Shown here: piece after piece, positions 1 to 64,000 of the stretch
Numbering within the stretch: position 1 is the first letter of the stretch
How the letters are laid out: each line of letters opens with the position of its first letter
From: Ignavibacteria bacterium
GTDB lineage: Bacteria; Bacteroidota; Ignavibacteria; Kapaibacteriales; UBA4661
Direction of reading: 5' to 3'
Length of the DNA stretch: 64,000 bases
Assembly: GCA_013298775.1 (NCBI GenBank)
Contig: JAAFIV010000003.1
Span: 1 to 64,000 of the forward strand
Made by a program: the position numbers and the translations under genes
The notes under the pieces: model-generated
What the model was told of the DNA's origin: nothing
Seen by the model: only the letters and a program-made list of their open reading frames with translations
Databases searched by the model: none

Positions 1-193
1 CCCATAACAAGACAAAGAAAAGATGAAAAATTGATGTGATTCTCTTTTCTGCTAAACTACTAAAACTTCCACTGTCAAAGAACAATAAGGTATCTACTCC
101 ACAGCGCGTAACACTCCTGTCTGCGCAAACGACATTTCCACGCCGTTTTCTTCACGGCACAGAATATACAACAATGTTGTTGTAATAGCAAAG

Positions 194-1654
194 CTATTCG
201 TCGTCGTTTGTTTGTGGTTCGATGCCGTATTGTTCTAAGCGGGTTTTGAGCATTGCGCGGGTGATGCCGAGCATTTTTGCTGCCTGTGTTTGGTTGCCGC
301 CCGCAAGCTGCAAGGTTTGTTGCAAAAGGTCGCGCATGACGTTTTCCAAGTTCGCGCCTTGCTGCGAAAGCGAGAGTTGGTGCTGTCCTGGCGGCATTTG
401 CGAATGCTTTTGCGAAGACGAACCAGCAACCCCACCAATACTTGCGCCGCTATTTCCTCCTGCGGAAAACCCAACGCGCAAAAAGCGCAGCGAATCTTTG
501 GTAATCATATCGCCCGACTCCAGAAGCGTGATACGCTCTATCGCGTTGCGCATTTCCCGCACGTTTCCTTTCCATTCGTAGGATTCCAAAATATCAATCG
601 CTTCCTGCGTAAAACCTTGAATCCGCTTGCCAAATTTTTTATTGAATTCATTCAAAAATGCCGTTGCGAGCAAGATAATATCACCCGGACGCTCGCGTAG
701 AGGTGGCATAAACACTGTGCCGACGTTCAAACGGAAGTACAAATCTTCGCGGAATTTTCCTTCTTCAATCATCTTTTCCAAGTTCCGATTTGTTGCCGCA
801 ATCACGCGCACATTCACGGACACTTCCTTCGTTCCGCCCAAGCGATAAAACGTGCGTTCTTGCAGGACGCGCAGCAGTTTTACTTGCATTTCGTAGCTTA
901 GTTCACCGACTTCATCCAGCAAAATCGTGCCGCGATGCGCCATTTCAAAACGTCCTTGTTTTACTTTTTCGGTCGCACCCGTAAACGCGCCTTTTTCGTA
1001 GCCAAAAAGCTCGTTCTCCGCCAATTCACGCGGGATTGCGCCGCAATTCACCGACACAAACGGTCCCGACGCACGTGGCGAGCGTTGATGCACATACCGC
1101 GCCATCAGTTCTTTGCCCGTGCCAGATTCGCCTAAAATCAAAATTGTTGTGTCGTCGGTTTGCGCAAAAATATCAGCGAGATGTTTTACCTGCTTCATGC
1201 TCTCGGAGTCGCCTAAAAGCTCGTTTTGTTCCTCTTCTTGGAGGCGTTCTTGCAGAACATCCATTTGGCGGCGGAGGTCGAAATTGCGCAATGCCCGCGC
1301 AACGGCAGATTCCACCTGATTCGGGTCGAGCGGCTTGACAATAAAGTCTTCCGCGCCAGATTTTATCGCATGGACAGCAATACGCATATCCGACGAACCC
1401 GTCATCACAATCGTCGGGATTTTCAAGCCTCGGTCGTGCAGCATATCAATCGCATCGAAGCACATTTTATCGCCGAGATACGCATCAAGCAGCACCAAAT
1501 CTGGGCGCAAGCGTTCTACATCGGCGAAAGCCTTTGCGTAGTCGGGTTCTTGGAAGAACACAACATTTTCATACTGTTCCACGAGCGTCGCGCAGGCGGT
1601 CTGCACTGCGGGGTCGTCATCAACAATCAAAATGGTATATTTTTGCTTTGCCAT
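194..1654 (-). CDS. Sigma-54-dependent response regulator (NtrC family)
   Basis: A 486-aa cytoplasmic transcription activator of two-component systems. Residues 1-120 form a receiver domain: acidic cluster DDD at 12-14, phospho-acceptor D57 and conserved K107. Residues about 148-380 are the AAA+ sigma-54 interaction domain, with Walker A GESGTGKE (175-182), the sigma-54-contacting GAFTGA loop (222-227) and Walker B DEVGEL (247-252). The C-terminus (about 435-480) is a Fis-type helix-turn-helix (NQTQAAKMLGITRAML). A Ser/Gly/Gln-rich linker at about 400-435 joins the last two. All signature residues are intact, so it should be an active activator. No partner histidine kinase lies next to it, so the signal and the target promoters are unknown. 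The start is the ATG directly before the conserved receiver strand. Confidence 0.96.
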   Translation of the reverse strand: MAKQKYTILIVDDDPAVQTACATLVEQYENVVFFQEPDYAKAFADVERLRPDLVLLDAYLGDKMCFDAIDMLHDRGLKIPTIVMTGSSDMRIAVHAIKSGAEDFIVKPLDPNQVESAVARALRNFDLRRQMDVLQERLQEEEQNELLGDSESMKQVKHLADIFAQTDDTTILILGESGTGKELMARYVHQRSPRASGPFVSVNCGAIPRELAENELFGYEKGAFTGATEKVKQGRFEMAHRGTILLDEVGELSYEMQVKLLRVLQERTFYRLGGTKEVSVNVRVIAATNRNLEKMIEEGKFREDLYFRLNVGTVFMPPLRERPGDIILLATAFLNEFNKKFGKRIQGFTQEAIDILESYEWKGNVREMRNAIERITLLESGDMITKDSLRFLRVGFSAGGNSGASIGGVAGSSSQKHSQMPPGQHQLSLSQQGANLENVMRDLLQQTLQLAGGNQTQAAKMLGITRAMLKTRLEQYGIEPQTNDDE

Positions 1655-1784
1655 AAATGTTGGGTTTGCCGTTCAAGACAGCATCTATGCGGTATTGAGC
1701 ATAGATGCACGTTTCTAAGCCGTTCCTTGAAAAGGATGAAATTTGAGGGGTGAGGGTTGAATTTTCTGTTGTGTAATCTGCACA

Positions 1785-1890
1785 TTTCCCTCACCCCTCG
1801 CTGCGCGAGACCCTCTCCCAGAGGGCGAGGGTGTGTCGAAAAGTAGCTCTGAAGCCCTCTCCCTCTGGGAGAGGGTTGGGGTGAGGGAAA
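1785..1890. repeat. Palindromic repeat family A, copy 1
   Basis: GC-rich inverted repeat whose outer arms are TTTCCCTCACCCC and GGGGTGAGGGAAA. Inside are two smaller hairpins, ACCCTCTCCCAGAGGG and CCCTCTCCCTCTGGGAGAGG. Two further copies lie at 4106-4214 and 25301-25403. It separates the response regulator from the TPR lipoprotein gene. A shorter related unit (family F) abuts it at 1731-1760. Confidence 0.85.
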
Positions 1891-1913
1891 TTGCGTCAAT
1901 GTCGCATTTGGTC

Positions 1914-3974
1914 TTATTTCCTTCGTCGCGCTGGAGCCGTCGTCCCGCCAGTTGATTGCACCAGCGTTGCCGTCGTGCTGGAGGGCGCGAGTGAGCTTGT
2001 TGCGGTGGTCGCATTCAAACGTGCTGCGCGGGTGGAATCTTGCAAACGCCGATACTCCAATGCCGCATCATAGCTGGGACGAACTTCATTTGCAAATTGC
2101 GATTCGGGATATTTTTCGATGAGCAAAGCGTAATAGCGCAGCGCACTATCCAGATTCTTCACATCTCGCTCGTAGAGCCAGCCCTGTGCGTACAAGGCGC
2201 GTGGTGCGTGGCGCGTGTTCGGGTACATCTGCACGACGCTGGCGTATTGCTTCAGTGCGTCGTTGTATTTTTTCAATCCGCGTAGCTGTTCGGCAGATTG
2301 TATGAGTTCAGAGGCTGTATCGCGCACAGCTGCTTGCGTCAAGCCAAGTCGTGTACGGGCTTCTCTGCCTTGTTCGGTTGTGGGATAGCGAAAGGCAATC
2401 ACGTTCAAAAGCGAGTCAATATGCGCTGTTGGGATGTTTTGTTTGATTTGCCCCGCGCTCGGTTTTTGGTTAATGGTCGGCGCAGTACCGCGCTTATCCA
2501 TGCCAAGCGTGGCGGCTTCGGCGAAGAGATACCGTGCGCGATTCGTGTCTTTTTCGGGTGCTGTCCAAACGGCGGCTTGGTAATAAAACAGAGCGGAATC
2601 GGGAATGCCTAAACGGTCGAACACACGCCCTGTGCGAAAAAAGAGCGAAGCCGCTTCCACTCTGGATTGCTGAATATTCGGATGAAAAAACGTTGCCGTA
2701 TCTTCACGCATTTTCGTGAAAAAATGAAACTTGCTATTCGCATCGGGCGAAAGCAATTGCCAATCCGACAAAAACTGAAGATACTTGTGTGCGTAAAAAA
2801 ACGAGGGCATTTGCTCAATTTGTGCTTTTGAAAAAAAGCTCAGTGCGCCCTGAAACTGTCGCTCTTGAAGCAACTGTACTCCGCCTTGATACCGTGCGGC
2901 GGCAAGTGCCTCTGGCGTTTTCAAAGTATCGGCAAGCGTGTACAAACTGTCAATTCCCTCAACTCGACCCGTGATGCGCTTCGAGTTAATAAGCTCGCCG
3001 TAGGCGAATGCACGCCATTCGGTAACGCTGCGATTTGTAATAAGGCGTTCAAAGAGCGGAGCCGCTTTTTCCATACCCGCCGTCCGCGCCTGTGATGATG
3101 CGATGTACAGCTCGGCTTCGTAGCGCGTGAGTGCATCGGGTGAAAACCAAAGGGCTTTGTTCAATTCCGTAATTGCTTCCTGAAATTTTTTCTGCCGATA
3201 ATACAACAAGCCAATTTCCAACTGCCAGCGCGATTGCTGCTGAATGTCGTCAGCCTGAGTAATGGCGCGGCGATAGGGCTTTATGGCATCGTCGGTATTG
3301 CCAAAGTGCAATGCAATTTCTGCTTGTATGCGAAACGCCTCCGAGAGCGCGTCGTAGCGGTGCTGTCCCCACGAAATATCAATCGCTTTCAACAGCGCGT
3401 TTTCTGCTTGCGGGAATTTTGCTTGCAGCAAATACGCCTTCGCCAGAAGCAAGTGCGCATCGGGTGAAAGCACACTGTACGGATAATTATCCATCAATTC
3501 CTGACATTTTACCTGCGCTTGAAACCAGTCGCTTTTGTAAAAATACGCTTTTGCCATGAGAAAGAGCGTGGCATCAATGAAGTCCGATTCGGCGTGGCGC
3601 GTGAGTATTTTCGAGCCTTTGTACAAAATCGAATCCACACCGAGCAGCACGGGCGCGAGCTTTTCTTTGGAAATCACCAGCGATTGCACAAACTTCGGTG
3701 CTTGGCTCGCATCGGGCGCATCATCAGGCAGTGTGCGCTCTTCGATGATGATAATTCGCGGCTTCACACGCTGTTTTTCATCGAAGTAAAAGAACTCATC
3801 TTCCGTCGCAACCATGAGGCGATTGGCGTTGTAGTACGTGTTGAAGTAAGCAAGCGAGTTTTTTACTGGCTTTGGCACCGTTTTGCACGAAACCACAAGG
3901 ACAAGCGCGAGAGCGCAGAAAATCAGACTTTTCAAGACTTTTTCCATCTTTTTTTGCAACAAACGTTTTTTCAT
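1914..3974 (-). CDS. TPR-repeat lipoprotein, PorW/SprE-like (putative T9SS component)
   Basis: A 686-aa protein with a lipoprotein signal peptide: hydrophobic stretch 15-29, lipobox VVSC, lipidated C30. It is followed by repeated helical TPR-like units over most of its length (for example AKAYFYKSDWFQAQ, AKAYLLQAKFPQAENALLKA, IGLLYYRQKKFQEAITELNKA, and later ALKQYASVVQMYPNTRHAPRA). The segment just after the lipobox (NSLAYFNTYYNANRLM) resembles the opening of PorW/SprE lipoproteins, which belong to the type IX secretion machinery. That assignment is an inference from architecture and this short resemblance. Genuine T9SS cargo further along the window makes it plausible. An internal ATG ten codons in (3947) would give a more typical signal peptide and may be the true start. 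Confidence 0.6.
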   Translation of the reverse strand: MKKRLLQKKMEKVLKSLIFCALALVLVVSCKTVPKPVKNSLAYFNTYYNANRLMVATEDEFFYFDEKQRVKPRIIIIEERTLPDDAPDASQAPKFVQSLVISKEKLAPVLLGVDSILYKGSKILTRHAESDFIDATLFLMAKAYFYKSDWFQAQVKCQELMDNYPYSVLSPDAHLLLAKAYLLQAKFPQAENALLKAIDISWGQHRYDALSEAFRIQAEIALHFGNTDDAIKPYRRAITQADDIQQQSRWQLEIGLLYYRQKKFQEAITELNKALWFSPDALTRYEAELYIASSQARTAGMEKAAPLFERLITNRSVTEWRAFAYGELINSKRITGRVEGIDSLYTLADTLKTPEALAAARYQGGVQLLQERQFQGALSFFSKAQIEQMPSFFYAHKYLQFLSDWQLLSPDANSKFHFFTKMREDTATFFHPNIQQSRVEAASLFFRTGRVFDRLGIPDSALFYYQAAVWTAPEKDTNRARYLFAEAATLGMDKRGTAPTINQKPSAGQIKQNIPTAHIDSLLNVIAFRYPTTEQGREARTRLGLTQAAVRDTASELIQSAEQLRGLKKYNDALKQYASVVQMYPNTRHAPRALYAQGWLYERDVKNLDSALRYYALLIEKYPESQFANEVRPSYDAALEYRRLQDSTRAARLNATTATSSLAPSSTTATLVQSTGGTTAPARRRK

Positions 3975-4447
3975 AACAACAAAGCAAATGAAACAAAGGA
4001 AAACGCCACAGCGTTCAGCAATGACGAGCTTTCACGGGGATTCAGGAAATATGTTGGATGAGTAGCGTTGTGGCAAATAGTGTTGTGGAATGAAGATGGA
4101 AGTTTGCCCTCACCCCTCGCCCGAAGCGGGGCGAGACCCTCTCCCAGAGGGCGAGGGTGTGTTGGAGCTAGTCTTAAAAGCCCTCTCCCTTTGGGAGAGG
4201 GTTGGGTGAGGGGCTTTTCACCAAAGTCTGTTTTTTTGCTCCAACCCCAAATATAGCGCAAAAGTTTGGAATTATGACACGAAATGCAGACCAACTGGGA
4301 AAAAAGCGTCGCTTCTGTAAAAAAATTTGCACAAACCGCTTTGCTACACTAACTTTCCGCCTCGTAGAATTTTCTCGAAATTCCTCCCAAATTTTTGTAC
4401 ATTCTCCCACGATTTTTCCGTCATTTCTCCATTTTTATCCAAACCAA
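3975..4447. other. Intergenic region between divergent genes
   Basis: This 473-bp stretch separates the minus-strand TPR lipoprotein gene from the plus-strand DUF3467 gene. It contains repeat copy A2 (4106-4214) and otherwise AT-rich DNA that must hold the two divergent promoters. I see no convincing promoter motif and no coding capacity apart from frames running through the palindrome. Confidence 0.6.
4106..4214. repeat. Palindromic repeat family A, copy 2
   Basis: Same organisation as the copy at 1785-1890: outer arms CCCTCACCCCTCG and GGGTGAGGGG, with inner hairpins built on CCCTCTCCC/GGGAGAGGG. The left half carries an extra small stem, CTCGCCCGAAGCGGGGCGAG. Confidence 0.85.
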
Positions 4448-4783
4448 ATGAACGACTTGAACCAAGCTCAACAGCCGATGAACATTAACATTGAACTCGG
4501 TGAAAAAGAAGCAGAGGGCATTTATTCTAATCTTGCAATTATTTCCCATTCTCCAGCAGAATTTGTCGTCGATTTTACCCGCCTTTTGCCCGGAGTCCCG
4601 AAAGCACGTGTTCATGCGCGTATCGTGATGACACCGCAACACTCCAAGCTCCTCCTCCACGCGCTGCACGACAACATCACCCGCTACGAAGCGCAGTATG
4701 GAGAAATCAACATTGACGGACAACTTATGCCGCAAGCAGGTAGTTTCCCCGTGAGCGGCAACTCTGGAGCGCAATTTCACTAA
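4448..4783 (+). CDS. DUF3467 family protein
   Basis: A small cytoplasmic protein of 111 aa matching the DUF3467 pattern in Bacteroidota: GIYSNLAIISHSPAEFVVDF, then a core ending in RIVMTPQHSKLLLHALHDNI and a hydrophilic tail. The family's function is unknown. The ATG at 4448 is chosen because the open frame upstream runs through repeat A2 and has no family resemblance. A second ATG 13 codons in (before NINIELGEKEA) is possible. The next gene downstream is the GH57 enzyme, 167 bp away across a family F repeat. Confidence 0.85.
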   Translation: MNDLNQAQQPMNINIELGEKEAEGIYSNLAIISHSPAEFVVDFTRLLPGVPKARVHARIVMTPQHSKLLLHALHDNITRYEAQYGEINIDGQLMPQAGSFPVSGNSGAQFH

Positions 4784-4788
4784 ATTCA

Positions 4789-4912
4789 AGGATGAAGTAT
4801 GAGGGCTGAGGGATGAAAATGCGAAGACTTGAAAGTCTCACAATAGCAGCCTTCAGCCCTCGTACTTCATCCTTTCTTCATCCCTCATCCCTCAGATTTC
4901 ATCCTTTGCCTT
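4789..4912. repeat. Palindromic repeat family F (GH57 upstream copy)
   Basis: An inverted repeat formed by AAGGATGAAGTATGAGGGCT (from 4789) and its complement near 4853-4883, followed by a further direct half-copy, CCCTCATCCCTCAGATTTCA, ending near 4909. Related units lie at 1731-1760 (reverse), 7589-7620 and 8784-8818. It ends about 30 bp before the ribosome-binding site of the GH57 gene. Confidence 0.7.
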
Positions 4913-4950
4913 TAATTTTTGTTTTTATTTTTTGTTTCAGGAGATACATT

Positions 4951-6858
4951 GTGCATAACGGAAATGTTGTTTTGACCTTGCATACACACTTGCCGTGGGT
5001 GTTGCATCATGGTGCGTGGCCCCACGGCTCAGACTGGCTTTGCGAGGCGGTTGCGGAGTGCTACATTCCGCTTTTGAACGTACTGAACGAATTGCGCGAG
5101 GAAGGTTCAACGTCGAAAATTACGTTTGATATTTCGCCCGTTTTGTGCGAGCAAATGGAGCATCCCGATTTTGAAGCGGTGTTTGTGAAATACTGCGAAG
5201 ATAAAATTTTGGGTGCGCAGGCAGATTACAATGAGTTCATCCACAGCGAGCATGAGGGCTACATGGCTCCGATGGCGAAGTTTTGGGAATCGTGGTACGC
5301 AACGCGCCGCGAGGAGTATTTGCACAAATACAACAAGTCCGTTATTAGCGGCTTCAAGGCATTGCAAGATGCTGGCATGATTGAAGTAATGACGTGCGGC
5401 GCGACGCACGGCTACTTCGCGCTTTTGGGCATGGACAAAAGTATTCGTATGCAAATGAAAGTTGCGAAAGAAAACTATATCAAGTATTTCGGTCGCGCAC
5501 CGCGTGGGACGTGGCTTCCAGAGTGTGCATACCGTCCGGGCTTCGACTGGCGCACCTACTTGGAAACGCCGCTTCACCAAACGCCGACCTATCGCTATGG
5601 CGTGGAAAATTATGTGAAAGAGCAAGGCATTGACTACTTCGTGGTGGACGAGCATTTGAACAAAGGCGCGAAGCCGCTTGGTGTCTTGATTGACACGGAT
5701 AACGGGCAACGCATGATTTCAGCCTATTCCGCCGAATATACGCATTTCCCTTGGAACTTCGATAAAACCCCGCTTAGTCTCTACAATGTGAGTTCGCACG
5801 GCGATATTCACAATCAAAAAACGGCAGTGGCGTTTCCGCGTCATCAAAACATTGCAATGCAGGTCTGGAGCGCGGAAGCGGGCTATCCGGGCGAACCCGA
5901 TTACATGGATTTCCACAAAAAGAAAATGCCATCAGGGCTTCGCTACTGGCGCGTAACCGATACAAAAGCCGATATGCAATACAAACAACCCTACAATCCC
6001 GATTGGATTTTAGGGAAAATTGGCAATCAAGTTCATCACTTTGTTTACTGCATTGAGGGTGCGCTGGGGCATTACAAATATCAAACGGGCAAAGAAGGCA
6101 CACTCTGTCTGCCCTTTGATACCGAGCTTTTCGGACACTGGTGGTTCGAGGGACCGCTCTTTATCAAGGCTCTCTTGAAAGGCTTGCACCACTCGCCCTA
6201 CGTGAACGCGGTAACGGCATCGGAGCAGCTCGACCACATTAAGCCGCACGAGGTGGTATCTATGCCCGAAGGCTCATGGGGTGAAAACGGTCATCACACC
6301 GTCTGGATGAACGACGGCACAAAATGGACATGGGTAATGCTCTACGAGGCAGAAGAACGCTTCGACCGCCTCATGGCAGCGCATTCGCCCTACGAAATGG
6401 ACGAGACAATGCGCCGCATTTGTACCCAAGCCATGCGTGAGTTGCTCTTGTTGCAGTCATCGGATTGGCAATTCCTCATCACAACGTGGTCGGCACGGGA
6501 TTACGCAGAAATGCGCTTTACCTACCACTACGGCGATTGCAAGCGGTTCTGCGAACTCGCGGAAACCTACGCCGCAACGAAAAAAATCTCCAAAGAAGAC
6601 GACGAATACTTGGAGCAAGCAGAAGAACGCAACAGCATTTTCCCCGAACTCCGCTTAGAATGGTGGAACGACCCGCTTGCACCGCACGTGGACTACGTTC
6701 CCAGCGCGAAACCCAAGAAAAAAGCCACCGCTAAAGCCGCAAGCGCGAAAACGGTGAGCGAAGATTCTGTGTCGGTTTCGGAGAAGGCACCGAAAAAAGC
6801 GGCAAGTAAGGCTGCGCCGAAAGCTGCACCAGCGAAGAAAACTAGTGCGAAAAAGTAA
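4951..6858 (+). CDS. Glycoside hydrolase family 57 protein, probable 1,4-alpha-glucan branching enzyme
   Basis: A 635-aa cytoplasmic GH57 enzyme that probably introduces alpha-1,6 branches into glycogen-like glucan. It has the GH57 opening motif HTHLP (11-15), the nucleophile region TWLPECAY with E191, and the acid/base region PFDTELFGHWWFEG with D390. A DUF1957-like C-terminal domain follows. I chose the GTG at 4951 because AGGAG (4939-4943) lies 7 nt upstream; the longer frame from 4813 only reads through repeat F. The last 55 or so residues are an unusual Lys/Ala/Pro tail (for example KPKKKATAKAASAK) resembling histone-H1-like linkers. It is not part of the catalytic fold and may bind nucleic acid or polyanions. 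No other glycogen genes are adjacent, so amylase or glucanotransferase activity cannot be excluded. Confidence 0.88.
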   Translation: MHNGNVVLTLHTHLPWVLHHGAWPHGSDWLCEAVAECYIPLLNVLNELREEGSTSKITFDISPVLCEQMEHPDFEAVFVKYCEDKILGAQADYNEFIHSEHEGYMAPMAKFWESWYATRREEYLHKYNKSVISGFKALQDAGMIEVMTCGATHGYFALLGMDKSIRMQMKVAKENYIKYFGRAPRGTWLPECAYRPGFDWRTYLETPLHQTPTYRYGVENYVKEQGIDYFVVDEHLNKGAKPLGVLIDTDNGQRMISAYSAEYTHFPWNFDKTPLSLYNVSSHGDIHNQKTAVAFPRHQNIAMQVWSAEAGYPGEPDYMDFHKKKMPSGLRYWRVTDTKADMQYKQPYNPDWILGKIGNQVHHFVYCIEGALGHYKYQTGKEGTLCLPFDTELFGHWWFEGPLFIKALLKGLHHSPYVNAVTASEQLDHIKPHEVVSMPEGSWGENGHHTVWMNDGTKWTWVMLYEAEERFDRLMAAHSPYEMDETMRRICTQAMRELLLLQSSDWQFLITTWSARDYAEMRFTYHYGDCKRFCELAETYAATKKISKEDDEYLEQAEERNSIFPELRLEWWNDPLAPHVDYVPSAKPKKKATAKAASAKTVSEDSVSVSEKAPKKAASKAAPKAAPAKKTSAKK

Positions 6859-6907
6859 TGGTAGAATTGACGATAAAATCTTTTTAACGAAGGTTTAATC
6901 AGGCTTC

Positions 6908-6985
6908 AGTGGCACAGACATTCTTGTCTGTGTTTCCTGCCTACATCCTTCACCAACTCTCACAGACAAGAATGTCTGTGCCACT
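6908..6985. repeat. Palindromic repeat family B, copy 1
   Basis: Arms AGTGGCACAGACATTCTTGT and ACAAGAATGTCTGTGCCACT are nearly perfect complements about 25 nt long around a 28-nt loop. Each arm also contains the small palindrome ACAGACATTCTTGTCTGT. Other copies: 8950-9029 and 40755-40820; variants at 38907-38970 and 63367-63437. Confidence 0.9.
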
Positions 6986-7035
6986 ATGAAAAGATTTTGT
7001 CATGCGCTCCCAAAGAGTTGAAAACAATCCAAGCC

Positions 7036-7075
7036 ACAGACAGAAGTATCTCGCTGAGAGACGCTTCTGTCTGTG
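7036..7075. repeat. Diverged family B palindrome
   Basis: CACAGACAGAAG (7036-7047) pairs exactly with CTTCTGTCTGTG (7064-7075) around a 16-nt loop. It shares the CACAGACA core with family B. It could also act as a terminator-like hairpin; a short T-run (GTTTTT) follows. Confidence 0.65.
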
Positions 7076-7171
7076 CTGTTTTTAGGCGGTAATTTTGTAA
7101 ATTTGCGTCTCAGTGTTTTCCGACACGCTTCCCCACATCTCGCATTCACCGAATTTTTGAAGTATTGAACT

Positions 7172-7549
7172 ATGTCAAACCTCGCAATATTACCCGAAAA
7201 TATGTTGCCCAAACCCTTGTTTCTGTGCGATGTTCAGGCAATCGCACCCGCGACCTTTACAAGTGCCGTTGCCATGCCGGGCGTGTACGATTCGCCCGAA
7301 CTTGAAGATGACGTAATGACGCAACTCACCAGCCGCGTGATTCTTTTCAACGACGAATGGCATACGTTTGAGGAAGTCATTGAGCAAATTATCAAAGCGA
7401 CGGGCTGCGCCTACGACAAAGCAGAAACGCTCACGCTCGAAGTCCACAACGCTGGTAAGGCGATGGTTTATGACGGCGATTTTGTTGAATGTTTGAAAGT
7501 AAGCAGTGTGTTGGAGGAAATCAAGCTGCGCACACAAATTGAGTGCTAA
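7172..7549 (+). CDS. clpS: ATP-dependent Clp protease adaptor ClpS
   Basis: A 125-aa cytoplasmic adaptor that delivers N-degron substrates to ClpA-type unfoldases. The core from about residue 50 reads SRVILFNDEWHTFEEV, then KAETLTLEVHNAGKAMVYDG and a C-terminal helix ending VSSVLEEIKLRTQIE, matching the ClpS fold with its ND.HT motif and the xVHxxGKA segment. The N-terminal 45 residues are poorly conserved, as is usual in the family. No clpA/clpC gene is nearby. It is followed 72 bp downstream by the FtsW-like gene across a family F half repeat. Confidence 0.9.
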   Translation: MSNLAILPENMLPKPLFLCDVQAIAPATFTSAVAMPGVYDSPELEDDVMTQLTSRVILFNDEWHTFEEVIEQIIKATGCAYDKAETLTLEVHNAGKAMVYDGDFVECLKVSSVLEEIKLRTQIEC

Positions 7550-7588
7550 ACGCCTGTAAACGTGTCTAAAGGCGGCACACAAACCATT

Positions 7589-7620
7589 CAGCCCTCATCC
7601 CTCAAATTTCATCCTTTCCA
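7589..7620. repeat. Family F half-repeat
   Basis: The sequence CAGCCCTCATCCCTCAAATT followed by TCATCCTTTC matches the unit seen at 4853-4909 and, reversed, at 1731-1760. It ends 2 bp before the FtsW start codon and fills most of the clpS-ftsW gap. Confidence 0.65.
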
Positions 7621-7621
7621 T

Positions 7622-8779
7622 ATGCCTTCTGCCGCACAAACATTCGTCGCAACGCTGAAGCACACTGCTTTGAAGCGGACGCACATAGACTGGCTCTTGT
7701 TTTTATCGGTTTCTGCGCTGATGCTCTTCAGTGTGGCGTTTGTCTATAGCGCGAGTGCGTATTTTGCGGATATAAAATTTGGTTCGCCCGAACGCCTCTT
7801 CACGCGGCATCTGCTCAATGTTCTGCTTTCCTTTTGCGTGATTATCGTCTTTGCGAAAATTGATTACCATTGGCTACAAAAACACAGCAAAACGTTGATG
7901 ATTTTCGCACTCGTCTGTCTAGCGTTTGTGCTGGTTGCGGGGACGACGATTAAAGGCGCGAAGCGGTGGCTGGGCTACGGACCGCTCAGTTTTCAGCCGT
8001 CGGAATTAGCAAAGTTCGCGCTCGTGCTGCATTTGTCGCGGATGCTGACGGAGAAAAACGCCTACATCAAAGACTTTCAACGCGCTTTCCTGCCGATGAT
8101 GTTCTGGATTCTGATTGTTGCGGCACTTATCGCCAAGCAGCCGAATTTCTCTACTGCCGCCGTTGTTTTTCTTTCGGGAATTATCCTCGTGTTTATCGGC
8201 AATGCGCACGTGGGGTATCTGCTCTCCATGTTCGCGGCAGGTATCATCGGAGGTGGCGCGTACGCGATTTCTGCACCGTATCGCATGAAGCGTCTGGAAT
8301 TATTCTGGGAGCAGCTTTCTTCGATTATCCACGTGGAATCTATTTCGCCCAAAAATTACCAGTTGTATCAAGCAATTCTCGCCTTTGGAAATGGCGGCGT
8401 GTTTGGTCTGGGACCTGGGCAAAGTCGGCAACGGGACTGGTTTTTGCCTGAATCCTACGGCGATTTTATTTTCTCCATTATTGGCGAAGAGTACGGTTTT
8501 ATCGGCGTTCTGGCAATTATTTTCGCCTTTGCAATTATCTTATGGCGTGGCTACATCACCGCTCGCACTGCGCCGGATGATTTCGGACGATTCCTTGCAG
8601 GCGGTATCACGACAGTTTTCGCGCTCTACGCGCTTATCAGTATGGGCGTAACGACAGGGCTTTTACCAACAACAGGTTTGCCGCTTCCCTTTATTTCCTA
8701 CGGTGGCACAGCGATTCTCTTTTCGGCTGCCGCGCTTGGTGTGCTGCTGAATATCTCTTCGCAAGCGACGAAGCCGTAA
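7622..8779 (+). CDS. FtsW/RodA/SpoVE (SEDS) family peptidoglycan polymerase
   Basis: A 385-aa polytopic inner-membrane protein of the SEDS family, which polymerises lipid II glycan strands for division (FtsW) or elongation (RodA). Visible signatures are WLGYGPLSFQPSELAKFALV, GNGGVFGLGPGQSRQ and the C-terminal TTGLPLPFISYGG, which resembles FtsW (PFISYGG) more than RodA (PL.SYGG). About ten hydrophobic segments can be counted. The ATG at 7622 is preferred over an upstream in-frame start at 7562, which would translate the family F repeat (SSLKFHPF). The gene stands outside any visible mur/fts cluster, so the division-versus-elongation role is open. Confidence 0.9.
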   Translation: MPSAAQTFVATLKHTALKRTHIDWLLFLSVSALMLFSVAFVYSASAYFADIKFGSPERLFTRHLLNVLLSFCVIIVFAKIDYHWLQKHSKTLMIFALVCLAFVLVAGTTIKGAKRWLGYGPLSFQPSELAKFALVLHLSRMLTEKNAYIKDFQRAFLPMMFWILIVAALIAKQPNFSTAAVVFLSGIILVFIGNAHVGYLLSMFAAGIIGGGAYAISAPYRMKRLELFWEQLSSIIHVESISPKNYQLYQAILAFGNGGVFGLGPGQSRQRDWFLPESYGDFIFSIIGEEYGFIGVLAIIFAFAIILWRGYITARTAPDDFGRFLAGGITTVFALYALISMGVTTGLLPTTGLPLPFISYGGTAILFSAAALGVLLNISSQATKP

Positions 8780-8825
8780 GCAAAGGATGAGGTCTGAAAT
8801 ATGAAGGCTGAAAATCTCGCTCTTC

Positions 8826-8867
8826 TCGTCCTACCGTTTCTTGGGCGGTAGAACGGGTTTCACGGAA
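8826..8867. repeat. Palindromic repeat family C, copy 1
   Basis: TCGTCCTACCGTTTCTTGGG followed by CGGTAGAACGGGTTTCACGG: an imperfect hairpin (TCCTACCG/CGGTAGAA) with a conserved tail GGGTTTC-CGGAAA. Other copies lie at 20897-20940, 27708-27739 and, inverted, 27811-27842. Confidence 0.7.
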
Positions 8868-8949
8868 AAGCTATCGCACTTCTCAGCCGTTGCACAGGAA
8901 GATTTGAACGGTACTAAATGATTTTCGTTGGAAAGAATCCTTGACCCAT

Positions 8950-9029
8950 TAGTGGCACAGACATTCTTGTCTGTGAGTGTTGGTGAGAGGTTCAGGCGAA
9001 TAACACAGACAAGAATGTCTGTGCCACTA
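8950..9029. repeat. Palindromic repeat family B, copy 2
   Basis: Arms TAGTGGCACAGACATTCTTG and CAAGAATGTCTGTGCCACTA, perfectly complementary, with a loop of about 28 nt different in sequence from copy 1. Confidence 0.9.
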
Positions 9030-9140
9030 TTGTTATTTTTTATCTTTTTAACCCAATACTGCGCTTGATTTCCAACCGAAATCATTTAGTACCATTTGAA
9101 CGATTTCCATTATTCACAAACAAGCAAAAACAAGTTCACC

Positions 9141-9581
9141 ATGAAAATTTCTCTCGGCTCCGACCACGCAGGATTTCGCTATAAGCAAGAACTGAAGCCA
9201 TATCTAGCAGAATTAGGACACGACGTTCGCGACTGCGGTACGCACTCGCTGGATTCGGTTGATTATCCCGATTTCGCAATAACAGTTGCCCGCGAAGTAG
9301 CGAGTAATGATGCGGAGTTTGGCGTGTTAGTCTGCGGAAGCGGTATTGGTGTTTCAATTACGGCAAACAAAGTAAGTGGCGTGCGAGCGGCAAACTGTCT
9401 CACCGAAGAAATGGCGAGCCTTGCGCGGCAGCACAATAACGCAAACGTCGTAACGGTCGGAGAGCGGCTTGTTTCCTTGGATGCAGCAAAAGCGATTGTG
9501 CGCACGTTTTTGGAAACACCCTTTGAAGGCGGTCGCCATGCGGGTCGGGTACAGAAAATCCATGATGTAACGGGGCGGTAA
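9141..9581 (+). CDS. rpiB: Ribose-5-phosphate isomerase B
   Basis: A 146-aa cytoplasmic enzyme interconverting ribose-5-phosphate and ribulose-5-phosphate in the pentose phosphate pathway. It shows the RpiB/LacAB signatures SDHAGF near the N-terminus, DSVDYPDFA, the catalytic-cysteine loop VCGSGIGVSITANK and ARQHNNANVV. Length is typical. The ATG at 9141 starts directly at the first beta strand (MKISLGSDHAG). The upstream in-frame ATG at 9096 would add 15 unconserved residues. The following glycosylase gene begins 4 bp after the stop, suggesting co-transcription. Confidence 0.95.
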   Translation: MKISLGSDHAGFRYKQELKPYLAELGHDVRDCGTHSLDSVDYPDFAITVAREVASNDAEFGVLVCGSGIGVSITANKVSGVRAANCLTEEMASLARQHNNANVVTVGERLVSLDAAKAIVRTFLETPFEGGRHAGRVQKIHDVTGR

Positions 9582-9584
9582 ATT

Positions 9585-10232
9585 GTGGAAAGTACAATCA
9601 CCGCCAAGCCTGATGCTTTCAGCTTCGGTAAGCATTTGCCCGAAGAATTTTTCCAGCAATCGCCAGAGGATTTGGCTCGTTCGCTTGTGGGAGCAATTCT
9701 CGTAAAGCGTGAAGGAGAGCGGCTTTTGGCGGGGCGCATCGTGGAAACAGAAGCATACTTGTCCTCGCAAGATGCCCGTCAGGATGCCTCCAGCCATGCC
9801 TTTCGTGGCAAAACAGCGAGGAATGAAGCTATGTTTGGGGAATCGGGAACGTTGTATGTTTACCAGATTTACGGAATACATCTTTGCGCAAATATCGTTA
9901 CCGAGCCGCAAGGAATAGGCTCTGCGGTTCTTCTGCGAGCAATAGAGCCGCTTGTGGGCTTGGAGATAATGTCGGAGCGGCGTGGATTATCGGTGGAAAA
10001 GTCTGTGGGAAAATCTATCAATCTCTGCCGAGGTCCGGGAAAACTTGCACAGGCTTTTGGCTTCACTTTGCAGGATAATTTTCGTTCCGTTGTGGAGGAA
10101 TCCTGTTATTGCTTGCCTGCCACAAAGCCAGTAAAAATCGGCATTTCAGCCCGTATTGGCATTACCAAAGCAGCCGATTTACCCTTGCGTTTTTTTGATG
10201 CGGAGAGCCGCTTCGTTTCTGCACATCGCTGA
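9585..10232 (+). CDS. Putative 3-methyladenine DNA glycosylase (AAG/MPG family)
   Basis: A 215-aa base-excision repair enzyme that removes alkylated purines. The family signatures are IVETEAYLSSQDARQDASSH (VETEAY carries the catalytic Glu of this fold), AFRGKTARNEAMFG, SGTLYVYQIYGIHLCANIV, AVLLRAIEPL and LCRGPGKLAQAFG. Length matches bacterial AAG. The start is a GTG 3 bp after the rpiB stop, so translation is probably coupled. Functionally unrelated to rpiB; the two seem simply co-transcribed. Confidence 0.93.
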   Translation: MESTITAKPDAFSFGKHLPEEFFQQSPEDLARSLVGAILVKREGERLLAGRIVETEAYLSSQDARQDASSHAFRGKTARNEAMFGESGTLYVYQIYGIHLCANIVTEPQGIGSAVLLRAIEPLVGLEIMSERRGLSVEKSVGKSINLCRGPGKLAQAFGFTLQDNFRSVVEESCYCLPATKPVKIGISARIGITKAADLPLRFFDAESRFVSAHR

Positions 10233-10303
10233 CTTTCATCGTCGAATTTCAACCAACATATCTCGTAAATTCACGTCTCCTAAAAACCCTTCTGTTCACA
10301 TAA

Positions 10304-11344
10304 ATGTCACAATACACGCCAACAGTTCTTATCACAGGCGGAAGCGGTTTTTTTGGTACAAACGCTGCCGAATGGTTTCGTTCAACGCGGGGAATGCGCG
10401 TGGTTTGTACTTCGTCGCATCCTGAAAAATATGCACGGTACACTTCCGAAGGTGCGCATTTCGCCGAGCATCCGCTTGTACGAGCAAATGTCTTGGATGC
10501 CTCATCAATAGTTGATTGTGTCGAAAAAATTGCACCAGATTATATCATTCATGCCGCAGCGTTTTCTGCACCCTTAGCCTGTGAAAAAGACCCTGAGCAT
10601 ACCTTTCGTGTAAATGTTGATGGTACAAAAAATGTTCTTCATGCCGCACAAGCACTGGATATTCCGCTTGTTTTTCTTTCGACCGATTTAGTGTTTAAGG
10701 GCGACCGAAACACCGAGCGCGAGGGCGCGTACACAGAGTCTATGCCGCCAGATGCCGAGATTGTGTATGGTAAAAGTAAAATTGCCGCCGAGCGTATTTT
10801 TCAAGAAAGCAATTTCGCACGGTGGGTAATTTTGCGAACATCACTCATGTTTGGTGGGCGTGTTGCATGGGCAAATGGTTTTCCACAGTTTGCGATTGAC
10901 CTGTTGAAAACTCAGCAACCAGCAACCTTGTTTTATGACCAATACCGCACTCCTACTTATGTTGCGGATATTGCACAGGCGATACAAGATCTTGTGGAAA
11001 ACTTTGTGGAAATGTCGGGTATATCGGGAAAACGTGGTGGAAAGAGTGGTGAAAAAACAAACAGAAGAATTGAACAAGAGGTTAAACAAGAAGTTAAACA
11101 AGAAATTTTCCATTGCGGCGGCGGAGAGCGAATTGACCGCGTACAATTTGTACAACGATGCTGCGCTGTGCTGGGTGTAGAAGCCTCGCAAATAGTAGCA
11201 AAAAGTATGAATGATGTTCCCGATTACACAACACGCGTGTACGATGTTTCGTTGGATTCTACCAAACTTTGCACACGTATCGCATGGCAGCAAACGCCCT
11301 TAGAATCAGCCTTTCAAGAGATGGTGTCGAGTTTTGAATTGTAA
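10304..11344 (+). CDS. RmlD-like NAD(P)-dependent sugar-nucleotide reductase/epimerase
   Basis: A 346-aa extended short-chain dehydrogenase. The N-terminal Rossmann motif is TGGSGFFG (residues 8-15), the active-site region is FLSTDLVF, and EIVYGKSKIAAER has the YxxxK pair. LRTSLMFGG and TPTYVADIAQAI match the RmlD substrate-binding (dTDP-4-dehydrorhamnose reductase) group. Between about 240 and 265 a charged, repetitive insert (EVKQEVKQE) interrupts the domain and looks like a slippage expansion. The substrate is not predictable: no rml genes are adjacent, and the glycan cluster is 33 kb away. Confidence 0.85.
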   Translation: MSQYTPTVLITGGSGFFGTNAAEWFRSTRGMRVVCTSSHPEKYARYTSEGAHFAEHPLVRANVLDASSIVDCVEKIAPDYIIHAAAFSAPLACEKDPEHTFRVNVDGTKNVLHAAQALDIPLVFLSTDLVFKGDRNTEREGAYTESMPPDAEIVYGKSKIAAERIFQESNFARWVILRTSLMFGGRVAWANGFPQFAIDLLKTQQPATLFYDQYRTPTYVADIAQAIQDLVENFVEMSGISGKRGGKSGEKTNRRIEQEVKQEVKQEIFHCGGGERIDRVQFVQRCCAVLGVEASQIVAKSMNDVPDYTTRVYDVSLDSTKLCTRIAWQQTPLESAFQEMVSSFEL

Positions 11345-11636
11345 GGTCTGGCGTGTTGTACGGTGACGAGGTGATTAAACTTTTCCTCAGTAATTTCTTT
11401 CCAAGAAATATGGAAGAGAGGATAGAACGAAGGTTTACGAGCAAAGAGTAAATTTAGATTTGCTTTTCTAGGAAAATCGTGTAGTTTAGGGCGCACCTGT
11501 TTGTGTGCATGTTGTCTCCGCAAAATCATTGATGCACAAGCCTCAGTGTACAGCGTAAGCAGCAGTACGACGACAAAGATAATTCAGTATAATTCGTTGT
11601 TCATATTCACTTTGATTTGTTCGAGGAGTGGTTTTC

Positions 11637-12758
11637 ATGTCCCGCTACGTTGTTGCTGTGATATGTTGTTTTGTCGTGATTGCCACGCAGGGAGTTCCGC
11701 TTTCTGCACAAGGTAAGAAAAAAGCGAAGGGTGCGAAAACCGCATCAGGAGCGGCTTCGGCATCACAACAGCCGAACTCTCCTCAATCCAAAACTCCTGC
11801 CTTACCAGAAGTAAAGCAAGGCGCATTGTTGGATTCAGCACAGTTGCTTATTCAGCCAACATTTATTTCGTTGGATGAAGCCCTGCGCCGTGCCGATAAA
11901 GTCTATAAACTACGCTTGGACGAAAACAACCTCACTGCCATACCCGCAACGATTGGACGTTTAGTGAATTTGCAAGAGTTATCGCTCAACTTTAACCAGC
12001 TTACAGCCTTGCCAGCAGAGATTGGAAAATTGACCAACCTGCAAGTATTGGTGCTGGATAAGAACAAAATTAAACGTCTGCCAACGGAATTGAAAAATCT
12101 GGTAAATCTTCAAAAATTATATTTGAATCATTACAATCAAATGGAAGATAGCGAAGTACCGCCAGATTACGATGCGGGTGTGGAACTACGCGCCTTGTGG
12201 CTTGCCGTAGATAGTTTGACGAAGCTGGAGACGCTGGGTTTAGGCGGAAATCGTTTGAAGGAAATTCCCGCTGGAGTATTGAGAATTCAAAGCCTGAAGC
12301 ATTTATACATCAATGATAATGCGCTTACGGAGCTACCCGACGGCATGAATAAATTGAAGAATTTGGAGCAACTTGATATTAGCAACAATCAGCTCAAAAC
12401 GCTTCCGACGGAAATTGGCAAGATGAAGAGCTTACAAATGCTGGATGTTCGTTTGAATAGTCTTTTGAAATTACCCCCAGAACTCGGCGACTGCTCGGCA
12501 ATGACAGAATTAGATATCGGTTTCAATTTGCTGAAAGAATTGCCAGAAGAAATTGGGAATTTGACCAAACTTGAACGCATCAACATTAGTAATAATCGGC
12601 TTTCTACGATACCTGCAAGTGTAGAACGGTGGGAAAAGTTGAAAAAGCTGAAGATGGTGGATAATCCAATTAAAGATGATGCGGATGTAGCAATGAAGCT
12701 CCGAAAGCTACAATTCCGCAAACCACCACCATCAATTGAACGAGATATAAAGCGGTAG
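11637..12758 (+). CDS. Secreted leucine-rich-repeat protein
   Basis: A 373-aa protein with a signal peptide (hydrophobic segment about 4-20, likely cut after LSAQ). A Lys/Ser/Pro-rich linker follows, then about nine 23-residue leucine-rich repeats of the type LQELSLNFNQLTALPAEIGK and LEQLDISNNQLKTLPTEIGK. The consensus LPxEIGxLxxLxxL is the plant/bacterial intracellular-Ras-group-like LRR, usually a protein-binding scaffold. The ATG at 11637 is preferred to a GTG at 11628 because GAGGAG (11623-11628) sits 8 nt upstream. No catalytic domain is attached. A strong terminator follows at 12781. Its location, periplasm or surface, is inferred from the signal peptide only. Confidence 0.88.
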   Translation: MSRYVVAVICCFVVIATQGVPLSAQGKKKAKGAKTASGAASASQQPNSPQSKTPALPEVKQGALLDSAQLLIQPTFISLDEALRRADKVYKLRLDENNLTAIPATIGRLVNLQELSLNFNQLTALPAEIGKLTNLQVLVLDKNKIKRLPTELKNLVNLQKLYLNHYNQMEDSEVPPDYDAGVELRALWLAVDSLTKLETLGLGGNRLKEIPAGVLRIQSLKHLYINDNALTELPDGMNKLKNLEQLDISNNQLKTLPTEIGKMKSLQMLDVRLNSLLKLPPELGDCSAMTELDIGFNLLKELPEEIGNLTKLERINISNNRLSTIPASVERWEKLKKLKMVDNPIKDDADVAMKLRKLQFRKPPPSIERDIKR

Positions 12759-13080
12759 AACGCTGAAGAACAAAGGAAATACGCCTTATTTACAGAGGAC
12801 ACATCTGTAAGTAAGGCGTTTTTGTCGAAAAGACTATCGGAAAACTGTCGGAAAGACTGTTGGAAAGACTGTCGGAACGGCGGTTGGAATGAAATCAAGC
12901 AAATACGAGCATTCTAGGGCAGCGATACGAACAAAACGAAAAAAAATTGCAGGTTGTGGGAAAAATGACAATTTTTTTGTTTTGTATTATGATTTTTGCA
13001 TATTGGAATGTGATTTATGAATCACACCCCTCATTCCTACTGGATAACTCTCTGTTTTCGTAACTTTTTGGAAGAAGCAT
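12759..13080. other. Intergenic region with terminator and short tandem repeats
   Basis: This 322-bp gap contains the terminator at 12781-12823. After it come 3-4 imperfect direct repeats of about 12-14 nt (GGAAAGACTGTC-like) between about 12825 and 12880. AT-rich sequence then leads to the next gene; no clear promoter motif was recognised. Confidence 0.6.
12781..12823 (+). terminator. Rho-independent terminator of the LRR gene
   Basis: A 16-bp stem, ACGCCTTATTTACAGA (12781-12796) against TCTGTAAGTAAGGCGT (12804-12819), with one mismatch, a 7-nt loop and a run of five T. It lies 22 bp after the LRR stop codon. Confidence 0.88.
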
Positions 13081-15504
13081 ATGTCCAAGGGCAGTGCTGG
13101 TAAAGTGTACTTTGTATTGTACCTTGCCGTAATTCTGGAACTTCTTATCATCATTGTAGAACGCGACGAAGCGGAAGAAGGTTTGCACAAAAAGACAAAA
13201 GAGTCGATGAAAATTGTGCAAAATATCTTATCGCAGCTTCAAAGCGGCTCTGGTAACTATGATATGAATGTTAGTCCGAATGACCTTATTATTATTCAGG
13301 ACAAAGCGACGTTGGAAGCTCTTCCGAAAGAGCAGAGAATCAAGCGTCAAAAATCATATAGTGTAAAAGTGAGCGTTACCGACGTATCCGAAGCCAAGCC
13401 TGGTGAAGGAGAAGGTGAAGGCGGCGGTGGCGGCGAAGAAAAGAAAGATTACACACTCACCAAACTCGCTAACGTTCAAGAGCTAACCTATCAGGTTTTC
13501 TATACAGAAACGCCGAAAGGTGAGTCGCAGGACGTTGCACCTCGCTTGCCAGATAGTACCTTTAATGGAAAGCGTCTGCGCGAATTTAAGCCAGGCGATG
13601 TGGCTACGTATGCCGACCCAACACAAGGTGGAAAATCAACAAACTGGAACTTGTTGGATGTTCGCCAATTGAAACTCGACGTGCCAGCAACGTATGAATA
13701 CACCAAGCCCGAAGGCGGTTGGAAAAAGCCGTTGTATAGTTTGGCTGTTGCTGGAACACAGGTAGATAGAGGTGCGCAAGCAAAAGACACTATTTTCTTT
13801 TATGATAGCGTCAAGTCCGATAAAGATTTTGCCAATAACGGCAAACTTTCATCACGGACATTTACCGTAAACTTCGACCCAGGCGAAGAGCGCAAAGACG
13901 GCTGGTATAAACTCCGTTTCTTCTCTAGCACCAATAAGATTCTTGGTGTGGATTTTGAAGCTGGCTCAAAAGAAATTAGCGATGAAGACCAAGTAAACGT
14001 TGGCGTTGTAAAGCTCAAAGTAAAAGCATTGCGCTCGGTAATGAGAGAATTGCAAAAAGAGCTTGATGGTAAAATGGAATTGCGCGACGTATGGTACGAC
14101 GGCTCTGGCGATTTTAATACGCGCCTGAAAGCCGTTGAAGAGCTAGACGCAGCCTTGAAACTTGGTCGTGAATTGAATAAAGATAACGAAGAAGTGTCGA
14201 GCAAACTTACGTTGTATGAATACATTGTAAAGCTCACCACACCAGGATTTTCAGCGTTCCTTTCGCAAAACCGTAGTACGATGGATATTGATGTGCAAGT
14301 GCGCAAGCCAGATGCACAGCAGCCAGCACCACGCGTGAGCGACCTCGACCCGAAAATCATTACTTTCGATAAGTTGAATAAAACGATTATTACGTTCGTT
14401 TTGTCTCCCGCTTCGTACTTCAAGCCGGGTAATCCCGAAATTGAAATTAAAGGTACGCCTTCTCTGGTTGGTCAATATCGTATAGAGCCAGATGTTGCTA
14501 CTGGCGAGACCGCACCTGCTCTGACGGGCGCGGCAGCAAACCAACCACGTAAATACCGCATGGTATTTGATAAGCCAATTGCGGCGGGTACGTATAATCT
14601 CAAAGTAACTTATCGTGGTGGCGGGAAAATGGACACCGCAACAAGTGAACTCAAAGTATTGCCAAGTATGCTTGATAACAAGAGTATGAAAGCAATTGCT
14701 GCGCTGAAATTGTACTATGGAAAACGTCTTGCCTTCCGTGCAAAATTGCCACTTGATGCAGAATTGCCGTTGCAGCAATTCAAGATTGATTATCAATTAG
14801 GTAACGAAAAGAAGATGCAGGATAATCCGTTCTCGGAATCGTATGTTGGTCCGAATATTCCAGCTTCGGCGAAGAAAGTGAAAATGGAAGTGGTGTGGAT
14901 TAACCCAGGCACAGGTGAGCGCGTTCCGCTTCTTTCCAAAGAAGTAACGCCAGACCAAACTCCACCAGATATCGCTTGCCAGTCTGCGATTGCGGAATTG
15001 AAATCTAGCGGTGCTGAAGCTCCAAAGAAAAAAGCAACTGGTAAAAAACCAGTTCAGCCAGCAAATTTCCAAGTGGTCATTAAAGGTATTTCCGTTGATT
15101 ACGAAGTACCGATTGACGCTGATAACAAAGACCCGAATGCAAGTAAAAGTATCAAAGCCACCTTAGGTGAGGTAGAATCGGACGGTCCAGCGGATATTGA
15201 TTTTACGGCATCGGAAACGAAGCTCAATATCTATAATGGTGATGAACCAGACCCAACCGCAGCTTGGAGTGCAACCGCAACAACCTTTGGTATTATTAGT
15301 GGCGAGTTTGATGCGGCAAGCGGTTCGTTCCCTATCACGATTCAAGTAAAAGATTTGCCGCCAAAGCCACCGGGAGAAACTCGTATTTTGCGAGGAACGA
15401 TTGCGGTGAAAGTTGGCGCGAAAATTGTAAATCGTAAAGCTGGTACATCTGCGAAGTCATCTGCTCCGCCATGTATTATCCCGATTAACATTCCGTATCA
15501 ATAA
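13081..15504 (+). CDS. Membrane-anchored periplasmic protein, GldM/PorM-like topology (unassigned)
   Basis: An 807-aa protein with a short cytoplasmic N-terminus, a single transmembrane helix (about 10-27, VYFVLYLAVILELLIIIV) and no cleavage site. A charged helical segment follows (28-60), then a long periplasmic region of beta-rich domains. Residues 110-125 are a Gly/Glu linker. A second helical region lies near 320-385, and Ig-like stretches near 440-545 and 660-800. The C-terminus is Pro-rich. One TM helix, a helical stalk and several Ig-like domains is the layout of the T9SS motor protein GldM/PorM. I see no decisive sequence match, and the usual neighbours GldK/GldL/GldN are absent, so I leave it unassigned. 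It opens a block of four envelope genes. Confidence 0.6.
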   Translation: MSKGSAGKVYFVLYLAVILELLIIIVERDEAEEGLHKKTKESMKIVQNILSQLQSGSGNYDMNVSPNDLIIIQDKATLEALPKEQRIKRQKSYSVKVSVTDVSEAKPGEGEGEGGGGGEEKKDYTLTKLANVQELTYQVFYTETPKGESQDVAPRLPDSTFNGKRLREFKPGDVATYADPTQGGKSTNWNLLDVRQLKLDVPATYEYTKPEGGWKKPLYSLAVAGTQVDRGAQAKDTIFFYDSVKSDKDFANNGKLSSRTFTVNFDPGEERKDGWYKLRFFSSTNKILGVDFEAGSKEISDEDQVNVGVVKLKVKALRSVMRELQKELDGKMELRDVWYDGSGDFNTRLKAVEELDAALKLGRELNKDNEEVSSKLTLYEYIVKLTTPGFSAFLSQNRSTMDIDVQVRKPDAQQPAPRVSDLDPKIITFDKLNKTIITFVLSPASYFKPGNPEIEIKGTPSLVGQYRIEPDVATGETAPALTGAAANQPRKYRMVFDKPIAAGTYNLKVTYRGGGKMDTATSELKVLPSMLDNKSMKAIAALKLYYGKRLAFRAKLPLDAELPLQQFKIDYQLGNEKKMQDNPFSESYVGPNIPASAKKVKMEVVWINPGTGERVPLLSKEVTPDQTPPDIACQSAIAELKSSGAEAPKKKATGKKPVQPANFQVVIKGISVDYEVPIDADNKDPNASKSIKATLGEVESDGPADIDFTASETKLNIYNGDEPDPTAAWSATATTFGIISGEFDAASGSFPITIQVKDLPPKPPGETRILRGTIAVKVGAKIVNRKAGTSAKSSAPPCIIPINIPYQ

Positions 15505-15539
15505 TCCGTATTGAAAATACTCATTGGGTAAATAGTCAT

Positions 15540-15591
15540 TATTCCTTGAGCAATTCTGCGGAAAATTTCTGAAGATATTTCGCAAGGAATA
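15540..15591. other. Imperfect intergenic stem-loop
   Basis: TATTCCTTG (15540-15548) is complementary to CAAGGAATA (15583-15591) with partly paired sequence between. It lies between the membrane-anchored protein and the next envelope gene. No T-run follows, so it may be an RNA-processing or stability hairpin rather than a terminator. Confidence 0.4.
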
Positions 15592-15654
15592 CTTCAATAA
15601 ATCCTTTAGAAATTATTACTATTCATCATTTTACTGATTGTAAGGATGCTGTTT

Positions 15655-17445
15655 ATGCGTAGCCTACATCGTAGCATATTCACAAGTTTGCTGGTTGCGG
15701 GAGTGTGGATGTCCTCAGCAAACCTTTCTGCTCAAGAGCTTACAAAAGCCTTCTTGCGAAGAATGGACTGGTATAAATACTCAAATATCTCTGTATTTGA
15801 GGCGGATGGTTCTGCTGTGAAGCGTTTCAAAGAAACCTTTACACCAAGTTTGCCGCGTACTGCTGCGCTTGAAGCTGCCGAGCAAGAATGTACCAACACC
15901 GATGATATCCGTAAGCGTATTACCAAAAAGCAGCCTGTACCGCAAGCTCTTATTGACGAAGGCGGTAGCCCTCAGGATTGCGAAGTGGTCAAGCTGTATT
16001 ACACAAATCTTGCCGCACTTGTTCAAATTGGTAAAGTCTATATCGTTACCGAGCGTTATCAAGAAGGACAAGAATTGAATATCTTGGGTGTTATTCCCAT
16101 TCAATCACCCGCTACTCCCGTAGCTGCGGCTGACCCCGATTTCTTGAAGAATTCCTTGAATGCTCCTCTTTCAACAGGTTTGATGGATGGCGCAGACCTT
16201 CGACAATTCAAAACAAAAGAGTTTGAAAAAAACGATTCTACTGGACAAATGGAGCCAGTAAAAGGTTCGATTGAGAGTACGGGTTCGGAAAATATGTATG
16301 ATTACTTGAAAGCAATTATCAAGCAAAATCCATCCGAGAAAACAAACCTCATTCGCCCGAGCCAAACAGTGGCAATGAAGATTAACAAGGAAATCGTTAC
16401 AAAAATGATTGCTGAAGATAAAGTCAGCGATTATGTGATGATTACTGAAGGTGAGCCGCACAAGGCTATTCCGAGTGATAAAACCTTTTTGGATGAAATT
16501 ACCATCGGTGCAGCCGACCTTATTAGCTGGCGGCACTACGAAGACCCTGCAAACGTACAAGGCGAGCCGACAAACTTGCCGAAATATGGCGTAGAGCTTC
16601 GTTTAGGCAATGACGATATTGGTTATCCATCGTTCTGGACAGAGCGTGCAGCCGCCAACTTCTTGTGGGATGGCGTAAAACTTGGCGCAATTCTTCCTTC
16701 AGCACTTTGGGCGCCTCAGTTGCTAAATTTGATGACAATACCCCGCCGCCAATCAGCCTTGCGTGAAATTGGTGGTGTGAACTTTGGTGTAGATTTCCCC
16801 TTCAAGTTGATTGACAAAAGCGGTGTGTTTAATCTTGGTGGTTCGTACATGATTGGCAATGCTGTTCAGTACAACTACGACGGTTTGTTTGCAGATGAAG
16901 GTGCCTTCTTGCCGAATGGCAGACCCGAATATACACGCTTGCGTCGTACATTCCTGATGCGTGCGCACGGTGCTGCTACGTACACGTTCTCTATCGGTAT
17001 TAACGACCCAGACAAAGAAAATCAAGGCTATTTTATTCGCTTCAAAATTGGTATGGCAGGATATTCTATGGAAGAATTCCGCCGCACAAATGATTGGCAA
17101 CAAATTCAAGACCCTTCTGCGCCAGGTGGCGTGCGCTGGCCCCGTCTTGAGGAAGATGCAAACCCATTAATGGAACGTACTGGAGGCGCAAACCTGAAAA
17201 TTGGTCCGCTTTTCCGTATTGAGTATATGGCGGCTGGTCTTTCTGCGCCATGGGGTTCGTATTTGCAGTTCTTTGATGGTGCAATTACAGGACAAGGCTG
17301 GTTGCAAGCACCAATTAGCGATACAGGATTCTTTACTGCTATCCGTTTGGATTGTCGTATTTTCGCACCCATCACACGCAGTGCATATCCTTGGGAGCAT
17401 AACGTGATTGCTATTCCTTCGGTGCGCTTTATTTTCCGTTGGTAA
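15655..17445 (+). CDS. Probable outer-membrane protein of the 13-21 kb envelope block
   Basis: A 596-aa exported protein I do not recognise. The signal peptide (about 5-25, ending LSAQ) is followed by a soluble N-terminal half with helices and two cysteines (about 77 and 105). From roughly residue 330 come alternating hydrophobic/polar strands with aromatic girdles, typical of a beta-barrel (GVNFGVDFPFKL, IRLDCRIFAP), ending in VRFIFRW with a C-terminal aromatic residue. ATG 15655 is preferred to ATG 15646, because AAGGA (15642-15646) overlaps the latter and lies 8 nt before the former. A periplasmic domain fused to a barrel would suit an outer-membrane partner of the upstream anchored protein. 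That is an inference from adjacency. Confidence 0.65.
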   Translation: MRSLHRSIFTSLLVAGVWMSSANLSAQELTKAFLRRMDWYKYSNISVFEADGSAVKRFKETFTPSLPRTAALEAAEQECTNTDDIRKRITKKQPVPQALIDEGGSPQDCEVVKLYYTNLAALVQIGKVYIVTERYQEGQELNILGVIPIQSPATPVAAADPDFLKNSLNAPLSTGLMDGADLRQFKTKEFEKNDSTGQMEPVKGSIESTGSENMYDYLKAIIKQNPSEKTNLIRPSQTVAMKINKEIVTKMIAEDKVSDYVMITEGEPHKAIPSDKTFLDEITIGAADLISWRHYEDPANVQGEPTNLPKYGVELRLGNDDIGYPSFWTERAAANFLWDGVKLGAILPSALWAPQLLNLMTIPRRQSALREIGGVNFGVDFPFKLIDKSGVFNLGGSYMIGNAVQYNYDGLFADEGAFLPNGRPEYTRLRRTFLMRAHGAATYTFSIGINDPDKENQGYFIRFKIGMAGYSMEEFRRTNDWQQIQDPSAPGGVRWPRLEEDANPLMERTGGANLKIGPLFRIEYMAAGLSAPWGSYLQFFDGAITGQGWLQAPISDTGFFTAIRLDCRIFAPITRSAYPWEHNVIAIPSVRFIFRW

Positions 17446-17581
17446 TTTATGCTTCAATGCGCATGAATTGGCACACTCTGTGTGTGCTAGATTTTAGCTA
17501 GATTTTTGAGAATAACCTTTTGAACTTGAATTTTGATTATTGAGAAATCTTTCTCATTCAATGATTTCAGACCGTAATCCT

Positions 17582-19141
17582 ATGAAAAAACTTTCTTTGG
17601 CTCTGGGTTCGTGTGTCGCGCTTGCTTTTGGCGCATCCACGCTATCGGTACAAGCACAGTCACCTGCTCCCGATTCTTCTGGCGGCGGTGGCGGCGGTAT
17701 TCCGAAAGCATTTACGCAAATTGATGACCGCGCTCTTCCCTTCCTGAGCCGTTGGACGGTGTGCGAAGCGCAGGTACAAAAGCTGATTCAGCAATACTTC
17801 AAAACTATCGGGAAAGAACCCGGACCGGATTTGGCAAAGATTTCCATTTTGGGTGAACCCAAGAAAAATGGAAAATATGAATTGTACAAAATCCAGTGTG
17901 GAAGTGCCATTGCGGTCAAGAAAGAACTTGATGACACCATGCTGCAAGGCGTGAAAGACCTCATTGCCGCGCCTGTGGGTGTGGAAGGTGAGGAGTCATA
18001 CTGCCACGACTTCACCTCTGTTTCAGCAGTAGGTGGTAAGGTTTCCACCGAAATCGACAAAAAAGTCGGTGTTGGTGAAAACAACTTCCGTATGCCGACA
18101 GGTGGCCGTCAGTATATTTCGCTTTCGCTCTTTGAACAATTTCTTCGCGTGGGTAATACAAACTGGTGGATTCAAAACATCATCGGCAATGACCCCGCAG
18201 GTTATATGTTCTTGCACGCTGGCGAAGCAAAAATTTTAGCGCGTCGTCCGCTTATTGACAACTACGATAATAACACACGCCGTGTTGTACCAAACCTTTT
18301 GAAACTTCATGCAGGTGTTGTGTATCGTTTGACGGATAATGTCGGGAATCCAAACCCACGTTTTGCTGAGGGCTTGCTTGGTCGTCGCCGTATCAGCATG
18401 GGTGCAGAGCCAAAAATCGCAGGTGGTCTTGAAGGTTGCTTGACGTTAGGTGAGGATAATAAAACAAGTGTTATCGGTGCTGCTGTCAATGTTGAGATTC
18501 CCATTGGTAGTCTGAACGAAGCTGTTCCCGTGAGCGACCCAGATTCTTACGCTCGTGTTGCTTTACCGCGTGGACGGAACTTAGATTTTATCAGCCGTAA
18601 TCCTGATTTAGAGTTTTTGCCAACATTGCCACGCCCAGATGGTTCGCCAGCAAATGAGCTTGTTAGTCCGCTTTTGCGCCGTAATGGTCAATTCACCTTC
18701 TACTACACTTGGTGGTTAGATACCGAAGGCGAAAACCCGCCGGATAACATCTTCCGCATAGATTTAGGTGTAAACATCACGGAAGTTCAGGAAGTAGCAC
18801 TTGTGCGCCAACGTAGTACGGGTTTTGTCTTTTTGAATTCTAGCAATATCCGTCCCGCAACTGTTGGTGGACCAAGTCTGCAAACGTATTTGCCAACAGA
18901 TTTTCGCGACTGGGTGTATGCTCGTTTTGAATATCGCAACGAAACAACATTCCCGTTTGGATTTTATGCACAATACTCGAATCAAATCTTAATGGCGGGA
19001 ACATATATGCCGCTTGCTGGAAACTGGCTCTATTTGGAAGCAAAAGTCGGATTCCCCTTGCGCGGCGATGTTGCTCGTGGATACGAACTGCCTGTGTACG
19101 CAATGCTTTCGCCGGTCTTCCGCATCCAGATTCCACGCTAA
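17582..19141 (+). CDS. Probable outer-membrane protein of the 13-21 kb envelope block (second)
   Basis: A 519-aa exported protein without a recognised family. The signal peptide MKKLSLALGSCVALAFG-ASTLSVQAQ is followed by a Gly tract, a mixed domain (about 30-170) and a long region of amphipathic strands from about 175 to the end, finishing VFRIQIPR. The build is like the preceding gene (soluble domain, then barrel-like region), but I see no clear sequence identity between them. The upstream in-frame ATG at 17540 would put 14 residues before an otherwise perfect signal peptide, so 17582 is chosen. A short GCACAC/GTGTGC hairpin lies in the 136-bp gap upstream. A good terminator follows at 19215. 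Confidence 0.62.
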   Translation: MKKLSLALGSCVALAFGASTLSVQAQSPAPDSSGGGGGGIPKAFTQIDDRALPFLSRWTVCEAQVQKLIQQYFKTIGKEPGPDLAKISILGEPKKNGKYELYKIQCGSAIAVKKELDDTMLQGVKDLIAAPVGVEGEESYCHDFTSVSAVGGKVSTEIDKKVGVGENNFRMPTGGRQYISLSLFEQFLRVGNTNWWIQNIIGNDPAGYMFLHAGEAKILARRPLIDNYDNNTRRVVPNLLKLHAGVVYRLTDNVGNPNPRFAEGLLGRRRISMGAEPKIAGGLEGCLTLGEDNKTSVIGAAVNVEIPIGSLNEAVPVSDPDSYARVALPRGRNLDFISRNPDLEFLPTLPRPDGSPANELVSPLLRRNGQFTFYYTWWLDTEGENPPDNIFRIDLGVNITEVQEVALVRQRSTGFVFLNSSNIRPATVGGPSLQTYLPTDFRDWVYARFEYRNETTFPFGFYAQYSNQILMAGTYMPLAGNWLYLEAKVGFPLRGDVARGYELPVYAMLSPVFRIQIPR

Positions 19142-19214
19142 ACTCGCGTAGCATCTCGCTCGGTAGCGCACACGCTTGTTTCGTCTTGTCCACTCTTTGT
19201 AATTGTTGTAATTT

Positions 19215-19249
19215 AAGCCCGTACAATCATTTCTTGTACGGGTTTTTTT
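19215..19249 (+). terminator. Rho-independent terminator
   Basis: AAGCCCGTACAA (19215-19226) pairs with TTGTACGGG (19234-19242), followed by seven T. It lies 73 bp after the second outer-membrane protein gene and closes the 13.1-19.1 kb transcription unit. Confidence 0.88.
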
Positions 19250-19356
19250 ATTTTTCGTGGATGGATTGAAGAGAAGCGGTCATTCCCGCAGATGCGGAAA
19301 TCTCGCACAAAAACACAGCTTCAGCCAATCTTCCTTCTGAACTATTCCTTGAATCT

Positions 19357-20865
19357 ATGACATGTGTGTTTTCATTTGCTCAATCGTTACGGCAGCAATA
19401 TCTTTCTCGTACCGCGTTGGTGCTGTGCATGATAAATCTTTCCCTGCTGGCAGAAACCATGCTAGCGCAAACGCCGTCCCCGACAAAAAATCAACCAAGT
19501 ACACAGCCTACAAGCAAAGCTCCAGCTCCGCGCGTGGGAACACCAAAAGCTGCTCCGCCAGCCTTACCGCCAAATCTTTTTCGCCGTGAGATTGAAATTG
19601 CTGATTCGGTAAAAAAAGCAAATATCTTGCAAGGCGTACAGCAAGGCGCACGTATTCAAGCCACCGACGACCGTTTGAAGCTCTTTATCCAAAACGTAGA
19701 TATTACGCGCTTTCCCGAAGTGGGCTTAATTGTCGAGGCAATGAGCAATGACACTTCTGCCTTTGAAACATTAGAAAATCAAAAACTTTCGGTTTTGGAA
19801 AATGGTAAAGCTCGCCAAGTGGTGTCGGTAAAGAAAATATCAGCAGAAAAGCGTATTCCGATGGACTTCGTGTTTGTGCTGGATATTACTGCCACGATGC
19901 AAGACCACATCAACGCTGTACGCGGAAACGTGGACGCTTTTGCAAAAAATCTTCTTGCCAAAGGGATTGATTTTCGCTTGGGTTTGGTGATGTATTCCGA
20001 TTCCGTTGAAGTTGTCAAGCAGCCAACAAGCGATGTGCAGGAGTTTCTCTGGTGGCTGCGCGACGTGCAAGCGCGGGGCGGCAAAGACGAAAAAGAGAAT
20101 TCGCTCGAAGCACTCGCTGCCGCTTCCAATCGCATTAAATACCGTCCTTCGGCAAGCAAAATGGCATTGCTCATCACCGACGCGCCCTATCACCAAAAAG
20201 GCGAGGACGGCGACGGAACAACCTCCTACACAACGCAAAGCATCATTGATACGCTCATAAAGCGCGAAATGAAAGTGGTGCCAATTACCAAAACGGTATT
20301 TCAGCAATACAACAAAATTGCCAATGCCACACGCGGCACAACCTTCGATATTACCAAGCCGTTTGCAACGATTCTGGACACGTATTCGCGCAATCTCACG
20401 AATATGTACGCTATCACCTATCGCTCGGAAGAACCTGCATTGCCTGATTCTATCAACGTTGCGGTGGTGAATGAGCAGAATTATGAACTTGTCCGCCGTA
20501 CCATTCCTATCTTGCAGATTGGGCGCAAACTCATCATTGAAGATTTGCTCTTTGCCACGAACAAGGCTATTCCCGTAGCAACCTTCCAGCCCCAATTAGA
20601 GCGCATTGCAGAGTTTATGATGAATCGTAAAACGGTCGTGATTCGCGTAGAAGGTCATACCGACGGCATTGGCGGAGCGGAGTACAACTTGCGCCTCTCC
20701 ATGCAACGCGCCGAAGCCGTGAAGACCTACCTTATTCAGCGCACGGTGGCTGCACACCGCATCCACACGCTAGGTTTTGGGAAATCGCGCCCCATTGCAA
20801 CGAATGACACGGATATTGGTCGCCGCTTAAACAGGCGCACAGAAATTGTAATTTTGGAAAAGTGA
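19357..20865 (+). CDS. VWA-domain protein with C-terminal OmpA peptidoglycan-binding domain
   Basis: A 502-aa envelope protein. An N-terminal hydrophobic signal (about 18-37, LAQ cleavage) precedes a Pro/Thr/Ser linker. A von Willebrand A domain spans about 165-345, with the MIDAS-like motif DITAT at D176, LGLVMYSD and LLITDAPYH. The C-terminal OmpA/MotB domain (about 400-502) has VEGHTDGIGG, LSMQRAEAVKTYL, GFGKSRPIATN and RRLNRRTEIVI, which bind meso-diaminopimelate peptidoglycan. The second Ser of the classical DxSxS is Thr, a tolerated variant. An in-frame ATG at 19429 would give a shorter signal peptide. It probably tethers an outer-membrane assembly to the cell wall. Position suggests, but does not prove, a link to the preceding envelope genes. 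Confidence 0.9.
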   Translation: MTCVFSFAQSLRQQYLSRTALVLCMINLSLLAETMLAQTPSPTKNQPSTQPTSKAPAPRVGTPKAAPPALPPNLFRREIEIADSVKKANILQGVQQGARIQATDDRLKLFIQNVDITRFPEVGLIVEAMSNDTSAFETLENQKLSVLENGKARQVVSVKKISAEKRIPMDFVFVLDITATMQDHINAVRGNVDAFAKNLLAKGIDFRLGLVMYSDSVEVVKQPTSDVQEFLWWLRDVQARGGKDEKENSLEALAAASNRIKYRPSASKMALLITDAPYHQKGEDGDGTTSYTTQSIIDTLIKREMKVVPITKTVFQQYNKIANATRGTTFDITKPFATILDTYSRNLTNMYAITYRSEEPALPDSINVAVVNEQNYELVRRTIPILQIGRKLIIEDLLFATNKAIPVATFQPQLERIAEFMMNRKTVVIRVEGHTDGIGGAEYNLRLSMQRAEAVKTYLIQRTVAAHRIHTLGFGKSRPIATNDTDIGRRLNRRTEIVILEK

Positions 20866-20896
20866 TTGATAATCGTAAACACGTAGGTTCGCTCTT

Positions 20897-20940
20897 CCCG
20901 TCCTGCCGTTTCGTGAGCGGTAGAACGGGTTTCGCGGAAA
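20897..20940. repeat. Palindromic repeat family C, copy 2
   Basis: CCCGTCCTGCCGTTTC pairs with GAGCGGTAGAACGGG in a short hairpin (20897-20929), followed by the conserved tail TTTCGCGGAAA. It lies between the VWA-OmpA gene and the giant T9SS cargo gene, 16 bp before the latter's start. Confidence 0.75.
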
Positions 20941-20955
20941 CGAAAAAATCTCAGC

Positions 20956-23900
20956 ATGAAACCATTCATTACGTCCCGCCCCGCAGCCGCCTCTTCTCTT
21001 GCCTTTCGCGGCATTTCCTTCGCGCTCTGTCTCTGTGCAATGTTGCTTGTGAATCTTCCTGCACAGGCGCAATTCCAACGTTCCTACATCATCCCCGATG
21101 TGTGTGCGCCTGGTATGGCGACGTACATTGAAATCATCGGGCAGCACGATTTACGCGGCAATTTCGGCAAAGACAGCATTTACGCCAACAACCCAGGCGA
21201 TTCCGTCCGTGTGGAGCTTGCTAATCCTGAAGATTCTGCCCGCGTGATTGTGGGTCCGCTTACCGTTGCGTGGAACGGGCGCATGATTTCCACGCACATT
21301 TTCGTCCTCCCGAATGTACAGCCGAATGATAGTATTTGGTCGAATCTGCGACCTGAGTTTCGCATACCGCTTCAGGTAGTTGTGCGCGGTCGGCAAGATT
21401 CCATCCGCTTCACTGATACCGTCTATATCGTCCGCCCTTTTACCCGCGTGGAAAGCTATTCTCGCGCAATCACGGCAGATTCTATCGTCATTGGCACAAC
21501 ACTTCCCGACACCACACGCAGCCTTCGTTCACGGCGCGGCGCGATTATCGCCGAAAGTGTACGTTTGCAAGCGGGAAAAAAGTACAGCGTTTCAACGGTT
21601 GATACCGACCCACGAACACCTGGAAATCAAGGCTACTTGCCCTTTGTATGGCTCGTGCGCGGCTTGTTCGATGGTAATGGTGCAAGTGTGGATGTCAATG
21701 GAGTTGGGAAAAATGGTGGTGCGGGCGGCGGCGGCGGCGGTGGACCCGTTCAAGATCCAGCACTGTTCGGCTCAAGCGGAAATTCCCAACGAAGTAGAGG
21801 TGGAGATGGCTTTACGGGAGGTGGAGCTGGTGGTTTGAATAACTCACGAAGTGGTACATCCTTTTGGGCAAATGGCGGTACAGGTAGTTTTACATTCTTA
21901 GCTACTGGAGACCTTCCCGCGCGACCTCCTGTCCAAATGGACGGTGGAGCGAGCTTAAACGGCGTACATGGCGGGCTTTCAGGTAATAACTTTTCTGACC
22001 ATCCACAATCGGCAGGCGGCGGTACAGGGCATCCTTTTGGACGGTCTGGTGTAGGTTGGTACGGCAATGACGACCCAGAAGTAAGCGCAGGCGGCGGACA
22101 CGGACGACAAGAAGGTGAGGATGGCGATGCTGGCGGCTATAGGGTTGGCGGCTTTTCCACTGTAAAAGGGCGCAGTGGTGGTGGTGCCGTTGGCGGCGGC
22201 GGCTCGCATGGGAATGCTATGGTCATTCCGATAGCAGGAGGTTCTGGTGGTGCAAGTGGTAATCCACAGGGTGTTAATATTTGGGGCGGCGGCGGCGGCG
22301 GCGGCGGCGGTGCCATCCGCATCGCAGGAGCTACTGTACGCAATGTTTCTTTATCTGCTCGTGGTGCAGCTCGGCAGCGTGGTACAGGAGGTATTGGACT
22401 AATTCCTGATGGTGGTGAAGGTTCAGGCGGTCATGTCGGAGTGCAGTCTAAAACTCGTGCAGATAATATCATTGCTGACGTTCGTGGTGGTGGTGATGAA
22501 AATAGTGGTTCAGGAAGAATGCGTTTCGATATACCAGAGTCTTTCTCTTCAATTTCTTTTTTGCCCTCTATGTCGCCCACGTCTGCTTATCATACCAGTA
22601 TAACTCTTGACACAATGGCAGCCGTGCGCAGCCCCTATTCCTCACCTTTTCTCGTGCGTGGTTTTTCAGGATATTCTGCAAAATCTCTTCGTTTCTTCAC
22701 TCGCACTACAACAGGCACGTGGCAGCGAAAAGATACTACCATCATCATTGTATCTCAACTCATTCCGCTTGCTTATCAAGGAGTGTTTCCACCCACAAAC
22801 CAAATGCCTGGAACAGCTCAAGATTCCTTGCTGTTCATCGTTGGTGCGGAAGAAGTACGCCCCGAGATTTCGATAGATACTCCACCCTACACCATCAATC
22901 CACCTTGGATTCTCACCCAAGCAGCCGCAAACATTCTCCGCGTCCAGCCTTTGCCGCTTATTTCGGTCTCGGTCGGACACAATCGTGATACCTCGTTTGC
23001 GCAATTCACGCGCTGCCAAAACGATGTAAATTCCACTACCATTACGATTACAGTACGCAATAATCGCGGCGGACCCTTGGAGGTAAGTAACATCACCTTT
23101 CGGGGCGAAGCTGCGCCGTATCTGCGTGCCGAGCCAAGTAGCTTTGCGGTTGTGCAAGGTGCGTCGCGGCAAGTAACGGTGAGCTTTACGGGCAATGCCT
23201 CGCTTCCAGCAAATATCAATTTCTTCACTGGAGATATGCTCATCGCGCACAATGACACCTTTCCCGATATTGGCGGTGCAGCGCGTCCTAAACTTTGGAC
23301 AATACGGCTGACCGTCCCAGTAAACACCGTGCGCTACACCATGAGCCTCACAAGCAATACGCCAGGGCTGCTCCAAAGCGTACCGCAACGAGATACAGTG
23401 CTAGACTTCGGGCGTGTCGGTTTGGGCGGGCTTGGCGTAACCGAACGCGTGCAAATTTTCAATACAGGACAAACGCCAACGATTATCACTCCTCTGCGCT
23501 ATACCGTGCGAGCCGCACAACCACTTGCTTCTACGCCATTTCAGTTTGAGGAAGTAACCGATATTGTTAGCCCAAGGGGTTCGGTTGTCGTTCCCGTAAC
23601 ATTCCTGCCAACAAGGATTGGTGCGGCTTCTGAGCAGCGCGTCCTTGTGCAACTGCGCAACACCGACGGAAACTGCCCCTTTTCCGCCACCTACACCGTG
23701 ATTTTACGCGGCACTGGCGTACAGCCCCAGCTCGACACAACGCGCTCAACGCGCTCGCTCGACTTCGGTACACTCACTGTTTGTTCGCCTTCCACGACCG
23801 CAAGCGCATTGCCGATTACTCTCTTCAATAGCGGCAACGACCCCCTTGAGGTGCGGAGTATTCGCATGAGTTCGAGTACAATTTCGAGTACAATTTCGAG

Positions 23901-25260
23901 TACCAATCCCAGCATAACACCAGCATTTACGCCGACGATAGGTAATTTCATGATTCCCATTGGCGGAAGCCAGTCCTTCATGCTGCGCTATCAATCGCCG
24001 ACCACAACCCGTGCCACGCAAACGGTGCGCGATACCGTCCTTCTCGAAACCAACGATGCGCGGTTTGGGCAATCGAATCCGTACCGTATTCCTGTGAGTT
24101 TGACGCTGAATAGCTTCAATCCTTCACTGCGCCTTATTCCGCCCGATACGCTTGCCTTTGGTGCAACGCGCTATTTTTCGCGGCAGCAGCGCACGATTGT
24201 TCTGGCGAATAACGGCAACGTTGGGATGACGGTAACGCTCGACGCGAGTGCGCTCCCTGCGCCATTCCGCATCATTGCACCCCAGCCGCCGCGTATTTCC
24301 TTGCTTCCGGGCGAGACGCAGCAGATTCGCATTGAAGCCTTTCCCACTGAAACATTGCCAGAAAACGTGCTAGTACGCGGTGTTGTGCGCTTTACTGCCA
24401 CGCCGAGCGATGGCGTACAATGTCCTTTCACGCTCGCGCCGCTTGTCGTGACGCTGCTTCCGCGGGGTCCCGCTTCCATGCAAGCCACGCTCTGGCTCGA
24501 TACTCTCAGCAATGTAAATATGCGCCGCGACACGGTGATTCGCCTCTGGGGGCGCGTAGAAACTGCCGTGCAAGGCAGAACTGATAATCTCCGCGCAGCA
24601 GTGCTGATTCGCCGCAGTATGTTTTTCCCGAAAGCGGTGCGCTCGGCGTTTGGTGCGGCAAGTATTGAAGTCTCGCAAGTCCGCGACCGCGACCGCGCCG
24701 TGATTGTTAGTGTGCCAAACGTTGCATTAAACGAGACACCAAGCGTGATTGCAGAGATTCAAGGCACACCAATTCTCACTGATACCGCGTGGGCAAACGT
24801 GGAATGGCTGCCCGCCGAAACAGCATGGGCGCGGCGCGACAGCGTCTATTCGATAGATAGTCTGAGAAATGGCTTCATTGCTACCTTTGTGCCGCTTTTG
24901 CGCAATCAACCACGCCTCGTGAGCGGACCCGTGATTGGTCAAATGCCGCGCCAAATCGTGCTTTTAGGCATTACGCCCAATCCCGCCCGCGATGAAATAA
25001 ACCTTGAACTCCGCGCTACAACAGGAGGGGAATACGTTGTGCAAATCGTAAACACACTCGGACAGCGCGTCGCAAGCTACTCATGGATGCACGATGAGCA
25101 GAATTTCGCAAACAATCTCGCAAACAACAGAACGCCTTCGGAAGCCCGTCTTTCCTTGCCTCTCGACCTCAAGGGTATTGCTGCAAATGGAACGTATTTC
25201 CTTCGCGTGATAACGCCGCAGGGTGATAGTGAATCAGCTCTTGTGCGTATTGAGCGGTAA
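20956..25260 (+). CDS. Giant secreted glycine-rich protein with ASH/choice-of-anchor-D domains and T9SS sorting domain
   Basis: A 1434-aa surface or secreted protein. After a signal peptide (cut near residue 36, PAQAQ), residues about 230-520 are extraordinarily Gly-rich (runs of up to nine Gly, GGGAGGLNN, GGGGSHGNA), encoded in part by a (GGC)8 microsatellite at 22285-22308. From about 680 to 1190 come repeated Ig-like ASH/choice-of-anchor-D modules, recognisable by LDFGRVGLGGLG, LDFGTLTVC and LAFGATRYF strands with PLEVSNI-type segments. The C-terminal 85 residues form a Por/T9SS type A sorting domain (GITPNPARDEINLEL, VQIVNTLGQRVASY, GTYFLRV). T9SS would move it across the outer membrane and cleave the tail. 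The Gly-rich part may form a fibre or adhesive layer; that is speculation. Confidence 0.9.
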   Translation: MKPFITSRPAAASSLAFRGISFALCLCAMLLVNLPAQAQFQRSYIIPDVCAPGMATYIEIIGQHDLRGNFGKDSIYANNPGDSVRVELANPEDSARVIVGPLTVAWNGRMISTHIFVLPNVQPNDSIWSNLRPEFRIPLQVVVRGRQDSIRFTDTVYIVRPFTRVESYSRAITADSIVIGTTLPDTTRSLRSRRGAIIAESVRLQAGKKYSVSTVDTDPRTPGNQGYLPFVWLVRGLFDGNGASVDVNGVGKNGGAGGGGGGGPVQDPALFGSSGNSQRSRGGDGFTGGGAGGLNNSRSGTSFWANGGTGSFTFLATGDLPARPPVQMDGGASLNGVHGGLSGNNFSDHPQSAGGGTGHPFGRSGVGWYGNDDPEVSAGGGHGRQEGEDGDAGGYRVGGFSTVKGRSGGGAVGGGGSHGNAMVIPIAGGSGGASGNPQGVNIWGGGGGGGGGAIRIAGATVRNVSLSARGAARQRGTGGIGLIPDGGEGSGGHVGVQSKTRADNIIADVRGGGDENSGSGRMRFDIPESFSSISFLPSMSPTSAYHTSITLDTMAAVRSPYSSPFLVRGFSGYSAKSLRFFTRTTTGTWQRKDTTIIIVSQLIPLAYQGVFPPTNQMPGTAQDSLLFIVGAEEVRPEISIDTPPYTINPPWILTQAAANILRVQPLPLISVSVGHNRDTSFAQFTRCQNDVNSTTITITVRNNRGGPLEVSNITFRGEAAPYLRAEPSSFAVVQGASRQVTVSFTGNASLPANINFFTGDMLIAHNDTFPDIGGAARPKLWTIRLTVPVNTVRYTMSLTSNTPGLLQSVPQRDTVLDFGRVGLGGLGVTERVQIFNTGQTPTIITPLRYTVRAAQPLASTPFQFEEVTDIVSPRGSVVVPVTFLPTRIGAASEQRVLVQLRNTDGNCPFSATYTVILRGTGVQPQLDTTRSTRSLDFGTLTVCSPSTTASALPITLFNSGNDPLEVRSIRMSSSTISSTISSTNPSITPAFTPTIGNFMIPIGGSQSFMLRYQSPTTTRATQTVRDTVLLETNDARFGQSNPYRIPVSLTLNSFNPSLRLIPPDTLAFGATRYFSRQQRTIVLANNGNVGMTVTLDASALPAPFRIIAPQPPRISLLPGETQQIRIEAFPTETLPENVLVRGVVRFTATPSDGVQCPFTLAPLVVTLLPRGPASMQATLWLDTLSNVNMRRDTVIRLWGRVETAVQGRTDNLRAAVLIRRSMFFPKAVRSAFGAASIEVSQVRDRDRAVIVSVPNVALNETPSVIAEIQGTPILTDTAWANVEWLPAETAWARRDSVYSIDSLRNGFIATFVPLLRNQPRLVSGPVIGQMPRQIVLLGITPNPARDEINLELRATTGGEYVVQIVNTLGQRVASYSWMHDEQNFANNLANNRTPSEARLSLPLDLKGIAANGTYFLRVITPQGDSESALVRIER
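22285..22308 (+). repeat. (GGC)8 microsatellite in coding sequence
   Basis: Eight consecutive GGC triplets encode the poly-Gly run of the giant T9SS cargo protein. Because the unit is 3 nt, length changes would alter the Gly tract without frameshift. A shorter impure Gly tract lies near 21722-21745. Confidence 0.9.
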
Positions 25261-25300
25261 AATTAAACAACGGAACTCATTGGATTCAATGCACATACAA

Positions 25301-25403
25301 TTCCCTCACCCAACCCTCTCCCAGAGGGAGAGGGCTTCAGATATAATTTTTCTCAACCCTCTCCTTCTGGGAGAGGGTCGCTCGAAGAGCGGGGTGAGGG
25401 AAA
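25301..25403. repeat. Palindromic repeat family A, copy 3, inside the 5' end of a gene
   Basis: TTCCCTCACCCAACCCTCTC and the matching right arm (GCGGGGTGAGGGAA) enclose two inner hairpins based on CCCTCTCC/GGGAGAGGG. Unlike the other two copies it is open in the frame of the downstream lipoprotein gene, and its right arm contains that gene's probable GTG start. Confidence 0.88.
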
Positions 25404-27700
25404 TTATCACGATACTTCTCCTCAGCATCTTCCTACTCCAAAGCTGTGCAAATCAAGTAGCCCCCTCAGGCGGACCGCCAGACAAAACCCCGCCGCAAAT
25501 ACTCGCTTCCGAGCCATTTCAACGTTCCATCAACGTCCACCCGACGGGAATTTCGCTGCTGTTCAATACCTACATTGACCGCCGCGATGAATTTTACCGC
25601 TCTCTCACGCTCACACCGCCCGTAAAGGCTGATTATTCTTGGTTCGGCAAGCAATTTTTTATGACCTTCAAAGAGCCGCTTGATTCCAACATTACCGTCG
25701 CGCTCACCATTGGCACAGGCTATGCAAATTGGGAAGGTAATAAGCCAGAAGCCGCATATACACTGGTCTTTGCAACAGGGAGCAAACTTGATAGCGGCAC
25801 AATAAAGGGAACGCTGGAACGCACAAACGCGGATGCAGCGAGCAACAAGCTCCAAGCAGAAACCATTGCCGCCTTTCTCTACCCGCTACGCGGCATAAAA
25901 CCTGATACCTTAAACCCTGCCACGACCAAACCAAAGTACATCATTCCGCTTGGCTCAAAAGGCACATTCGAGTTTCCCGCGCTCGCTGAAGGCGCGTATC
26001 GTCTCTTTTTGGTGAAAGATGAGTTTCGCAATGAGCGCATTGACACAGCAACGGACGCATTCGGTACGCCGACGAGCGACGTTGTTGTACCAGAAGGCGG
26101 AACGGTCGAAGTGCCAGTGTTTATCTCACCTGCACGGGATTTCCTTGCTCCGCAGCTTGCGGAAGTGCGCCAGATTTCGCCGCTTCGTTTCATAGTGCGG
26201 TGGAATAAGAAAATCGAACCACAATCATTTACGCAACTGCTTACGCAAAATGGTACGCAAAATGGTACGCAAAAAGTTTTACAAGATGTTTTTCACATAA
26301 ATGATTCCTTAAAACTGCTGAAACGCGAGAATTTACCGCGCATTCAGGCGTTTCATGCAAACCCAAACAATGCCTCGCAAATGATGCTGTATCTTGATAA
26401 GCCCTTCAATCCTGCATGGGAAACAGCATCACCGCAAAAGGATAATGACGGAGCAGACACGAAACGCTACCTGCTTTCGGTGCAAGCAATGGTGAGGGAT
26501 TCCGCAGGAAACACCGTGCCAGATTCTGCCCGCACAAAAGCATTTGCGCTGAACCCGCGTCCTTCCGAGGGCGATACCGCCGCGCCCACGCTTGTCAAAA
26601 CGGTTCTTCTGAATGCGCCCGATGCGCGGCGGTATTCCCCGAATGCGCCGCCATTGCTGGATAGTACGCTTGCTCTGCCGCTTTTGCCGTGCGTGCAGTT
26701 CGTGTTTTCATCAGCATTGTTGCATAATTTGACTGCCACAAATGCAAGCATTGAAGCGGCTTCTGGGGCAGGAAAAGAGAACGATAGTATCCTACAAGCA
26801 CTCCGCGAAGCAGAAGCAAATATCATTCTCGAAAATGCCAAACAGCAAGCCGTTCCTGTGCGTATTCTGCCTTCAACGCAAGCAAATATGCTGCTTGTAG
26901 AGCCTCGCGCTCCCTTGCAGCCAAACTCGTGGTATTCGCTCGGTGTGCCGCTTCGAGGCATCAAAGCGTGGAATAATGCGCCCTTGAAGGATTCTGTCAT
27001 CATTCTCCATTTCCAAACCGACGACCCGCGTGATGCTGGCGCGGTCTCTGGCACACTCAAAGATTTGCTGCGTGATACAAGCCTGAAGGCAAGCACCAAT
27101 GCGGCTTTTAGCACAAAAGCACAAAGCTCCACGCAAGCAACGGTGCGCTCGACAGGCGCAAACTTTTCTACGACCACAAACCGCTCCACAACCACAAATC
27201 TCTCCACGACCACAAATCTCTCCACGCAAGCAAATACACGCCTTGCAAAGAATATTCTTCCCCGCTCACCCTTTCGCCCAACAACAAATGGGCAGTACAT
27301 TCTTGTTCTGGAAGCCGCATCAGGTCTTGCTTCTGGGCAAAATGCTTCTGGGCAGAACTCTTCGCCACAAAATTCCAGTCAGCAACCTGCACCTGCGCAA
27401 AATCCACCTGCACAAAACAATGCTTCCCAAGCACCATCACGCTTTACCGAGCGACGCTTCGAGGTACGGATTTCTGCCCGCGAAAGCGCATCATTGCAGG
27501 ATTCCTTCGCATGGACGTTTGAGAACATTCCTGCTGGAACGTACAGCCTAAGCGTCTTCTACGATGCAAACGGCAATGGCGTGTACGATTACGGCTCCGT
27601 CTTTCCTTACGCTCCAGCCGAGCGCAGGCATCAGCACCCGACGGAAATCCAAGTGCGCAAGCGGTGGACGGTGGAGAATGTTCGCTGCGAATTTCCCTGA
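25394..27700 (+). CDS. Big_5 (Ig-like) domain lipoprotein, conserved in Bacteroidota
   Basis: A lipoprotein of about 768 aa. A short hydrophobic signal (ITILLLSIFLL) ends in lipobox LQSC, followed by the family hallmark APSGGPPDKTPPQIL. An Ig-like Big_5 domain follows (EPFQRSINVHPTGISLLFN...), then further beta domains and a C-terminal region ending DANGNGVYDYG...RRKWTVENVRCEF. Function is unknown in the widespread family. No ATG exists between repeat A3 and the signal peptide. The only plausible starts are the GTG at 25394 in the repeat's right arm, or the ATG at 25289, which would add a 35-residue repeat-encoded leader. In-frame tandem duplications are visible (QNGTQNGTQ near 26250; TTTNLS copies at 27175-27225). 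Gln/Asn/Ser-rich linkers precede the last domain. Confidence 0.85.
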   Translation: MREIITILLLSIFLLQSCANQVAPSGGPPDKTPPQILASEPFQRSINVHPTGISLLFNTYIDRRDEFYRSLTLTPPVKADYSWFGKQFFMTFKEPLDSNITVALTIGTGYANWEGNKPEAAYTLVFATGSKLDSGTIKGTLERTNADAASNKLQAETIAAFLYPLRGIKPDTLNPATTKPKYIIPLGSKGTFEFPALAEGAYRLFLVKDEFRNERIDTATDAFGTPTSDVVVPEGGTVEVPVFISPARDFLAPQLAEVRQISPLRFIVRWNKKIEPQSFTQLLTQNGTQNGTQKVLQDVFHINDSLKLLKRENLPRIQAFHANPNNASQMMLYLDKPFNPAWETASPQKDNDGADTKRYLLSVQAMVRDSAGNTVPDSARTKAFALNPRPSEGDTAAPTLVKTVLLNAPDARRYSPNAPPLLDSTLALPLLPCVQFVFSSALLHNLTATNASIEAASGAGKENDSILQALREAEANIILENAKQQAVPVRILPSTQANMLLVEPRAPLQPNSWYSLGVPLRGIKAWNNAPLKDSVIILHFQTDDPRDAGAVSGTLKDLLRDTSLKASTNAAFSTKAQSSTQATVRSTGANFSTTTNRSTTTNLSTTTNLSTQANTRLAKNILPRSPFRPTTNGQYILVLEAASGLASGQNASGQNSSPQNSSQQPAPAQNPPAQNNASQAPSRFTERRFEVRISARESASLQDSFAWTFENIPAGTYSLSVFYDANGNGVYDYGSVFPYAPAERRHQHPTEIQVRKRWTVENVRCEFP

Positions 27701-27707
27701 CTATCTT

Positions 27708-27739
27708 CCCGTTCTACGCTTTCTTGAGTGTAGAACGGG
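27708..27739. repeat. Palindromic repeat family C, copy 3
   Basis: CCCGTTCTACGCTTTC pairs with GAGTGTAGAACGGG; the tail TTTCGCGGTG follows. Together with the inverted copy at 27811-27842 it forms a larger palindrome (GTTTCGCGGT against ACCGTGAAAC) spanning the gap after the Big_5 lipoprotein gene. Confidence 0.75.
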
Positions 27740-27810
27740 TTTCGCGGTGAGGAGTTTCATGGTCAGGGGGTTCATGGTAAGGGGTTGTCCAGAAAGATAG
27801 TACCGTGAAA

Positions 27811-27842
27811 CTCGTTCTACCGTTCAGAAACGGTAGGACGGG
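27811..27842. repeat. Palindromic repeat family C, copy 4 (inverted)
   Basis: CTCGTTCTACCGTTC pairs with GAAACGGTAGGACGGG. It is in opposite orientation to copy 3, 72 bp away, with the near-duplicate phrase GGTTCATGGT between them. Confidence 0.75.
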
Positions 27843-27943
27843 AAGATTTAACCAATGACGAATCTTGGATGTAACGCGAAAAACAACTATGTTGAAGAAA
27901 TACAACGGACTCTTTTCTTCTTTTCTCGCTTTCGGAGACGACC

Positions 27944-29965
27944 ATGAAAAATACCCTTACACGCCGCATACAATCAAGCATTCTGGCAATGCTATTCTTC
28001 AGCATTATTGCTTGCACTCCTGCCTCGCGTCTTGCCGCACAAACGCCGCTCTCTGCCGAAATGCAGCACAATACCTTATTTACGCCAATCCTTGAAACTC
28101 AGCAAATACAGCGTTTGCGCTTGGATTTGAGCGAATCTATCAAGGTGCAGTCTGCGCTCAAAACACGGGAATTGGTGCTGAGGGATTTCACGCTTTTTAC
28201 ACCCTCGCCGTCAAATCAAGCCGCTCAACGAGGAAATCCAAGCAATGAAGCATTTGGGCAAATTACCTCACAAAATGCAGTAATGGTGCGGCGTGGCGGT
28301 GTGCTAGAGTTTCCGCACATAGCAGTTGGACTGCGCGAAGTCGAGCCGTTTTTGAGTTTCAGTGTGAAACTCTTTTGCGAAAAAGCGAATGCTGCCAATG
28401 TGCAAGTATTTGTGCGCCCTCTGGACGAAAACGGTATGGAACTTTCGGAACGTTTGGCAGTGCAATTCGACCATCACTGCGAAGATATGTCCGAGAGCGA
28501 ACAAGCTACACTGCCGATGAAATCTCGCTCGGCGACGGAGACAACGCTTACCACCAATCTTGCATTTCTCCCAAAAGAAACACGCTTTATTCATCTGCGC
28601 ATAGAATTTGTGCGGACTACGGAGTTTTCTGAGCCAATACTACGCGGCATGGAAGTATTTGCGCACAATCCAAAAGCAACAGAAAAAGAGACCTTGCAAC
28701 GCTTTCAAGATGGCGTAAATACTGGTGCTACGGGAAATATTGCTACGGGAAATTCTTTGAAGCAAATCGCTTCAGAGGCGCATAATTCCACGCTTCCACG
28801 ACCGAATTTTGTTACGCGCACCGATTGGGGCTGTCCTTGGGGACAAACAAGCGGTCCAAACACGCTTACGTCCACGCCGCCGACGCACTTGATTGTGCAT
28901 CATTCCTTTTCGCCTGGCAATAACATTTCGGATTGGCCCGCAGCAGTGCGCAGCGTCTGGACGTTTCACGTGATGTCAAACGGTTGGTCGGATATTGGCT
29001 ACAACTGGCTGATTGACCCGCAAGGCAATATCTATCAGGGTCGTGCGTGGGTTGGGGAGGACGACAACACGCAGGGAGCGCACTTCTGCGGCTTCAACCG
29101 CAACACGATGGGCGTGTGTATGCTGGGCGATTTTACATCCATCACCCCCACCGATGCAGCATTGAAGAGCCTTGTACGGATTTTAGGCTACCGCGCAAGT
29201 ACAAGCAATATCAATGTTCGCAGCACGAGCCCACACGCAAATTCTCAGCTAACGCTGGACAATATCTCTGGACACCGCGACGGTTGTAGCACGGAATGTC
29301 CTGGAGGCAGCTTGTATCCTTTGCTCCCAACGTTGCGCAATCGCGTCTTCGCGCTAATGAATCCGCCAAGTGTGCGTAGCCAAGCCGTGCAAGGTGCGCC
29401 CTCGCGCGACGAAGCACAGGTTTCCTGCATTGTTCAGCCTAATGGTTCAGAGACCGAAGTATTCATCGAATGGGCGGAAAGCAGCGCAAATACACGTTTT
29501 ACAAACCGTCGCTCGGTGCGGCGTTTGGCGGCTACTGCGCCAGAAACAAGCCTTTCTGCGACGTTGAGCGGATTGCGTCCTGCGGTGCGTTATGCCTATC
29601 GTTTTGTTGCAGAAAACTCTGACACCAGCACTGTGGCGGCTCAGGGGGAATTTACCACACTCAATACGAGTGTTCAAAACGCAACCACGAGTGCAGAAAA
29701 CACGCTCCGCGTCCAGCCAAATCCGATAAGTGGTAACGAAGCGGAAATTAGCTATCGCTTGGAAGTAGCATCAAACCTTGAACTTCAAATTGTTTCTTCC
29801 ACAGGGCAGGTTCTGCGGACGCTTGCCAAGGGCGTTCATGCGGCGGGCGAATATCGTGTGAAATTTGATGGCGGGAATTTGTCTTCGGGCGTGTATTATT
29901 GCCGCTTGCAGCTTGTTTCTCCATCGGCGCGGCAAACAACTGTTCCCGTTATGATTGCACGATAG
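27944..29965 (+). CDS. PGRP/amidase-2 type N-acetylmuramoyl-L-alanine amidase with T9SS sorting domain
   Basis: A 673-aa exported enzyme. Signal peptide about 1-31 (CTPASRLAAQ); N-terminal beta domain about 50-240; then a peptidoglycan recognition/amidase-2 domain about 285-470. The latter has TDWGCPWG, the zinc ligands H319 (LIVHHSF), H444 (SGHRD) and C452 (TECPGG), and GYNWLIDPQGNIYQGRAW. A complete zinc site predicts cleavage of the MurNAc-L-Ala bond rather than mere recognition. A fibronectin-III-like domain follows (about 490-580). The last 85 residues are a Por sorting domain (LRVQPNPISGNEAEISY, SSTGQVLRTLAKG, SSGVYYCRL). Export by T9SS would place it on the surface or in the medium, so it may act on foreign peptidoglycan. 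A small repeat GNIATGNS marks a linker near 265. Confidence 0.92.
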   Translation: MKNTLTRRIQSSILAMLFFSIIACTPASRLAAQTPLSAEMQHNTLFTPILETQQIQRLRLDLSESIKVQSALKTRELVLRDFTLFTPSPSNQAAQRGNPSNEAFGQITSQNAVMVRRGGVLEFPHIAVGLREVEPFLSFSVKLFCEKANAANVQVFVRPLDENGMELSERLAVQFDHHCEDMSESEQATLPMKSRSATETTLTTNLAFLPKETRFIHLRIEFVRTTEFSEPILRGMEVFAHNPKATEKETLQRFQDGVNTGATGNIATGNSLKQIASEAHNSTLPRPNFVTRTDWGCPWGQTSGPNTLTSTPPTHLIVHHSFSPGNNISDWPAAVRSVWTFHVMSNGWSDIGYNWLIDPQGNIYQGRAWVGEDDNTQGAHFCGFNRNTMGVCMLGDFTSITPTDAALKSLVRILGYRASTSNINVRSTSPHANSQLTLDNISGHRDGCSTECPGGSLYPLLPTLRNRVFALMNPPSVRSQAVQGAPSRDEAQVSCIVQPNGSETEVFIEWAESSANTRFTNRRSVRRLAATAPETSLSATLSGLRPAVRYAYRFVAENSDTSTVAAQGEFTTLNTSVQNATTSAENTLRVQPNPISGNEAEISYRLEVASNLELQIVSSTGQVLRTLAKGVHAAGEYRVKFDGGNLSSGVYYCRLQLVSPSARQTTVPVMIAR

Positions 29966-30049
29966 AATTGTACGGTAAAAATGACACGATAAAATTTACG
30001 ATACCAGCATACAAAGCGAAGAGATTCTCTCTTTTCACCCCACCATAGG

Positions 30050-30081
30050 TTGTGAAGTAATTCGCAAAATGTGTATCTTTG
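30050..30081 (+). promoter_or_regulatory. Candidate Bacteroidota-type promoter for the REC-histidine kinase gene
   Basis: TTG at 30050-30052, a 21-nt spacer and TATCTTTG (TAnnTTTG) at 30074-30081, as in the minus-33/minus-7 promoters of Bacteroidota. It lies about 90 bp upstream of the start codon. It is a match by eye only. Confidence 0.4.
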
Positions 30082-30172
30082 TTGTAATAGTTTCGAGTAT
30101 TGAACGTATTACGCATCAATTCTTATTTTTCATCGCACTGACATTGCATTTTACTTGAGAAGGGTAACTACC

Positions 30173-31333
30173 ATGGATTCGGCTTTCACTGCTACTTCCT
30201 CCCTTATTACACCATCGGAAACAGTGATTCTTATTGCTGACGACCTGCAAGACAATCTCAACATCGTCAAAGCGGTGCTTGGCTACAAAGGCTATCAGGT
30301 TGATACAGCAAAAAACGGCAAACTTGTTTTGGAGCAGCTTGAGAAGCGTGTTCCCGACCTTATTTTGCTCGATATTCAAATGCCAGAAATGAATGGTATT
30401 GAAGCCTGCCGTATCTTGAAAGCAGATGCGCGTTTTGCAGCCATTCCCGTTATTTTTCTCACTGCAAAGGCAGATAGCTACGATATTGTTGATGGCTTCA
30501 AAACAGGTGCGGTGGACTACATCACGAAACCATTCAATACAATGGAATTGCTTGCGCGGGTGCAAACGCATTTGGAATTGAAAAAATCGCGCGACTTACT
30601 TTCCGAGAAAAATCGCTATTTGGAGGTGATGAGTTCAGGTTTATCGCGACTCAATCACGAGAAGAATGATTTTATGGATATTGCTGCGCACGACCTGAAA
30701 AATCCACTGACGACAATCAAAGGTTTGGCGGACTTCTTGCGGCAAAACAACGATATTCCACCCGAAAGTGTGAAAGCTATTTTGGAGAATATCATTAAAT
30801 CATCCGAGCGAATGTTTGCAATTGTGCGGAATTTGTTGGATGTCAATGCGATAGAATCAGGGAATTTTCATTTTACGCCCTCGCAAGTGGACATGGAAGA
30901 AATCATCCGCGACCTCGTACAGCAGTATGATTATCAGGCAACACAGAAAAAAATACGTTGTACTATTGCGGTTGAGGGTGGCAATGCCCACGTAAGCGCG
31001 AATACGGATAGCATGACCCAGATTTTAGATAACTTGCTCTCAAACGCGCTTAAATACTCGCCCCATGATACAGAAGTGCGTATTACGCTCACAAAGAACA
31101 ACGGCATAGTGCGCTGCGCTATTCAAGATGAGGGTCAGGGACTGAGCGATATAGATAAAGAAAAACTCTTTGGAAAATTTGCCCAGCTTTCCGCACAGCC
31201 CACTGGCGGCGAGCAATCAAGCGGTTTAGGGCTATTTATTGTGAAAAAATTGGTAGAAGCAATGAATGGCAAGGTCTGGTGCGAGTCAGTGCAAGGTAAG
31301 GGTGCAACCTTTTTAGTGGAATTTCCCGCCGTG
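30173..31333 (+). CDS. Soluble histidine kinase with N-terminal receiver domain
   Basis: A 387-aa cytoplasmic signalling protein: receiver domain (about 18-140) with D67 in LILLDIQMPEMNG and the conserved K in YITKPFN, then a HisKA dimerisation helix with the phospho-acceptor H173 (AAHDLKNPL). The HATPase_c domain has the N box DNLLSNALKYSP, the G1 box DEGQGL and the G2 box SSGLGLFIVKKLVEAM. There is no transmembrane segment. Receiver first, kinase second is the inverse of classical hybrid kinases and fits a relay or output kinase controlled by an upstream sensor. ATG 30173 is chosen since GAGAAGGG lies 8 nt upstream. No target regulator is adjacent. Confidence 0.94.
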
Positions 31334-31428
31334 TAATATCGTCTCTACACCTCTTCAAACCTCACTCAGAATAACTCCTCATTTCTCGTGTTGGTAATGA
31401 GGTTTCGCGTATCGCAATACCTTTCACT

Positions 31429-33102
31429 ATGAATCATTTGCTTCGTAACATAACGATTGGTGCGCTTTCTGCGGCACTTGTTGGTGTTGGTTTTGTCATG
31501 GGCAGCATTGCGCAGGACAAGCAGCAGCGTATCACCAGCACGATGATTGCTGAAGCAGAGCGCGTTATCGGGCTTCGCTTCAGTGAAAATCAGCGTGATT
31601 CCTTGTTGGATGAGGTGAATGCAAATCTGGAAAGTTATGCGGAAGTGCGCAAAGTCGTACTTCCGAATAGTGTTTCTCCTGCGTTTATGTTTAACCCAAT
31701 TCCGCAAGGTTTTACGCCGCCTTCAGCGTCATCGTTTCAGACAAGCACCATTGCTCCTGTTCTGCCGAAAAACCGTGAAGACCTTGCATTTTACAGCATT
31801 GGCGAACTTGCCGCGCTTCTCAAAGCACGGAAAATTACCTCGCTGGAACTCACGGAATTGTATTTGCAACGCCTGAAGAAGTACGATACGAGCTTGCTTT
31901 GCACCGTTACGCTCACCGAAGAACGCGCTCTGCAAGCGGCTCGGCGGGCGGATGCGGAAATTGCCAAAGGCAAGTATCGAGGAACCTTGCACGGTATTCC
32001 CTACGGTTTGAAGGATTTATTTTCTACCAAAACCTACAAAACTACGTGGGGAAGCGCACTCTATAAAGAGCAAGTGCTGGATGAAGATGCAGCCGTTGTG
32101 CGAAAGCTCGACGAAGCAGGTGCAGTGCTGCTTGCAAAGCTCTCGCTGGGTGAATTTGCCATGGGCGATGTGTGGTATGGCGGCATGACGCGCAGCCCTT
32201 GGAATCTGAAAGATGGCTCAAGCGGCTCGTCGGCTGGCTCGGCATCAGCAACGGCGGCGGGTTTGGTGGCGTTTGCGATTGGCACGGAAACATATGGCTC
32301 AATTGTTTCTCCCGCCACACGCTGCGGCGTTACTGGCTTGCGTCCGACCTTTGGGCGTGTAAGCCGCACAGGTGCTATGGCTCTGGCGTGGACGTTTGAT
32401 AAAGTTGGTCCAATTTGCCGCACAGTCGAGGATTGTGCGATTGTTTTCAACGCAATCTATGGCGAAGATGGCGCAGATGCTAGTGTTGTGAAGGCAGGGT
32501 TTTCGTATTCGCCGAAGGTAAATCTTGCTAAACTTCGCATTGGCTATGTGAAAAGTGTATTTGAAAATGACAAAGGCTACACGACGAGTGATAGTGCGGC
32601 TCTCCAGACATTGCGCTCGCTTGGTATCGAGCTTATTCCGATAGAACTTCCACAAAATGTCCCGTTTCAGGCGTTGGATTACTTGATTGGCGCAGAAGCC
32701 GCCGCCGCTTTTGATGAACTCACGCGGAGCGGCAAGGATAGTTTGTTTGTGCAGCAGCACAAATTTGCGTGGGGAAATCAATTCCGTGCAGCCCGCTTCA
32801 TTCCTGCTGTTGAGTACATTCAAGCGCAACGTGTTCGGCAAATGTTGGTGCAGGAAATGGCGAAGATGATGCAAAAAATTGATGTGTACGTTTGCCCTAC
32901 AACCGAAGGCAACAACACGCTTCTGACCAATCTCACGGGGCATCCGTGCGTCGTTGTGCCGAACGGTACACGAACCGACGGGCGACCAATTAGCCTGACC
33001 TTTTGCGGACGACTCTTTGATGAAGGCACGGTGCTGGCTGTGGCGAAAAAATTTCAGGATGCGACGGATTTTCACAAAAAGCGTCCGACGCTTGTGCAGT
33101 AA
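31429..33102 (+). CDS. Exported amidase-signature family hydrolase
   Basis: A 557-aa amidase related to GatA. The Ser-cisSer-Lys triad is visible: K195 (GLKDLF), S264 (GSSGSSAGSA) and S291 (TYGSIVSPA). It also has the flanking family blocks AAVVRKLDEAGAVLLAKLSLGEFA and GVTGLRPTFGRVSRTGAM. The N-terminus has a hydrophobic segment (about 7-28) typical of a signal peptide or anchor, then about 90 residues before the catalytic core. It is therefore probably periplasmic or outer-membrane associated rather than the aminoacyl-tRNA amidotransferase subunit. Substrate unknown. gltD starts 26 bp downstream. Confidence 0.88.
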   Translation: MNHLLRNITIGALSAALVGVGFVMGSIAQDKQQRITSTMIAEAERVIGLRFSENQRDSLLDEVNANLESYAEVRKVVLPNSVSPAFMFNPIPQGFTPPSASSFQTSTIAPVLPKNREDLAFYSIGELAALLKARKITSLELTELYLQRLKKYDTSLLCTVTLTEERALQAARRADAEIAKGKYRGTLHGIPYGLKDLFSTKTYKTTWGSALYKEQVLDEDAAVVRKLDEAGAVLLAKLSLGEFAMGDVWYGGMTRSPWNLKDGSSGSSAGSASATAAGLVAFAIGTETYGSIVSPATRCGVTGLRPTFGRVSRTGAMALAWTFDKVGPICRTVEDCAIVFNAIYGEDGADASVVKAGFSYSPKVNLAKLRIGYVKSVFENDKGYTTSDSAALQTLRSLGIELIPIELPQNVPFQALDYLIGAEAAAAFDELTRSGKDSLFVQQHKFAWGNQFRAARFIPAVEYIQAQRVRQMLVQEMAKMMQKIDVYVCPTTEGNNTLLTNLTGHPCVVVPNGTRTDGRPISLTFCGRLFDEGTVLAVAKKFQDATDFHKKRPTLVQ

Positions 33103-33128
33103 CTATTCAACGTTAATTGAACATTTCT

Positions 33129-34616
33129 ATGGGTAAACCAACAGGATTCCTCGAATACACGCGGCAAACGCCGCCAAAGCAAGACAAAACCGACCGTGTG
33201 AAGCATTTTGGCGAGTTCGAGTACGCGCTGCCCGTCGTACAGGCACAGGAGCAAGGCGCACGCTGTATGGACTGCGGTACGCCGTTCTGTATGTCGGGCT
33301 GCCCGCTTGGGAACCTCATTCCCACGTGGAACGACCTCGTGTATAAAAATGATTGGCTGGAGGCAATAGACCAACTCCACGCTACCAACAACTTTCCAGA
33401 ATTTACAGGGCGCACCTGTCCCGCGCCATGCGAGTCCTCATGCGTCTTGGCAATCAACGAACCCGCCGTTACGATAAAATCCATCGAAAATGCGATTATT
33501 GAGCGAGCATTTCAAGAAGGCTGGGTAAAACCTGAGCCGCCAGCATTCAGGACGGGGAAGCGCGTGGCTATCATTGGTTCGGGTCCGGCGGGGCTTGCAG
33601 CCGCACAGCAACTGAATCGTGCGGGGCATTCGGTGACGGTGTTTGAAAAATCTGACCGTTTGGGCGGGTTGCTCACCTACGGTATTCCAAATTTTAAGCT
33701 CGAAAAGCAAGCAGTGGAGCGGCGTTTAGACCAGCTTCGTTCGGAAGGTGTGAAGTTTTTGACAAATACTGAAGTAGGCGCAAACTTCCCTGCATGGCGG
33801 CTGAAACGAGAGTTCGATGCAGTTATTCTTGCTGTCGGCTCAACAGTGCAGCGAGATGTGCCGATTGAAGGACGCGAGTTTGGTGGGATTTACCCCGCAA
33901 TGGACTATCTCACGCAGCAAAACCGCATAGATTGCGGCGACGCGCCGCCAGAGGATTTTATCAACGCGAAAGGCAAACACGTGGTGGTGATTGGCGGCGG
34001 TGATACAGGCTCAGATTGCGTTGGAACAGCGAATCGTCAGGGCGCGAAGTCCGTTACGCAGTTCGATATTCACGTGCGCCCTGCCGAGGCTGACCCCCAC
34101 AATCCCGCATGGCCCCTTGTTCCGACGGTGTATATGGATTCTTCTTCGCACGAAGAAGGCTGCAAGCGAATGTTTACGATGGTTACGCAGCGTTTTATGG
34201 GCGACGACGACGGAAATGTGTGCGCAATCGAAGCTGCACGACTAAACCGTCCTGTGCGCTCGGAAGAACGCGCTACGCCGCATCTTATCAAGTCGGAAAA
34301 GGTAATTATCCCTGCGGATTTAGTGCTGATTTCTGTTGGCTTTGCCTACCCTGAATACCAGTTGTTGCGCCAGTTGGAAGTAGAAACAACAAAGCGCGGC
34401 ACATTGCAGGTCTCGAAGCGTGGCGAAACCTCGCAGCCAGGGATATTTGCGGCAGGTGATTGTTCACGGGGCGCGTCGCTGGTGGTCTGGGCAATCGCGG
34501 AAGGTCGCGCCGTTGCTCGCACGGTGGATGAATACCTCATGGGCGAAAGCAACCTCCCCGACCCGCTTCAGGACACGGTTGTTATTGATTACGAGGAAGT
34601 GCTGACCTTAGCGTAA
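33129..34616 (+). CDS. gltD: Glutamate synthase (NADPH) small subunit
   Basis: A 495-aa cytoplasmic flavoprotein that feeds electrons from NADPH to the large subunit GltB for glutamate synthesis from glutamine and 2-oxoglutarate. The N-terminal cysteine-rich domain has CMDCGTPFCMSGCPLGN and RTCPAPCESSC (Fe-S ligands). FAD is bound at AIIGSGPAGLAAAQQL and NADPH at VVIGGGDTGSDCVGTA. The C-terminus contains IFAAGDCSRGASLVVWAIAEGR, typical of GltD. Length is typical. ATG 33129 starts the conserved MGKPTGFLEY; a TTG at 33117 is less likely. gltB is not in the window and follows no visible operon partner except the preceding amidase. Confidence 0.94.
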   Translation: MGKPTGFLEYTRQTPPKQDKTDRVKHFGEFEYALPVVQAQEQGARCMDCGTPFCMSGCPLGNLIPTWNDLVYKNDWLEAIDQLHATNNFPEFTGRTCPAPCESSCVLAINEPAVTIKSIENAIIERAFQEGWVKPEPPAFRTGKRVAIIGSGPAGLAAAQQLNRAGHSVTVFEKSDRLGGLLTYGIPNFKLEKQAVERRLDQLRSEGVKFLTNTEVGANFPAWRLKREFDAVILAVGSTVQRDVPIEGREFGGIYPAMDYLTQQNRIDCGDAPPEDFINAKGKHVVVIGGGDTGSDCVGTANRQGAKSVTQFDIHVRPAEADPHNPAWPLVPTVYMDSSSHEEGCKRMFTMVTQRFMGDDDGNVCAIEAARLNRPVRSEERATPHLIKSEKVIIPADLVLISVGFAYPEYQLLRQLEVETTKRGTLQVSKRGETSQPGIFAAGDCSRGASLVVWAIAEGRAVARTVDEYLMGESNLPDPLQDTVVIDYEEVLTLA

Positions 34617-34631
34617 CGACACTGGTATAAT

Positions 34632-34659
34632 GATATGGTGTAATGGATATGGTGTAATG
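34632..34659 (+). repeat. Perfect 14-bp tandem duplication
   Basis: GATATGGTGTAATG is present twice in direct succession, 16 bp after the gltD stop. It is non-coding and most likely a slippage duplication. Confidence 0.8.
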
Positions 34660-34674
34660 ACATTACCTAAAAAC

Positions 34675-34712
34675 AAAAAAGGCTGTTCTCCAATCGAAGA
34701 ATAGCCTTTTTT
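34675..34712. terminator. Bidirectional rho-independent terminator
   Basis: AAAAAAGGCTGTTCT (34675-34689) pairs with AGAATAGCCTTTTTT (34698-34712) with one G-T pair and an 8-nt loop. T-runs occur on both strands, so it can end both gltD (plus) and the small Lys/Glu-rich gene (minus). Confidence 0.88.
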
Positions 34713-34795
34713 GTTGAAATGTTTTTGAAGCAAGAATCTTGGAGTGACGCGCCTTGTGAGCGGATGCGCTCCGAAGAAAAAAGCAAAGGTCGGAA

Positions 34796-34972
34796 TTAGT
34801 GACCTTCTTTTTTCTCTTCTTTCTTTTCTTCTTTTTTCTCTTTCATCTCTTTTTTGCCTTTTTTCTCTTTTTTCTCTTCCATTTTCTTCTCTTCTTTTTT
34901 CTCTTGAGCGAAAACAGGAGAGATAGCAGCAAAGGTAAATGCTGCGAGCAATGCGAATGCGAACTTACGCAT
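34796..34972 (-). CDS. Small exported Lys/Glu-rich peptide
   Basis: A 58-aa open frame on the minus strand. The first 22 residues are a textbook signal peptide (MRKFAFALLAAFTF then AAISPVFAQ, cut after Ala-Gln or Phe-Ala). The remaining 35 residues are almost only Lys and Glu with a few Met and Gly, ending EGH. A GGAG sequence sits 8 nt before the ATG on that strand, and a bidirectional terminator lies about 85 bp downstream. The mature peptide is a highly charged KKEE-type helix. Function unknown; similar short signal-peptide-plus-KE tails are easily missed by annotation because of length and low complexity. The plus-strand frame across it encodes only Leu/Phe/Ser repeats and is not a gene. 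Confidence 0.75.
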   Translation of the reverse strand: MRKFAFALLAAFTFAAISPVFAQEKKEEKKMEEKKEKKGKKEMKEKKEEKKEEKKEGH

Positions 34973-35177
34973 AATTAAACTCCAAAAAATAGTTGGATAA
35001 AAAAATCATCACTACTGAAAATTTATTGAATATAGCGATGTCGAAGGGTTAGAGGAGGGACGTAAGAAAAAGGTTTAATTATCGTCAAAAACTTTTTAAA
35101 ACTTTTTCAAACAATTCCCATAAAAACACAAATGGCAAGAGTATTTATTGAATACTGTTGCCATTTTCGGTGTAATT
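34973..35177. other. Intergenic region between two minus-strand genes
   Basis: It contains the rplS terminator hairpin (35130-35166) and an AT-rich stretch that should hold the promoter of the small Lys/Glu-rich gene. No TAnnTTTG box is evident there. Confidence 0.5.
35130..35166 (-). terminator. Terminator hairpin of rplS
   Basis: On the minus strand AAATGGCAACAGTATT (from 35166) pairs, with two mismatches, with AATACTCTTGCCATTT, and the sequence GTGTTTTTA follows. It starts 12 bp after the rplS stop codon. Confidence 0.75.
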
Positions 35178-35603
35178 TTAGTTAGCTTTGTTGGAAGCAA
35201 CTGCCAATACCGCTTTTTTGCGTGTTTTGGTGCGCATCTGGCGTTCGGTCATGCCACGAAGATAATACAACTTCGAGCGGCGGACTGAGCCTTCAGAAAC
35301 AATCGTAATTCCTTGAATAATTGGCGAGAAAAGCGGAAAAATACGCTCTACACCAACACCATTCGAGATTTTGCGAACACGGAAGGTCGCGCCAGTACCA
35401 ATGCCACGACGAGCAATCACGATACCTTGATAGTTCTGGATACGCTCTTTATCACCCTCGATAACGCGCACAGCAACGCTCACGGTGTCGCCCGGCTTAA
35501 AGGACGGAACAACAACTTCTTCGCCATTATTTTTTTGCTTACGAAAGTCAGCAGCTTCTGCAATCGCCATCGTTTCGATGAGTTGCAATTCTTTCTTCAT
35601 CAT
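35178..35603 (-). CDS. rplS: 50S ribosomal protein L19
   Basis: A 141-aa ribosomal protein of the large subunit at the 30S-50S interface. It shows the L19 signature from [19 protein letters not shown] through [20 protein letters not shown] and [19 protein letters not shown] to [18 protein letters not shown]. Two ATG codons in tandem begin the frame. In many bacteria rplS sits in an rpsP-rimM-trmD-rplS operon; here it stands alone between its own promoter and terminator. The C-terminal extension ([11 protein letters not shown]) is slightly longer than usual. Confidence 0.97.
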
Positions 35604-35675
35604 AGTCTTTATCTTGAAATAAATGTGAACGTACTAAAGTGTATTCATGGTAAGGATTTTTTCGAGTACAGCCTA

Positions 35676-35706
35676 CAAAAATACATTGGAATCATTTTTT
35701 GTGCAA
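35676..35706 (-). promoter_or_regulatory. Bacteroidota-type promoter of rplS
   Basis: On the minus strand: TTG (35706-35704), 20-nt spacer, TATTTTTG (35683-35676), a full match to the TTG-N(19-21)-TAnnTTTG pattern. Transcription would start near 35670, giving a leader of about 65 nt. The spacing match in front of a ribosomal protein gene makes this the best promoter call in the window. Confidence 0.6.
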
Positions 35707-35773
35707 GTTTTTTGTTGAAAACTTTGCATTAAATTTCTCTGTGACAATCCTTGTGAACATCACCATAATAAAA

Positions 35774-35810
35774 AGCCGACCAACACTTTGCTGCAAGTGT
35801 GTGGTCGGCT
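35774..35810 (-). terminator. Terminator of the CNCGHL protein gene
   Basis: AGCCGACCAACACTT (35774-35788) pairs with AAGTGTGTGGTCGGCT (35795-35810). On the minus strand the hairpin is followed by TTTTTATTATGG. It lies 70 bp beyond the stop of the upstream minus-strand gene. Confidence 0.85.
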
Positions 35811-35880
35811 GAAAAACTATGCTGAAAATGGTTGCCGTCAATTTTCTATGATGAGATAACCTGTCGGAAAATAAAAAGTT

Positions 35881-36432
35881 TTACAGTATTGGTTCAAGCC
35901 GTGTTGCGTGTTGTTCCGAAGCAGTAGAAAAAAAGTTTTGTCCAAATGTTTGCTCTTGTGGGCGCGATGACGGTGCGCCAAAAAGTTGTTCAGCCGATGG
36001 AAGCTGAATGTCGCTCAAAAGCTGCTCTTCAAGTAAATCTGCCCATGTTTCCATATACAAAACAACGTCGTCGCGGCGATTATATTGTAAAGCGCGGCGT
36101 TCAGGTGCAAGACGCATCAACACTGCGTTGTCAGACAAACGCTCTAAGCGACCAATATCCTCGCGTGTCATGCCCATTTCCAGCATGGTGGTAATGATGC
36201 TATCAATATGATGACCGCTTGTCGGGCAGTAATCTTCTGCGTGGTCTTCCCAATCGCCGTAGCGTTCAATCGCAAAACGATGAATTTCTACTTTGGAAAA
36301 CTGCGTAATTGTTTGCGCTAAATGCCCGCAATTACAGCTTCCCTGATGACTCCAGTAGTATTCTACCTCTGTGCGAAGCCGCTTTGCCGTTGTGCGTAGA
36401 GCTTGCACCAATTCAAGAGTTGGACGTGCCAT
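35881..36432 (-). CDS. Conserved hypothetical protein with CNCGHL motif
   Basis: A 183-aa soluble protein. The conserved-looking core is the N-terminal half: VQALRTTAKRLRTEVEYYWS, then HQGSCNCGHLAQTIT with a CxC pair plus His, a further DYCPTSGHHIDS (Cys, two His) and a helical segment MTREDIGRLERLSD. Closely placed Cys and His residues could bind a metal. I recall similar unannotated proteins in Bacteroidota but no function. The C-terminal 35 residues are low-complexity and probably disordered. ATG 36432 is preferred to the longer frame because AAAGGA lies 8-10 nt upstream. Confidence 0.72.
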   Translation of the reverse strand: MARPTLELVQALRTTAKRLRTEVEYYWSHQGSCNCGHLAQTITQFSKVEIHRFAIERYGDWEDHAEDYCPTSGHHIDSIITTMLEMGMTREDIGRLERLSDNAVLMRLAPERRALQYNRRDDVVLYMETWADLLEEQLLSDIQLPSAEQLFGAPSSRPQEQTFGQNFFSTASEQHATRLEPIL

Positions 36433-36769
36433 GATGACATCCTTTGCTAAAGGTGAAATGAAATTTTGATGTGGAATTTGATTCGAGAGATACAAAACAT
36501 AACGCTGCACGAAATAAATTAGTTCCGTATTTTACGGTCTGAATTTCGCACTACTATTTCCCAATACTTCACAGAATGTAGTAAAAAAATCTCTTGTGCC
36601 AAAACTTTCTCGCACATATCACATTTTTCGCACCTGGTCAGCTATCCTGAGCAATGTCGAATTCGCCCCCTTGATAAAGGGGGAACGGGGGATTATGACG
36701 GTTCAACACCGCTCTATTGCTAGTCTTGCGCGTGTTCAATCCCCCGTTCCCCCTTTATCAAGGGGGCGA
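36433..36769. other. Divergent intergenic region with palindrome D
   Basis: Between the minus-strand CNCGHL gene and the plus-strand outer-membrane protein gene. The left 170 bp is AT-rich, suited to divergent promoters. The right 110 bp is the family D palindrome. No other feature seen. Confidence 0.55.
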
Positions 36770-36771
36770 AT
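36661..36771. repeat. Long palindromic repeat family D
   Basis: Arms of about 35 nt: ATTCGCCCCCTTGATAAAGG continuing GGGAACGGGGGATT, and the complementary AATCCCCCGTTCCCCCTTTA continuing TCAAGGGGGCGAAT, around a 43-nt spacer. Each arm has its own small hairpin, CCCCCTTGATAAAGGGGG. Only one copy in the window. The right arm ends inside the ATG of the downstream gene. Confidence 0.92.
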
Positions 36772-38881
36772 GAGTGAAATTGCGCCAACATCTCGATTGT
36801 TACAATTTTTCTTTGAATCGCAGCAAACAAAGCAACAATGCGCTCTCCCGTGTTTTGTGTGGTGGCTATTTTTCCTCTTTACCATTCTTCTCCCTCGCCC
36901 AAACACCGCACAAACACTGCCTTACACGCTTCTCACCGATTCCCTTGCAGGGCAGATTTCCCCACAACCCGCTCTGCGCTTGGGGTCGGACAAAATTGCT
37001 AATACTTTTTTGTTTCGTGGTGAATTTGCTGGAATCTTCTCCGTGCCGCTTGGAACCTTGCTGTTGCGCACACAGTACAGAGGCAGCACAATTCGCTCCG
37101 GCGCGGCAAACTCCCGTAACAACACCAATGCCAGCCGCGACGATGCCGACGCGCTCGTGCGATACCTCGCGCCGATAGATTCTACGCTGTCTTTCATCAT
37201 GCTGAATAATGTTTTGCTCTCGCAGGATTCGCGCTCTATCGGACTAAACCGCCTCCTGCAAGTGGGCGCAAATGCTGGGCTGGAGTGGAAACCGCGCACG
37301 GGCTTTGCCCAAATGTTTGAAACGGTGCGCCTTTCCGCGCTCTTTGGCGGCGAATACAACGAGCAACTGAGCGTTGCCGATAGAGGCTGGACGCTCATGG
37401 GCGCAGGAAGCGCACAAAATCTACGTTTGGATGATTATTTGCTCAGTTTGGACGGCGGCGGATTTCTCACTAATTTATCCAACACCCGCACCAATCAACA
37501 GTGGAACGCGCGAGTGAGTCTCCTGAAAACATTTGACGCTCCGTCGGCGCAAGCCTCACAAAGCCCATCACAACTAGAGTTTTCGGCACAATACACCACC
37601 TTACAACGCGATTTCTACACCACTTTCCAGCAGCAACTTCCACAAGGTCTTACGAACACGCTCGCGCTGGAGCGGCGTTTGGAGCGGCTTTTGCGCATCA
37701 ATACACGATTCGCCACATCGCTTGGAAACGGCATAGATGCTGACTTAGCGGGCTTTATAGAAAATTGGGCAGTGCGCCGCGAGTACCGCGAACCCATTGA
37801 GCGCGTTTCGCTCACGTCTGCCGAGCGCGATGTGGACCAATTACGCTTTTCCCTGAATGCGACGGTGCGAGCTTCAGTGCGGCTTGCGGGCGTTGCTGAG
37901 ACGAATAATTCTGCGGGAATTATCGTGGATAACCGCGAAGAAACCAATACCATTCGTGAGCGTTTCCCGCTTGCCGATTCCGAACTCCAAACCTTGCGCA
38001 ACGCTGAACGCCAGCGCGACAACGTTGGCTTACGCACAACGCTCTGGTGGCAAACCGCATGGAATCTCGCTTCTGGAGATTCCGTCCGCGTGGATTATTC
38101 CACCTCGCTTTTGCGCTACGACACACCGAGTACGCTCAACAACGACGACCGCGACGAACTTGCCACCAACGTCAGTGCCGCATACACGCACGTTTTCTCG
38201 CATTTCCTTCTCGGCACGATTCTTGCGGATGTACGCTTGGCGCATTTGGTTTTTATCAAGGCACAGCGCAGTGCGCAAAATAATTGGAATCGCGTGTTTC
38301 GTCTAGTGCCGTCGGTGCTGGTCAATACTGGTGCGGTGGTGCTGCGTCCGCAGTTCGAGGTGCTGGCGAATTATACAAGTTTTGACTTTGAAGATTTGCT
38401 TGGAACGGCACAAAGTTTTAGTTTACGGCAGGTTGCATACCGCGATTCGATTACGATTTACCTCAATTCCAACGCGCTGCTTGAATCTCGCATGATATTT
38501 CGCTATTTTGAGCGCGGCGAATTTCGCTGGCGCGAATTTGCTGAAACCCCACGCGACCGCAACATCGAAGCATTTGCGCGGCTTTTGTGCATTGCTTCGT
38601 CGGAATCCATTGCTGGCGAAAGCGCAGGAACACTCATTCGCAAGGCTCGCTACGGTGCGGGTGGGCGGATATACATTTTGTCGCAATCGCCATCGGGACT
38701 AGGTTTTGTGCGGGTTAATGAATTTTTGAATCAATCAATCGCGCCCGAAGCTCTGATAGATATTGAGTTCCGCTCTGGTACGCTGCTTCGTTGTAATGGT
38801 TGGTTGGAGTTTCAATCCGATAGAACCTCGCTTCTGCGCATTGTCCCGAATTTCCTTTTTTCTGTGGCAATGCAGTTGTGA
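36770..38881 (+). CDS. Putative outer-membrane protein (unrecognised family)
   Basis: A 703-aa exported protein. If it begins at ATG 36770, which overlaps the end of palindrome D, there is a 28-residue polar leader followed by the hydrophobic core CFVWWLFFLFTILLPR and an AQ cleavage site. Downstream are long runs of alternating residues with many Leu/Arg/Asn/Ser turns (FLFRGEFAGIFSVPLGTLLLRTQYRG, VSLLKTF, LLRCNGWLEFQSD), as in large beta-barrels, ending LFSVAMQL. No TonB box or plug domain is visible. An open frame continues 58 codons upstream through the whole palindrome (to 36596); I consider that extension unlikely to be translated. Function unknown. Confidence 0.65.
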   Translation: MSEIAPTSRLLQFFFESQQTKQQCALPCFVWWLFFLFTILLPRPNTAQTLPYTLLTDSLAGQISPQPALRLGSDKIANTFLFRGEFAGIFSVPLGTLLLRTQYRGSTIRSGAANSRNNTNASRDDADALVRYLAPIDSTLSFIMLNNVLLSQDSRSIGLNRLLQVGANAGLEWKPRTGFAQMFETVRLSALFGGEYNEQLSVADRGWTLMGAGSAQNLRLDDYLLSLDGGGFLTNLSNTRTNQQWNARVSLLKTFDAPSAQASQSPSQLEFSAQYTTLQRDFYTTFQQQLPQGLTNTLALERRLERLLRINTRFATSLGNGIDADLAGFIENWAVRREYREPIERVSLTSAERDVDQLRFSLNATVRASVRLAGVAETNNSAGIIVDNREETNTIRERFPLADSELQTLRNAERQRDNVGLRTTLWWQTAWNLASGDSVRVDYSTSLLRYDTPSTLNNDDRDELATNVSAAYTHVFSHFLLGTILADVRLAHLVFIKAQRSAQNNWNRVFRLVPSVLVNTGAVVLRPQFEVLANYTSFDFEDLLGTAQSFSLRQVAYRDSITIYLNSNALLESRMIFRYFERGEFRWREFAETPRDRNIEAFARLLCIASSESIAGESAGTLIRKARYGAGGRIYILSQSPSGLGFVRVNEFLNQSIAPEALIDIEFRSGTLLRCNGWLEFQSDRTSLLRIVPNFLFSVAMQL

Positions 38882-38906
38882 GGCTGTAAACATGACTGTT
38901 TGAATT

Positions 38907-38970
38907 GGGCAGACAAGAGTGTCCGCCCTACCAAAGCCAGTAGGTAGCGCAGACACTCTTGTCTGCGCCA
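38907..38970. repeat. Palindromic repeat family B variant (B')
   Basis: GGGCAGACAAGAGTGTCCGC pairs imperfectly with GCGCAGACACTCTTGTCTGC. The loop contains ACCRAAGCCAGTA, shared with the copy at 63367-63437, so loop and arms are both conserved in this subfamily. It ends 38 bp before the RsbW-like start. Confidence 0.85.
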
Positions 38971-39008
38971 CAAAATGCCCTTATCCTTTTGCCTTGTTTT
39001 TTCGCTGT

Positions 39009-39434
39009 ATGGTAAAAACTCTCATTCTTCAAAGCAATACCAAGAATTTGCGCTATGTTGAGCCATTTTTGACCGAAATTGTTCGCGGTCGAAACATGGA
39101 CGAAACGCGCTATCACAATGTTGTCATTGCGCTTACCGAAGGCGTGAACAATGCGATTGTGCATGGCAATAAACGCGATGAGGCAAAATCTGTTACCATC
39201 ACGGGCGAGGTTATTGGCGAAACACCTGATGAAATCTTGATTGTAACGATTGAAGATAGCGGCGGCGGGTTCAATCCCGACACGCTCCCCGACCCGCTCG
39301 CACCAGAAAACCTGCTCCGCGACGGCGGACGCGGCGTTTTTCTTATGCGCTCCTTGTGCGATGTGGCAGAATTTGAAAATATCGAAACCGGCTGCCGAAC
39401 CACCTTAAAAACACGCTTGCAGGAGAAAAGCTAG
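39009..39434 (+). CDS. RsbW-like serine/threonine kinase / anti-sigma factor (HATPase)
   Basis: A 141-aa cytoplasmic GHKL ATPase. It has the N box ALTEGVNNAIVHGNKRD, the G1 box IEDSGGGFNP, a DPLAPENLL linker and the G2 box DGGRGVFLMRSLCD, which together define the SpoIIAB/RsbW family. Such kinases inhibit sigma factors or phosphorylate STAS anti-anti-sigma proteins. No sigma factor or STAS gene is adjacent, so the partner is unknown. ATG 39009 is chosen because the open frame upstream only crosses palindrome B'. Confidence 0.92.
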   Translation: MVKTLILQSNTKNLRYVEPFLTEIVRGRNMDETRYHNVVIALTEGVNNAIVHGNKRDEAKSVTITGEVIGETPDEILIVTIEDSGGGFNPDTLPDPLAPENLLRDGGRGVFLMRSLCDVAEFENIETGCRTTLKTRLQEKS

Positions 39435-39443
39435 GCGGTAACT

Positions 39444-39559
39444 GTTCCCCCGTCGGGCGGCTGAGGAGTTCATGAACGCTGCCGTCCGGCGGGTGATTCG
39501 CTTGAACACCACCCGCCGGACGGCTACTGCGCTTGTGATAACAGCCGCCCGACGGGAAC
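39444..39559. repeat. Nested palindrome (family E) between convergent genes
   Basis: The outer arms GTTCCCCCGTCGGGCGGCTG and CAGCCGCCCGACGGGAAC enclose inner arms GCCGTCCGGCGGGTG (39481-39495) and CACCCGCCGGACGGC (39510-39524). The whole 116 bp sits between the convergent stops of the RsbW-like gene and tsaB (4 bp from the latter), where it may end transcription from both sides. It is far more GC-rich than its surroundings. Only one copy in the window. Confidence 0.9.
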
Positions 39560-39562
39560 ACT

Positions 39563-40372
39563 CTATACCTTCGGAATAAATTCCTGCGCATACAAAGGAA
39601 CAAAGTCTGAAGAACTGACAAATGCTTGCTCAGAGAAAATATGTGCCGCATAGTCAGCAATCATGCGCGGCGTGATGCGGGAATACTCTTCCAGTCTGGG
39701 AAACGAGGATTGATGGGCTTCCGCAGCATTTTGAGAGAAAATACTGTCTGCGGCAAAATAGCTTCCAGCATAGAAAATATCGGCACTGTGAGGGATTTGG
39801 CTTGTAGGAATGAGACGCAGGGAATCGTTAGACATAGCATCATTGCTGAATGCTTCATTATTGAATACTTGGCAATACACAAGGTCTTTGTGGGAAGGAA
39901 TAAGAACGCAGATGTGCTGAAAGCCTAGCATTTTCGCGCTTTTTCGGGCAGCGAAGGCAATCGCATTCATTGTTGGAACGGGCAGAAGGCGCGATGTTTT
40001 TTCCAAAGAATGTTCTAAAGAATTTTCAAGCACATCTTCAAAACAAAAGGCTTTCGCAAATGCTGCACCAATACGCAGCCCAGTAAAGGAGCCAGGTCCA
40101 GCCGAAATTGCCACCACGTGAACATCCGACGCAGTGCGCTGTGTAAGCTGTAAAAGTGTTCGCACACCTTCGGCGAGAATGCGGTCATGTTGAAATGGTT
40201 CAAAAAAAGACAACTCGGCTACAAGTGAGCATTGATGAGCCGTTGAAGGGTTTGGAGTGATTTCAGCAAGCGCGATTCCACAGACCGTACCAGAGGTTTC
40301 GAGAGCAAGAAGAGTAGTTTTGTTGGACGGCGAAGCGGGCGCAGAAGCCCGTGGTTGCTTGGGTTGAGGCAT
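39563..40372 (-). CDS. tsaB: tRNA threonylcarbamoyladenosine biosynthesis protein TsaB
   Basis: A 269-aa Kae1/TsaD-like ASKHA-fold protein that pairs with TsaD in making t6A37 of ANN-decoding tRNAs. It has the N-terminal strand LLALETSGTVCGIAL, then HDRILAEGVRTLLQ, AISAGPGSFTGLRIGAAFAKAF, a Cys/hydrophobic ICVLIPSHKDLVYCQVF strand and the usual short, variable C-terminal half. A 16-residue Pro/Ser leader precedes the first strand; a start further in is not available. Short internal duplications (ENSLEHSLE and SNDAMSNDS) suggest slippage. The stop is 4 bp from palindrome E. Confidence 0.92.
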   Translation of the reverse strand: MPQPKQPRASAPASPSNKTTLLALETSGTVCGIALAEITPNPSTAHQCSLVAELSFFEPFQHDRILAEGVRTLLQLTQRTASDVHVVAISAGPGSFTGLRIGAAFAKAFCFEDVLENSLEHSLEKTSRLLPVPTMNAIAFAARKSAKMLGFQHICVLIPSHKDLVYCQVFNNEAFSNDAMSNDSLRLIPTSQIPHSADIFYAGSYFAADSIFSQNAAEAHQSSFPRLEEYSRITPRMIADYAAHIFSEQAFVSSSDFVPLYAQEFIPKV

Positions 40373-40415
40373 GAACGGAGAGGGATAGCGTAGATTCAAG
40401 AGCGATAAACAAGTC

Positions 40416-40673
40416 TTATTCGGCAACGATTTCGTAATCGGAAAGCATTTCGTCAATGACGAGATTTGGTGTTCCGAACTCAGTTGGGAAGCGGTTCAAA
40501 TCAAGTTTTTTTGCATTCAAGCCCTTTAATTGCGCCTCTTCCAAGCGAATTTCCTTCAGCCATTGAAAGAGTGTTGGCGAGATATAGAGCTTCTCTGGCG
40601 GCTTCCCACCATGCGTTTTCGCAAAATCTTGAATGCTTTCGTAGAGTTCTTCGTTAGCATCAAAATATTCCAT
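40416..40673 (-). CDS. Small conserved-type hypothetical protein
   Basis: An 85-aa acidic soluble protein starting MEYFDANEELYESIQDFAKT and ending DEMLSDYEIVAE. I do not recognise the family. ATG 40673 is supported by GGAG 9 nt upstream. The frame continues upstream through palindrome B3 (reading GTDILVC and DKNVCAT), which is the hallmark of a repeat-derived false extension. tsaB follows 43 bp downstream on the same strand, so the two are likely co-transcribed. Confidence 0.7.
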   Translation of the reverse strand: MEYFDANEELYESIQDFAKTHGGKPPEKLYISPTLFQWLKEIRLEEAQLKGLNAKKLDLNRFPTEFGTPNLVIDEMLSDYEIVAE

Positions 40674-40988
40674 CTCGGTATGCTCCGTTTCGCGTTTTAT
40701 GAGCGGGTTGGTAAAAATTCCACAAGATTCAGGACACGAAAAAATTTCTTTAGTAGTGGCACAGACATTCTTGTCTGTGAGTGTTTGAGGTGGAACACAG
40801 ACAAGAATGTCTGTGCCACTGAGGAATTGGCTAACTACTTTTAGAAATTTTACTGTGAACCAAACGCAGATACTATCACACACGCTCTTCAAAAATTGGG
40901 CTTTTGAACGCCGCATAATTACGCAATTTAGGCGTGTTGTGCAATGAAAATATGAAAAATGCTGATAAACAAAATAGGATTTTCCGCT
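40674..40988. other. Divergent intergenic region with palindrome B3
   Basis: This 315-bp gap separates the minus-strand small gene/tsaB unit from the plus-strand outer-membrane gene. It holds palindrome B3 and, to its right, about 165 bp of mixed sequence for divergent promoters. No clear promoter motif or coding frame was found. Confidence 0.55.
40755..40820. repeat. Palindromic repeat family B, copy 3
   Basis: AGTGGCACAGACATTCTTGT and ACAAGAATGTCTGTGCCACT with a loop of 16 nt, the shortest loop of the three copies. Confidence 0.9.
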
Positions 40989-41879
40989 ATGAATAAAACT
41001 TTCAAAACCGCACAAATACTCTTTCTCACGCTTTTTCTTGGTAGCCTTGCCGCTTCAATACTTCCTGCGCAAACTGAGCAAACAAGCAGCGAGTGGGCAA
41101 ATCAAGTACGCTTCAAGCTCTTTGGCGGCGTGGCTGCGAATCAGCATCAAATCAACGCGCCAGAACTCACAGGCTACCCAATTTTTACCCCACGCGATAG
41201 CTTTAATGCGGGTCCAGCAAATTTCCAAACAACAGTTGCTTTGGGTTGGTGGGGCGGCATCGGCGCAGATGTGCCGCTTGCAAGCACGCTCGCTCTCAGC
41301 CTTGCCGCAAGTGCGCAGCCGCACAACGTTGTGCTGACAACCATTGAACAAACGCGCGTCGGAACACTCGCAGGAACAAGCATTGATGCGCGTATTGGCT
41401 ATGTGTACGATATTCGCTTGCTTTCGGCGGGGTTGGACGCGCTGCTCGCGTGGCGACCGATTGAAAGCGCAGGACTGAGCATTTGTGCGGGTGCGCGAGG
41501 TGCGTGGCTCTTAGAGCGGCGCATCACGCAGCGCGAAGAATTATTAGAACCAACCTTTGGCGGTTTTACGCCAAGCGGCGAGCGTGTGCGCAATCTCCGA
41601 CAAGAAACGCTGGAAAGCGCACAGCAACTACAAGTTCACGCTTTAGGTGCGTTGCGCTACGATGCAGCGATTCCGCTTCAAGGCGCGTGGTTGCTCATTT
41701 CTCCCGAAGTGCAGATTGGCTATCCTCTTACCCGAATAACCCGCCAAGACGCATGGCAGCTTGCCTTTGCACGTGCTGGGATTGCGATTGGTTTTGCAGC
41801 GCGTCCTGAACCGAAGGTTGAACCAGTTGTGTATCCGCCTTTGCCGCCTGGTTATACTGCACCTGCACGCAAGCAGTAA
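40989..41879 (+). CDS. Outer-membrane beta-barrel protein (unrecognised)
   Basis: A 296-aa exported protein. Signal peptide MNKTFKTAQILFLTLFLGSL-AASILPAQ, then alternating strands with Gly/aromatic residues (VRFKLFGGVAANQHQ, TVALGWWGGIGADVPL, SIDARIGYVYDIRLLSAGLDALLAW, GLSICAGARGAWLLERR, GIAIGFAAR). It ends with a Pro-rich tail after the last strand. The layout fits a small OmpW/OMP_b-brl-like barrel of about 8 strands. ATG 40989 places the signal peptide at the N-terminus; an upstream ATG at 40959 is less fitting. No functional neighbour. Confidence 0.72.
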   Translation: MNKTFKTAQILFLTLFLGSLAASILPAQTEQTSSEWANQVRFKLFGGVAANQHQINAPELTGYPIFTPRDSFNAGPANFQTTVALGWWGGIGADVPLASTLALSLAASAQPHNVVLTTIEQTRVGTLAGTSIDARIGYVYDIRLLSAGLDALLAWRPIESAGLSICAGARGAWLLERRITQREELLEPTFGGFTPSGERVRNLRQETLESAQQLQVHALGALRYDAAIPLQGAWLLISPEVQIGYPLTRITRQDAWQLAFARAGIAIGFAARPEPKVEPVVYPPLPPGYTAPARKQ

Positions 41880-41924
41880 CACGTAAGTAACGCGGTTTTT
41901 TCTTGCAAAGGTCAGTAAGAAATA

Positions 41925-42815
41925 TCACGCTTTCAAAGATGTAGCAAACTCACGGAAGTACGCTGCCAAGCGGTGTTCTGTCGAAACAGCAGGTGCGATG
42001 CAATCTTGTGTTGCGACGATTGCACCAAACTCGACCAATTCCCCCAAGCGCTGATTAAAGGGGCGTGTCATCTGGCTGCCAAACTTCATCATACCATACG
42101 GCACCGCAGAAATACGTGCTTTTTTGCCGAGTGCCGCAAATGCTAGTTCCGTAATTTCTTTTCGTGTGAAGGTTTCTGCTCCACCGATATTTATGCGTTT
42201 CTCGCTGCTAGAGAGCGCATCTACACAGACTTTGGCGACATCTGCTTCGTGAATGGGATTTGTCCGTGCCGAGCCATCGCCGATAATCATTGCCCGCCCA
42301 CGCTTTGCCATTGCGACAAATTCCGCATTCACATAGAAAAAGCCTGTTGGTTGGATAATTGAGTAATCACGACCGCTTGTGGCAAGTTTTTGTGCAAATG
42401 CCTCGTGTTCGTTCATGTACGGCGTTTTTACTTTTTCCGCTCCAAAGGCTGATAAATACACGAATTTTTGAACCGCGCTTCGTTGTGCTTCGTGGAGGAG
42501 ATTGCAGTTTGCGGTAAAATCAATGTCATGGAAAGAGCGTCGGTCGGAAAAATTGTACAAATCCAACGATGCGCCAAGCGTTGAAATCACCGCGTCTGCG
42601 CCATCGCACGCATTCTTTAGGCTGTTTGGGTTTGTGGCATCGCCTTCGATGATGTGCAGATTGCTCATAGAGCGCAGGCGTGGCTGCCGTGCAAGTAATT
42701 GTACGGTGTTGCGGGTGAGCAACCGAAAAGTATAGCCTTGCTCATGCAAAAGTGGAATGATGTGTGCGCCAGTGTGTCCGCCTGCGCCTGCGAGAAAGAT
42801 GGTTTTTGTTGGCAT
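41925..42815 (-). CDS. Atypical SDR family NAD(P)-binding oxidoreductase
   Basis: A 296-aa cytoplasmic protein of the NmrA-like/atypical SDR (a5) group. The nucleotide-binding motif AGAGGHTGAHI lies at the N-terminus, followed by EGDATNPNSLKNACDGADAVISTLG, FVYLSAFGAEKV and the substrate region YSIIQPTGFFYV. It lacks the classical YxxxK, as atypical SDRs often do. It is transcribed away from a TetR-type regulator gene, with two matching palindromes between them. It is therefore probably the regulator's target, perhaps dealing with a quinone or reactive small molecule (inference). Confidence 0.87.
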   Translation of the reverse strand: MPTKTIFLAGAGGHTGAHIIPLLHEQGYTFRLLTRNTVQLLARQPRLRSMSNLHIIEGDATNPNSLKNACDGADAVISTLGASLDLYNFSDRRSFHDIDFTANCNLLHEAQRSAVQKFVYLSAFGAEKVKTPYMNEHEAFAQKLATSGRDYSIIQPTGFFYVNAEFVAMAKRGRAMIIGDGSARTNPIHEADVAKVCVDALSSSEKRINIGGAETFTRKEITELAFAALGKKARISAVPYGMMKFGSQMTRPFNQRLGELVEFGAIVATQDCIAPAVSTEHRLAAYFREFATSLKA

Positions 42816-42880
42816 GGTAAATCTCTCCAAATAAGTATTGATGCGGCTTTTGGAAGTAGCCAAGAAGTATGTTTGAAAAA

Positions 42881-42896
42881 TAGAACGTTTGTTCTA
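42881..42896. promoter_or_regulatory. Candidate TetR operator 1
   Basis: TAGAACGTTTGTTCTA, a 16-bp palindrome of the form TAGAAC-N4-GTTCTA, 66 bp upstream of the SDR start codon. It matches operator 2 in all twelve arm positions. Confidence 0.75.
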
Positions 42897-42927
42897 TTTT
42901 TATGCAATATACAAAAAAGGTTATTTT

Positions 42928-42943
42928 TAGAACAAATGTTCTA
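42928..42943. promoter_or_regulatory. Candidate TetR operator 2
   Basis: TAGAACAAATGTTCTA, same arms as operator 1, with a different 4-bp centre. It lies 15 bp before the chosen start of the TetR-type gene, so binding would occlude its own promoter. The centre-to-centre distance between the two is 47 bp. Confidence 0.75.
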
Positions 42944-42958
42944 AAAAATATTTTTACA

Positions 42959-43687
42959 ATGCGTAAAATCCAACCGATGCTAACTACCAAAAAGAACGTC
43001 AAAACCAGCAGTAAAGAGCCTTTCGAGGTAATTCCAGAAGTAAAACTAGGTACCAAAGAACGTATTGTAGAGACATCCCGTGTTCTTTTCAACGAACATG
43101 GCGTAGAAGCAGTAACGGTGAGGCATATAGCCGATGCTGTTGGTATTAGTCATGGAAATTTGTGTTATCATTTCCCGCGCAAAGAAGATATTATTTTGCG
43201 GCACTATCATGCTGTTGTCGAGGGCATGAATGCTCAGGTTGCTGCTTGGAATCCTGAACATTTAAATCTATCAATGATACTGGAGGCACTGCTCAAAAGC
43301 TATGAGCTTCAGTATCATCATAAGTTTTTAATGGTGGAATTTGTGAATATCATGCGTCGTATTCCCGAAATACGGGAGCATTTTCGCTCTCTTTTTGAAG
43401 TCCGCAAACAGCAGTTCGGCTTTGTACTGATGCTACTTCAGCACAAAGGGAGTATCAAAGGAATGTCGGAAATTGAACGTGAGCGAATCTCGCTGCATAA
43501 TTACCTCATGGGTGATTTTTGGATGTCGGAGTCGGAGATTTTGTACACAGGAGAAGAGGCGGAGAAATGCAGATTTTATGCGCATTTGGCGAGTGCTTTA
43601 TTGTATCCATATTTGACGGCGCGTGGGCGGAAGGAATTTGATGCATTTTGGGGCAGCAGAATTGCACATGAACAAAGCTCCTATTGA
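42959..43687 (+). CDS. TetR/AcrR family transcriptional regulator
   Basis: A 242-aa DNA-binding regulator. The N-terminal HTH (about 24-70) reads TKERIVETSRVLFNEHGVEA, VTVRHIADAVGISHGNLCYH and FPRKEDIILRHY, the standard TetR pattern. The C-terminal ligand domain is helical and ends without a known ligand motif. Starts: ATG 42959 or ATG 42977. An upstream in-frame ATG (42902) would make operator 2 coding and is rejected. It probably represses itself and the divergent SDR gene through the two TAGAAC-N4-GTTCTA sites. Confidence 0.93.
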   Translation: MRKIQPMLTTKKNVKTSSKEPFEVIPEVKLGTKERIVETSRVLFNEHGVEAVTVRHIADAVGISHGNLCYHFPRKEDIILRHYHAVVEGMNAQVAAWNPEHLNLSMILEALLKSYELQYHHKFLMVEFVNIMRRIPEIREHFRSLFEVRKQQFGFVLMLLQHKGSIKGMSEIERERISLHNYLMGDFWMSESEILYTGEEAEKCRFYAHLASALLYPYLTARGRKEFDAFWGSRIAHEQSSY

Positions 43688-43710
43688 TTCAGAAAAGTTT
43701 TGTATTTTTG
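43684..43710 (+). promoter_or_regulatory. Possible promoter of the glycan cluster
   Basis: TTG at 43684-43686 and TATTTTTG (TAnnTTTG) at 43703-43710. The 16-nt spacer is shorter than the usual 19-21, so this is only tentative. It lies 80 bp before the first gene of the cluster. Confidence 0.25.
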
Positions 43711-43790
43711 CGGGCTACAAAATTATCGCTGAAATTACATCTCGGCTAGCTTGACGAAACCTCCGCCGTGCGTCTTACACCGAAACATCT

Positions 43791-44804
43791 ATGAGCTTTT
43801 GGCAGAAAATACTAAAAACACTTCGTCGCGAAAGTCCGATGTTGCGCCGCATGTATCACCGTAAACAGTATCCAGGACTCAGTATTTCGGAATGGGCGGA
43901 AATTAAAAACGAGGGAGTTTTTGACTATGCTGCTGGCGCAGATATTCAATCAGGCGTTTTAATAGAAATACCGCACAATGGGCATCTTCGCATGGGAGCA
44001 AATACGTTCATTGCCCGTAATACTCTTGTTAGCCCCAGTTCAGAGCATAGTATTGAAATTCAAGAACAAGCAACTGTCCAAGAGCGAGGTATTTTGCTTG
44101 GCAATATCACGATTGGTCGGTATAGTTTACTTGCTCCGGGCGTGTTTATACAGGCAACACAGGGGCATCACTTTAGTATTTTTCCTCATTGGCTGATACG
44201 CGACCAAGACAATTATGCTGTCCAAAATAATCTTATGGTCAAAGAAAAAACACGGGTTGTGATTGAAGAAGATTGCTGGATTGGCGTAAGTAGTGTGATT
44301 ATGGGTGGTGTAACCATTGGCAAAGGCTCGGTTATTGGCGCAAATTCCGTTGTAACAAAAGATATTCCCCCATACTCTATTGCGGTAGGCTCTCCAGCTA
44401 AAGTGATAAAGCATCGTCTTGATTTTGTCCCTCCGCCCGTGATTGATGCTGCACGCGAAACAGATTTGCCCTATTTTTATCAAGGATGCAAAGTCGAACA
44501 ACATCAGCAAGAAACTTATGGTACCGAGACAGAAGGTATTCTTGCCTATAAGTCTTTTGTATTGGCGTTGCAGACTGCCTCGCCCCAAAGGAAAATCTGG
44601 GTAAAAATGAGGTCTTTGAAAGAGCATATAAGCGTGCGGTGCGGGAATACGACACATTCTCTTATGAATGAAATTCAGCCATATTGTTTTGACGTTGCAC
44701 AAATACCAACACCATTTTTCTCGTTTGAAGTTATCTCGCATACTTCCACTCTCGCCATAGAAGACCCCTGTGTTCAGATTCAACAAGCATGGGTAGAGTC
44801 ATAA
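43791..44804 (+). CDS. Hexapeptide-repeat (LbH) acyltransferase
   Basis: A 337-aa cytoplasmic O- or N-acyltransferase of the Maa/LacA/CapG type. Residues about 60-205 form a left-handed beta-helix of hexapeptide turns ([47 protein letters not shown]), ending in the classical [18 protein letters not shown]. His in QGHHFSI may be catalytic. The C-terminal 130 residues are an additional domain of unknown fold, making the protein longer than simple acetyltransferases. It is the first gene of the co-oriented glycan cluster and probably decorates a sugar. Confidence 0.87.
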
Positions 44805-44876
44805 AGACCTTCTTCGCAACGATGCGAATCGCTTTTTACACTGCTTCTCAGCATCACTACTGCTCTCGAAAAAATT

Positions 44877-46694
44877 ATGGAATTTGCCTCGCCACAAAAA
44901 GTGTTGAATGTTATCCGCAATTTGCAGTTTGGATACCTGCGTCGTTTGTTTACTTTTGCTTTCCGCTCCTACCCCATTTTATGGGGAGCTATGGGATTGT
45001 ACATTGTCTCGGTAATGTTTGAAGTCTTGGCAATGAATGCCTTCATTCCGTTATCGGAGATAGCAAGCGGGCGGGAGATTTCCAATGGCAATGTGATTGT
45101 CCGTTTGCTTGCGGTTTTGCAACTCAATTCCACCTCGTCGAAGTATATTTTCCTTGCATACATCGTGTTGTTTTCGATGCGTTTCCTCACGCAAATCCTC
45201 TCGGAAAAGCTCCTTTCCAGTACAACAACAAGCGCAATGCCGTCGCAGTTTATGTCTTTGGCATTGGAGAATATTTTGTTTGATGCCAAAATTGCGGACA
45301 TTGAAAAGCAAACGTCTGGACATTACGTTATGCTTGCTGGAGAAGAAGTACATAGAGCATGCGGACTTGTAGCGACGGTTATTCGATTCGTCAGCAATGC
45401 TCTTTTGATTGCCTTGTATTACGTGATGATTTCACAGTATTCGCCATCAACTGGGGTGGGAATTCTTGTGTTTATCGCACTGAGCGGCAGTGCCTCGTAC
45501 GGGATTTTCAAAAAAGTTCACCGCTTAGGAGTATTGACTGCTGCAAGCTCGCGGAGTGCTATTTCCATTCTTGTTGATGCCTTGAATGGTGTGCGCTCTA
45601 TTCGGGCGTTTCGTGCAGAAGAGTACGTGCTAGCTAAATTCACTCAAGAAATTGTGCCACATAAAAAGCGCGTTTTTCAAATTGAGTTTTTTAGCTTGTT
45701 GGGTAAACTTCTGCCAACGCTGGTTTTAACAATAGCTTTTGGCTTGTTTATTCTCATTAGCACGCAGATAAGCAAAACATCCTTCAATTATCCCTTTGCC
45801 GTAACGTTGCTCATTTTCCTGATGCGATTTTTTCTGGCAGTTGGCGATGCGATGAATGTTTTTCTCAAAATTATTTCCGATGCAAAATCTGCTCAGGACA
45901 TTACGGAAATTGTTCACCCGTCTCAGCATAGTGCAGCAGCTCGGGTAACATCCGTCGGTGATGCAAGCAATAAATATGCGGGACAAACATTAGAGACAAT
46001 CCGTACCCTTTCCATCAAGAATGTGTCTTTTTCCTACACGGGAACTGATATTATCCTTTCCAACGTCTCGCTTGAGTTAGAGCAAGGGCGTTGCTATGTT
46101 TTGGTCGGCGAATCGGGTGCGGGAAAATCTACATTGTTGGATATTTTGCTTGGCTTTCAAACGCCAACAAGCGGCAGCGTTGAGATGAATGGTGTACCCA
46201 TTGCAAACATCTCTTCATCGTTGCTTCGTTCAAAAATCACCCTTCTTTCGCAGGAAACCATTATTTTCAATGATACTGTGCGGAGCAATATTGGTTATGG
46301 AGCAGATATCTCCGAGGCAGAGCTGCACGCCGCGTGTAAGCTCGCGTGTGCGGATGAAATCATTCAGAATTTACCGCAGCAATACGACGAGATATTGCAA
46401 TATCGCGGGACGAATCTTTCTGGCGGTCAGCGTCAGCGTATTGGTCTTGCACGGGCTTTGGCGAGAACGCCTGAAATCTTGATTTTGGATGAAAGTTTGA
46501 GCGCACTCGACCCAACAACAAAAGATAATGTTTTCCAGAATATTCATTCTGCCTATAAAGAAAAGATTGTCATTTTTGTTTCGCACGATGTTGCTTTGCA
46601 AGAAAAAGTGGACGCTGTGTTGGAGTTAAAAAAATACACCCAATTAGCAGATGGAGAGGCGCAAATAGTAATAAGAAATAATGCAATAAACTGA
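44877..46694 (+). CDS. ABC transporter, fused permease/ATPase (glycolipid flippase type)
   Basis: A 605-aa inner-membrane half-transporter of the MsbA/PglK type. The N-terminal domain has about six transmembrane segments (for example SYPILWGAMGLYIVSVMF and LLPTLVLTIAFGLFILIS). The nucleotide-binding domain has Walker A GESGAGKS (411-418), the signature LSGGQ (514-518), Walker B with D538-E539 (EILILDESLSALDP) and the switch His in FVSHDVA. In a surface-glycan cluster the likely cargo is a lipid-linked oligosaccharide flipped to the periplasm, but a lipid or peptide exporter is possible. A homodimer is expected. Confidence 0.93.
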   Translation: MEFASPQKVLNVIRNLQFGYLRRLFTFAFRSYPILWGAMGLYIVSVMFEVLAMNAFIPLSEIASGREISNGNVIVRLLAVLQLNSTSSKYIFLAYIVLFSMRFLTQILSEKLLSSTTTSAMPSQFMSLALENILFDAKIADIEKQTSGHYVMLAGEEVHRACGLVATVIRFVSNALLIALYYVMISQYSPSTGVGILVFIALSGSASYGIFKKVHRLGVLTAASSRSAISILVDALNGVRSIRAFRAEEYVLAKFTQEIVPHKKRVFQIEFFSLLGKLLPTLVLTIAFGLFILISTQISKTSFNYPFAVTLLIFLMRFFLAVGDAMNVFLKIISDAKSAQDITEIVHPSQHSAAARVTSVGDASNKYAGQTLETIRTLSIKNVSFSYTGTDIILSNVSLELEQGRCYVLVGESGAGKSTLLDILLGFQTPTSGSVEMNGVPIANISSSLLRSKITLLSQETIIFNDTVRSNIGYGADISEAELHAACKLACADEIIQNLPQQYDEILQYRGTNLSGGQRQRIGLARALARTPEILILDESLSALDPTTKDNVFQNIHSAYKEKIVIFVSHDVALQEKVDAVLELKKYTQLADGEAQIVIRNNAIN

Positions 46695-46788
46695 CGCAAG
46701 ACAGAGTTGTAAAAAATCATGGTTATTCCATAAAATTCTCGTAATTTTACAATCTTTTTCATCCTTTACAGAATTTCAGCTTTTTTCT

Positions 46789-47769
46789 ATGTCCAACAAA
46801 GTTTTACGAGCCGATATTGCTGCGCAGCCAGCTCTACAACCAATTCCATTGCACGCAATTAACAGCGTTTCGCCGTGGATTGAGCGCATTGTGGGTTTGG
46901 AAAAATTTGAAAAAACAGTCCGTGATAAAAACGTTATTCTGCAAGAATATAACGATGGCCATTACAAAGATTTGCTCAATCTTTGGGAAGGATTTGTTGC
47001 AAAATCTCCCAATGCTCCCTTGCAGCTCTTTTTTAATGAATACGACCGCTATCACTCAAAGATGATAGAAGAGCGGAAGCATATTTACCGCTCTAGCACG
47101 GAAAATTATCTTTTTAGCATCGGTGATGAGTTCTATACCTGCGACCTCAATTTGGGAACAATGATGTTTCGCAATATCGTTACGCGCACCGTTGATGATG
47201 TTCTTCGCGCTCACAATGTTTCTAGTGTTGTCGAACTAGGATGTGGTATTGGTATTAACGTTCTCAGTATTTATCATCATAGTGCGCCCGCAGTGTTACG
47301 TGGCGGCGATATTTGCTCGAATGCTGTGGAACTGGGCAATCGTATGGCTCAGAAACATAGTATTCCAGCTACGTTTAGTATATTTGACTACGAATCCAAG
47401 GAATCATTGCGCCAGATGACAGATGGGTTGGACAACTATATTCTGATTACCGTGCATTCGATAGAGCAGATACAAGTTGAGGAAAGCAAGATTATTGAAA
47501 ACATTTGTTCGCTGCCAAATCCTCCCAAAGCGGTTGTCCACTTTGAGCCTATTGCGTGGACGGTGAATGAAAATTCGGGCGTATCTGTGAATATGATGGA
47601 TAAATTTTGCCAGCGATATGCGGAGTTAAATAAATATAACATGGATTTATTTACAACTCTTGAGCGTTTGGAGCAGGAAAATGCACTTGTCATCAAAGAT
47701 GTGCGGAAAAGAGTGTGGGGGATTAGCCCGTTTAATCCAACGAATATTATCGTTTGGCAACCACGCTAA
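46789..47769 (+). CDS. Class I SAM-dependent methyltransferase
   Basis: A 326-aa cytoplasmic enzyme. Motif I VVELGCGIGINVL (about 145-157) binds S-adenosylmethionine, followed by RGGDICSNAVELGNRMA, an acidic loop and VVHFEPIAW. The N-terminal 130 residues form an extra helical domain (NLWEGFVAKSPNAPLQLFFN, NEYDRYHSKMIEERK). Its substrate is unknown; in this cluster O- or N-methylation of a sugar or its carrier is likely. Confidence 0.85.
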   Translation: MSNKVLRADIAAQPALQPIPLHAINSVSPWIERIVGLEKFEKTVRDKNVILQEYNDGHYKDLLNLWEGFVAKSPNAPLQLFFNEYDRYHSKMIEERKHIYRSSTENYLFSIGDEFYTCDLNLGTMMFRNIVTRTVDDVLRAHNVSSVVELGCGIGINVLSIYHHSAPAVLRGGDICSNAVELGNRMAQKHSIPATFSIFDYESKESLRQMTDGLDNYILITVHSIEQIQVEESKIIENICSLPNPPKAVVHFEPIAWTVNENSGVSVNMMDKFCQRYAELNKYNMDLFTTLERLEQENALVIKDVRKRVWGISPFNPTNIIVWQPR

Positions 47770-47843
47770 GACCCTGATTTACAGCATCCATCCATACAAT
47801 AAATTCTTAACCTTGTTCACTACCTGATTTTACCTACATCACT

Positions 47844-48878
47844 ATGTCAGCAATTGCCAATGTTCTAAAGCGTAGTAGTTTTTTTCGCTCTCTTGTAGAT
47901 GTCGCACGCTTTACCAACGCTATTCGCATTTACAACTCGACGGGCGAAACACCGCTTGAAGGTGTTCATAGCGCACGGCACTTATTCTTTTCTACCAATC
48001 AGTTGTCGCATAAATTGTTTGCTTCGGTTCAAACTTTTCTGAATCGAAACAATACTATTGAACTTACCCAAAAGCAAGGTGTTTTGGGCGATATGAGTAA
48101 TTCTGGGGTGCTTGGGCAATCGGTTGGAAATGTTCAGGAATTGGGCTATCATATTTTTGAATCAAAACTTTCCGCTCAAGATTGTGCAGATTTAGTAGAA
48201 TACGCGAGAACCACTCCGAGCAAACCTCGCATTGTTGGGCAAACAGAAAAAATTCCCTATGATAGAAATAATCTGAAGGCAAATTTATACGATTTTGCTG
48301 CACAGGAATTATTGGAAAATCCTATCATTCAGCGTTTAATTACCGATGAGTCTCTTTTGGCGTTTGCACGCCAGCTTTTAGGACCAAGTGTGCGATTGCA
48401 TAATGTTGCCATGTGGTGGAGCAATGCGGATTTTCATAATGTTTCAAAGAATACCGCAGCACAGCTTTATCATGTTGATATGGACACCATCAAATGGGTA
48501 AAGATTTTCTTTTACCTCACGGATGTTGGTCCTGAAAATGGTCCTCATTGCTATATCGCAAAATCGCACCGCAACGCACCGAAAGCGGTATACCGCGAGG
48601 GTCGTATCGAAGATGAAGAAATAGAAATATATTTCCCTAAAGAAGATGTCAAAGAAATAACAGGCGCAGCAGGGACAATTTTAGCAGCAGATACTATCGG
48701 CTTACATAAAGGTAAACCTCTTACAAAGGGTGAGCGTTTGCTCTTTCAACTCACCTTTGGCATAACGCATTTTGGCTACGACCCTCCAAAGAAAGTTACG
48801 TTGAACGAGAAATTTTCTCCAGAGTTTTTGGCGAAAATTGAGAAAAATCCTGCCGTTTACAAAGGTGGATATTTCTAA
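47844..48878 (+). CDS. Phytanoyl-CoA dioxygenase (PhyH) family Fe(II)/2-oxoglutarate oxygenase
   Basis: A 344-aa putative oxygenase. The facial triad is H210, D212 (YHVDMD) and distal H288 (GLHKGKP). The strand WVKIFFYLTDVGPENGPHCYIAKSH between them is typical of PhyH. The N-terminal 110 residues are variable. A hydroxylation of a sugar, lipid or amino-acid substituent would fit the cluster, but there is no direct evidence. The stop TAA overlaps the next gene's ATG by one base (TAATG), so translation is coupled. Confidence 0.87.
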   Translation: MSAIANVLKRSSFFRSLVDVARFTNAIRIYNSTGETPLEGVHSARHLFFSTNQLSHKLFASVQTFLNRNNTIELTQKQGVLGDMSNSGVLGQSVGNVQELGYHIFESKLSAQDCADLVEYARTTPSKPRIVGQTEKIPYDRNNLKANLYDFAAQELLENPIIQRLITDESLLAFARQLLGPSVRLHNVAMWWSNADFHNVSKNTAAQLYHVDMDTIKWVKIFFYLTDVGPENGPHCYIAKSHRNAPKAVYREGRIEDEEIEIYFPKEDVKEITGAAGTILAADTIGLHKGKPLTKGERLLFQLTFGITHFGYDPPKKVTLNEKFSPEFLAKIEKNPAVYKGGYF

Positions 48879-49399
48879 TGAAGCTGCACGGGCAACATAT
48901 TTACTTGCGTCAGCTCACTCCGAACGATGTGAGTAACGAGTACGTTGCATGGATGAATGATACTGAAATCACACAGTATTTGGAAAGCCGTTGGTCGCCG
49001 CAGACGTTTGAAACTGTGCGCACCTTTGTACAGGCAATGTGCGACAGCCCGAAAGATTTTCTCTTTGGAATGTTCCTCAACACGACGAATCAGCATATTG
49101 GCAATATCAAAATTGGAAATATCAGCAGTGTTCATCGCTACGGCGATGTTGGTTTGATTATTGGGGATAAGGCTTCATGGGGCAAAGGTATTGCGTCGGA
49201 GGCAATTTCCCTTGTTACAAAGTATGGCTTTGAGGAGCTGAATCTACATAAGCTCATCGCTGGAATGTACGAGCAAAATATGGGTTCCTACAAAGCCTTC
49301 ATCAAAGCTGGTTATCAAGATGCAGGATGCTACAAAGCGCACTTTTTTTGCCAAGGGCAATATGTAGATGCTCGTTTAGTGGAAAAATGCCGTGAGTAA
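48878..49399 (+). CDS. GNAT N-acetyltransferase, PseH/RimJ-like
   Basis: A 173-aa acetyl-CoA-dependent transferase. It opens LHGQHIYLRQLTPNDVSNEYVAWMND as in RimJ/RimL and PseH-type proteins. The acetyl-CoA loop region is VGLIIGDKASWGKGIASEAISLV, and the C-terminal part LHKLIAGMYEQNMGSYKAFIKAGY is standard. In pseudaminic acid synthesis PseH acetylates the C4 amine of the UDP-sugar made by PseC. Its place 2 kb before pseB makes that role plausible, though another amino sugar is possible. It starts one base inside the upstream stop codon. Confidence 0.82.
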   Translation: MKLHGQHIYLRQLTPNDVSNEYVAWMNDTEITQYLESRWSPQTFETVRTFVQAMCDSPKDFLFGMFLNTTNQHIGNIKIGNISSVHRYGDVGLIIGDKASWGKGIASEAISLVTKYGFEELNLHKLIAGMYEQNMGSYKAFIKAGYQDAGCYKAHFFCQGQYVDARLVEKCRE

Positions 49400-49415
49400 C
49401 TAACACCATTTAGCT

Positions 49416-50924
49416 ATGACGAATGCCAAACAGCACGTTGTATTTTTTACAACGCATCCTCTTTTTCAACGCCACTTTGCGACTGATTTAGAACTTATCC
49501 AGAATCACAGAGATGCTGGAGACGATGTAACGGTACTGTACTGCAATGCTTCACTTCTTGCCTGCGATATAAATACTTATCACGAACCTGCTCAGTGCTA
49601 TCTTTGCCAGAAAACTCGCACTATTGGCTTATCCCTTCTGGATGGCAACGTCAATCAACAACCTTACTTGCATCTTACCGAAAAAGATAAAGCAGACATC
49701 GCCACTCTGCGAACAACATTCACTAGTGCTGCCGACCTTCAAGCGTACACCGTCGATAACTACGATATTGGCATGGCGGTTTTGTCCTCTATTGTCAGTT
49801 ATGTGATGAATGCAGATTTAGATGTGAAAGCGCACGCATCCCTGATTCGGCACTATATTGTCTCTGGTTTTATGGCGTATCGGTCGGTGCAGAATTTTTT
49901 GCGCACAACAAAAGTTGATAAATTCTACTTTTTCAATGGTAGGATGGCAATTGTGCGAGCAATTATGCGTGCTTGCCAAAGCGAAAGCGTTCCTTTTACT
50001 ATTCACGAAGCAGCAGGAACGGATGACTCTTACTCATTATATGACAACGCATTACCGCATAGTATCGGTCTGATGACGAACATGATGCAACGACATTGGG
50101 AGCAAACACCTGATGCCCCCGATGAGCGTTTGCGCAAAGCAGAAGAGTGGTTTACGAATCGCGCACACGGCATAAAAGTAAATGGTTATTCGTTTGTTGA
50201 AAACCAGCAACGTGGCTTGCTTCCTAGTGATTGGAATCCTAATAAGCAAAATATTGTGATTTTTAATTCTGCTGATTTTGAATTCGTTTGGGTGAGTGAG
50301 GAGTACCAGCACCATATTTATCAAAATCAGTTGGACGGGATTACATCTATTATTGCTTCGCTTCTATCTCAAAAAGAGAAGTATCACGTGTATTTGCGCA
50401 TTCACCCTAATTTAGCAAGGCTAGAGAATGAGCTACGTCCTTTGCTGCAGATACACAGCGAGAATTTGACAACAATTTTGCCAAATGATACCATTAGTAG
50501 TTACGCGCTTATGCAGCACGCAAGTAAAGTAATTACCTTTGGTTCAACGGTGGGAATTGAAGCGGCGTATTGGGGCAAACCCTCTATTTTAGGAGGTAAA
50601 GCTCTGTACCAAAACTTAGAATCAACGTATGCGCCACGTTCTCATGCGGAGCTTATGGCATTGCTTCTCAATGAAACTCTATCGCCTCTTCCTTCACAAG
50701 GGGCTTTGCAATACGGATATTTCTATAATTCTTTTGGTATTCCCTTAAAAAATTATCAGGCAAAAAACTTCTTTGCAGGCACATATAAAAATAAGAGCTT
50801 GTTTCCCAATAAATGGTTTTTTCGGCTCTTTACAGCGTATAAGCGTGTTGTTCCGCAGAGCATACAAGACGCAGTGAACAGAAAGCACGTTGCCTCGACC
50901 TTGCGAAGAACTCTCAGTAAATAA
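49416..50924 (+). CDS. Capsule-polysaccharide-type glycosyltransferase-like protein
   Basis: A 502-aa cytoplasmic protein. The C-terminal half contains the nucleotide-sugar-binding pattern of Capsule_synth/GT-B proteins: HVYLRIHPNLARLENE, then ASKVITFGSTVGIEAAYWGKPSI, and SHAELMALL. The N-terminal half has a cluster of cysteines (CNASLLACD, CYLCQ). It most likely transfers a sugar or synthesises a surface polysaccharide segment. No transmembrane segments. The exact sugar is unknown. Confidence 0.72.
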   Translation: MTNAKQHVVFFTTHPLFQRHFATDLELIQNHRDAGDDVTVLYCNASLLACDINTYHEPAQCYLCQKTRTIGLSLLDGNVNQQPYLHLTEKDKADIATLRTTFTSAADLQAYTVDNYDIGMAVLSSIVSYVMNADLDVKAHASLIRHYIVSGFMAYRSVQNFLRTTKVDKFYFFNGRMAIVRAIMRACQSESVPFTIHEAAGTDDSYSLYDNALPHSIGLMTNMMQRHWEQTPDAPDERLRKAEEWFTNRAHGIKVNGYSFVENQQRGLLPSDWNPNKQNIVIFNSADFEFVWVSEEYQHHIYQNQLDGITSIIASLLSQKEKYHVYLRIHPNLARLENELRPLLQIHSENLTTILPNDTISSYALMQHASKVITFGSTVGIEAAYWGKPSILGGKALYQNLESTYAPRSHAELMALLLNETLSPLPSQGALQYGYFYNSFGIPLKNYQAKNFFAGTYKNKSLFPNKWFFRLFTAYKRVVPQSIQDAVNRKHVASTLRRTLSK

Positions 50925-50960
50925 ATTCATTTCACCCCATCTTGCATATAAAGTATTCTC

Positions 50961-51974
50961 ATGCTTCCATACAAATCCATTCTCGTTACGGGCGGCACTG
51001 GCTCGTTTGGCAAAACCTTTGTCAAGCGCATTCTTTCTCAGTTCCCAGAAATTAAACGCCTCGTCGTCTTTTCACGTGATGAACTCAAGCAATTTGAAAT
51101 GGCACAAGAATTTTCAATGGAAAAATTCGACCAGCTCCGCTACTTCATCGGCGATGTGCGCGATGAAGCCCGCTTAGTGAGTGCCTTTGAAGGCATTGAT
51201 GTTGTTGTGCATGCGGCTGCGCTCAAGCAAGTCCCGACGGCAGAATACAACCCGATGGAGTGCATCAAAACCAATGTTTTGGGTGCAGAGAATATCATCA
51301 ATGCCGCTCTCAAGGCAGGTGTGAAGCGCGTTGTCGCACTTTCGACCGATAAAGCTGCTGCGCCGATTAACCTCTACGGCGCATCAAAGCTGTGTTCGGA
51401 CAAACTTTTTGTTGCGGCAAATAACTTTCGCGGCGGGCATGATATTAACTTCTCCGTCGTGCGTTATGGAAATGTTATTGGCTCACGCGGTTCGGTGATG
51501 CCGTTCTTTCTGAACAAGCGCAAAGATGGCGTACTTCCTATCACGCACGATGAAATGACGCGCTTCAATATCTCGCTGGATGAAGGTGTAGATTTGGTGC
51601 TGTATGCCATTCATAATGCGTGGGGCGGTGAGATTTTTGTTCCGAAAATTCCGTCGTATCGCATTTTGGATGTGGCAGAAGCGATTGCGCCAAGCTGCAA
51701 ACACGAGATTATCGGCATTCGCCCGGGCGAGAAACTGCACGAGGAAATGATTACCGAAATGGATTCTTTTAATACTTTGGAACTGGATAAATACTACGTT
51801 ATTGCGCCGTCGGTGCCGCTCTGGGCGCATGACGACTACTGCAAAACGTTCAATGGCAAAAAAGTAGCACAAGGTTTCAAGTACAATTCCGGCACAAACC
51901 CAGAATTTATGAGCGTTGAAGATATTCGCGCTTCTATTCGTGAGCATATCGACCCAAATTTTCAAGCACAGTAA
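50961..51974 (+). CDS. pseB: UDP-N-acetylglucosamine 4,6-dehydratase (inverting)
   Basis: A 337-aa extended SDR that converts UDP-GlcNAc to UDP-2-acetamido-2,6-dideoxy-beta-L-arabino-hexos-4-ulose, the first step to pseudaminic acid. It has TGGTGSFG (10-17), HAAALKQVPTAEYNPMECIKTN, the active pair Y139/K143 in INLYGASKLCSDKLF and GNVIGSRGSVMPFF. The segments AALKQVP and APINLYGASKLCSDKLF are hallmarks of PseB. Length is normal. pseC follows 110 bp later across a 9-bp-stem hairpin. Confidence 0.95.
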   Translation: MLPYKSILVTGGTGSFGKTFVKRILSQFPEIKRLVVFSRDELKQFEMAQEFSMEKFDQLRYFIGDVRDEARLVSAFEGIDVVVHAAALKQVPTAEYNPMECIKTNVLGAENIINAALKAGVKRVVALSTDKAAAPINLYGASKLCSDKLFVAANNFRGGHDINFSVVRYGNVIGSRGSVMPFFLNKRKDGVLPITHDEMTRFNISLDEGVDLVLYAIHNAWGGEIFVPKIPSYRILDVAEAIAPSCKHEIIGIRPGEKLHEEMITEMDSFNTLELDKYYVIAPSVPLWAHDDYCKTFNGKKVAQGFKYNSGTNPEFMSVEDIRASIREHIDPNFQAQ

Positions 51975-51999
51975 GACAAGAATACTGCGCAACAACAAA

Positions 52000-52034
52000 A
52001 GCCCGCAAACCAGATTATATCAGGCTTGCGGGCT
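52000..52034. other. Hairpin between pseB and pseC
   Basis: AGCCCGCAA (52000-52008) and TTGCGGGCT (52026-52034) form a perfect 9-bp stem with a 17-nt loop. On the plus strand it has no T-run; on the minus strand TTTTGTTGTTG follows. It could be a weak terminator, attenuator or mRNA-processing element that changes the PseB:PseC ratio. Confidence 0.6.
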
Positions 52035-52084
52035 ATGTGCTTTACAGCTCTTTCCACTGTTTATTCACTACCACGTATCTCGCA

Positions 52085-53263
52085 ATGCCTTCTTTCATCC
52101 CCACAAAACCCATTTCCTACGGTCGCCAAACCATCACGGAATCAGATATTGCCGCAGTTGTAGAGACGTTGCAATCGGATTATCTGACACAAGGTCCGAA
52201 GCCCCAAGAATTTGAAACTGCCTTCGCCGAATACATTGGCTCGAAGTATGCCTCAGTAATGTCGAGCGGCGCAGCAGCCTTGCATTTGTGCGCTCTCGCG
52301 CTTGATGTGAAGCAAGGCGATAAGGTCATTACTACGCCAATTACCTTTACGGCTTCGGCAAATTGCGTCCGCTACTGTGGCGGCGAAGTCGTCTTTTCTG
52401 ATATTGACGAAACCACGTATTTACTGGATATTCACAAGGTTCGTGCGCTATTGGAACATACTCCCAAAGCCGAGCGTAGCGCGTACAAAGGCGTTGTGCC
52501 TGTTGATTTTGCTGGCTTGCCCGTAGATATGCAGGCGTGGCGCGAGTTGGCAGATGAATTTGGCTTGTGGATTTTGGAAGATTCTTGCCATTCACCAGGC
52601 GCATCTTTTCTCGATAAACAAGGCGTAGAGCATCGTGCAGGTGATGGTTCGCTTGCCGACCTTGCTATTTTTTCGTTTCATCCCGTCAAGCACATCGCAA
52701 CAGCCGAAGGTGGCGCAGTGACGACGAATCGGCAGGAGTATTACGAAAAAATCTGCCGTTTGCGGACGCATGGAATCACCCGCGACCCCGCTATCTTGCA
52801 GGAAAATCACGGCGGCTGGTACTACGAAATGCACGAACTTGGTTACAATTATCGCCTGACCGACGTGCAAGCTGCTCTCGGCATTGAACAGATAAAACGT
52901 GCTGAGACGGGTTTGCAGCGTCGCCGCGCCATTGCTCGCCGCTACGAAGAAGCATTCGCTGGAACGCCCGTAATGGTGCGCTCTGTGCCAGAAGGATTCC
53001 ACCATGCGTATCACTTGTTTGTGATTGAAATTGAGAAGCGGCTTGAATGCTATAACTTCCTGCGTGAACACAAGATTTTTGCCCAAGTGCATTACATTCC
53101 CGTTCATTTGCAGCCGTATTATTGCGGTTTTGGCTGGAAGCGAGGCGATATGCCTGTTGCAGAGCGATATTACGACCATTGCTTGAGCCTACCGATGTTT
53201 CCTGCGCTCACGGACGAAGAGCAAGAATACGTGATTGGCAAGGTGCTGGAGTTTGTCGGGTAA
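52085..53263 (+). CDS. pseC: UDP-4-amino-4,6-dideoxy-N-acetyl-beta-L-altrosamine transaminase
   Basis: A 392-aa DegT/DnrJ/EryC1-fold PLP aminotransferase that places the 4-amino group on the PseB product. It has FIPTKPISYGRQTI at the start, SSGAAALHLCALALD, ITFTASANCVRYCGGEVVFSD, the PLP lysine K202 in FHPVKHI and EMHELGYNYRLTDVQAALG. Arg in KRRRAIARRYEE-type segments is also typical. ATG 52085 gives the normal PseC length; the frame extends back to 52037 without support. Confidence 0.95.
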   Translation: MPSFIPTKPISYGRQTITESDIAAVVETLQSDYLTQGPKPQEFETAFAEYIGSKYASVMSSGAAALHLCALALDVKQGDKVITTPITFTASANCVRYCGGEVVFSDIDETTYLLDIHKVRALLEHTPKAERSAYKGVVPVDFAGLPVDMQAWRELADEFGLWILEDSCHSPGASFLDKQGVEHRAGDGSLADLAIFSFHPVKHIATAEGGAVTTNRQEYYEKICRLRTHGITRDPAILQENHGGWYYEMHELGYNYRLTDVQAALGIEQIKRAETGLQRRRAIARRYEEAFAGTPVMVRSVPEGFHHAYHLFVIEIEKRLECYNFLREHKIFAQVHYIPVHLQPYYCGFGWKRGDMPVAERYYDHCLSLPMFPALTDEEQEYVIGKVLEFVG

Positions 53264-53316
53264 ATTGCGTAATTTGCGCTCATATCAAAACGCCACCACT
53301 ATTTTGGAGCAATATC

Positions 53317-53730
53317 ATGGGACAAATTTATGCTGACCTCGAACTTGCCAATGCTTACGATATGGAGAGTGTTCGGCGAGGAAAAATTCAAAAAGATGAA
53401 GTAAAGAAAGTAACCGTACGAGCTTTAGCAGATAGCGGCGCGTACTTGATGGTCATTCCCGACCACGTAACAACGCAGCTAGACCTTTTGGAAGTAGAAC
53501 GCCGCGAATGCACAATGGCAGACGGTTCGACGAATGTTTTGCCTGTGGTTGGTCCCGTTTGGTTGCGCTTCAAAAACCGCCAAACGGTCTGTTTTGCTAT
53601 TTCCGCTCCGACCCAAGAAACGCTTTTAGGCTCAATTCCTAGAGGTGATTTGGATGTCGTCTTGAATCCTCGTTCCCAAACGATGGAAGTAAATCCCGAT
53701 AGCCCGTATTTGCCGCATATTCGCTTGTAA
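53317..53730 (+). CDS. Clan AA retroviral-like aspartic protease domain protein
   Basis: A 137-aa protein with the retropepsin-type active-site signature ADSGAYLMVIP (D39-S40-G41), followed by a second half containing LLGSIPRGDLDVVLNP, which fits the flap/second-strand pattern. The first 30 residues contain MGQIYADLELANAYD. It should act as a homodimer. GGAG (53305-53308) is 8 nt before the ATG, so expression is intended. Short clan AA proteins like this occur in Cyanobacteria and Chlorobi-type genomes with unknown role. It sits between pseC and pseG, unrelated in function as far as can be seen. Confidence 0.78.
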   Translation: MGQIYADLELANAYDMESVRRGKIQKDEVKKVTVRALADSGAYLMVIPDHVTTQLDLLEVERRECTMADGSTNVLPVVGPVWLRFKNRQTVCFAISAPTQETLLGSIPRGDLDVVLNPRSQTMEVNPDSPYLPHIRL

Positions 53731-53748
53731 AATGTTTTCTGGAAAACT

Positions 53749-54888
53749 ATGAACGTTGTCATACGCGCCGATGCAGCCGTCCACATCGGAAGCGGACACG
53801 TTATGCGCTGCCTGACGCTTGCCGATGAATTGCGCGGGCGTGGCGCAGAAATAACGTTTATCTGCCGCGATTGGGAAGGACATTTGCAAAAGCATATTTT
53901 GGCAAAAGGATATAATTGTATTTTGCTGAATCGCCCTAGCAAAGCCTATTCCGAGCCGAACAACGAATATGCGGCGTGGCTTGGTGTACGCAAAGCGCAG
54001 GACGCCGCAGAAACGCTTGCGGCAATCGCAGAATATATCCCTGAGAAGCGCGTAGATTGGTGCATTACCGACCATTATGGCATTGATGCTGCTTGGCATG
54101 GGATTATCCGCCAAAAGGTACACCGAATCATGGTGATAGACGATATTGCTAATCGGCGGCATGATTGCGATATTTTGCTTGACCAAAACTTGTATGACAA
54201 CCCGCAAGACCGCTACAAATCTTGCGTTTCGAGTCGCGTTCCGAGTAATTGCCGTTTGCTGCTTGGTCCCGAATACGCGCTTTTGCGTCCAGAGTTCCGC
54301 GAGGCGCGTGAACGCTTGGGTTCACGGCTAATTCGCACTGGCAGTGTAGAGCGCATCATGGTCTTTTTTGGCGGCTCCGACCCGTCGAATGAAACGGCAA
54401 AAGCTGTGAAGGCATTGCAAATGCTTGGCTCTGAACAAATTGCGCAGGATATTCAGGCAGATATTATCGTTGGTATTGCGAATCCGCACCGCGCGGAAGT
54501 TGAGCAATTATGCGCTCTTTCGCCCAATCTGCACTTTCATTGCCAAGTGCCGAATATGGCAGATTTTATGTGCAACGCAGACCTCGCGCTGGGTGCAGGT
54601 GGCTCTACGACGTGGGAACGTTGCGCATTGGGCTTGCCGACGCTGGCGGTGATTATCGCAGAAAATCAAGCAGAAATGACCGAAACCGCAGCACGACACG
54701 GTTTGCAGTGGAATTTGGGTTGGTATCACAGCATAACGGCGGAAACGATTGCCGAGGAACTGCGCCATATCATTGCATCGGACAACATTCACGCAATGAG
54801 CATTCACGCAATGAGTTCGCGGGTACAAACGGTTGTCGATGGCTTTGGCGCACAGCGCGTTACGGAATTACTGGTGAAAACCTCGTGA
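53749..54888 (+). CDS. pseG: UDP-2,4-diacetamido-2,4,6-trideoxy-beta-L-altropyranose hydrolase
   Basis: A 379-aa GT-B-fold hydrolase that removes UDP from the diamino sugar, freeing the substrate for PseI. The signature is RADAAVHIGSGHVMRCLTLADEL at the N-terminus, ITDHYGIDAAW, FFGGSDPSNETAKA and the nucleotide-binding LGAGGSTTWERCALGLPTL. A short in-frame duplication (IHAMSIHAMSS, about 54788-54813) lies near the C-terminus. Because PseG acts only after C4 N-acylation, its presence means the sugar pathway in this cluster is committed to the free diamino sugar. Confidence 0.93.
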   Translation: MNVVIRADAAVHIGSGHVMRCLTLADELRGRGAEITFICRDWEGHLQKHILAKGYNCILLNRPSKAYSEPNNEYAAWLGVRKAQDAAETLAAIAEYIPEKRVDWCITDHYGIDAAWHGIIRQKVHRIMVIDDIANRRHDCDILLDQNLYDNPQDRYKSCVSSRVPSNCRLLLGPEYALLRPEFREARERLGSRLIRTGSVERIMVFFGGSDPSNETAKAVKALQMLGSEQIAQDIQADIIVGIANPHRAEVEQLCALSPNLHFHCQVPNMADFMCNADLALGAGGSTTWERCALGLPTLAVIIAENQAEMTETAARHGLQWNLGWYHSITAETIAEELRHIIASDNIHAMSIHAMSSRVQTVVDGFGAQRVTELLVKTS

Positions 54889-54908
54889 AATCAAGAAAGG
54901 AAATAATC

Positions 54909-55680
54909 ATGAAATCAAGCGAAGAAATAGTCTTCCACGCGCCCCATGAGACATGGACTGACGAAGACATACGCCCTGATATTTCCCACATCGAAACGGA
55001 GGATGACGCGCTGGTGGATAATATTTTTTCAGAAAAACAGATGCGTTTGCTCACCGAAACGCTCTATGCCTCGTGGCACCGCGAACAGCCATTTCTCGCA
55101 ATGGCTGATGTGGGCTTATTTTACGCACGTCGCAAACCAGCTCTTGTGCCAGATGTGATGCTGAGTTTGGATGTGGAGGCGGCAGAGGATTGGTTCCCAA
55201 AAGAGAATCGCTCCTACTTCACGTGGGAATTTGGGAAGCCGCCAGAGGTAGTGATTGAGATTGTTTCCAATTTCAGAGGTGAAGAATTAGGAACGACAAT
55301 GGAAAAGTATGCGACAGCATACGTTCCGTACTACGTCGTGTACGACCCCCGCGCAAAATTACGGCGAGCCGCCGTTACGCCTTTTTAAGCATAATGGTTG
55401 GGATTACGCACCTATGACGACCAACATTTTCGCACACGTTGGTCTGGGGCTGATGTTGTGGGAAGGTATGTTTGAAGGGCGCATGGATACTTGGCTTCGC
55501 TGGTGTGATACCGATGGGAATGTTATTCCAACAGGGCGCGAGCGAGCGGAGGCGGAAAAAGAGCGAGCGGAAGCCGCTGAAAATCGTGCAAAGGCTGCCG
55601 AATCTCGTGCCGAAGCACTTGCAGCAAAGCTCCGAGCAGCAGGTATCGCGCTGGATGACGATATTGGATTCAAAGAGTAA
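54909..55680 (+). pseudogene. Uma2 family endonuclease gene broken by a single-base frameshift
   Basis: Homologous along its full length to the intact Uma2 gene at 59120-59941. Frame 1 encodes the PD-(D/E)XK region (LVPDVMLSLD, PPEVVIEIVSN, YYVVYDP) up to a stop at 55388. The rest (LRLFKHNG..., LMLWEGMFEGRMDTWLRW, a coiled-coil ERAEAEKERAEAAENRA and a C-terminal AAKLRAAGIALDDD) is in the next frame to 55680. Removing one C from the C5 run at 55346-55350 would give one 256-aa protein aligned with the paralogue. So this is a recent slippage, a phase-variable copy or a sequencing error. Start ATG 54909 has AGAAAGGA just upstream. Confidence 0.88.
55346..55350 (+). repeat. C5 homopolymer at the Uma2 frameshift
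   Basis: Five consecutive C within TACGACCCCCGCGC. Deleting one C restores the Uma2 reading frame (Y-D-P-A-Q-N-Y-G). Confidence 0.8.
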
Positions 55681-55720
55681 CAGAAGAAAATTAAACATAA
55701 AAATTTCACTTGAGTATATC

Positions 55721-56380
55721 ATGAAAATAACGATTGTATCAGATGCTTCGAGTTGGTTTAATCCGTTTATTCCGCCGTTTGTTGCTGAGTTGCAGGCTAT
55801 CGGGCATGAGGTAATTCATATTCATAAAGTAAAGGAAATTACCGATGGTGATATTGTTTTTTACCTAAGTTGTGGGCAACTTGTTCCTGTGGAAATTTTA
55901 CAACGAAACAAGCATAATGTTGTGATACATGAAAGCGACTTACCCAAAGGCAAAGGCTGGTCACCGCTGACGTGGCAAATATTGGAAGGGCAAAATCGCA
56001 TACCTGCCACTATGTTCGAGGCAGTCGAAGCAGTTGATAGTGGGCAAATATACTTGCAACAAATGATGGAATTTACAGGATTTGAATTGGTGGATGATTT
56101 ACGAAAACAGCAAGCACACATCTCTCTGGAAATGTGTCGTACTTTTGTGAACCAATATCCTCATATCCTTGCGCAAGCACGGCAGCAAGAGGGTGAAGCG
56201 ACATTTTATCCCCGCCGTCGTCCCGAAGATAGTCGTCTTGATATTGATAAAAGCATCCGAGAACAGTTTAATTTGCTCCGTGTCGCAGATAATGAGCGGT
56301 ACCCAGCATATTTTGAAATAGACGGGCATCGGTATAAAATTGCTGTTTATGCAGAAGGTACAAGCGTAGGTGCCTCTTAA
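55721..56380 (+). CDS. Formyltransferase family protein 1 (sugar N-formyltransferase candidate)
   Basis: A 219-aa protein of the methionyl-tRNA formyltransferase/ArnA/FdtF fold. The active-site strand is VVIHESDLPKGKGWSPLTWQ with H70, and the conserved acidic position is D108 in VDSGQIYLQ. The Asn of the usual N-x-H is replaced by Val here. A YPRRRPEDSRLDID segment (165-175) follows, shared with the next gene. It is too short to include the tRNA-binding C-terminal domain, so it acts on a small substrate. Its place after pseG points to N-formylation of the amino sugar, giving an N-formyl pseudaminic-type residue. Confidence 0.82.
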   Translation: MKITIVSDASSWFNPFIPPFVAELQAIGHEVIHIHKVKEITDGDIVFYLSCGQLVPVEILQRNKHNVVIHESDLPKGKGWSPLTWQILEGQNRIPATMFEAVEAVDSGQIYLQQMMEFTGFELVDDLRKQQAHISLEMCRTFVNQYPHILAQARQQEGEATFYPRRRPEDSRLDIDKSIREQFNLLRVADNERYPAYFEIDGHRYKIAVYAEGTSVGAS

Positions 56381-56448
56381 GTCTCATTAAATTATATCTA
56401 TGCGAAGCAATCATCACTACGGCATTTTCACTTACTACTTTGTCACGT

Positions 56449-57126
56449 ATGAATCCACAATATGTTATTGCACTTAGCCGACGTGCATATCCTGAATTTG
56501 GTTCGAGCTTATCTTCTTTAACAGGCAAAGAATTTGCATTTATTGAATCGAAATCAGAACTCACGCTTGATTATCTGAAAACCCTCAATCCGCGCTACGT
56601 TTTCTTTCCTCACTGGTCGTACATCATCCCTGCATCTATTTTTGAGCAATTTGAATGCGTTATTTTTCATATGACGGATGTTCCTTTTGGACGAGGTGGA
56701 AGCCCGCTTCAGAACTTGATTTCACGCGGTATTTACGAAACAAAAATTTCTGCGCTGCGCTGTGAAAAAGAGTTAGACGCTGGACCAGTCTATCTAAAAC
56801 GTCCACTTTCTCTCTACGGAACAGCACATGAAATCTATGTTCGTGCTGGTCGGCAGATTGAATTGATGATTGCAGAAATGGTAAATAATGAACCTACGCC
56901 ACAAGTACAGATAGGCGATATTACAACATTTGCACGGCGAAAGCCTGAGGATAGTAATATTGAGGAACTTGAAAATTTAGAACAGGTTTTTGATTATATT
57001 CGTATGCTGGATGCCGAAGGTTATCCCTCAGCATTTCTTGAAACGAAGCACCTGCGATTTAAATTTTCGCGGGCATCCTTACAATCAACAGAAATCATTG
57101 CCGATGTACGAATTACTCGCAAATAA
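56449..57126 (+). CDS. Formyltransferase family protein 2 (sugar N-formyltransferase candidate)
   Basis: A 225-aa tandem neighbour of the preceding formyltransferase. The core is CVIFHMTDVPFGRGGSPLQN (H74), the acidic position is D110 (ELDAGPVYL), and the segment FARRKPEDSN matches the first copy's RRRPEDS. Both therefore belong to one formyltransferase subfamily, diverged enough for different sugar specificity. The start is ATG 56449, following a weak upstream context; the TTG at 56440 is less likely. The next gene overlaps its 3' end by 23 bp. Confidence 0.8.
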   Translation: MNPQYVIALSRRAYPEFGSSLSSLTGKEFAFIESKSELTLDYLKTLNPRYVFFPHWSYIIPASIFEQFECVIFHMTDVPFGRGGSPLQNLISRGIYETKISALRCEKELDAGPVYLKRPLSLYGTAHEIYVRAGRQIELMIAEMVNNEPTPQVQIGDITTFARRKPEDSNIEELENLEQVFDYIRMLDAEGYPSAFLETKHLRFKFSRASLQSTEIIADVRITRK

Positions 57127-57814
57127 ACGTATTCTCACCGTTGTAGCCCATCCTGACGATGAAATTCTGGGCTTGGGCGCAACGATGCACGACCTCATTC
57201 ACAAGTACGGATGCACCATTCGTACTGTTATTCTCGGCGAAGGCATTACCTCACGCTCCGATGCCAGAGACCGCGAAAAATGGGCAAAAGAGTTGGAAAT
57301 TCATCGCGCAAATATTCATAATGCAGCGCAAGCTATCGGCTATGAAAGCGTCGGAATCTACGATTTCCCAGATAACCGCTTTGATTCGGTCGCGCTTTTG
57401 GATATTGTGAAAGTAATTGAAAAAGAAAAGCAGGATTTCGAGCCAAGCGTCATATTTACTCATCACGGCGGCGATACCAACATTGACCACCGACGCACTT
57501 TTGAAGCCGTTATCACGGCAACACGCCCTATGCGCGGAGAATGTGTGCGTACAATTTTTGCTTTTGAAACGCCATCTTCTACCGAGTGGCAAGCCTTTAA
57601 CTATCCGAATTATTTTCAGCCAAATGTCTTTTTTGGTGTGTCGCGTGAAGGTATTGACGCAAAAATCAAAGCAATGGAAAGCTATGAATTTGAACGCCGT
57701 GCTTTCCCGCATCCACGCTCGCCCGAAGCCTTAGAAACGCTTGCTCGCCGCCATGCTGTGACCATTGGTGCAGATTATTCGGAGGCATTTATGCTTATTC
57801 GTTCAATCGCTTAA
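57104..57814 (+). CDS. PIG-L family N-acetyl sugar deacetylase
   Basis: A 236-aa zinc hydrolase of the LmbE/PIG-L fold that removes an N-acetyl group from a sugar. It has AHPDDEILGLGATM with H16, D18-D19-E20, the second motif FTHHGGDTNIDHRRTFEAV and a HAVTIGADYSEAF C-terminus. ATG 57104 overlaps the upstream formyltransferase gene by 23 bp, so translation is coupled. Next to formyltransferases and an amidotransferase, it may expose an amine that is then formylated or converted to acetamidino. Confidence 0.92.
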   Translation: MYELLANKRILTVVAHPDDEILGLGATMHDLIHKYGCTIRTVILGEGITSRSDARDREKWAKELEIHRANIHNAAQAIGYESVGIYDFPDNRFDSVALLDIVKVIEKEKQDFEPSVIFTHHGGDTNIDHRRTFEAVITATRPMRGECVRTIFAFETPSSTEWQAFNYPNYFQPNVFFGVSREGIDAKIKAMESYEFERRAFPHPRSPEALETLARRHAVTIGADYSEAFMLIRSIA

Positions 57815-57841
57815 TTTTTCCCTTTCTCATTGGATAAAACC

Positions 57842-59053
57842 ATGATAGATACAAATCTCCGACGCTGTACGCGCTGCGTTACACCCGAAACCCACGAAAC
57901 GATTACCTTCGACGATGAAGGCGTATGCAACATTTGTCGCGGGCAGGAAATTAAACAGCAGCAAATTGATTGGTCGGCACGAAAACAAGATCTTACCGAA
58001 CTCATTGAGCAATATCGTGGTAAATACGACTACGACTGTATTGTGCCATGCAGTTTTGGCAAAGACAGCACGTGGACGCTTCACTATTTGGTAAAAGAAT
58101 ATGGTTTGAAGCCGCTCGTGGTGCGCTTCGACCATGGTTTTTATCGTCCGAATATCAACGAAAATGCAAAACGTGTGCAGCGGAAATTGGGCGTAGATGT
58201 TCACCAATTCACGCCAAATTGGAAAGTTGTCCAAAAGCTCATGTTACAAACCTTCTTAGAAAAAGGTGATTTCTGCTGGCATTGCCATACGGGTATTTTT
58301 TCCTATCCGATGTGGGTTGCCCTTCGCTACAACGTCCCGCTTATTTTCTGGGGCGAGCCATCTGCCGAATACACCAACTATTACAGTTACGACCAGCCCG
58401 AAGAAGTTGATGAAAAACGCTTCAATCGCTTCGTGAACCTCGGTATCAATGCCGATGATATGTTTGTGCGCTTGGAAGGCAAAGTAGATAAACGTGATTT
58501 GATGCCGTTTTCGTATCCACCGCTCAAGCAATTACGTCAGTTGCAGTATCGTTCTGTCTGCTTGGGTTCGTACATTCCTTGGGATGTGAAACGTCAATCG
58601 AAAATTATTCATGACGAACTCGGCTGGCAAGGCGATGAAGTAGAAAACGTGCCGCCAGACTACAATTATGAAAAAATTGAATGTTATATGCAGGGTGTAC
58701 GCGATTACATCAAGTACATCAAGCGCGGCTACACACGCCCCACACACCTCGCTTCGATTGACATTCGCAACAGCCGCATGGAACGCTACCACGCGCTGGA
58801 TGTGATTGACGAATACGAAGGCAAACGCCCGCCGAGCCTTGATTTATTCTTGGAATTTGTTGGCTTGACCGAAGCAGAGTTTTTGGAAATTGCCATGCAG
58901 CACCAAGTTTCGCCCTACAAACACGACCCAGCGAAAATCACCGACGGCAAAACGCTTGCGGATTTCAATGCGTGGTCGCGCGACGGCGCAATGCCGCGTG
59001 AAGAGGCGGAATACCAGCTTCGTCGCTGGCGCGAAAGCATGAAGCAGGGATAA
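57842..59053 (+). CDS. N-acetyl sugar amidotransferase (PseA/WbpG family)
   Basis: A 403-aa PP-loop ATPase-type enzyme that makes acetamidino groups on nonulosonic acids or GlcNAc-type sugars. It has a zinc-ribbon start with C9-C12 and C29-C32 (RCTRCVTPE, CNIC), the PP-loop SFGKDS (71-76; SGGKDS in many relatives), VVRFDHGFYRPN, FCWHCHTGI and the C-terminal SRDGAMPREEAEYQ. Full length. Homologous WbpG acts with HisH/HisF-like partners, which are not seen here, whereas PseA acts alone; this favours the PseA-like reading. The start is ATG 57842. Confidence 0.87.
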   Translation: MIDTNLRRCTRCVTPETHETITFDDEGVCNICRGQEIKQQQIDWSARKQDLTELIEQYRGKYDYDCIVPCSFGKDSTWTLHYLVKEYGLKPLVVRFDHGFYRPNINENAKRVQRKLGVDVHQFTPNWKVVQKLMLQTFLEKGDFCWHCHTGIFSYPMWVALRYNVPLIFWGEPSAEYTNYYSYDQPEEVDEKRFNRFVNLGINADDMFVRLEGKVDKRDLMPFSYPPLKQLRQLQYRSVCLGSYIPWDVKRQSKIIHDELGWQGDEVENVPPDYNYEKIECYMQGVRDYIKYIKRGYTRPTHLASIDIRNSRMERYHALDVIDEYEGKRPPSLDLFLEFVGLTEAEFLEIAMQHQVSPYKHDPAKITDGKTLADFNAWSRDGAMPREEAEYQLRRWRESMKQG

Positions 59054-59119
59054 ATCCAAGCATACATTTAGGAATAAGCAGAGAGCAATAATCACGTTTC
59101 ATTCCGAAAGGCGGTCATT

Positions 59120-59941
59120 ATGGAAACGAGTCTTGTGGCTACGGGCGTAGAGGCTGAATACCGCATTCCGCCTGAGTTTGAGCCAGATATTAGCAATATC
59201 GTAACAGAGGACAACGAACCTGTGGACAACATCTTTTCTGAACGCCAACAACGTTTGCTCGCGCAAACGCTTCATTCCTCGTGGAAGTCGCCACAGCCCT
59301 TTGTTGCACTGGCGAATGTTGGTTTGTTTTATGGATTGCGCAAGCCGCCTTTGGTGCCAGATATGCTGCTCAGTCTTGGCGTTGAGCCAAACAAAGGTAT
59401 TGCGGACTTGAATCTCTCCGAGAAGCGCAATCGCTCGTACTTCGTCTGGGAATATGGCAAACCGCCCGACCTTGTTGTGGAAATTGTTTCCAATCTCAAA
59501 GGCGGCGAACTCGACGACAAACTCTTGCTCTATGCGGATATTGGCATTGATTTCTACGTCGTCTTCGACCCTTTTCAAGAGTACGGAATGCCCACGCTGC
59601 GAGCATTTGCGCTGGTGAGCGGTGAATACTTGCCGTTGCCAGAAGCACAGTTCAAACGATTAGGTTTGGAACTCCGCCTCTGGCGCGGCACATTTGAAGG
59701 CTTTGAAGACGAGTGGATTCGCTGGTTCACAACCGATGGCTTGATGCTTCCAAGCGCAGAGGAACTAGACACCGCGCTTGAAGAAACACAAAAGCTCCGT
59801 GAAATTGCGGAGATGGTTGCCGCTCAAGAGCGCGACCGCGCCAATGCTGAACGCGACCGCGCAAACAAAGAGCGCGACCGCGCTGAAGCACTCGCCCAAA
59901 AACTTCGCGAACTCGGCATCCACCCAGAGCATCTCGAATGA
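59120..59941 (+). CDS. Uma2 family PD-(D/E)XK endonuclease with coiled-coil tail
   Basis: A 273-aa intact relative of the broken copy at 54909-55680. The nuclease-like core has LVPDMLLSLGV, PPDLVVEIVSNLKGGE and YADIGIDFYVVFDP. The middle region LRLWRGTFEGFEDEWIRWF precedes a coiled coil of Arg/Asp/Ala heptads (RDRANAERDRANKERDRAEA), ending in LAQKLRELGIHPEHLE. Uma2 proteins are very common in Cyanobacteria, Chloroflexi and related bacteria; their substrate and biological role are unknown. No partner gene is visible, and it interrupts the glycan cluster between the amidotransferase and the TauE exporter. Confidence 0.9.
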   Translation: METSLVATGVEAEYRIPPEFEPDISNIVTEDNEPVDNIFSERQQRLLAQTLHSSWKSPQPFVALANVGLFYGLRKPPLVPDMLLSLGVEPNKGIADLNLSEKRNRSYFVWEYGKPPDLVVEIVSNLKGGELDDKLLLYADIGIDFYVVFDPFQEYGMPTLRAFALVSGEYLPLPEAQFKRLGLELRLWRGTFEGFEDEWIRWFTTDGLMLPSAEELDTALEETQKLREIAEMVAAQERDRANAERDRANKERDRAEALAQKLRELGIHPEHLE

Positions 59942-59993
59942 AAGACTGCTCGCATCAAAGATTGTAGGATAAAGATTAGAGGACAGAATCCGA

Positions 59994-60776
59994 ATGCTCT
60001 TTCCACCAGAAATACTCCTCGCCGCACTTGCCGCTTTTTGCGCAGGGTTTGTTGATTCCATCGTCGGTGGAGGAGGATTGGTGCAGGTTCCAGCACTGTT
60101 TGTTCTTTTTCCTGGATTGCCCGTATCGTCCGTTATTGGAACAAATCGTTTTGCTTCGGTCATGGGAACAAGTGTTGCTGCGGTGCAGTATGCCCGCAAG
60201 GTGCGTATTCCTTGGCGCGTGGCAATCACGACGGGTGTTGGTGCGGGGGCGATGTCGTTTGTTGGAGCAAAAATTTCAAGCCTCATGCCGGCGCACGTTC
60301 TAAAGCCGATTATTGTTGTGCTGATGGCTGCAATCGCGCTCTACACTTTTCGTCAAAAGACACTCGGCGAAACCGACAATGTGCGCTTTACAAACTATCT
60401 GCTTCTCGCCGTCGGATTTGTCATTGGCTGTTGCACGGGCTTTTACAACGGTTTTATTGGTCCGGGAACGGGAAGTTTACTGGTCTTTAGCTTTGTCAGC
60501 ATTGTCGGATATAGCTTTCTCAATGCTTCAGCAATCAGCAAAGTTGTGAATGTTGTGGCGGATGTTGCCTCGTTGGTATTTTTTATCACGGGCAATTTTA
60601 TTCGCTACGAAATCGCACTTCCGATGATGGTCTGCAATATGGCGGGTTCGTTTATCGGTAGTCGTATGGCTCTTTTGCGCGGAAGCAGCTTTGTTCGCCG
60701 CGTCTTCTTAGCAATTATCGCGCTCCTCATTTTGCGCTTTGGCTATGATGTTTTCATTGCTGGGCGAATAGGTTGA
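59994..60776 (+). CDS. Sulfite exporter TauE/SafE family membrane protein
   Basis: A 260-aa inner-membrane protein of about eight helices. It has the duplicated TauE motif at AAFCAGFVDSIVGGGGLVQVP, GTNRFASVMGTSVAAVQYAR and, in the second half, GFYNGFIGPGTGSLLVFSFV and NASAISKVVNVVADVASLV. These transporters move sulfite, sulfonates or other anions. No sulfur genes flank it, so the substrate is unknown. It is embedded between the Uma2 gene and the carbamoyltransferase. Confidence 0.92.
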   Translation: MLFPPEILLAALAAFCAGFVDSIVGGGGLVQVPALFVLFPGLPVSSVIGTNRFASVMGTSVAAVQYARKVRIPWRVAITTGVGAGAMSFVGAKISSLMPAHVLKPIIVVLMAAIALYTFRQKTLGETDNVRFTNYLLLAVGFVIGCCTGFYNGFIGPGTGSLLVFSFVSIVGYSFLNASAISKVVNVVADVASLVFFITGNFIRYEIALPMMVCNMAGSFIGSRMALLRGSSFVRRVFLAIIALLILRFGYDVFIAGRIG

Positions 60777-60832
60777 GCAAAAAATACAATACTCAAAATG
60801 TAGCACTCAAAACTTAACATTTCACAAGCTGT

Positions 60833-62557
60833 ATGAATATTCTCGGAATGTTTGCCCCTGGACCCAATCCCAGCGCGGCGTTGCTCGTGGACGGAAAACT
60901 CGTTGCGTGGGCAGAAGAAGAACGCTTTAATCGCATCAAAACGTCACCCGACAATTTCCCCTTTCAAGCGGCAAAATTCTGTTTGGAAAAAGCAGGCTTG
61001 CATTTGGACCAAATTGACCATATCGCCTACGGTTGGGATTGTACGCGCTATGCCTTGCAAGCACCCATTTTCTACGAGGAGCAGCACACCAAATACCCCG
61101 ACACGCACGCCTACAACAAGCTCCAACAGTCATACCGCCTGAACTTGTATCACCCCGACCGCATTGAACAAACCTTGCGTTTGGGCTTACGCGCCTTGTC
61201 ACCGACGAACAGCGTTCCACCAGTGAAATATTACTCGCATCACTTATCCCATGCGGCTTCGGCGTTTTTTGCATCGGGGTTTGAGGAAGCAAATATCATC
61301 AGCATTGATGGCTCCGGCGAAGAAATTACCACGCTTTTGGCGTATGGCAAAGGCACGAATATCGAAACACTCGACACCTACAAACTCCCGCATTCGCTGG
61401 GCGGCGTGTATGCGACCTTCACCGAGTTTCTAGGGTTTAAGCCTTACATGGACGAAGGTAAGGTAACAGGTCTCGCTGCCTACGGCAAATATGACCAAGA
61501 ATTGCAAGACAAGCTCGATAAAGTCTTGTCCTTCGATGCAGAAACAGGGCATTACGCTGTGAATCCATACATGCGCTTTATCGGCAAACACAGCTACGGA
61601 CGGCGGTTTACCGATGAATTTATTGACCTTTTCGGTAAGCCGCGAAGCAAGCAAATATCAGCCCTTGAAGCTCCCTATCCTGACCTCGCCTTTGCGGTGC
61701 AATGGCGTTTGGAGCAAGTTGTGATGGGGCTTGCAAAGCGAATGCACCACAAAACAGACTCGAAAAATTTCTGTTTGGCAGGCGGCGTAGCCATGAACTG
61801 CGCAATGAACGGTAAAGTGGCGCAAATGGACATTGTGCAGAAACTTTTCGTGCAGCCCGCCGCGACTGATAACGGCGTTTCGCTCGGCGCAGCACTGCTT
61901 TCGGCAAATGAAGCAGGAGAAAACGTCCGCTTCCAGATGGCGCATACCAACTGGGGTTCGAGCTATTCCGATGAAGAAATCGAACGCGCTTTGAAGAATG
62001 CAAAAGTGCAGTATCGCAAAAGTACGAATCTTGCCGCAGAGACCGCACAGATGCTTGCTGCTGGGAAAATTGTGGCATGGATGCAAGGCGCAATGGAAGT
62101 TGGCGCACGTGCCTTAGGAGCGCGGTCAATCCTTGCTTCGCCGATATTTCCCGATATGAAAGACAAGCTCAATCTCGAAGTAAAACACCGTGAAACTTGG
62201 CGACCCTTTTGCCCGTCTATCAAAGCAGAAAGCTACGAGCGATTTATTCCAAGCGGCGTAGATTCAGCATTTATGGTGGTTGCGCTGCCATTCTCCGAGA
62301 AAGAAAAATCAAACGTGCCGTCGTGCGTCCATGTTGATGGAACCGCTCGCACACAGCGCGTTACGAAGGAAGCACATCCCTTGTTCTGGAGCGTGTTGGA
62401 CGAATTTGAAAAACTCACAAGCTACGGCATTTTGATAAACACATCCTTCAATGTGCAAGGCGAACCAACGGTTTGTACGCCCCAAGACGCGCTTCGGTGC
62501 TACTTCTCGACGGGTTTAGACGCGCTTGTGATAGGTAGTTTTATTTTGACGAAATAA
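60833..62557 (+). CDS. Carbamoyltransferase (NodU/CmcH/TobZ family)
   Basis: A 574-aa cytoplasmic enzyme that transfers a carbamoyl group from carbamoyl phosphate to a hydroxyl of a sugar or antibiotic precursor. The Kae1-like N-terminal domain has the metal-binding His cluster H136, H137, H140 (SHHLSHAASAFF), ISIDGSGEEITT, LAGGVAMNCAMNGK and QPAATDNGVSLGAALL. The C-terminal domain has AMEVGARALGARSILASP and KHRETWRPFCPSIKAE. All active regions are intact. It is the last biosynthetic gene of the glycan cluster, making O-carbamoylation of the sugar a likely modification. Confidence 0.93.
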   Translation: MNILGMFAPGPNPSAALLVDGKLVAWAEEERFNRIKTSPDNFPFQAAKFCLEKAGLHLDQIDHIAYGWDCTRYALQAPIFYEEQHTKYPDTHAYNKLQQSYRLNLYHPDRIEQTLRLGLRALSPTNSVPPVKYYSHHLSHAASAFFASGFEEANIISIDGSGEEITTLLAYGKGTNIETLDTYKLPHSLGGVYATFTEFLGFKPYMDEGKVTGLAAYGKYDQELQDKLDKVLSFDAETGHYAVNPYMRFIGKHSYGRRFTDEFIDLFGKPRSKQISALEAPYPDLAFAVQWRLEQVVMGLAKRMHHKTDSKNFCLAGGVAMNCAMNGKVAQMDIVQKLFVQPAATDNGVSLGAALLSANEAGENVRFQMAHTNWGSSYSDEEIERALKNAKVQYRKSTNLAAETAQMLAAGKIVAWMQGAMEVGARALGARSILASPIFPDMKDKLNLEVKHRETWRPFCPSIKAESYERFIPSGVDSAFMVVALPFSEKEKSNVPSCVHVDGTARTQRVTKEAHPLFWSVLDEFEKLTSYGILINTSFNVQGEPTVCTPQDALRCYFSTGLDALVIGSFILTK

Positions 62558-62575
62558 CTTTACGGAAAAAACATC

Positions 62576-63235
62576 ATGGATTTTCAAGCAATTTTCCAAA
62601 ATCTGCTCGTAACGATGCCGATTTTCCTTCTCTCGCTCTCGGTTCACGAAGCTGCACACGCAGCAACGGCGTACTATCTCGGCGACCCAACGGCGCGGGA
62701 TTTGGGGCGCGTTACCATCAATCCCGTGCCGCATATTGACCCCATTGGCACGATTCTCATGCCGATTATTTCCTCGCTCATGGGCGGTTTTGCGATGATT
62801 GGCTGGGCAAAACCCGTCCCGATTGATTGGCGAAACTTGCGCAATATCAAACGCGATGACACCTTGATTGCCGTTGCGGGACCAATATCAAACCTTATCT
62901 TGGCGTTTGTCTTTGTGGCAGGATTAGCCGTCGTTGGCTCTGGCGTGATTGATACCGCTCCCGGCACGGCTGGCGAGCTTTTGTACCGCTTTTCGCGCTA
63001 CGGCTTGATTATCAACGTCGCGCTTGCCATGTTCAATATGATTCCTATTCCGCCTCTGGACGGCTCGCACGTGCTTGCAAACGCCCTTCCGAACGACCTT
63101 GCGGAAAAGTATCGCTCCTTCAGTATGTACGGTATTTTTCTTTTGCTGATTTTGCTGAATTTCACGCCGCTCAGCCGCGTTCTCAATACCGTGATTGGCA
63201 GCGTGGTAAGCCTGTATTTACGCCTTGTTCCGTAG
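62576..63235 (+). CDS. Site-2 protease family (M50) membrane metalloprotease
   Basis: A 219-aa integral membrane protease. The zinc motif HEAAH (H24, E25, H28) lies in the first helix, and the second motif contributes Asp in NMIPIPPLDGSHVL. About five transmembrane segments are visible, with GRVTINPVPHIDPIGTI following the first. This is the short, PDZ-less group of M50 proteins found across bacteria. It starts 19 bp after the carbamoyltransferase stop, but its job in regulated intramembrane proteolysis is independent of glycan synthesis as far as known. Confidence 0.92.
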   Translation: MDFQAIFQNLLVTMPIFLLSLSVHEAAHAATAYYLGDPTARDLGRVTINPVPHIDPIGTILMPIISSLMGGFAMIGWAKPVPIDWRNLRNIKRDDTLIAVAGPISNLILAFVFVAGLAVVGSGVIDTAPGTAGELLYRFSRYGLIINVALAMFNMIPIPPLDGSHVLANALPNDLAEKYRSFSMYGIFLLLILLNFTPLSRVLNTVIGSVVSLYLRLVP

Positions 63236-63319
63236 TTATGATGATGCAATGTTTGCCGTAACAATTTTCTCACAATCTCTCCTTCTTTCGCCTTCCTGTT
63301 GCTTGACTTGGGGCTTCTC

Positions 63320-64000
63320 ATGGTGCATAAAGCAGAAATCATACTTCAGCAAAAGAGTTTGGCAATGAGCAGACAAAAGAGTCTGTTCTACCGAAGCCAG
63401 TATTCATCCGTAGCGCAGACACTCTTGTCTGCGCCAAACATCTGTGCGCCAAACATCACTTTGTGCATCATTGCATTTTTTTTCCTTCATACACTTCTTT
63501 TCGCACAGCTCACTTCCTCTCGCCAAACACAAGCAATGACAAGGCTTGGCGGGGATTTATCCTTCCAGCATATTTCCGTCGAGCAGGGACTTTCGCAGCC
63601 GAATGTGTATTCGATTGCGCAAGACCGCACTGGCTTTATTTGGGTGGCAACCGCCGACGGACTGAGCCGCTACGATGGCTCTACCTTCAAGGTTTTTCGC
63701 CGTGTTGCGGGCGATAAAACGTCCTTATCCGATAACTTTGTTGTCAAATTATTTTCCGATAGCAAAGGCACACTCTGGATTGGCACACGCGATGGCGGCT
63801 TGAATCGCTACAATCCAATACAAAGTACCTTCACGCACTTCAAACATCGTGCAAACGACGCGCAGAGTTTGAGTCATAATTTCGTTACTTCATTTGCGGA
63901 GGATGCCGAAGGAAGGCTCTGGGTTGGCACAGAGGACGGTCTGAATGTGCTGAATGCGCAAACAGGCGTGTGTACGCGCTTTCTGCCTGGCACCAATGTT
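63320..64000 (+). CDS. Two-component-type beta-propeller (Reg_prop) protein, N-terminal part, cut by the window end
   Basis: An open frame that runs off the window; about 227 residues are visible. After a hydrophobic signal (LCIIAFFFLHTLLFAQ) the mature part begins DLSFQHISVEQGLSQPNVYS, then propeller blades with the Reg_prop pattern IAQDRTGFIWVATADGLSRY, SDSKGTLWIGTRDGGLNRYN and AEDAEGRLWVGTEDGLNVLN. These are the sensor blades of hybrid two-component proteins, so a kinase or AraC/LuxR output probably follows beyond 64000. The start is uncertain: ATG 63320 (shown), ATG 63365 and TTG 63461 are all in frame. The frame from the first two crosses palindrome B' (63367-63437). Confidence 0.88.
   Translation, partial: MVHKAEIILQQKSLAMSRQKSLFYRSQYSSVAQTLLSAPNICAPNITLCIIAFFFLHTLLFAQLTSSRQTQAMTRLGGDLSFQHISVEQGLSQPNVYSIAQDRTGFIWVATADGLSRYDGSTFKVFRRVAGDKTSLSDNFVVKLFSDSKGTLWIGTRDGGLNRYNPIQSTFTHFKHRANDAQSLSHNFVTSFAEDAEGRLWVGTEDGLNVLNAQTGVCTRFLPGTNV
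63367..63437. repeat. Palindromic repeat family B variant (B'), copy 2, inside the propeller gene's 5' end
   Basis: AGCAGACAAAAGAGTCTGTT pairs imperfectly with GCGCAGACACTCTTGTCTGC, with the subfamily loop ACCGAAGCCAGTA, as at 38907-38970. It is open in the frame of the downstream propeller protein and ends about 25 bp before its signal peptide. Confidence 0.82.

Follow-up and report, generated by a model that had tools for sequence, protein, structure and literature searches.

A conserved four-gene block with a trans-envelope layout in Kapabacteria, a candidate part of a GldLM-type motor

Main finding

We have analyzed a block of four genes in a Kapaibacteriales genome that is kept, in order and on one strand, across its relatives. 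The reading that we favour, if only slightly, is that it codes for the shaft and the outer-membrane and cell-wall half of a GldLM-type ion-driven trans-envelope motor, probably energizing the T9SS in Kapabacteria and in some other members of the class Ignavibacteria in which GldM and GldN were not detected. The computed basis is the conservation of the operon, the topology of its products, the predicted barrel of gene 3, the common phyletic profile of gene 1 and a GldL-like family, the fact that these two adjoin in class relatives and paralog copies, and the presence of SprA throughout the class sample. To our knowledge, the powering of the T9SS has been studied only with GldLM/PorLM, and a search of the open-access literature found no description of the four-gene module.

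The gene block and its conservation

The window is the whole stretch of DNA analyzed, 64,000 nucleotides of contig JAAFIV010000003.1 (assembly GCA_013298775.1). Its relevant features are the following.

13081..15504, + strand: gene 1, proposed motor shaft, a single-TM inner-membrane protein with a helical stalk and an Ig-like periplasmic rod, 807 aa (ORF, alignment, model)
13090..13158, + strand: TM helix region (aa 4-26) of gene 1; Glu20 lies within it, followed by E27-R28-D29-E30 after its end (28-row alignment)
15646..17445, + strand: gene 2, signal-like N terminus, soluble domain and C-terminal barrel-like region ending ...FIFRW, 599 aa (ORF, alignment, hhalign)
17582..19141, + strand: gene 3, signal-like N terminus, soluble domain and predicted outer-membrane beta-barrel, 519 aa from ATG (ORF, alignment, AF2 model, Foldseek)
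19357..20865, + strand: gene 4, exported VWA-OmpA protein, 502 aa (ORF, Pfam, 24-row alignment including the window)
19864..20355, + strand: VWA domain of gene 4, aa 170-333 (PF00092, 41.3 bits, cut-off 23.8)
20578..20835, + strand: OmpA domain of gene 4, aa 408-493 (PF00691, 71.1-73.8 bits, cut-off 27.2)
20956..25260, + strand: neighbour outside the core, 1434 aa, with choice-of-anchor D repeats and, at the C terminus, a marginal T9SS type A sorting domain (family models)

All four ORFs were intact on the + strand when the window was checked; that of gene 3 opens with a TTG at 17540 (17540-19141), which gives 533 aa. The signal-like N termini of genes 2-4 were read by eye. The order 1-2-3-4 on a single strand was found in 63 of the 80 named GTDB loci (80 of 118 relatives), and for this reason the linkage of the four genes is far beyond chance. 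Among these full loci one intergenic gap reaches 1,602 bases and those of the others do not exceed 475. The same order and strand appeared in 25 of 27 order-level loci. Outside the 63, eight named loci end at most 1,411 bases past gene 1, four have genes 1-3 without gene 4 (each with 6,957-9,643 bases downstream), and five are copies of gene 1 behind a GldL-like gene, in assemblies that each carry a main locus as well. No flanking family was present in more than 7 of 31 loci.

Genes 1-3 gave no match above cut-off in Pfam or NCBIfam and none in PHROGs at E <= 0.01, while both domains of gene 4 score far above their Pfam cut-offs. These results agree with an earlier note on this DNA, which had described a block of four genes with these topologies, the first three in no recognised family and the fourth a VWA-OmpA protein, laid out from inner membrane to cell wall and outer membrane. 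A gene order that is not kept in relatives was part of what would have spoken against the note's reading, and the counts above show the order to be kept.

Gene 1 has its sole hydrophobic segment at the N terminus. The AF2 model (mean pLDDT 75.2, pTM 0.43) shows one helix at residues 6-55 with beta domains after it, and residues 411-805 resemble Ig/FN3-type chains generally (best match in VIA: Z 8.9 and rmsd 2.0 for 83 residues). The TM helix is the most conserved part of the protein. In the gene 1 alignment, which holds 28 of 30 cluster members (L041, sharing only the C-terminal Ig part, and L052 were omitted), 35 of the 59 invariant columns fall within aa 1-58 of 807. Gene 1 had a match in 41 of 41 genomes, that of the window included. 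In the 12 class-level loci outside the order the length goes down to 186-621 aa with the TM helix kept, and among class-level forms Y, F, Y and E-R-D are invariant. In some class relatives gene 1 and the barrels are separated by an additional Ig-type gene (c4); it was considered as a split-off part of the rod, which is not supported, its similarity to gene 1 being non-significant (0.4%).

Gene 3 was modelled as a beta-barrel behind a mixed N-terminal domain (pLDDT 75.5, pTM 0.64). Nearly all the Foldseek matches listed were outer-membrane barrels by title, though the scores were weak (E 4.7e-4 and query TM-score 0.24 for the best), and chain 8gl6_F of a T9SS complex, which we take to be PorV, was one among many of them. 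The C-terminal part of gene 2 is homologous to that of gene 3 (hhalign probability 97.1, E 7.4e-11), suggesting that it also forms a barrel, and a class-level homolog of gene 2 (c1) was recovered at 93.5%.

Relationship to GldM and GldN

The layout of the first gene's product had also been called GldM/PorM-like, and here the evidence is divided. The architecture is indeed that of GldM/PorM, a single N-terminal TM helix followed by a long periplasmic rod of beta domains, and a GldL-like partner family exists. Membership of the family did not hold: TIGR03517 (GldM/PorM) found no match in the own genome even at E <= 10, hhalign against a 16-row GldM profile gave a non-significant probability of 1.5%, and the PDB sequence search returned nothing significant, so gene 1 was rejected as a GldM family member. 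As to the D1-D4 fold and dimer of the solved GldM/PorM, structure searches with the monomer model, of moderate confidence, gave generic Ig chains among the Foldseek and VIA matches listed; GldM/PorM was not among the best 50 rows, which is not evidence against it. The comparison of genes 2 and 3 with PorN that the earlier note had proposed was negative, the two showing no similarity to the GldN profile (hhalign about 1%).

It is still conceivable, and in our opinion quite unlikely, that gene 1 is a true, extremely diverged ortholog of GldM, with genes 2 and 3 diverged canonical T9SS parts and the block the T9SS core operon of the class. This overlaps with the motor that we propose, the difference being one of descent and not of function. 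Besides the common architecture, the position of gene 1 speaks for it: nine of the 12 class-level loci from outside the order have a GldL-like gene directly before gene 1 (the exceptions being L155, L156 and L157), and canonical GldM follows GldL in the 16 loci aligned (16 of 30, the 14 on the opposite strand of the fetched stretch being omitted). Neither gene 1 with GldM nor genes 2-3 with GldN gave a significant profile-profile signal, however, and TIGR03517 matched in none of the 73 genomes of the class, which argues against such an orthology.

A GldL-like partner family

The proteins coded next upstream of gene 1 in those nine loci have a core of two TM helices with an invariant glutamate in TM2. 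The family (A5) has, as judged from its sequences alone, the GldL architecture of two TM helices, invariant TM2 Glu and cytoplasmic tail, with additional N-terminal TM segments in some members. Of 57 sequences collected, a motif filter kept 52, and the alignment comprises 47 distinct cores. The filter requires part of TM1, and the invariance of TM1 is therefore partly due to selection; the TM2 Glu was no part of it and is invariant in 47 of 47 cores. Likewise, E49 of canonical GldL is invariant in 16 rows, and this residue is described as needed for secretion in Flavobacterium (PMC8986121).

Nevertheless, A5 could not be established as a homolog of GldL. Two members gave no NCBIfam match at E <= 5, and the matches of TIGR03513 in the own genome were sub-threshold and at loci other than those of A5. 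Against the GldL profile hhalign gave a non-significant 0.2%. The core score was 16.4, with at least 5 of 100 shuffled decoys above it, and in each of two tests with reversed and column-shuffled decoys at least 5 of 100 did better than the real pair. The best alignment path does pair the TM2 Glu of both families (full and core-only profiles were tried). In the PDB sequence search A5 found only chance-level coiled-coil matches (best E 0.089) and the canonical GldL profile retrieved GldL structures.

Several GldL-like copies exist in the own genome, none of them adjacent to gene 1 in the window, and in the genomes of the order the match coordinates place these genes away from the block. In 14 of 30 loci the 1.5-kb flanks fetched around the GldL-like match included a PorU-like C25 gene; 3 of the 14 are the reference proteins' own loci, and family libraries served to check two of these references. 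No PorU-like gene lies close to the own-genome copy of this PorU-linked kind (C67, L235). A GldL-like gene of a second kind adjoins an AAA/TPR-type protein.

The profiles of gene 1 (A9) and of the GldL-like family (A5) matched in an identical set of 39 of the 296 genomes of the phylum. Presence and absence are mixed within families f12 and f17, and the exact match has p 2e-6 under within-family shuffling; the common profile comes partly from linkage where the genes adjoin. This bears on a very improbable reading in which rod, two barrels and OmpA protein form a passive scaffold that takes up no energy and tethers the outer membrane to the wall and the inner membrane. Proteins with Ig rods or OmpA domains often serve as tethers, the motor role of the block is a prediction, and the window has no adjacent GldL-like gene, all of which would suit a scaffold. 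But an anchor would not need a TM helix more conserved than the rest of gene 1, nor would one expect it to adjoin, in class relatives, and to share its exact distribution with a 2-TM protein whose intramembrane Glu is invariant.

Distribution and the T9SS

GldM, GldN, SprA, A5 and A9 were searched in what is taken to be the same sample of 296 genomes of the phylum, 73 of them in the class. SprA was found in all 73 class genomes and in all 41 genomes of the order. GldM (TIGR03517) was detected in 74 of the 296 genomes and GldN (TIGR03523) in 71; in the class GldM had none, and GldN a single, spurious-looking match (E 8e-4, below cut-off, four stops inside). Part of the GldM absence may reflect the limited reach of the model, since 83 SprA-positive genomes outside the class were also without a GldM match. 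The abundance of SprA and the lack of GldM contrast with the account of the T9SS in the 2016 TXSScan survey, whose model includes GldK-N profiles and which reports 60 genomes with T9SS among 97 of Bacteroidetes and none from other clades (PMC4793230).

A link of the block to the T9SS, raised as a possibility in the earlier note, gained support from these data. SprA is present in all 39 carriers of A5 and A9, and the PorU-like genes of the 14 loci point the same way. On the other hand, 34 of the 73 class genomes have SprA with no match to A5 or A9, indicating that not every SprA requires the module. One could then think of a GldLM-like ion-driven trans-envelope machine powering another task, such as gliding, the assembly of surface structures or the traffic of lipids or proteins at the outer membrane. 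With two barrels of its own and a wall anchor it could be complete, and clustering of the block flanks, in which a minority of the clusters were identified, revealed no recurrent T9SS gene. We consider such a machine unlikely given the SprA and PorU-like associations and the fact that neither canonical GldM nor a credible GldN was found in the carrier genomes.

A proposed motor

In the T9SS motor that we prefer, the GldL-like 2-TM protein would surround the TM helix of gene 1, which is so well conserved. Protons passing via the invariant TM2 glutamate would set gene 1 in motion, and the Ig rod would relay this motion, or a conformational change, over the width of the periplasm to the outer-membrane barrels 2 and 3, with gene 4 fastening the assembly to peptidoglycan. 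The physical pairing of gene 1 with the GldL-like protein, the use of protons, the rotation and the coupling to SprA are all inferred. This proposal is weakened because neither A5 with GldL nor gene 1 with GldM shows significant homology, because the GldL-like gene is not adjacent in the window, because of the 34 class genomes with SprA and no module, and because the Ig matches of gene 1 are generic.

The likeness to GldLM lies in two neighbouring genes, one for a 2-TM core in which the TM2 Glu is invariant and the other for a single TM helix carrying a long rod in the periplasm, and in the SprA shared by every module carrier. Unlike GldLM, gene 1 and A5 lack any family-model match or significant profile homology, the GldL-like genes of the order lie apart from the block, and rod lengths among relatives range from 186 to 807 aa. 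With the PorK/PorN ring, PorP and PorE the resemblance would be one of role only, as outer-membrane parts receiving the rod and an OmpA protein that binds peptidoglycan. In contrast to the ring, gene 3 has a barrel model and genes 2-3 give no GldN profile signal, and gene 4 differs from PorE in its VWA domain and in its NF052230 score of 57.2 bits, obtained via the OmpA domain only, versus a cut-off of 600. The MotAB, ExbBD and GldLM 5:2 motors are described as a ring around a single-TM axle reaching into the periplasm (PMC9389320), and the proposed motor shares that general idea; in Pfam and NCBIfam neither gene 1 nor either of two GldL-like members matched the MotA, MotB, ExbB or ExbD families.

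A further-reaching version, which we put forward tentatively and regard as rather doubtful, is that a separate motor lineage (GldL-like ring, Ig-rod axle with a strictly conserved TM helix, dedicated barrel pair) replaces GldLM and the ring for the T9SS in much of the class. Kapabacteria would have several versions of it, with three kinds of GldL-like protein, one of them linked to a second axle protein. Should the module prove to be the motor that these genomes seem to lack, it would explain the T9SS drive in part of the class, offer a second design to compare with GldLM, minimal in places (axle of about 190 aa), and provide markers for annotation.

Flanking genes

The protein coded at 20956-25260, the one protein examined as possible T9SS cargo, reached 23.7 bits with TIGR04183 (cut-off 23) and 21.7 with PF18962, below the cut-off of 27. 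The same cluster was found in 4 of 31 loci. Upstream of the block, 7 loci of the order have a gene of 1144-1211 aa (cluster 5), presumably ribonucleotide reductase-like by its N terminus, which we have not counted in the system.

A conserved four-gene block

We analyzed a block of four intact ORFs on one strand:

13081-15504, same strand as genes 2-4: gene 1, Ig-rod protein with a single transmembrane (TM) segment
15646-17445, same strand as genes 1, 3 and 4: gene 2, putative barrel protein
17540-19141 (better start 17582), same strand as genes 1, 2 and 4: gene 3, predicted barrel protein
19357-20865, same strand as genes 1-3: gene 4, VWA-OmpA protein

The genome (5.19 Mb, 99% complete) has as its closest named relatives MAGs labelled Candidatus Kapaibacterium or Ignavibacteria. 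An earlier note had assigned the first three genes to no recognised family, and indeed genes 1-3 gave nothing over cut-off in Pfam or NCBIfam and nothing in PHROGs at E <= 0.01. The VWA and OmpA domains of gene 4 are clear in the family libraries. Gene 1 is matched in all 41 genomes of the order Kapaibacteriales, ours included (25 genera). We compared 27 order-level loci (window counted, paralog loci excluded; automatic clustering, with tblastn rescue of three misses) and found genes 1-2-3 in 26 of them, 25 of which have gene 4 as well; L053, near a contig edge, stops after gene 1, and in L060 gene 4 was not seen by clustering and tblastn. Among 80 named GTDB loci, a set that has genomes in common with these 27 and is not independent of them, 63 carry 1-2-3-4 in the same order on one strand and 4 only 1-2-3 despite further sequence. 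Another 8 run out of sequence at most 1,411 bases past gene 1, and the last 5 are copies of gene 1 downstream of a GldL-like gene. Conservation of the gene order in relatives, to which the note had tied its proposal, is borne out by both sets. Any one flanking family is shared by at most 7 of 31 clustered loci. Directly upstream of the block, 11628-12758 codes for a protein with leucine-rich repeats and a signal-like N terminus; its cluster appears in only 4 of the 31 loci.

The gene 3 model, which is of moderate confidence, is a barrel. By title, almost all of the 50 Foldseek matches listed were outer-membrane barrels; the best among them was FapF (E 4.7e-4, low TM-score), and 8gl6_F, a chain of a type IX secretion system (T9SS) complex entry, was also present. 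Of the two barrel-like proteins proposed before, gene 3 is supported by its predicted model, and gene 2 only by the C-terminal region common to both. Proteins of the OmpA-domain family bind peptidoglycan, and from this family knowledge gene 4 would do so through its OmpA domain. In the gene directly downstream of the block, a T9SS sorting domain is marginal, with TIGR04183 slightly above its cut-off and PF18962 below.

The transmembrane segment of gene 1

Gene 1 has a single hydrophobic segment. The protein is most constrained in the TM helix and the stretch that follows: residues 1-58 of 807 contain 35 of the 59 invariant columns in a 28-row alignment, an unusual pattern for a simple anchor. 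Inside the segment, Glu20 is invariant in all 28 rows; in class-level forms this position is E, Q or N, and an invariant E-R-D stands directly after the TM. The AF2 model shows a helix (6-55) followed by beta domains, and structure searches gave a likeness of residues 411-805 to Ig/FN3 chains in general. By sequence, gene 1 had no match in the PDB at E <= 10.

The C-terminal Ig part (beginning near aa 417 or 486 and ending at 806) recurs at 41-50% identity in other large ORFs of the same genome, G000:C4:36876-37844 and G000:C14:10667-11773 (loci L040, L041). Gene 1 has another full-length copy, of 744 aa, at G000:C12:178123-181054 (L039, L174). A 466 aa GldL-like gene lies some 300 bases upstream of this copy, and genes 2-4 were not found next to it in the 19.9-kb locus L039.

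A candidate GldL-like partner

We searched 296 genomes of the phylum. Gene 1 (profile A9) and a family of GldL-like proteins (A5) were each found in 39, and the two sets are identical. Presence and absence are mixed within families (4/16 in f12, 5/10 in f17), and the shared profile is partly linkage, where the two genes adjoin. Another gene 1 profile, A1, matched 36/296, every one in the class Ignavibacteria. The A5 proteins have the layout of GldL, a 2-TM core with a glutamate in TM2, invariant in 47/47 distinct cores. In Flavobacterium GldL the TM2 glutamate E49 is needed for secretion (PMC8986121).

Of the genomes matched by A1, 12 are class-level ones from outside the order, and their gene 1 is 186-621 aa long. 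A gene for a 2-TM-core protein lies directly upstream in 9 of these loci (L158-L166), and not in L155-L157; barrel-type genes follow in most. Profile alignment with hhalign makes cluster c1 a homolog of gene 2 (93.5%, P 2e-7, against P 0.45 for the reversed control) and c2 probably one of gene 3 (29.6%, P 6e-4, against P 0.10 for the reversed control). L158, L159, L162 and L163 present a GldL-like gene, a short gene 1, c4 and then two barrel pairs, c1-c2-c1-c2. Upstream of the operon in L159, L162 and L163 there is a c6 gene, a DUF2254 in the sole member checked (L162).

Relation to the T9SS

The translocon SprA was found in 229/296 phylum genomes and in 73/73 of the class, and GldM (TIGR03517) in 74/296 and 0/73. 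GldN (TIGR03523) appeared in 71/296, with one class match, sub-threshold and with four internal stops, in a genome without the module. Therefore, every carrier of the module has a T9SS translocon and none a GldM or a credible GldN match. At the thresholds used, SprA without GldM and without the module occurs in 34 class genomes and 83 outside the class. Of 30 fetched loci, 14 have a gene for a large C25 protease, a relative of the PorU sortase, no more than 1.5 kb from the GldL-like match; these were identified by tblastn with three reference proteins, and the loci of the references themselves count among the 14. Two of these references matched Peptidase_C25 (E 4e-71 and 8e-60) and scored 190-233 bits against PorU-type models, under the strict cut-offs. 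The six own-genus loci among the 30 (L173-L178) had no PorU-like gene within 1.5 kb by tblastn, nor had the C67 GldL-like copy of our genome (L235). On balance we lean slightly towards a T9SS motor as the role of the module; a similar machine with another task seems rather unlikely.

Membership in GldLM was not supported by family model or profile comparison, and genes 2-3 had no similarity to GldN in the latter. The GldM/PorM-like character suggested in the note holds for architecture and context, in which the module and GldLM are alike, but fails by family model and profile comparison. For this reason we file the module as a GldLM-type motor by analogy, not as a member. It is possibly a very diverged relative; that gene 1 is a diverged GldM we consider somewhat less likely even than the other task. 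This last reading overlaps with that of a T9SS motor, so that our estimates are not exclusive and total more than one.

In such a T9SS motor, the GldL-like ring would turn or bend the TM axle of gene 1 by proton flow, and the Ig rod would span to the outer membrane. The barrels of genes 2 and 3 may take up the motion and hand it on, either to the translocon or to proteins at the surface, with gene 4 as a putative hold on the wall.

Other GldL-like genes in the order

All 41 genomes of the order have the GldL-like family, in up to three kinds (about 440-560, about 320-520 and about 265 aa), located away from the block by match coordinates. Behind the third kind (261-272 aa) lies a gene for another axle-like protein (single TM, 491-514 aa) in four of the five loci with the ORF resolved (L237, L240, L246, L248), and not in L234, from our genome. 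Apparently, this is a further motor pair in Kapabacteria. The N terminus of the second axle-like protein has the same type of TM start in all four. In L233 and L239 the second kind precedes a gene of 695-774 aa; the one checked (L239) has an AAA ATPase domain.
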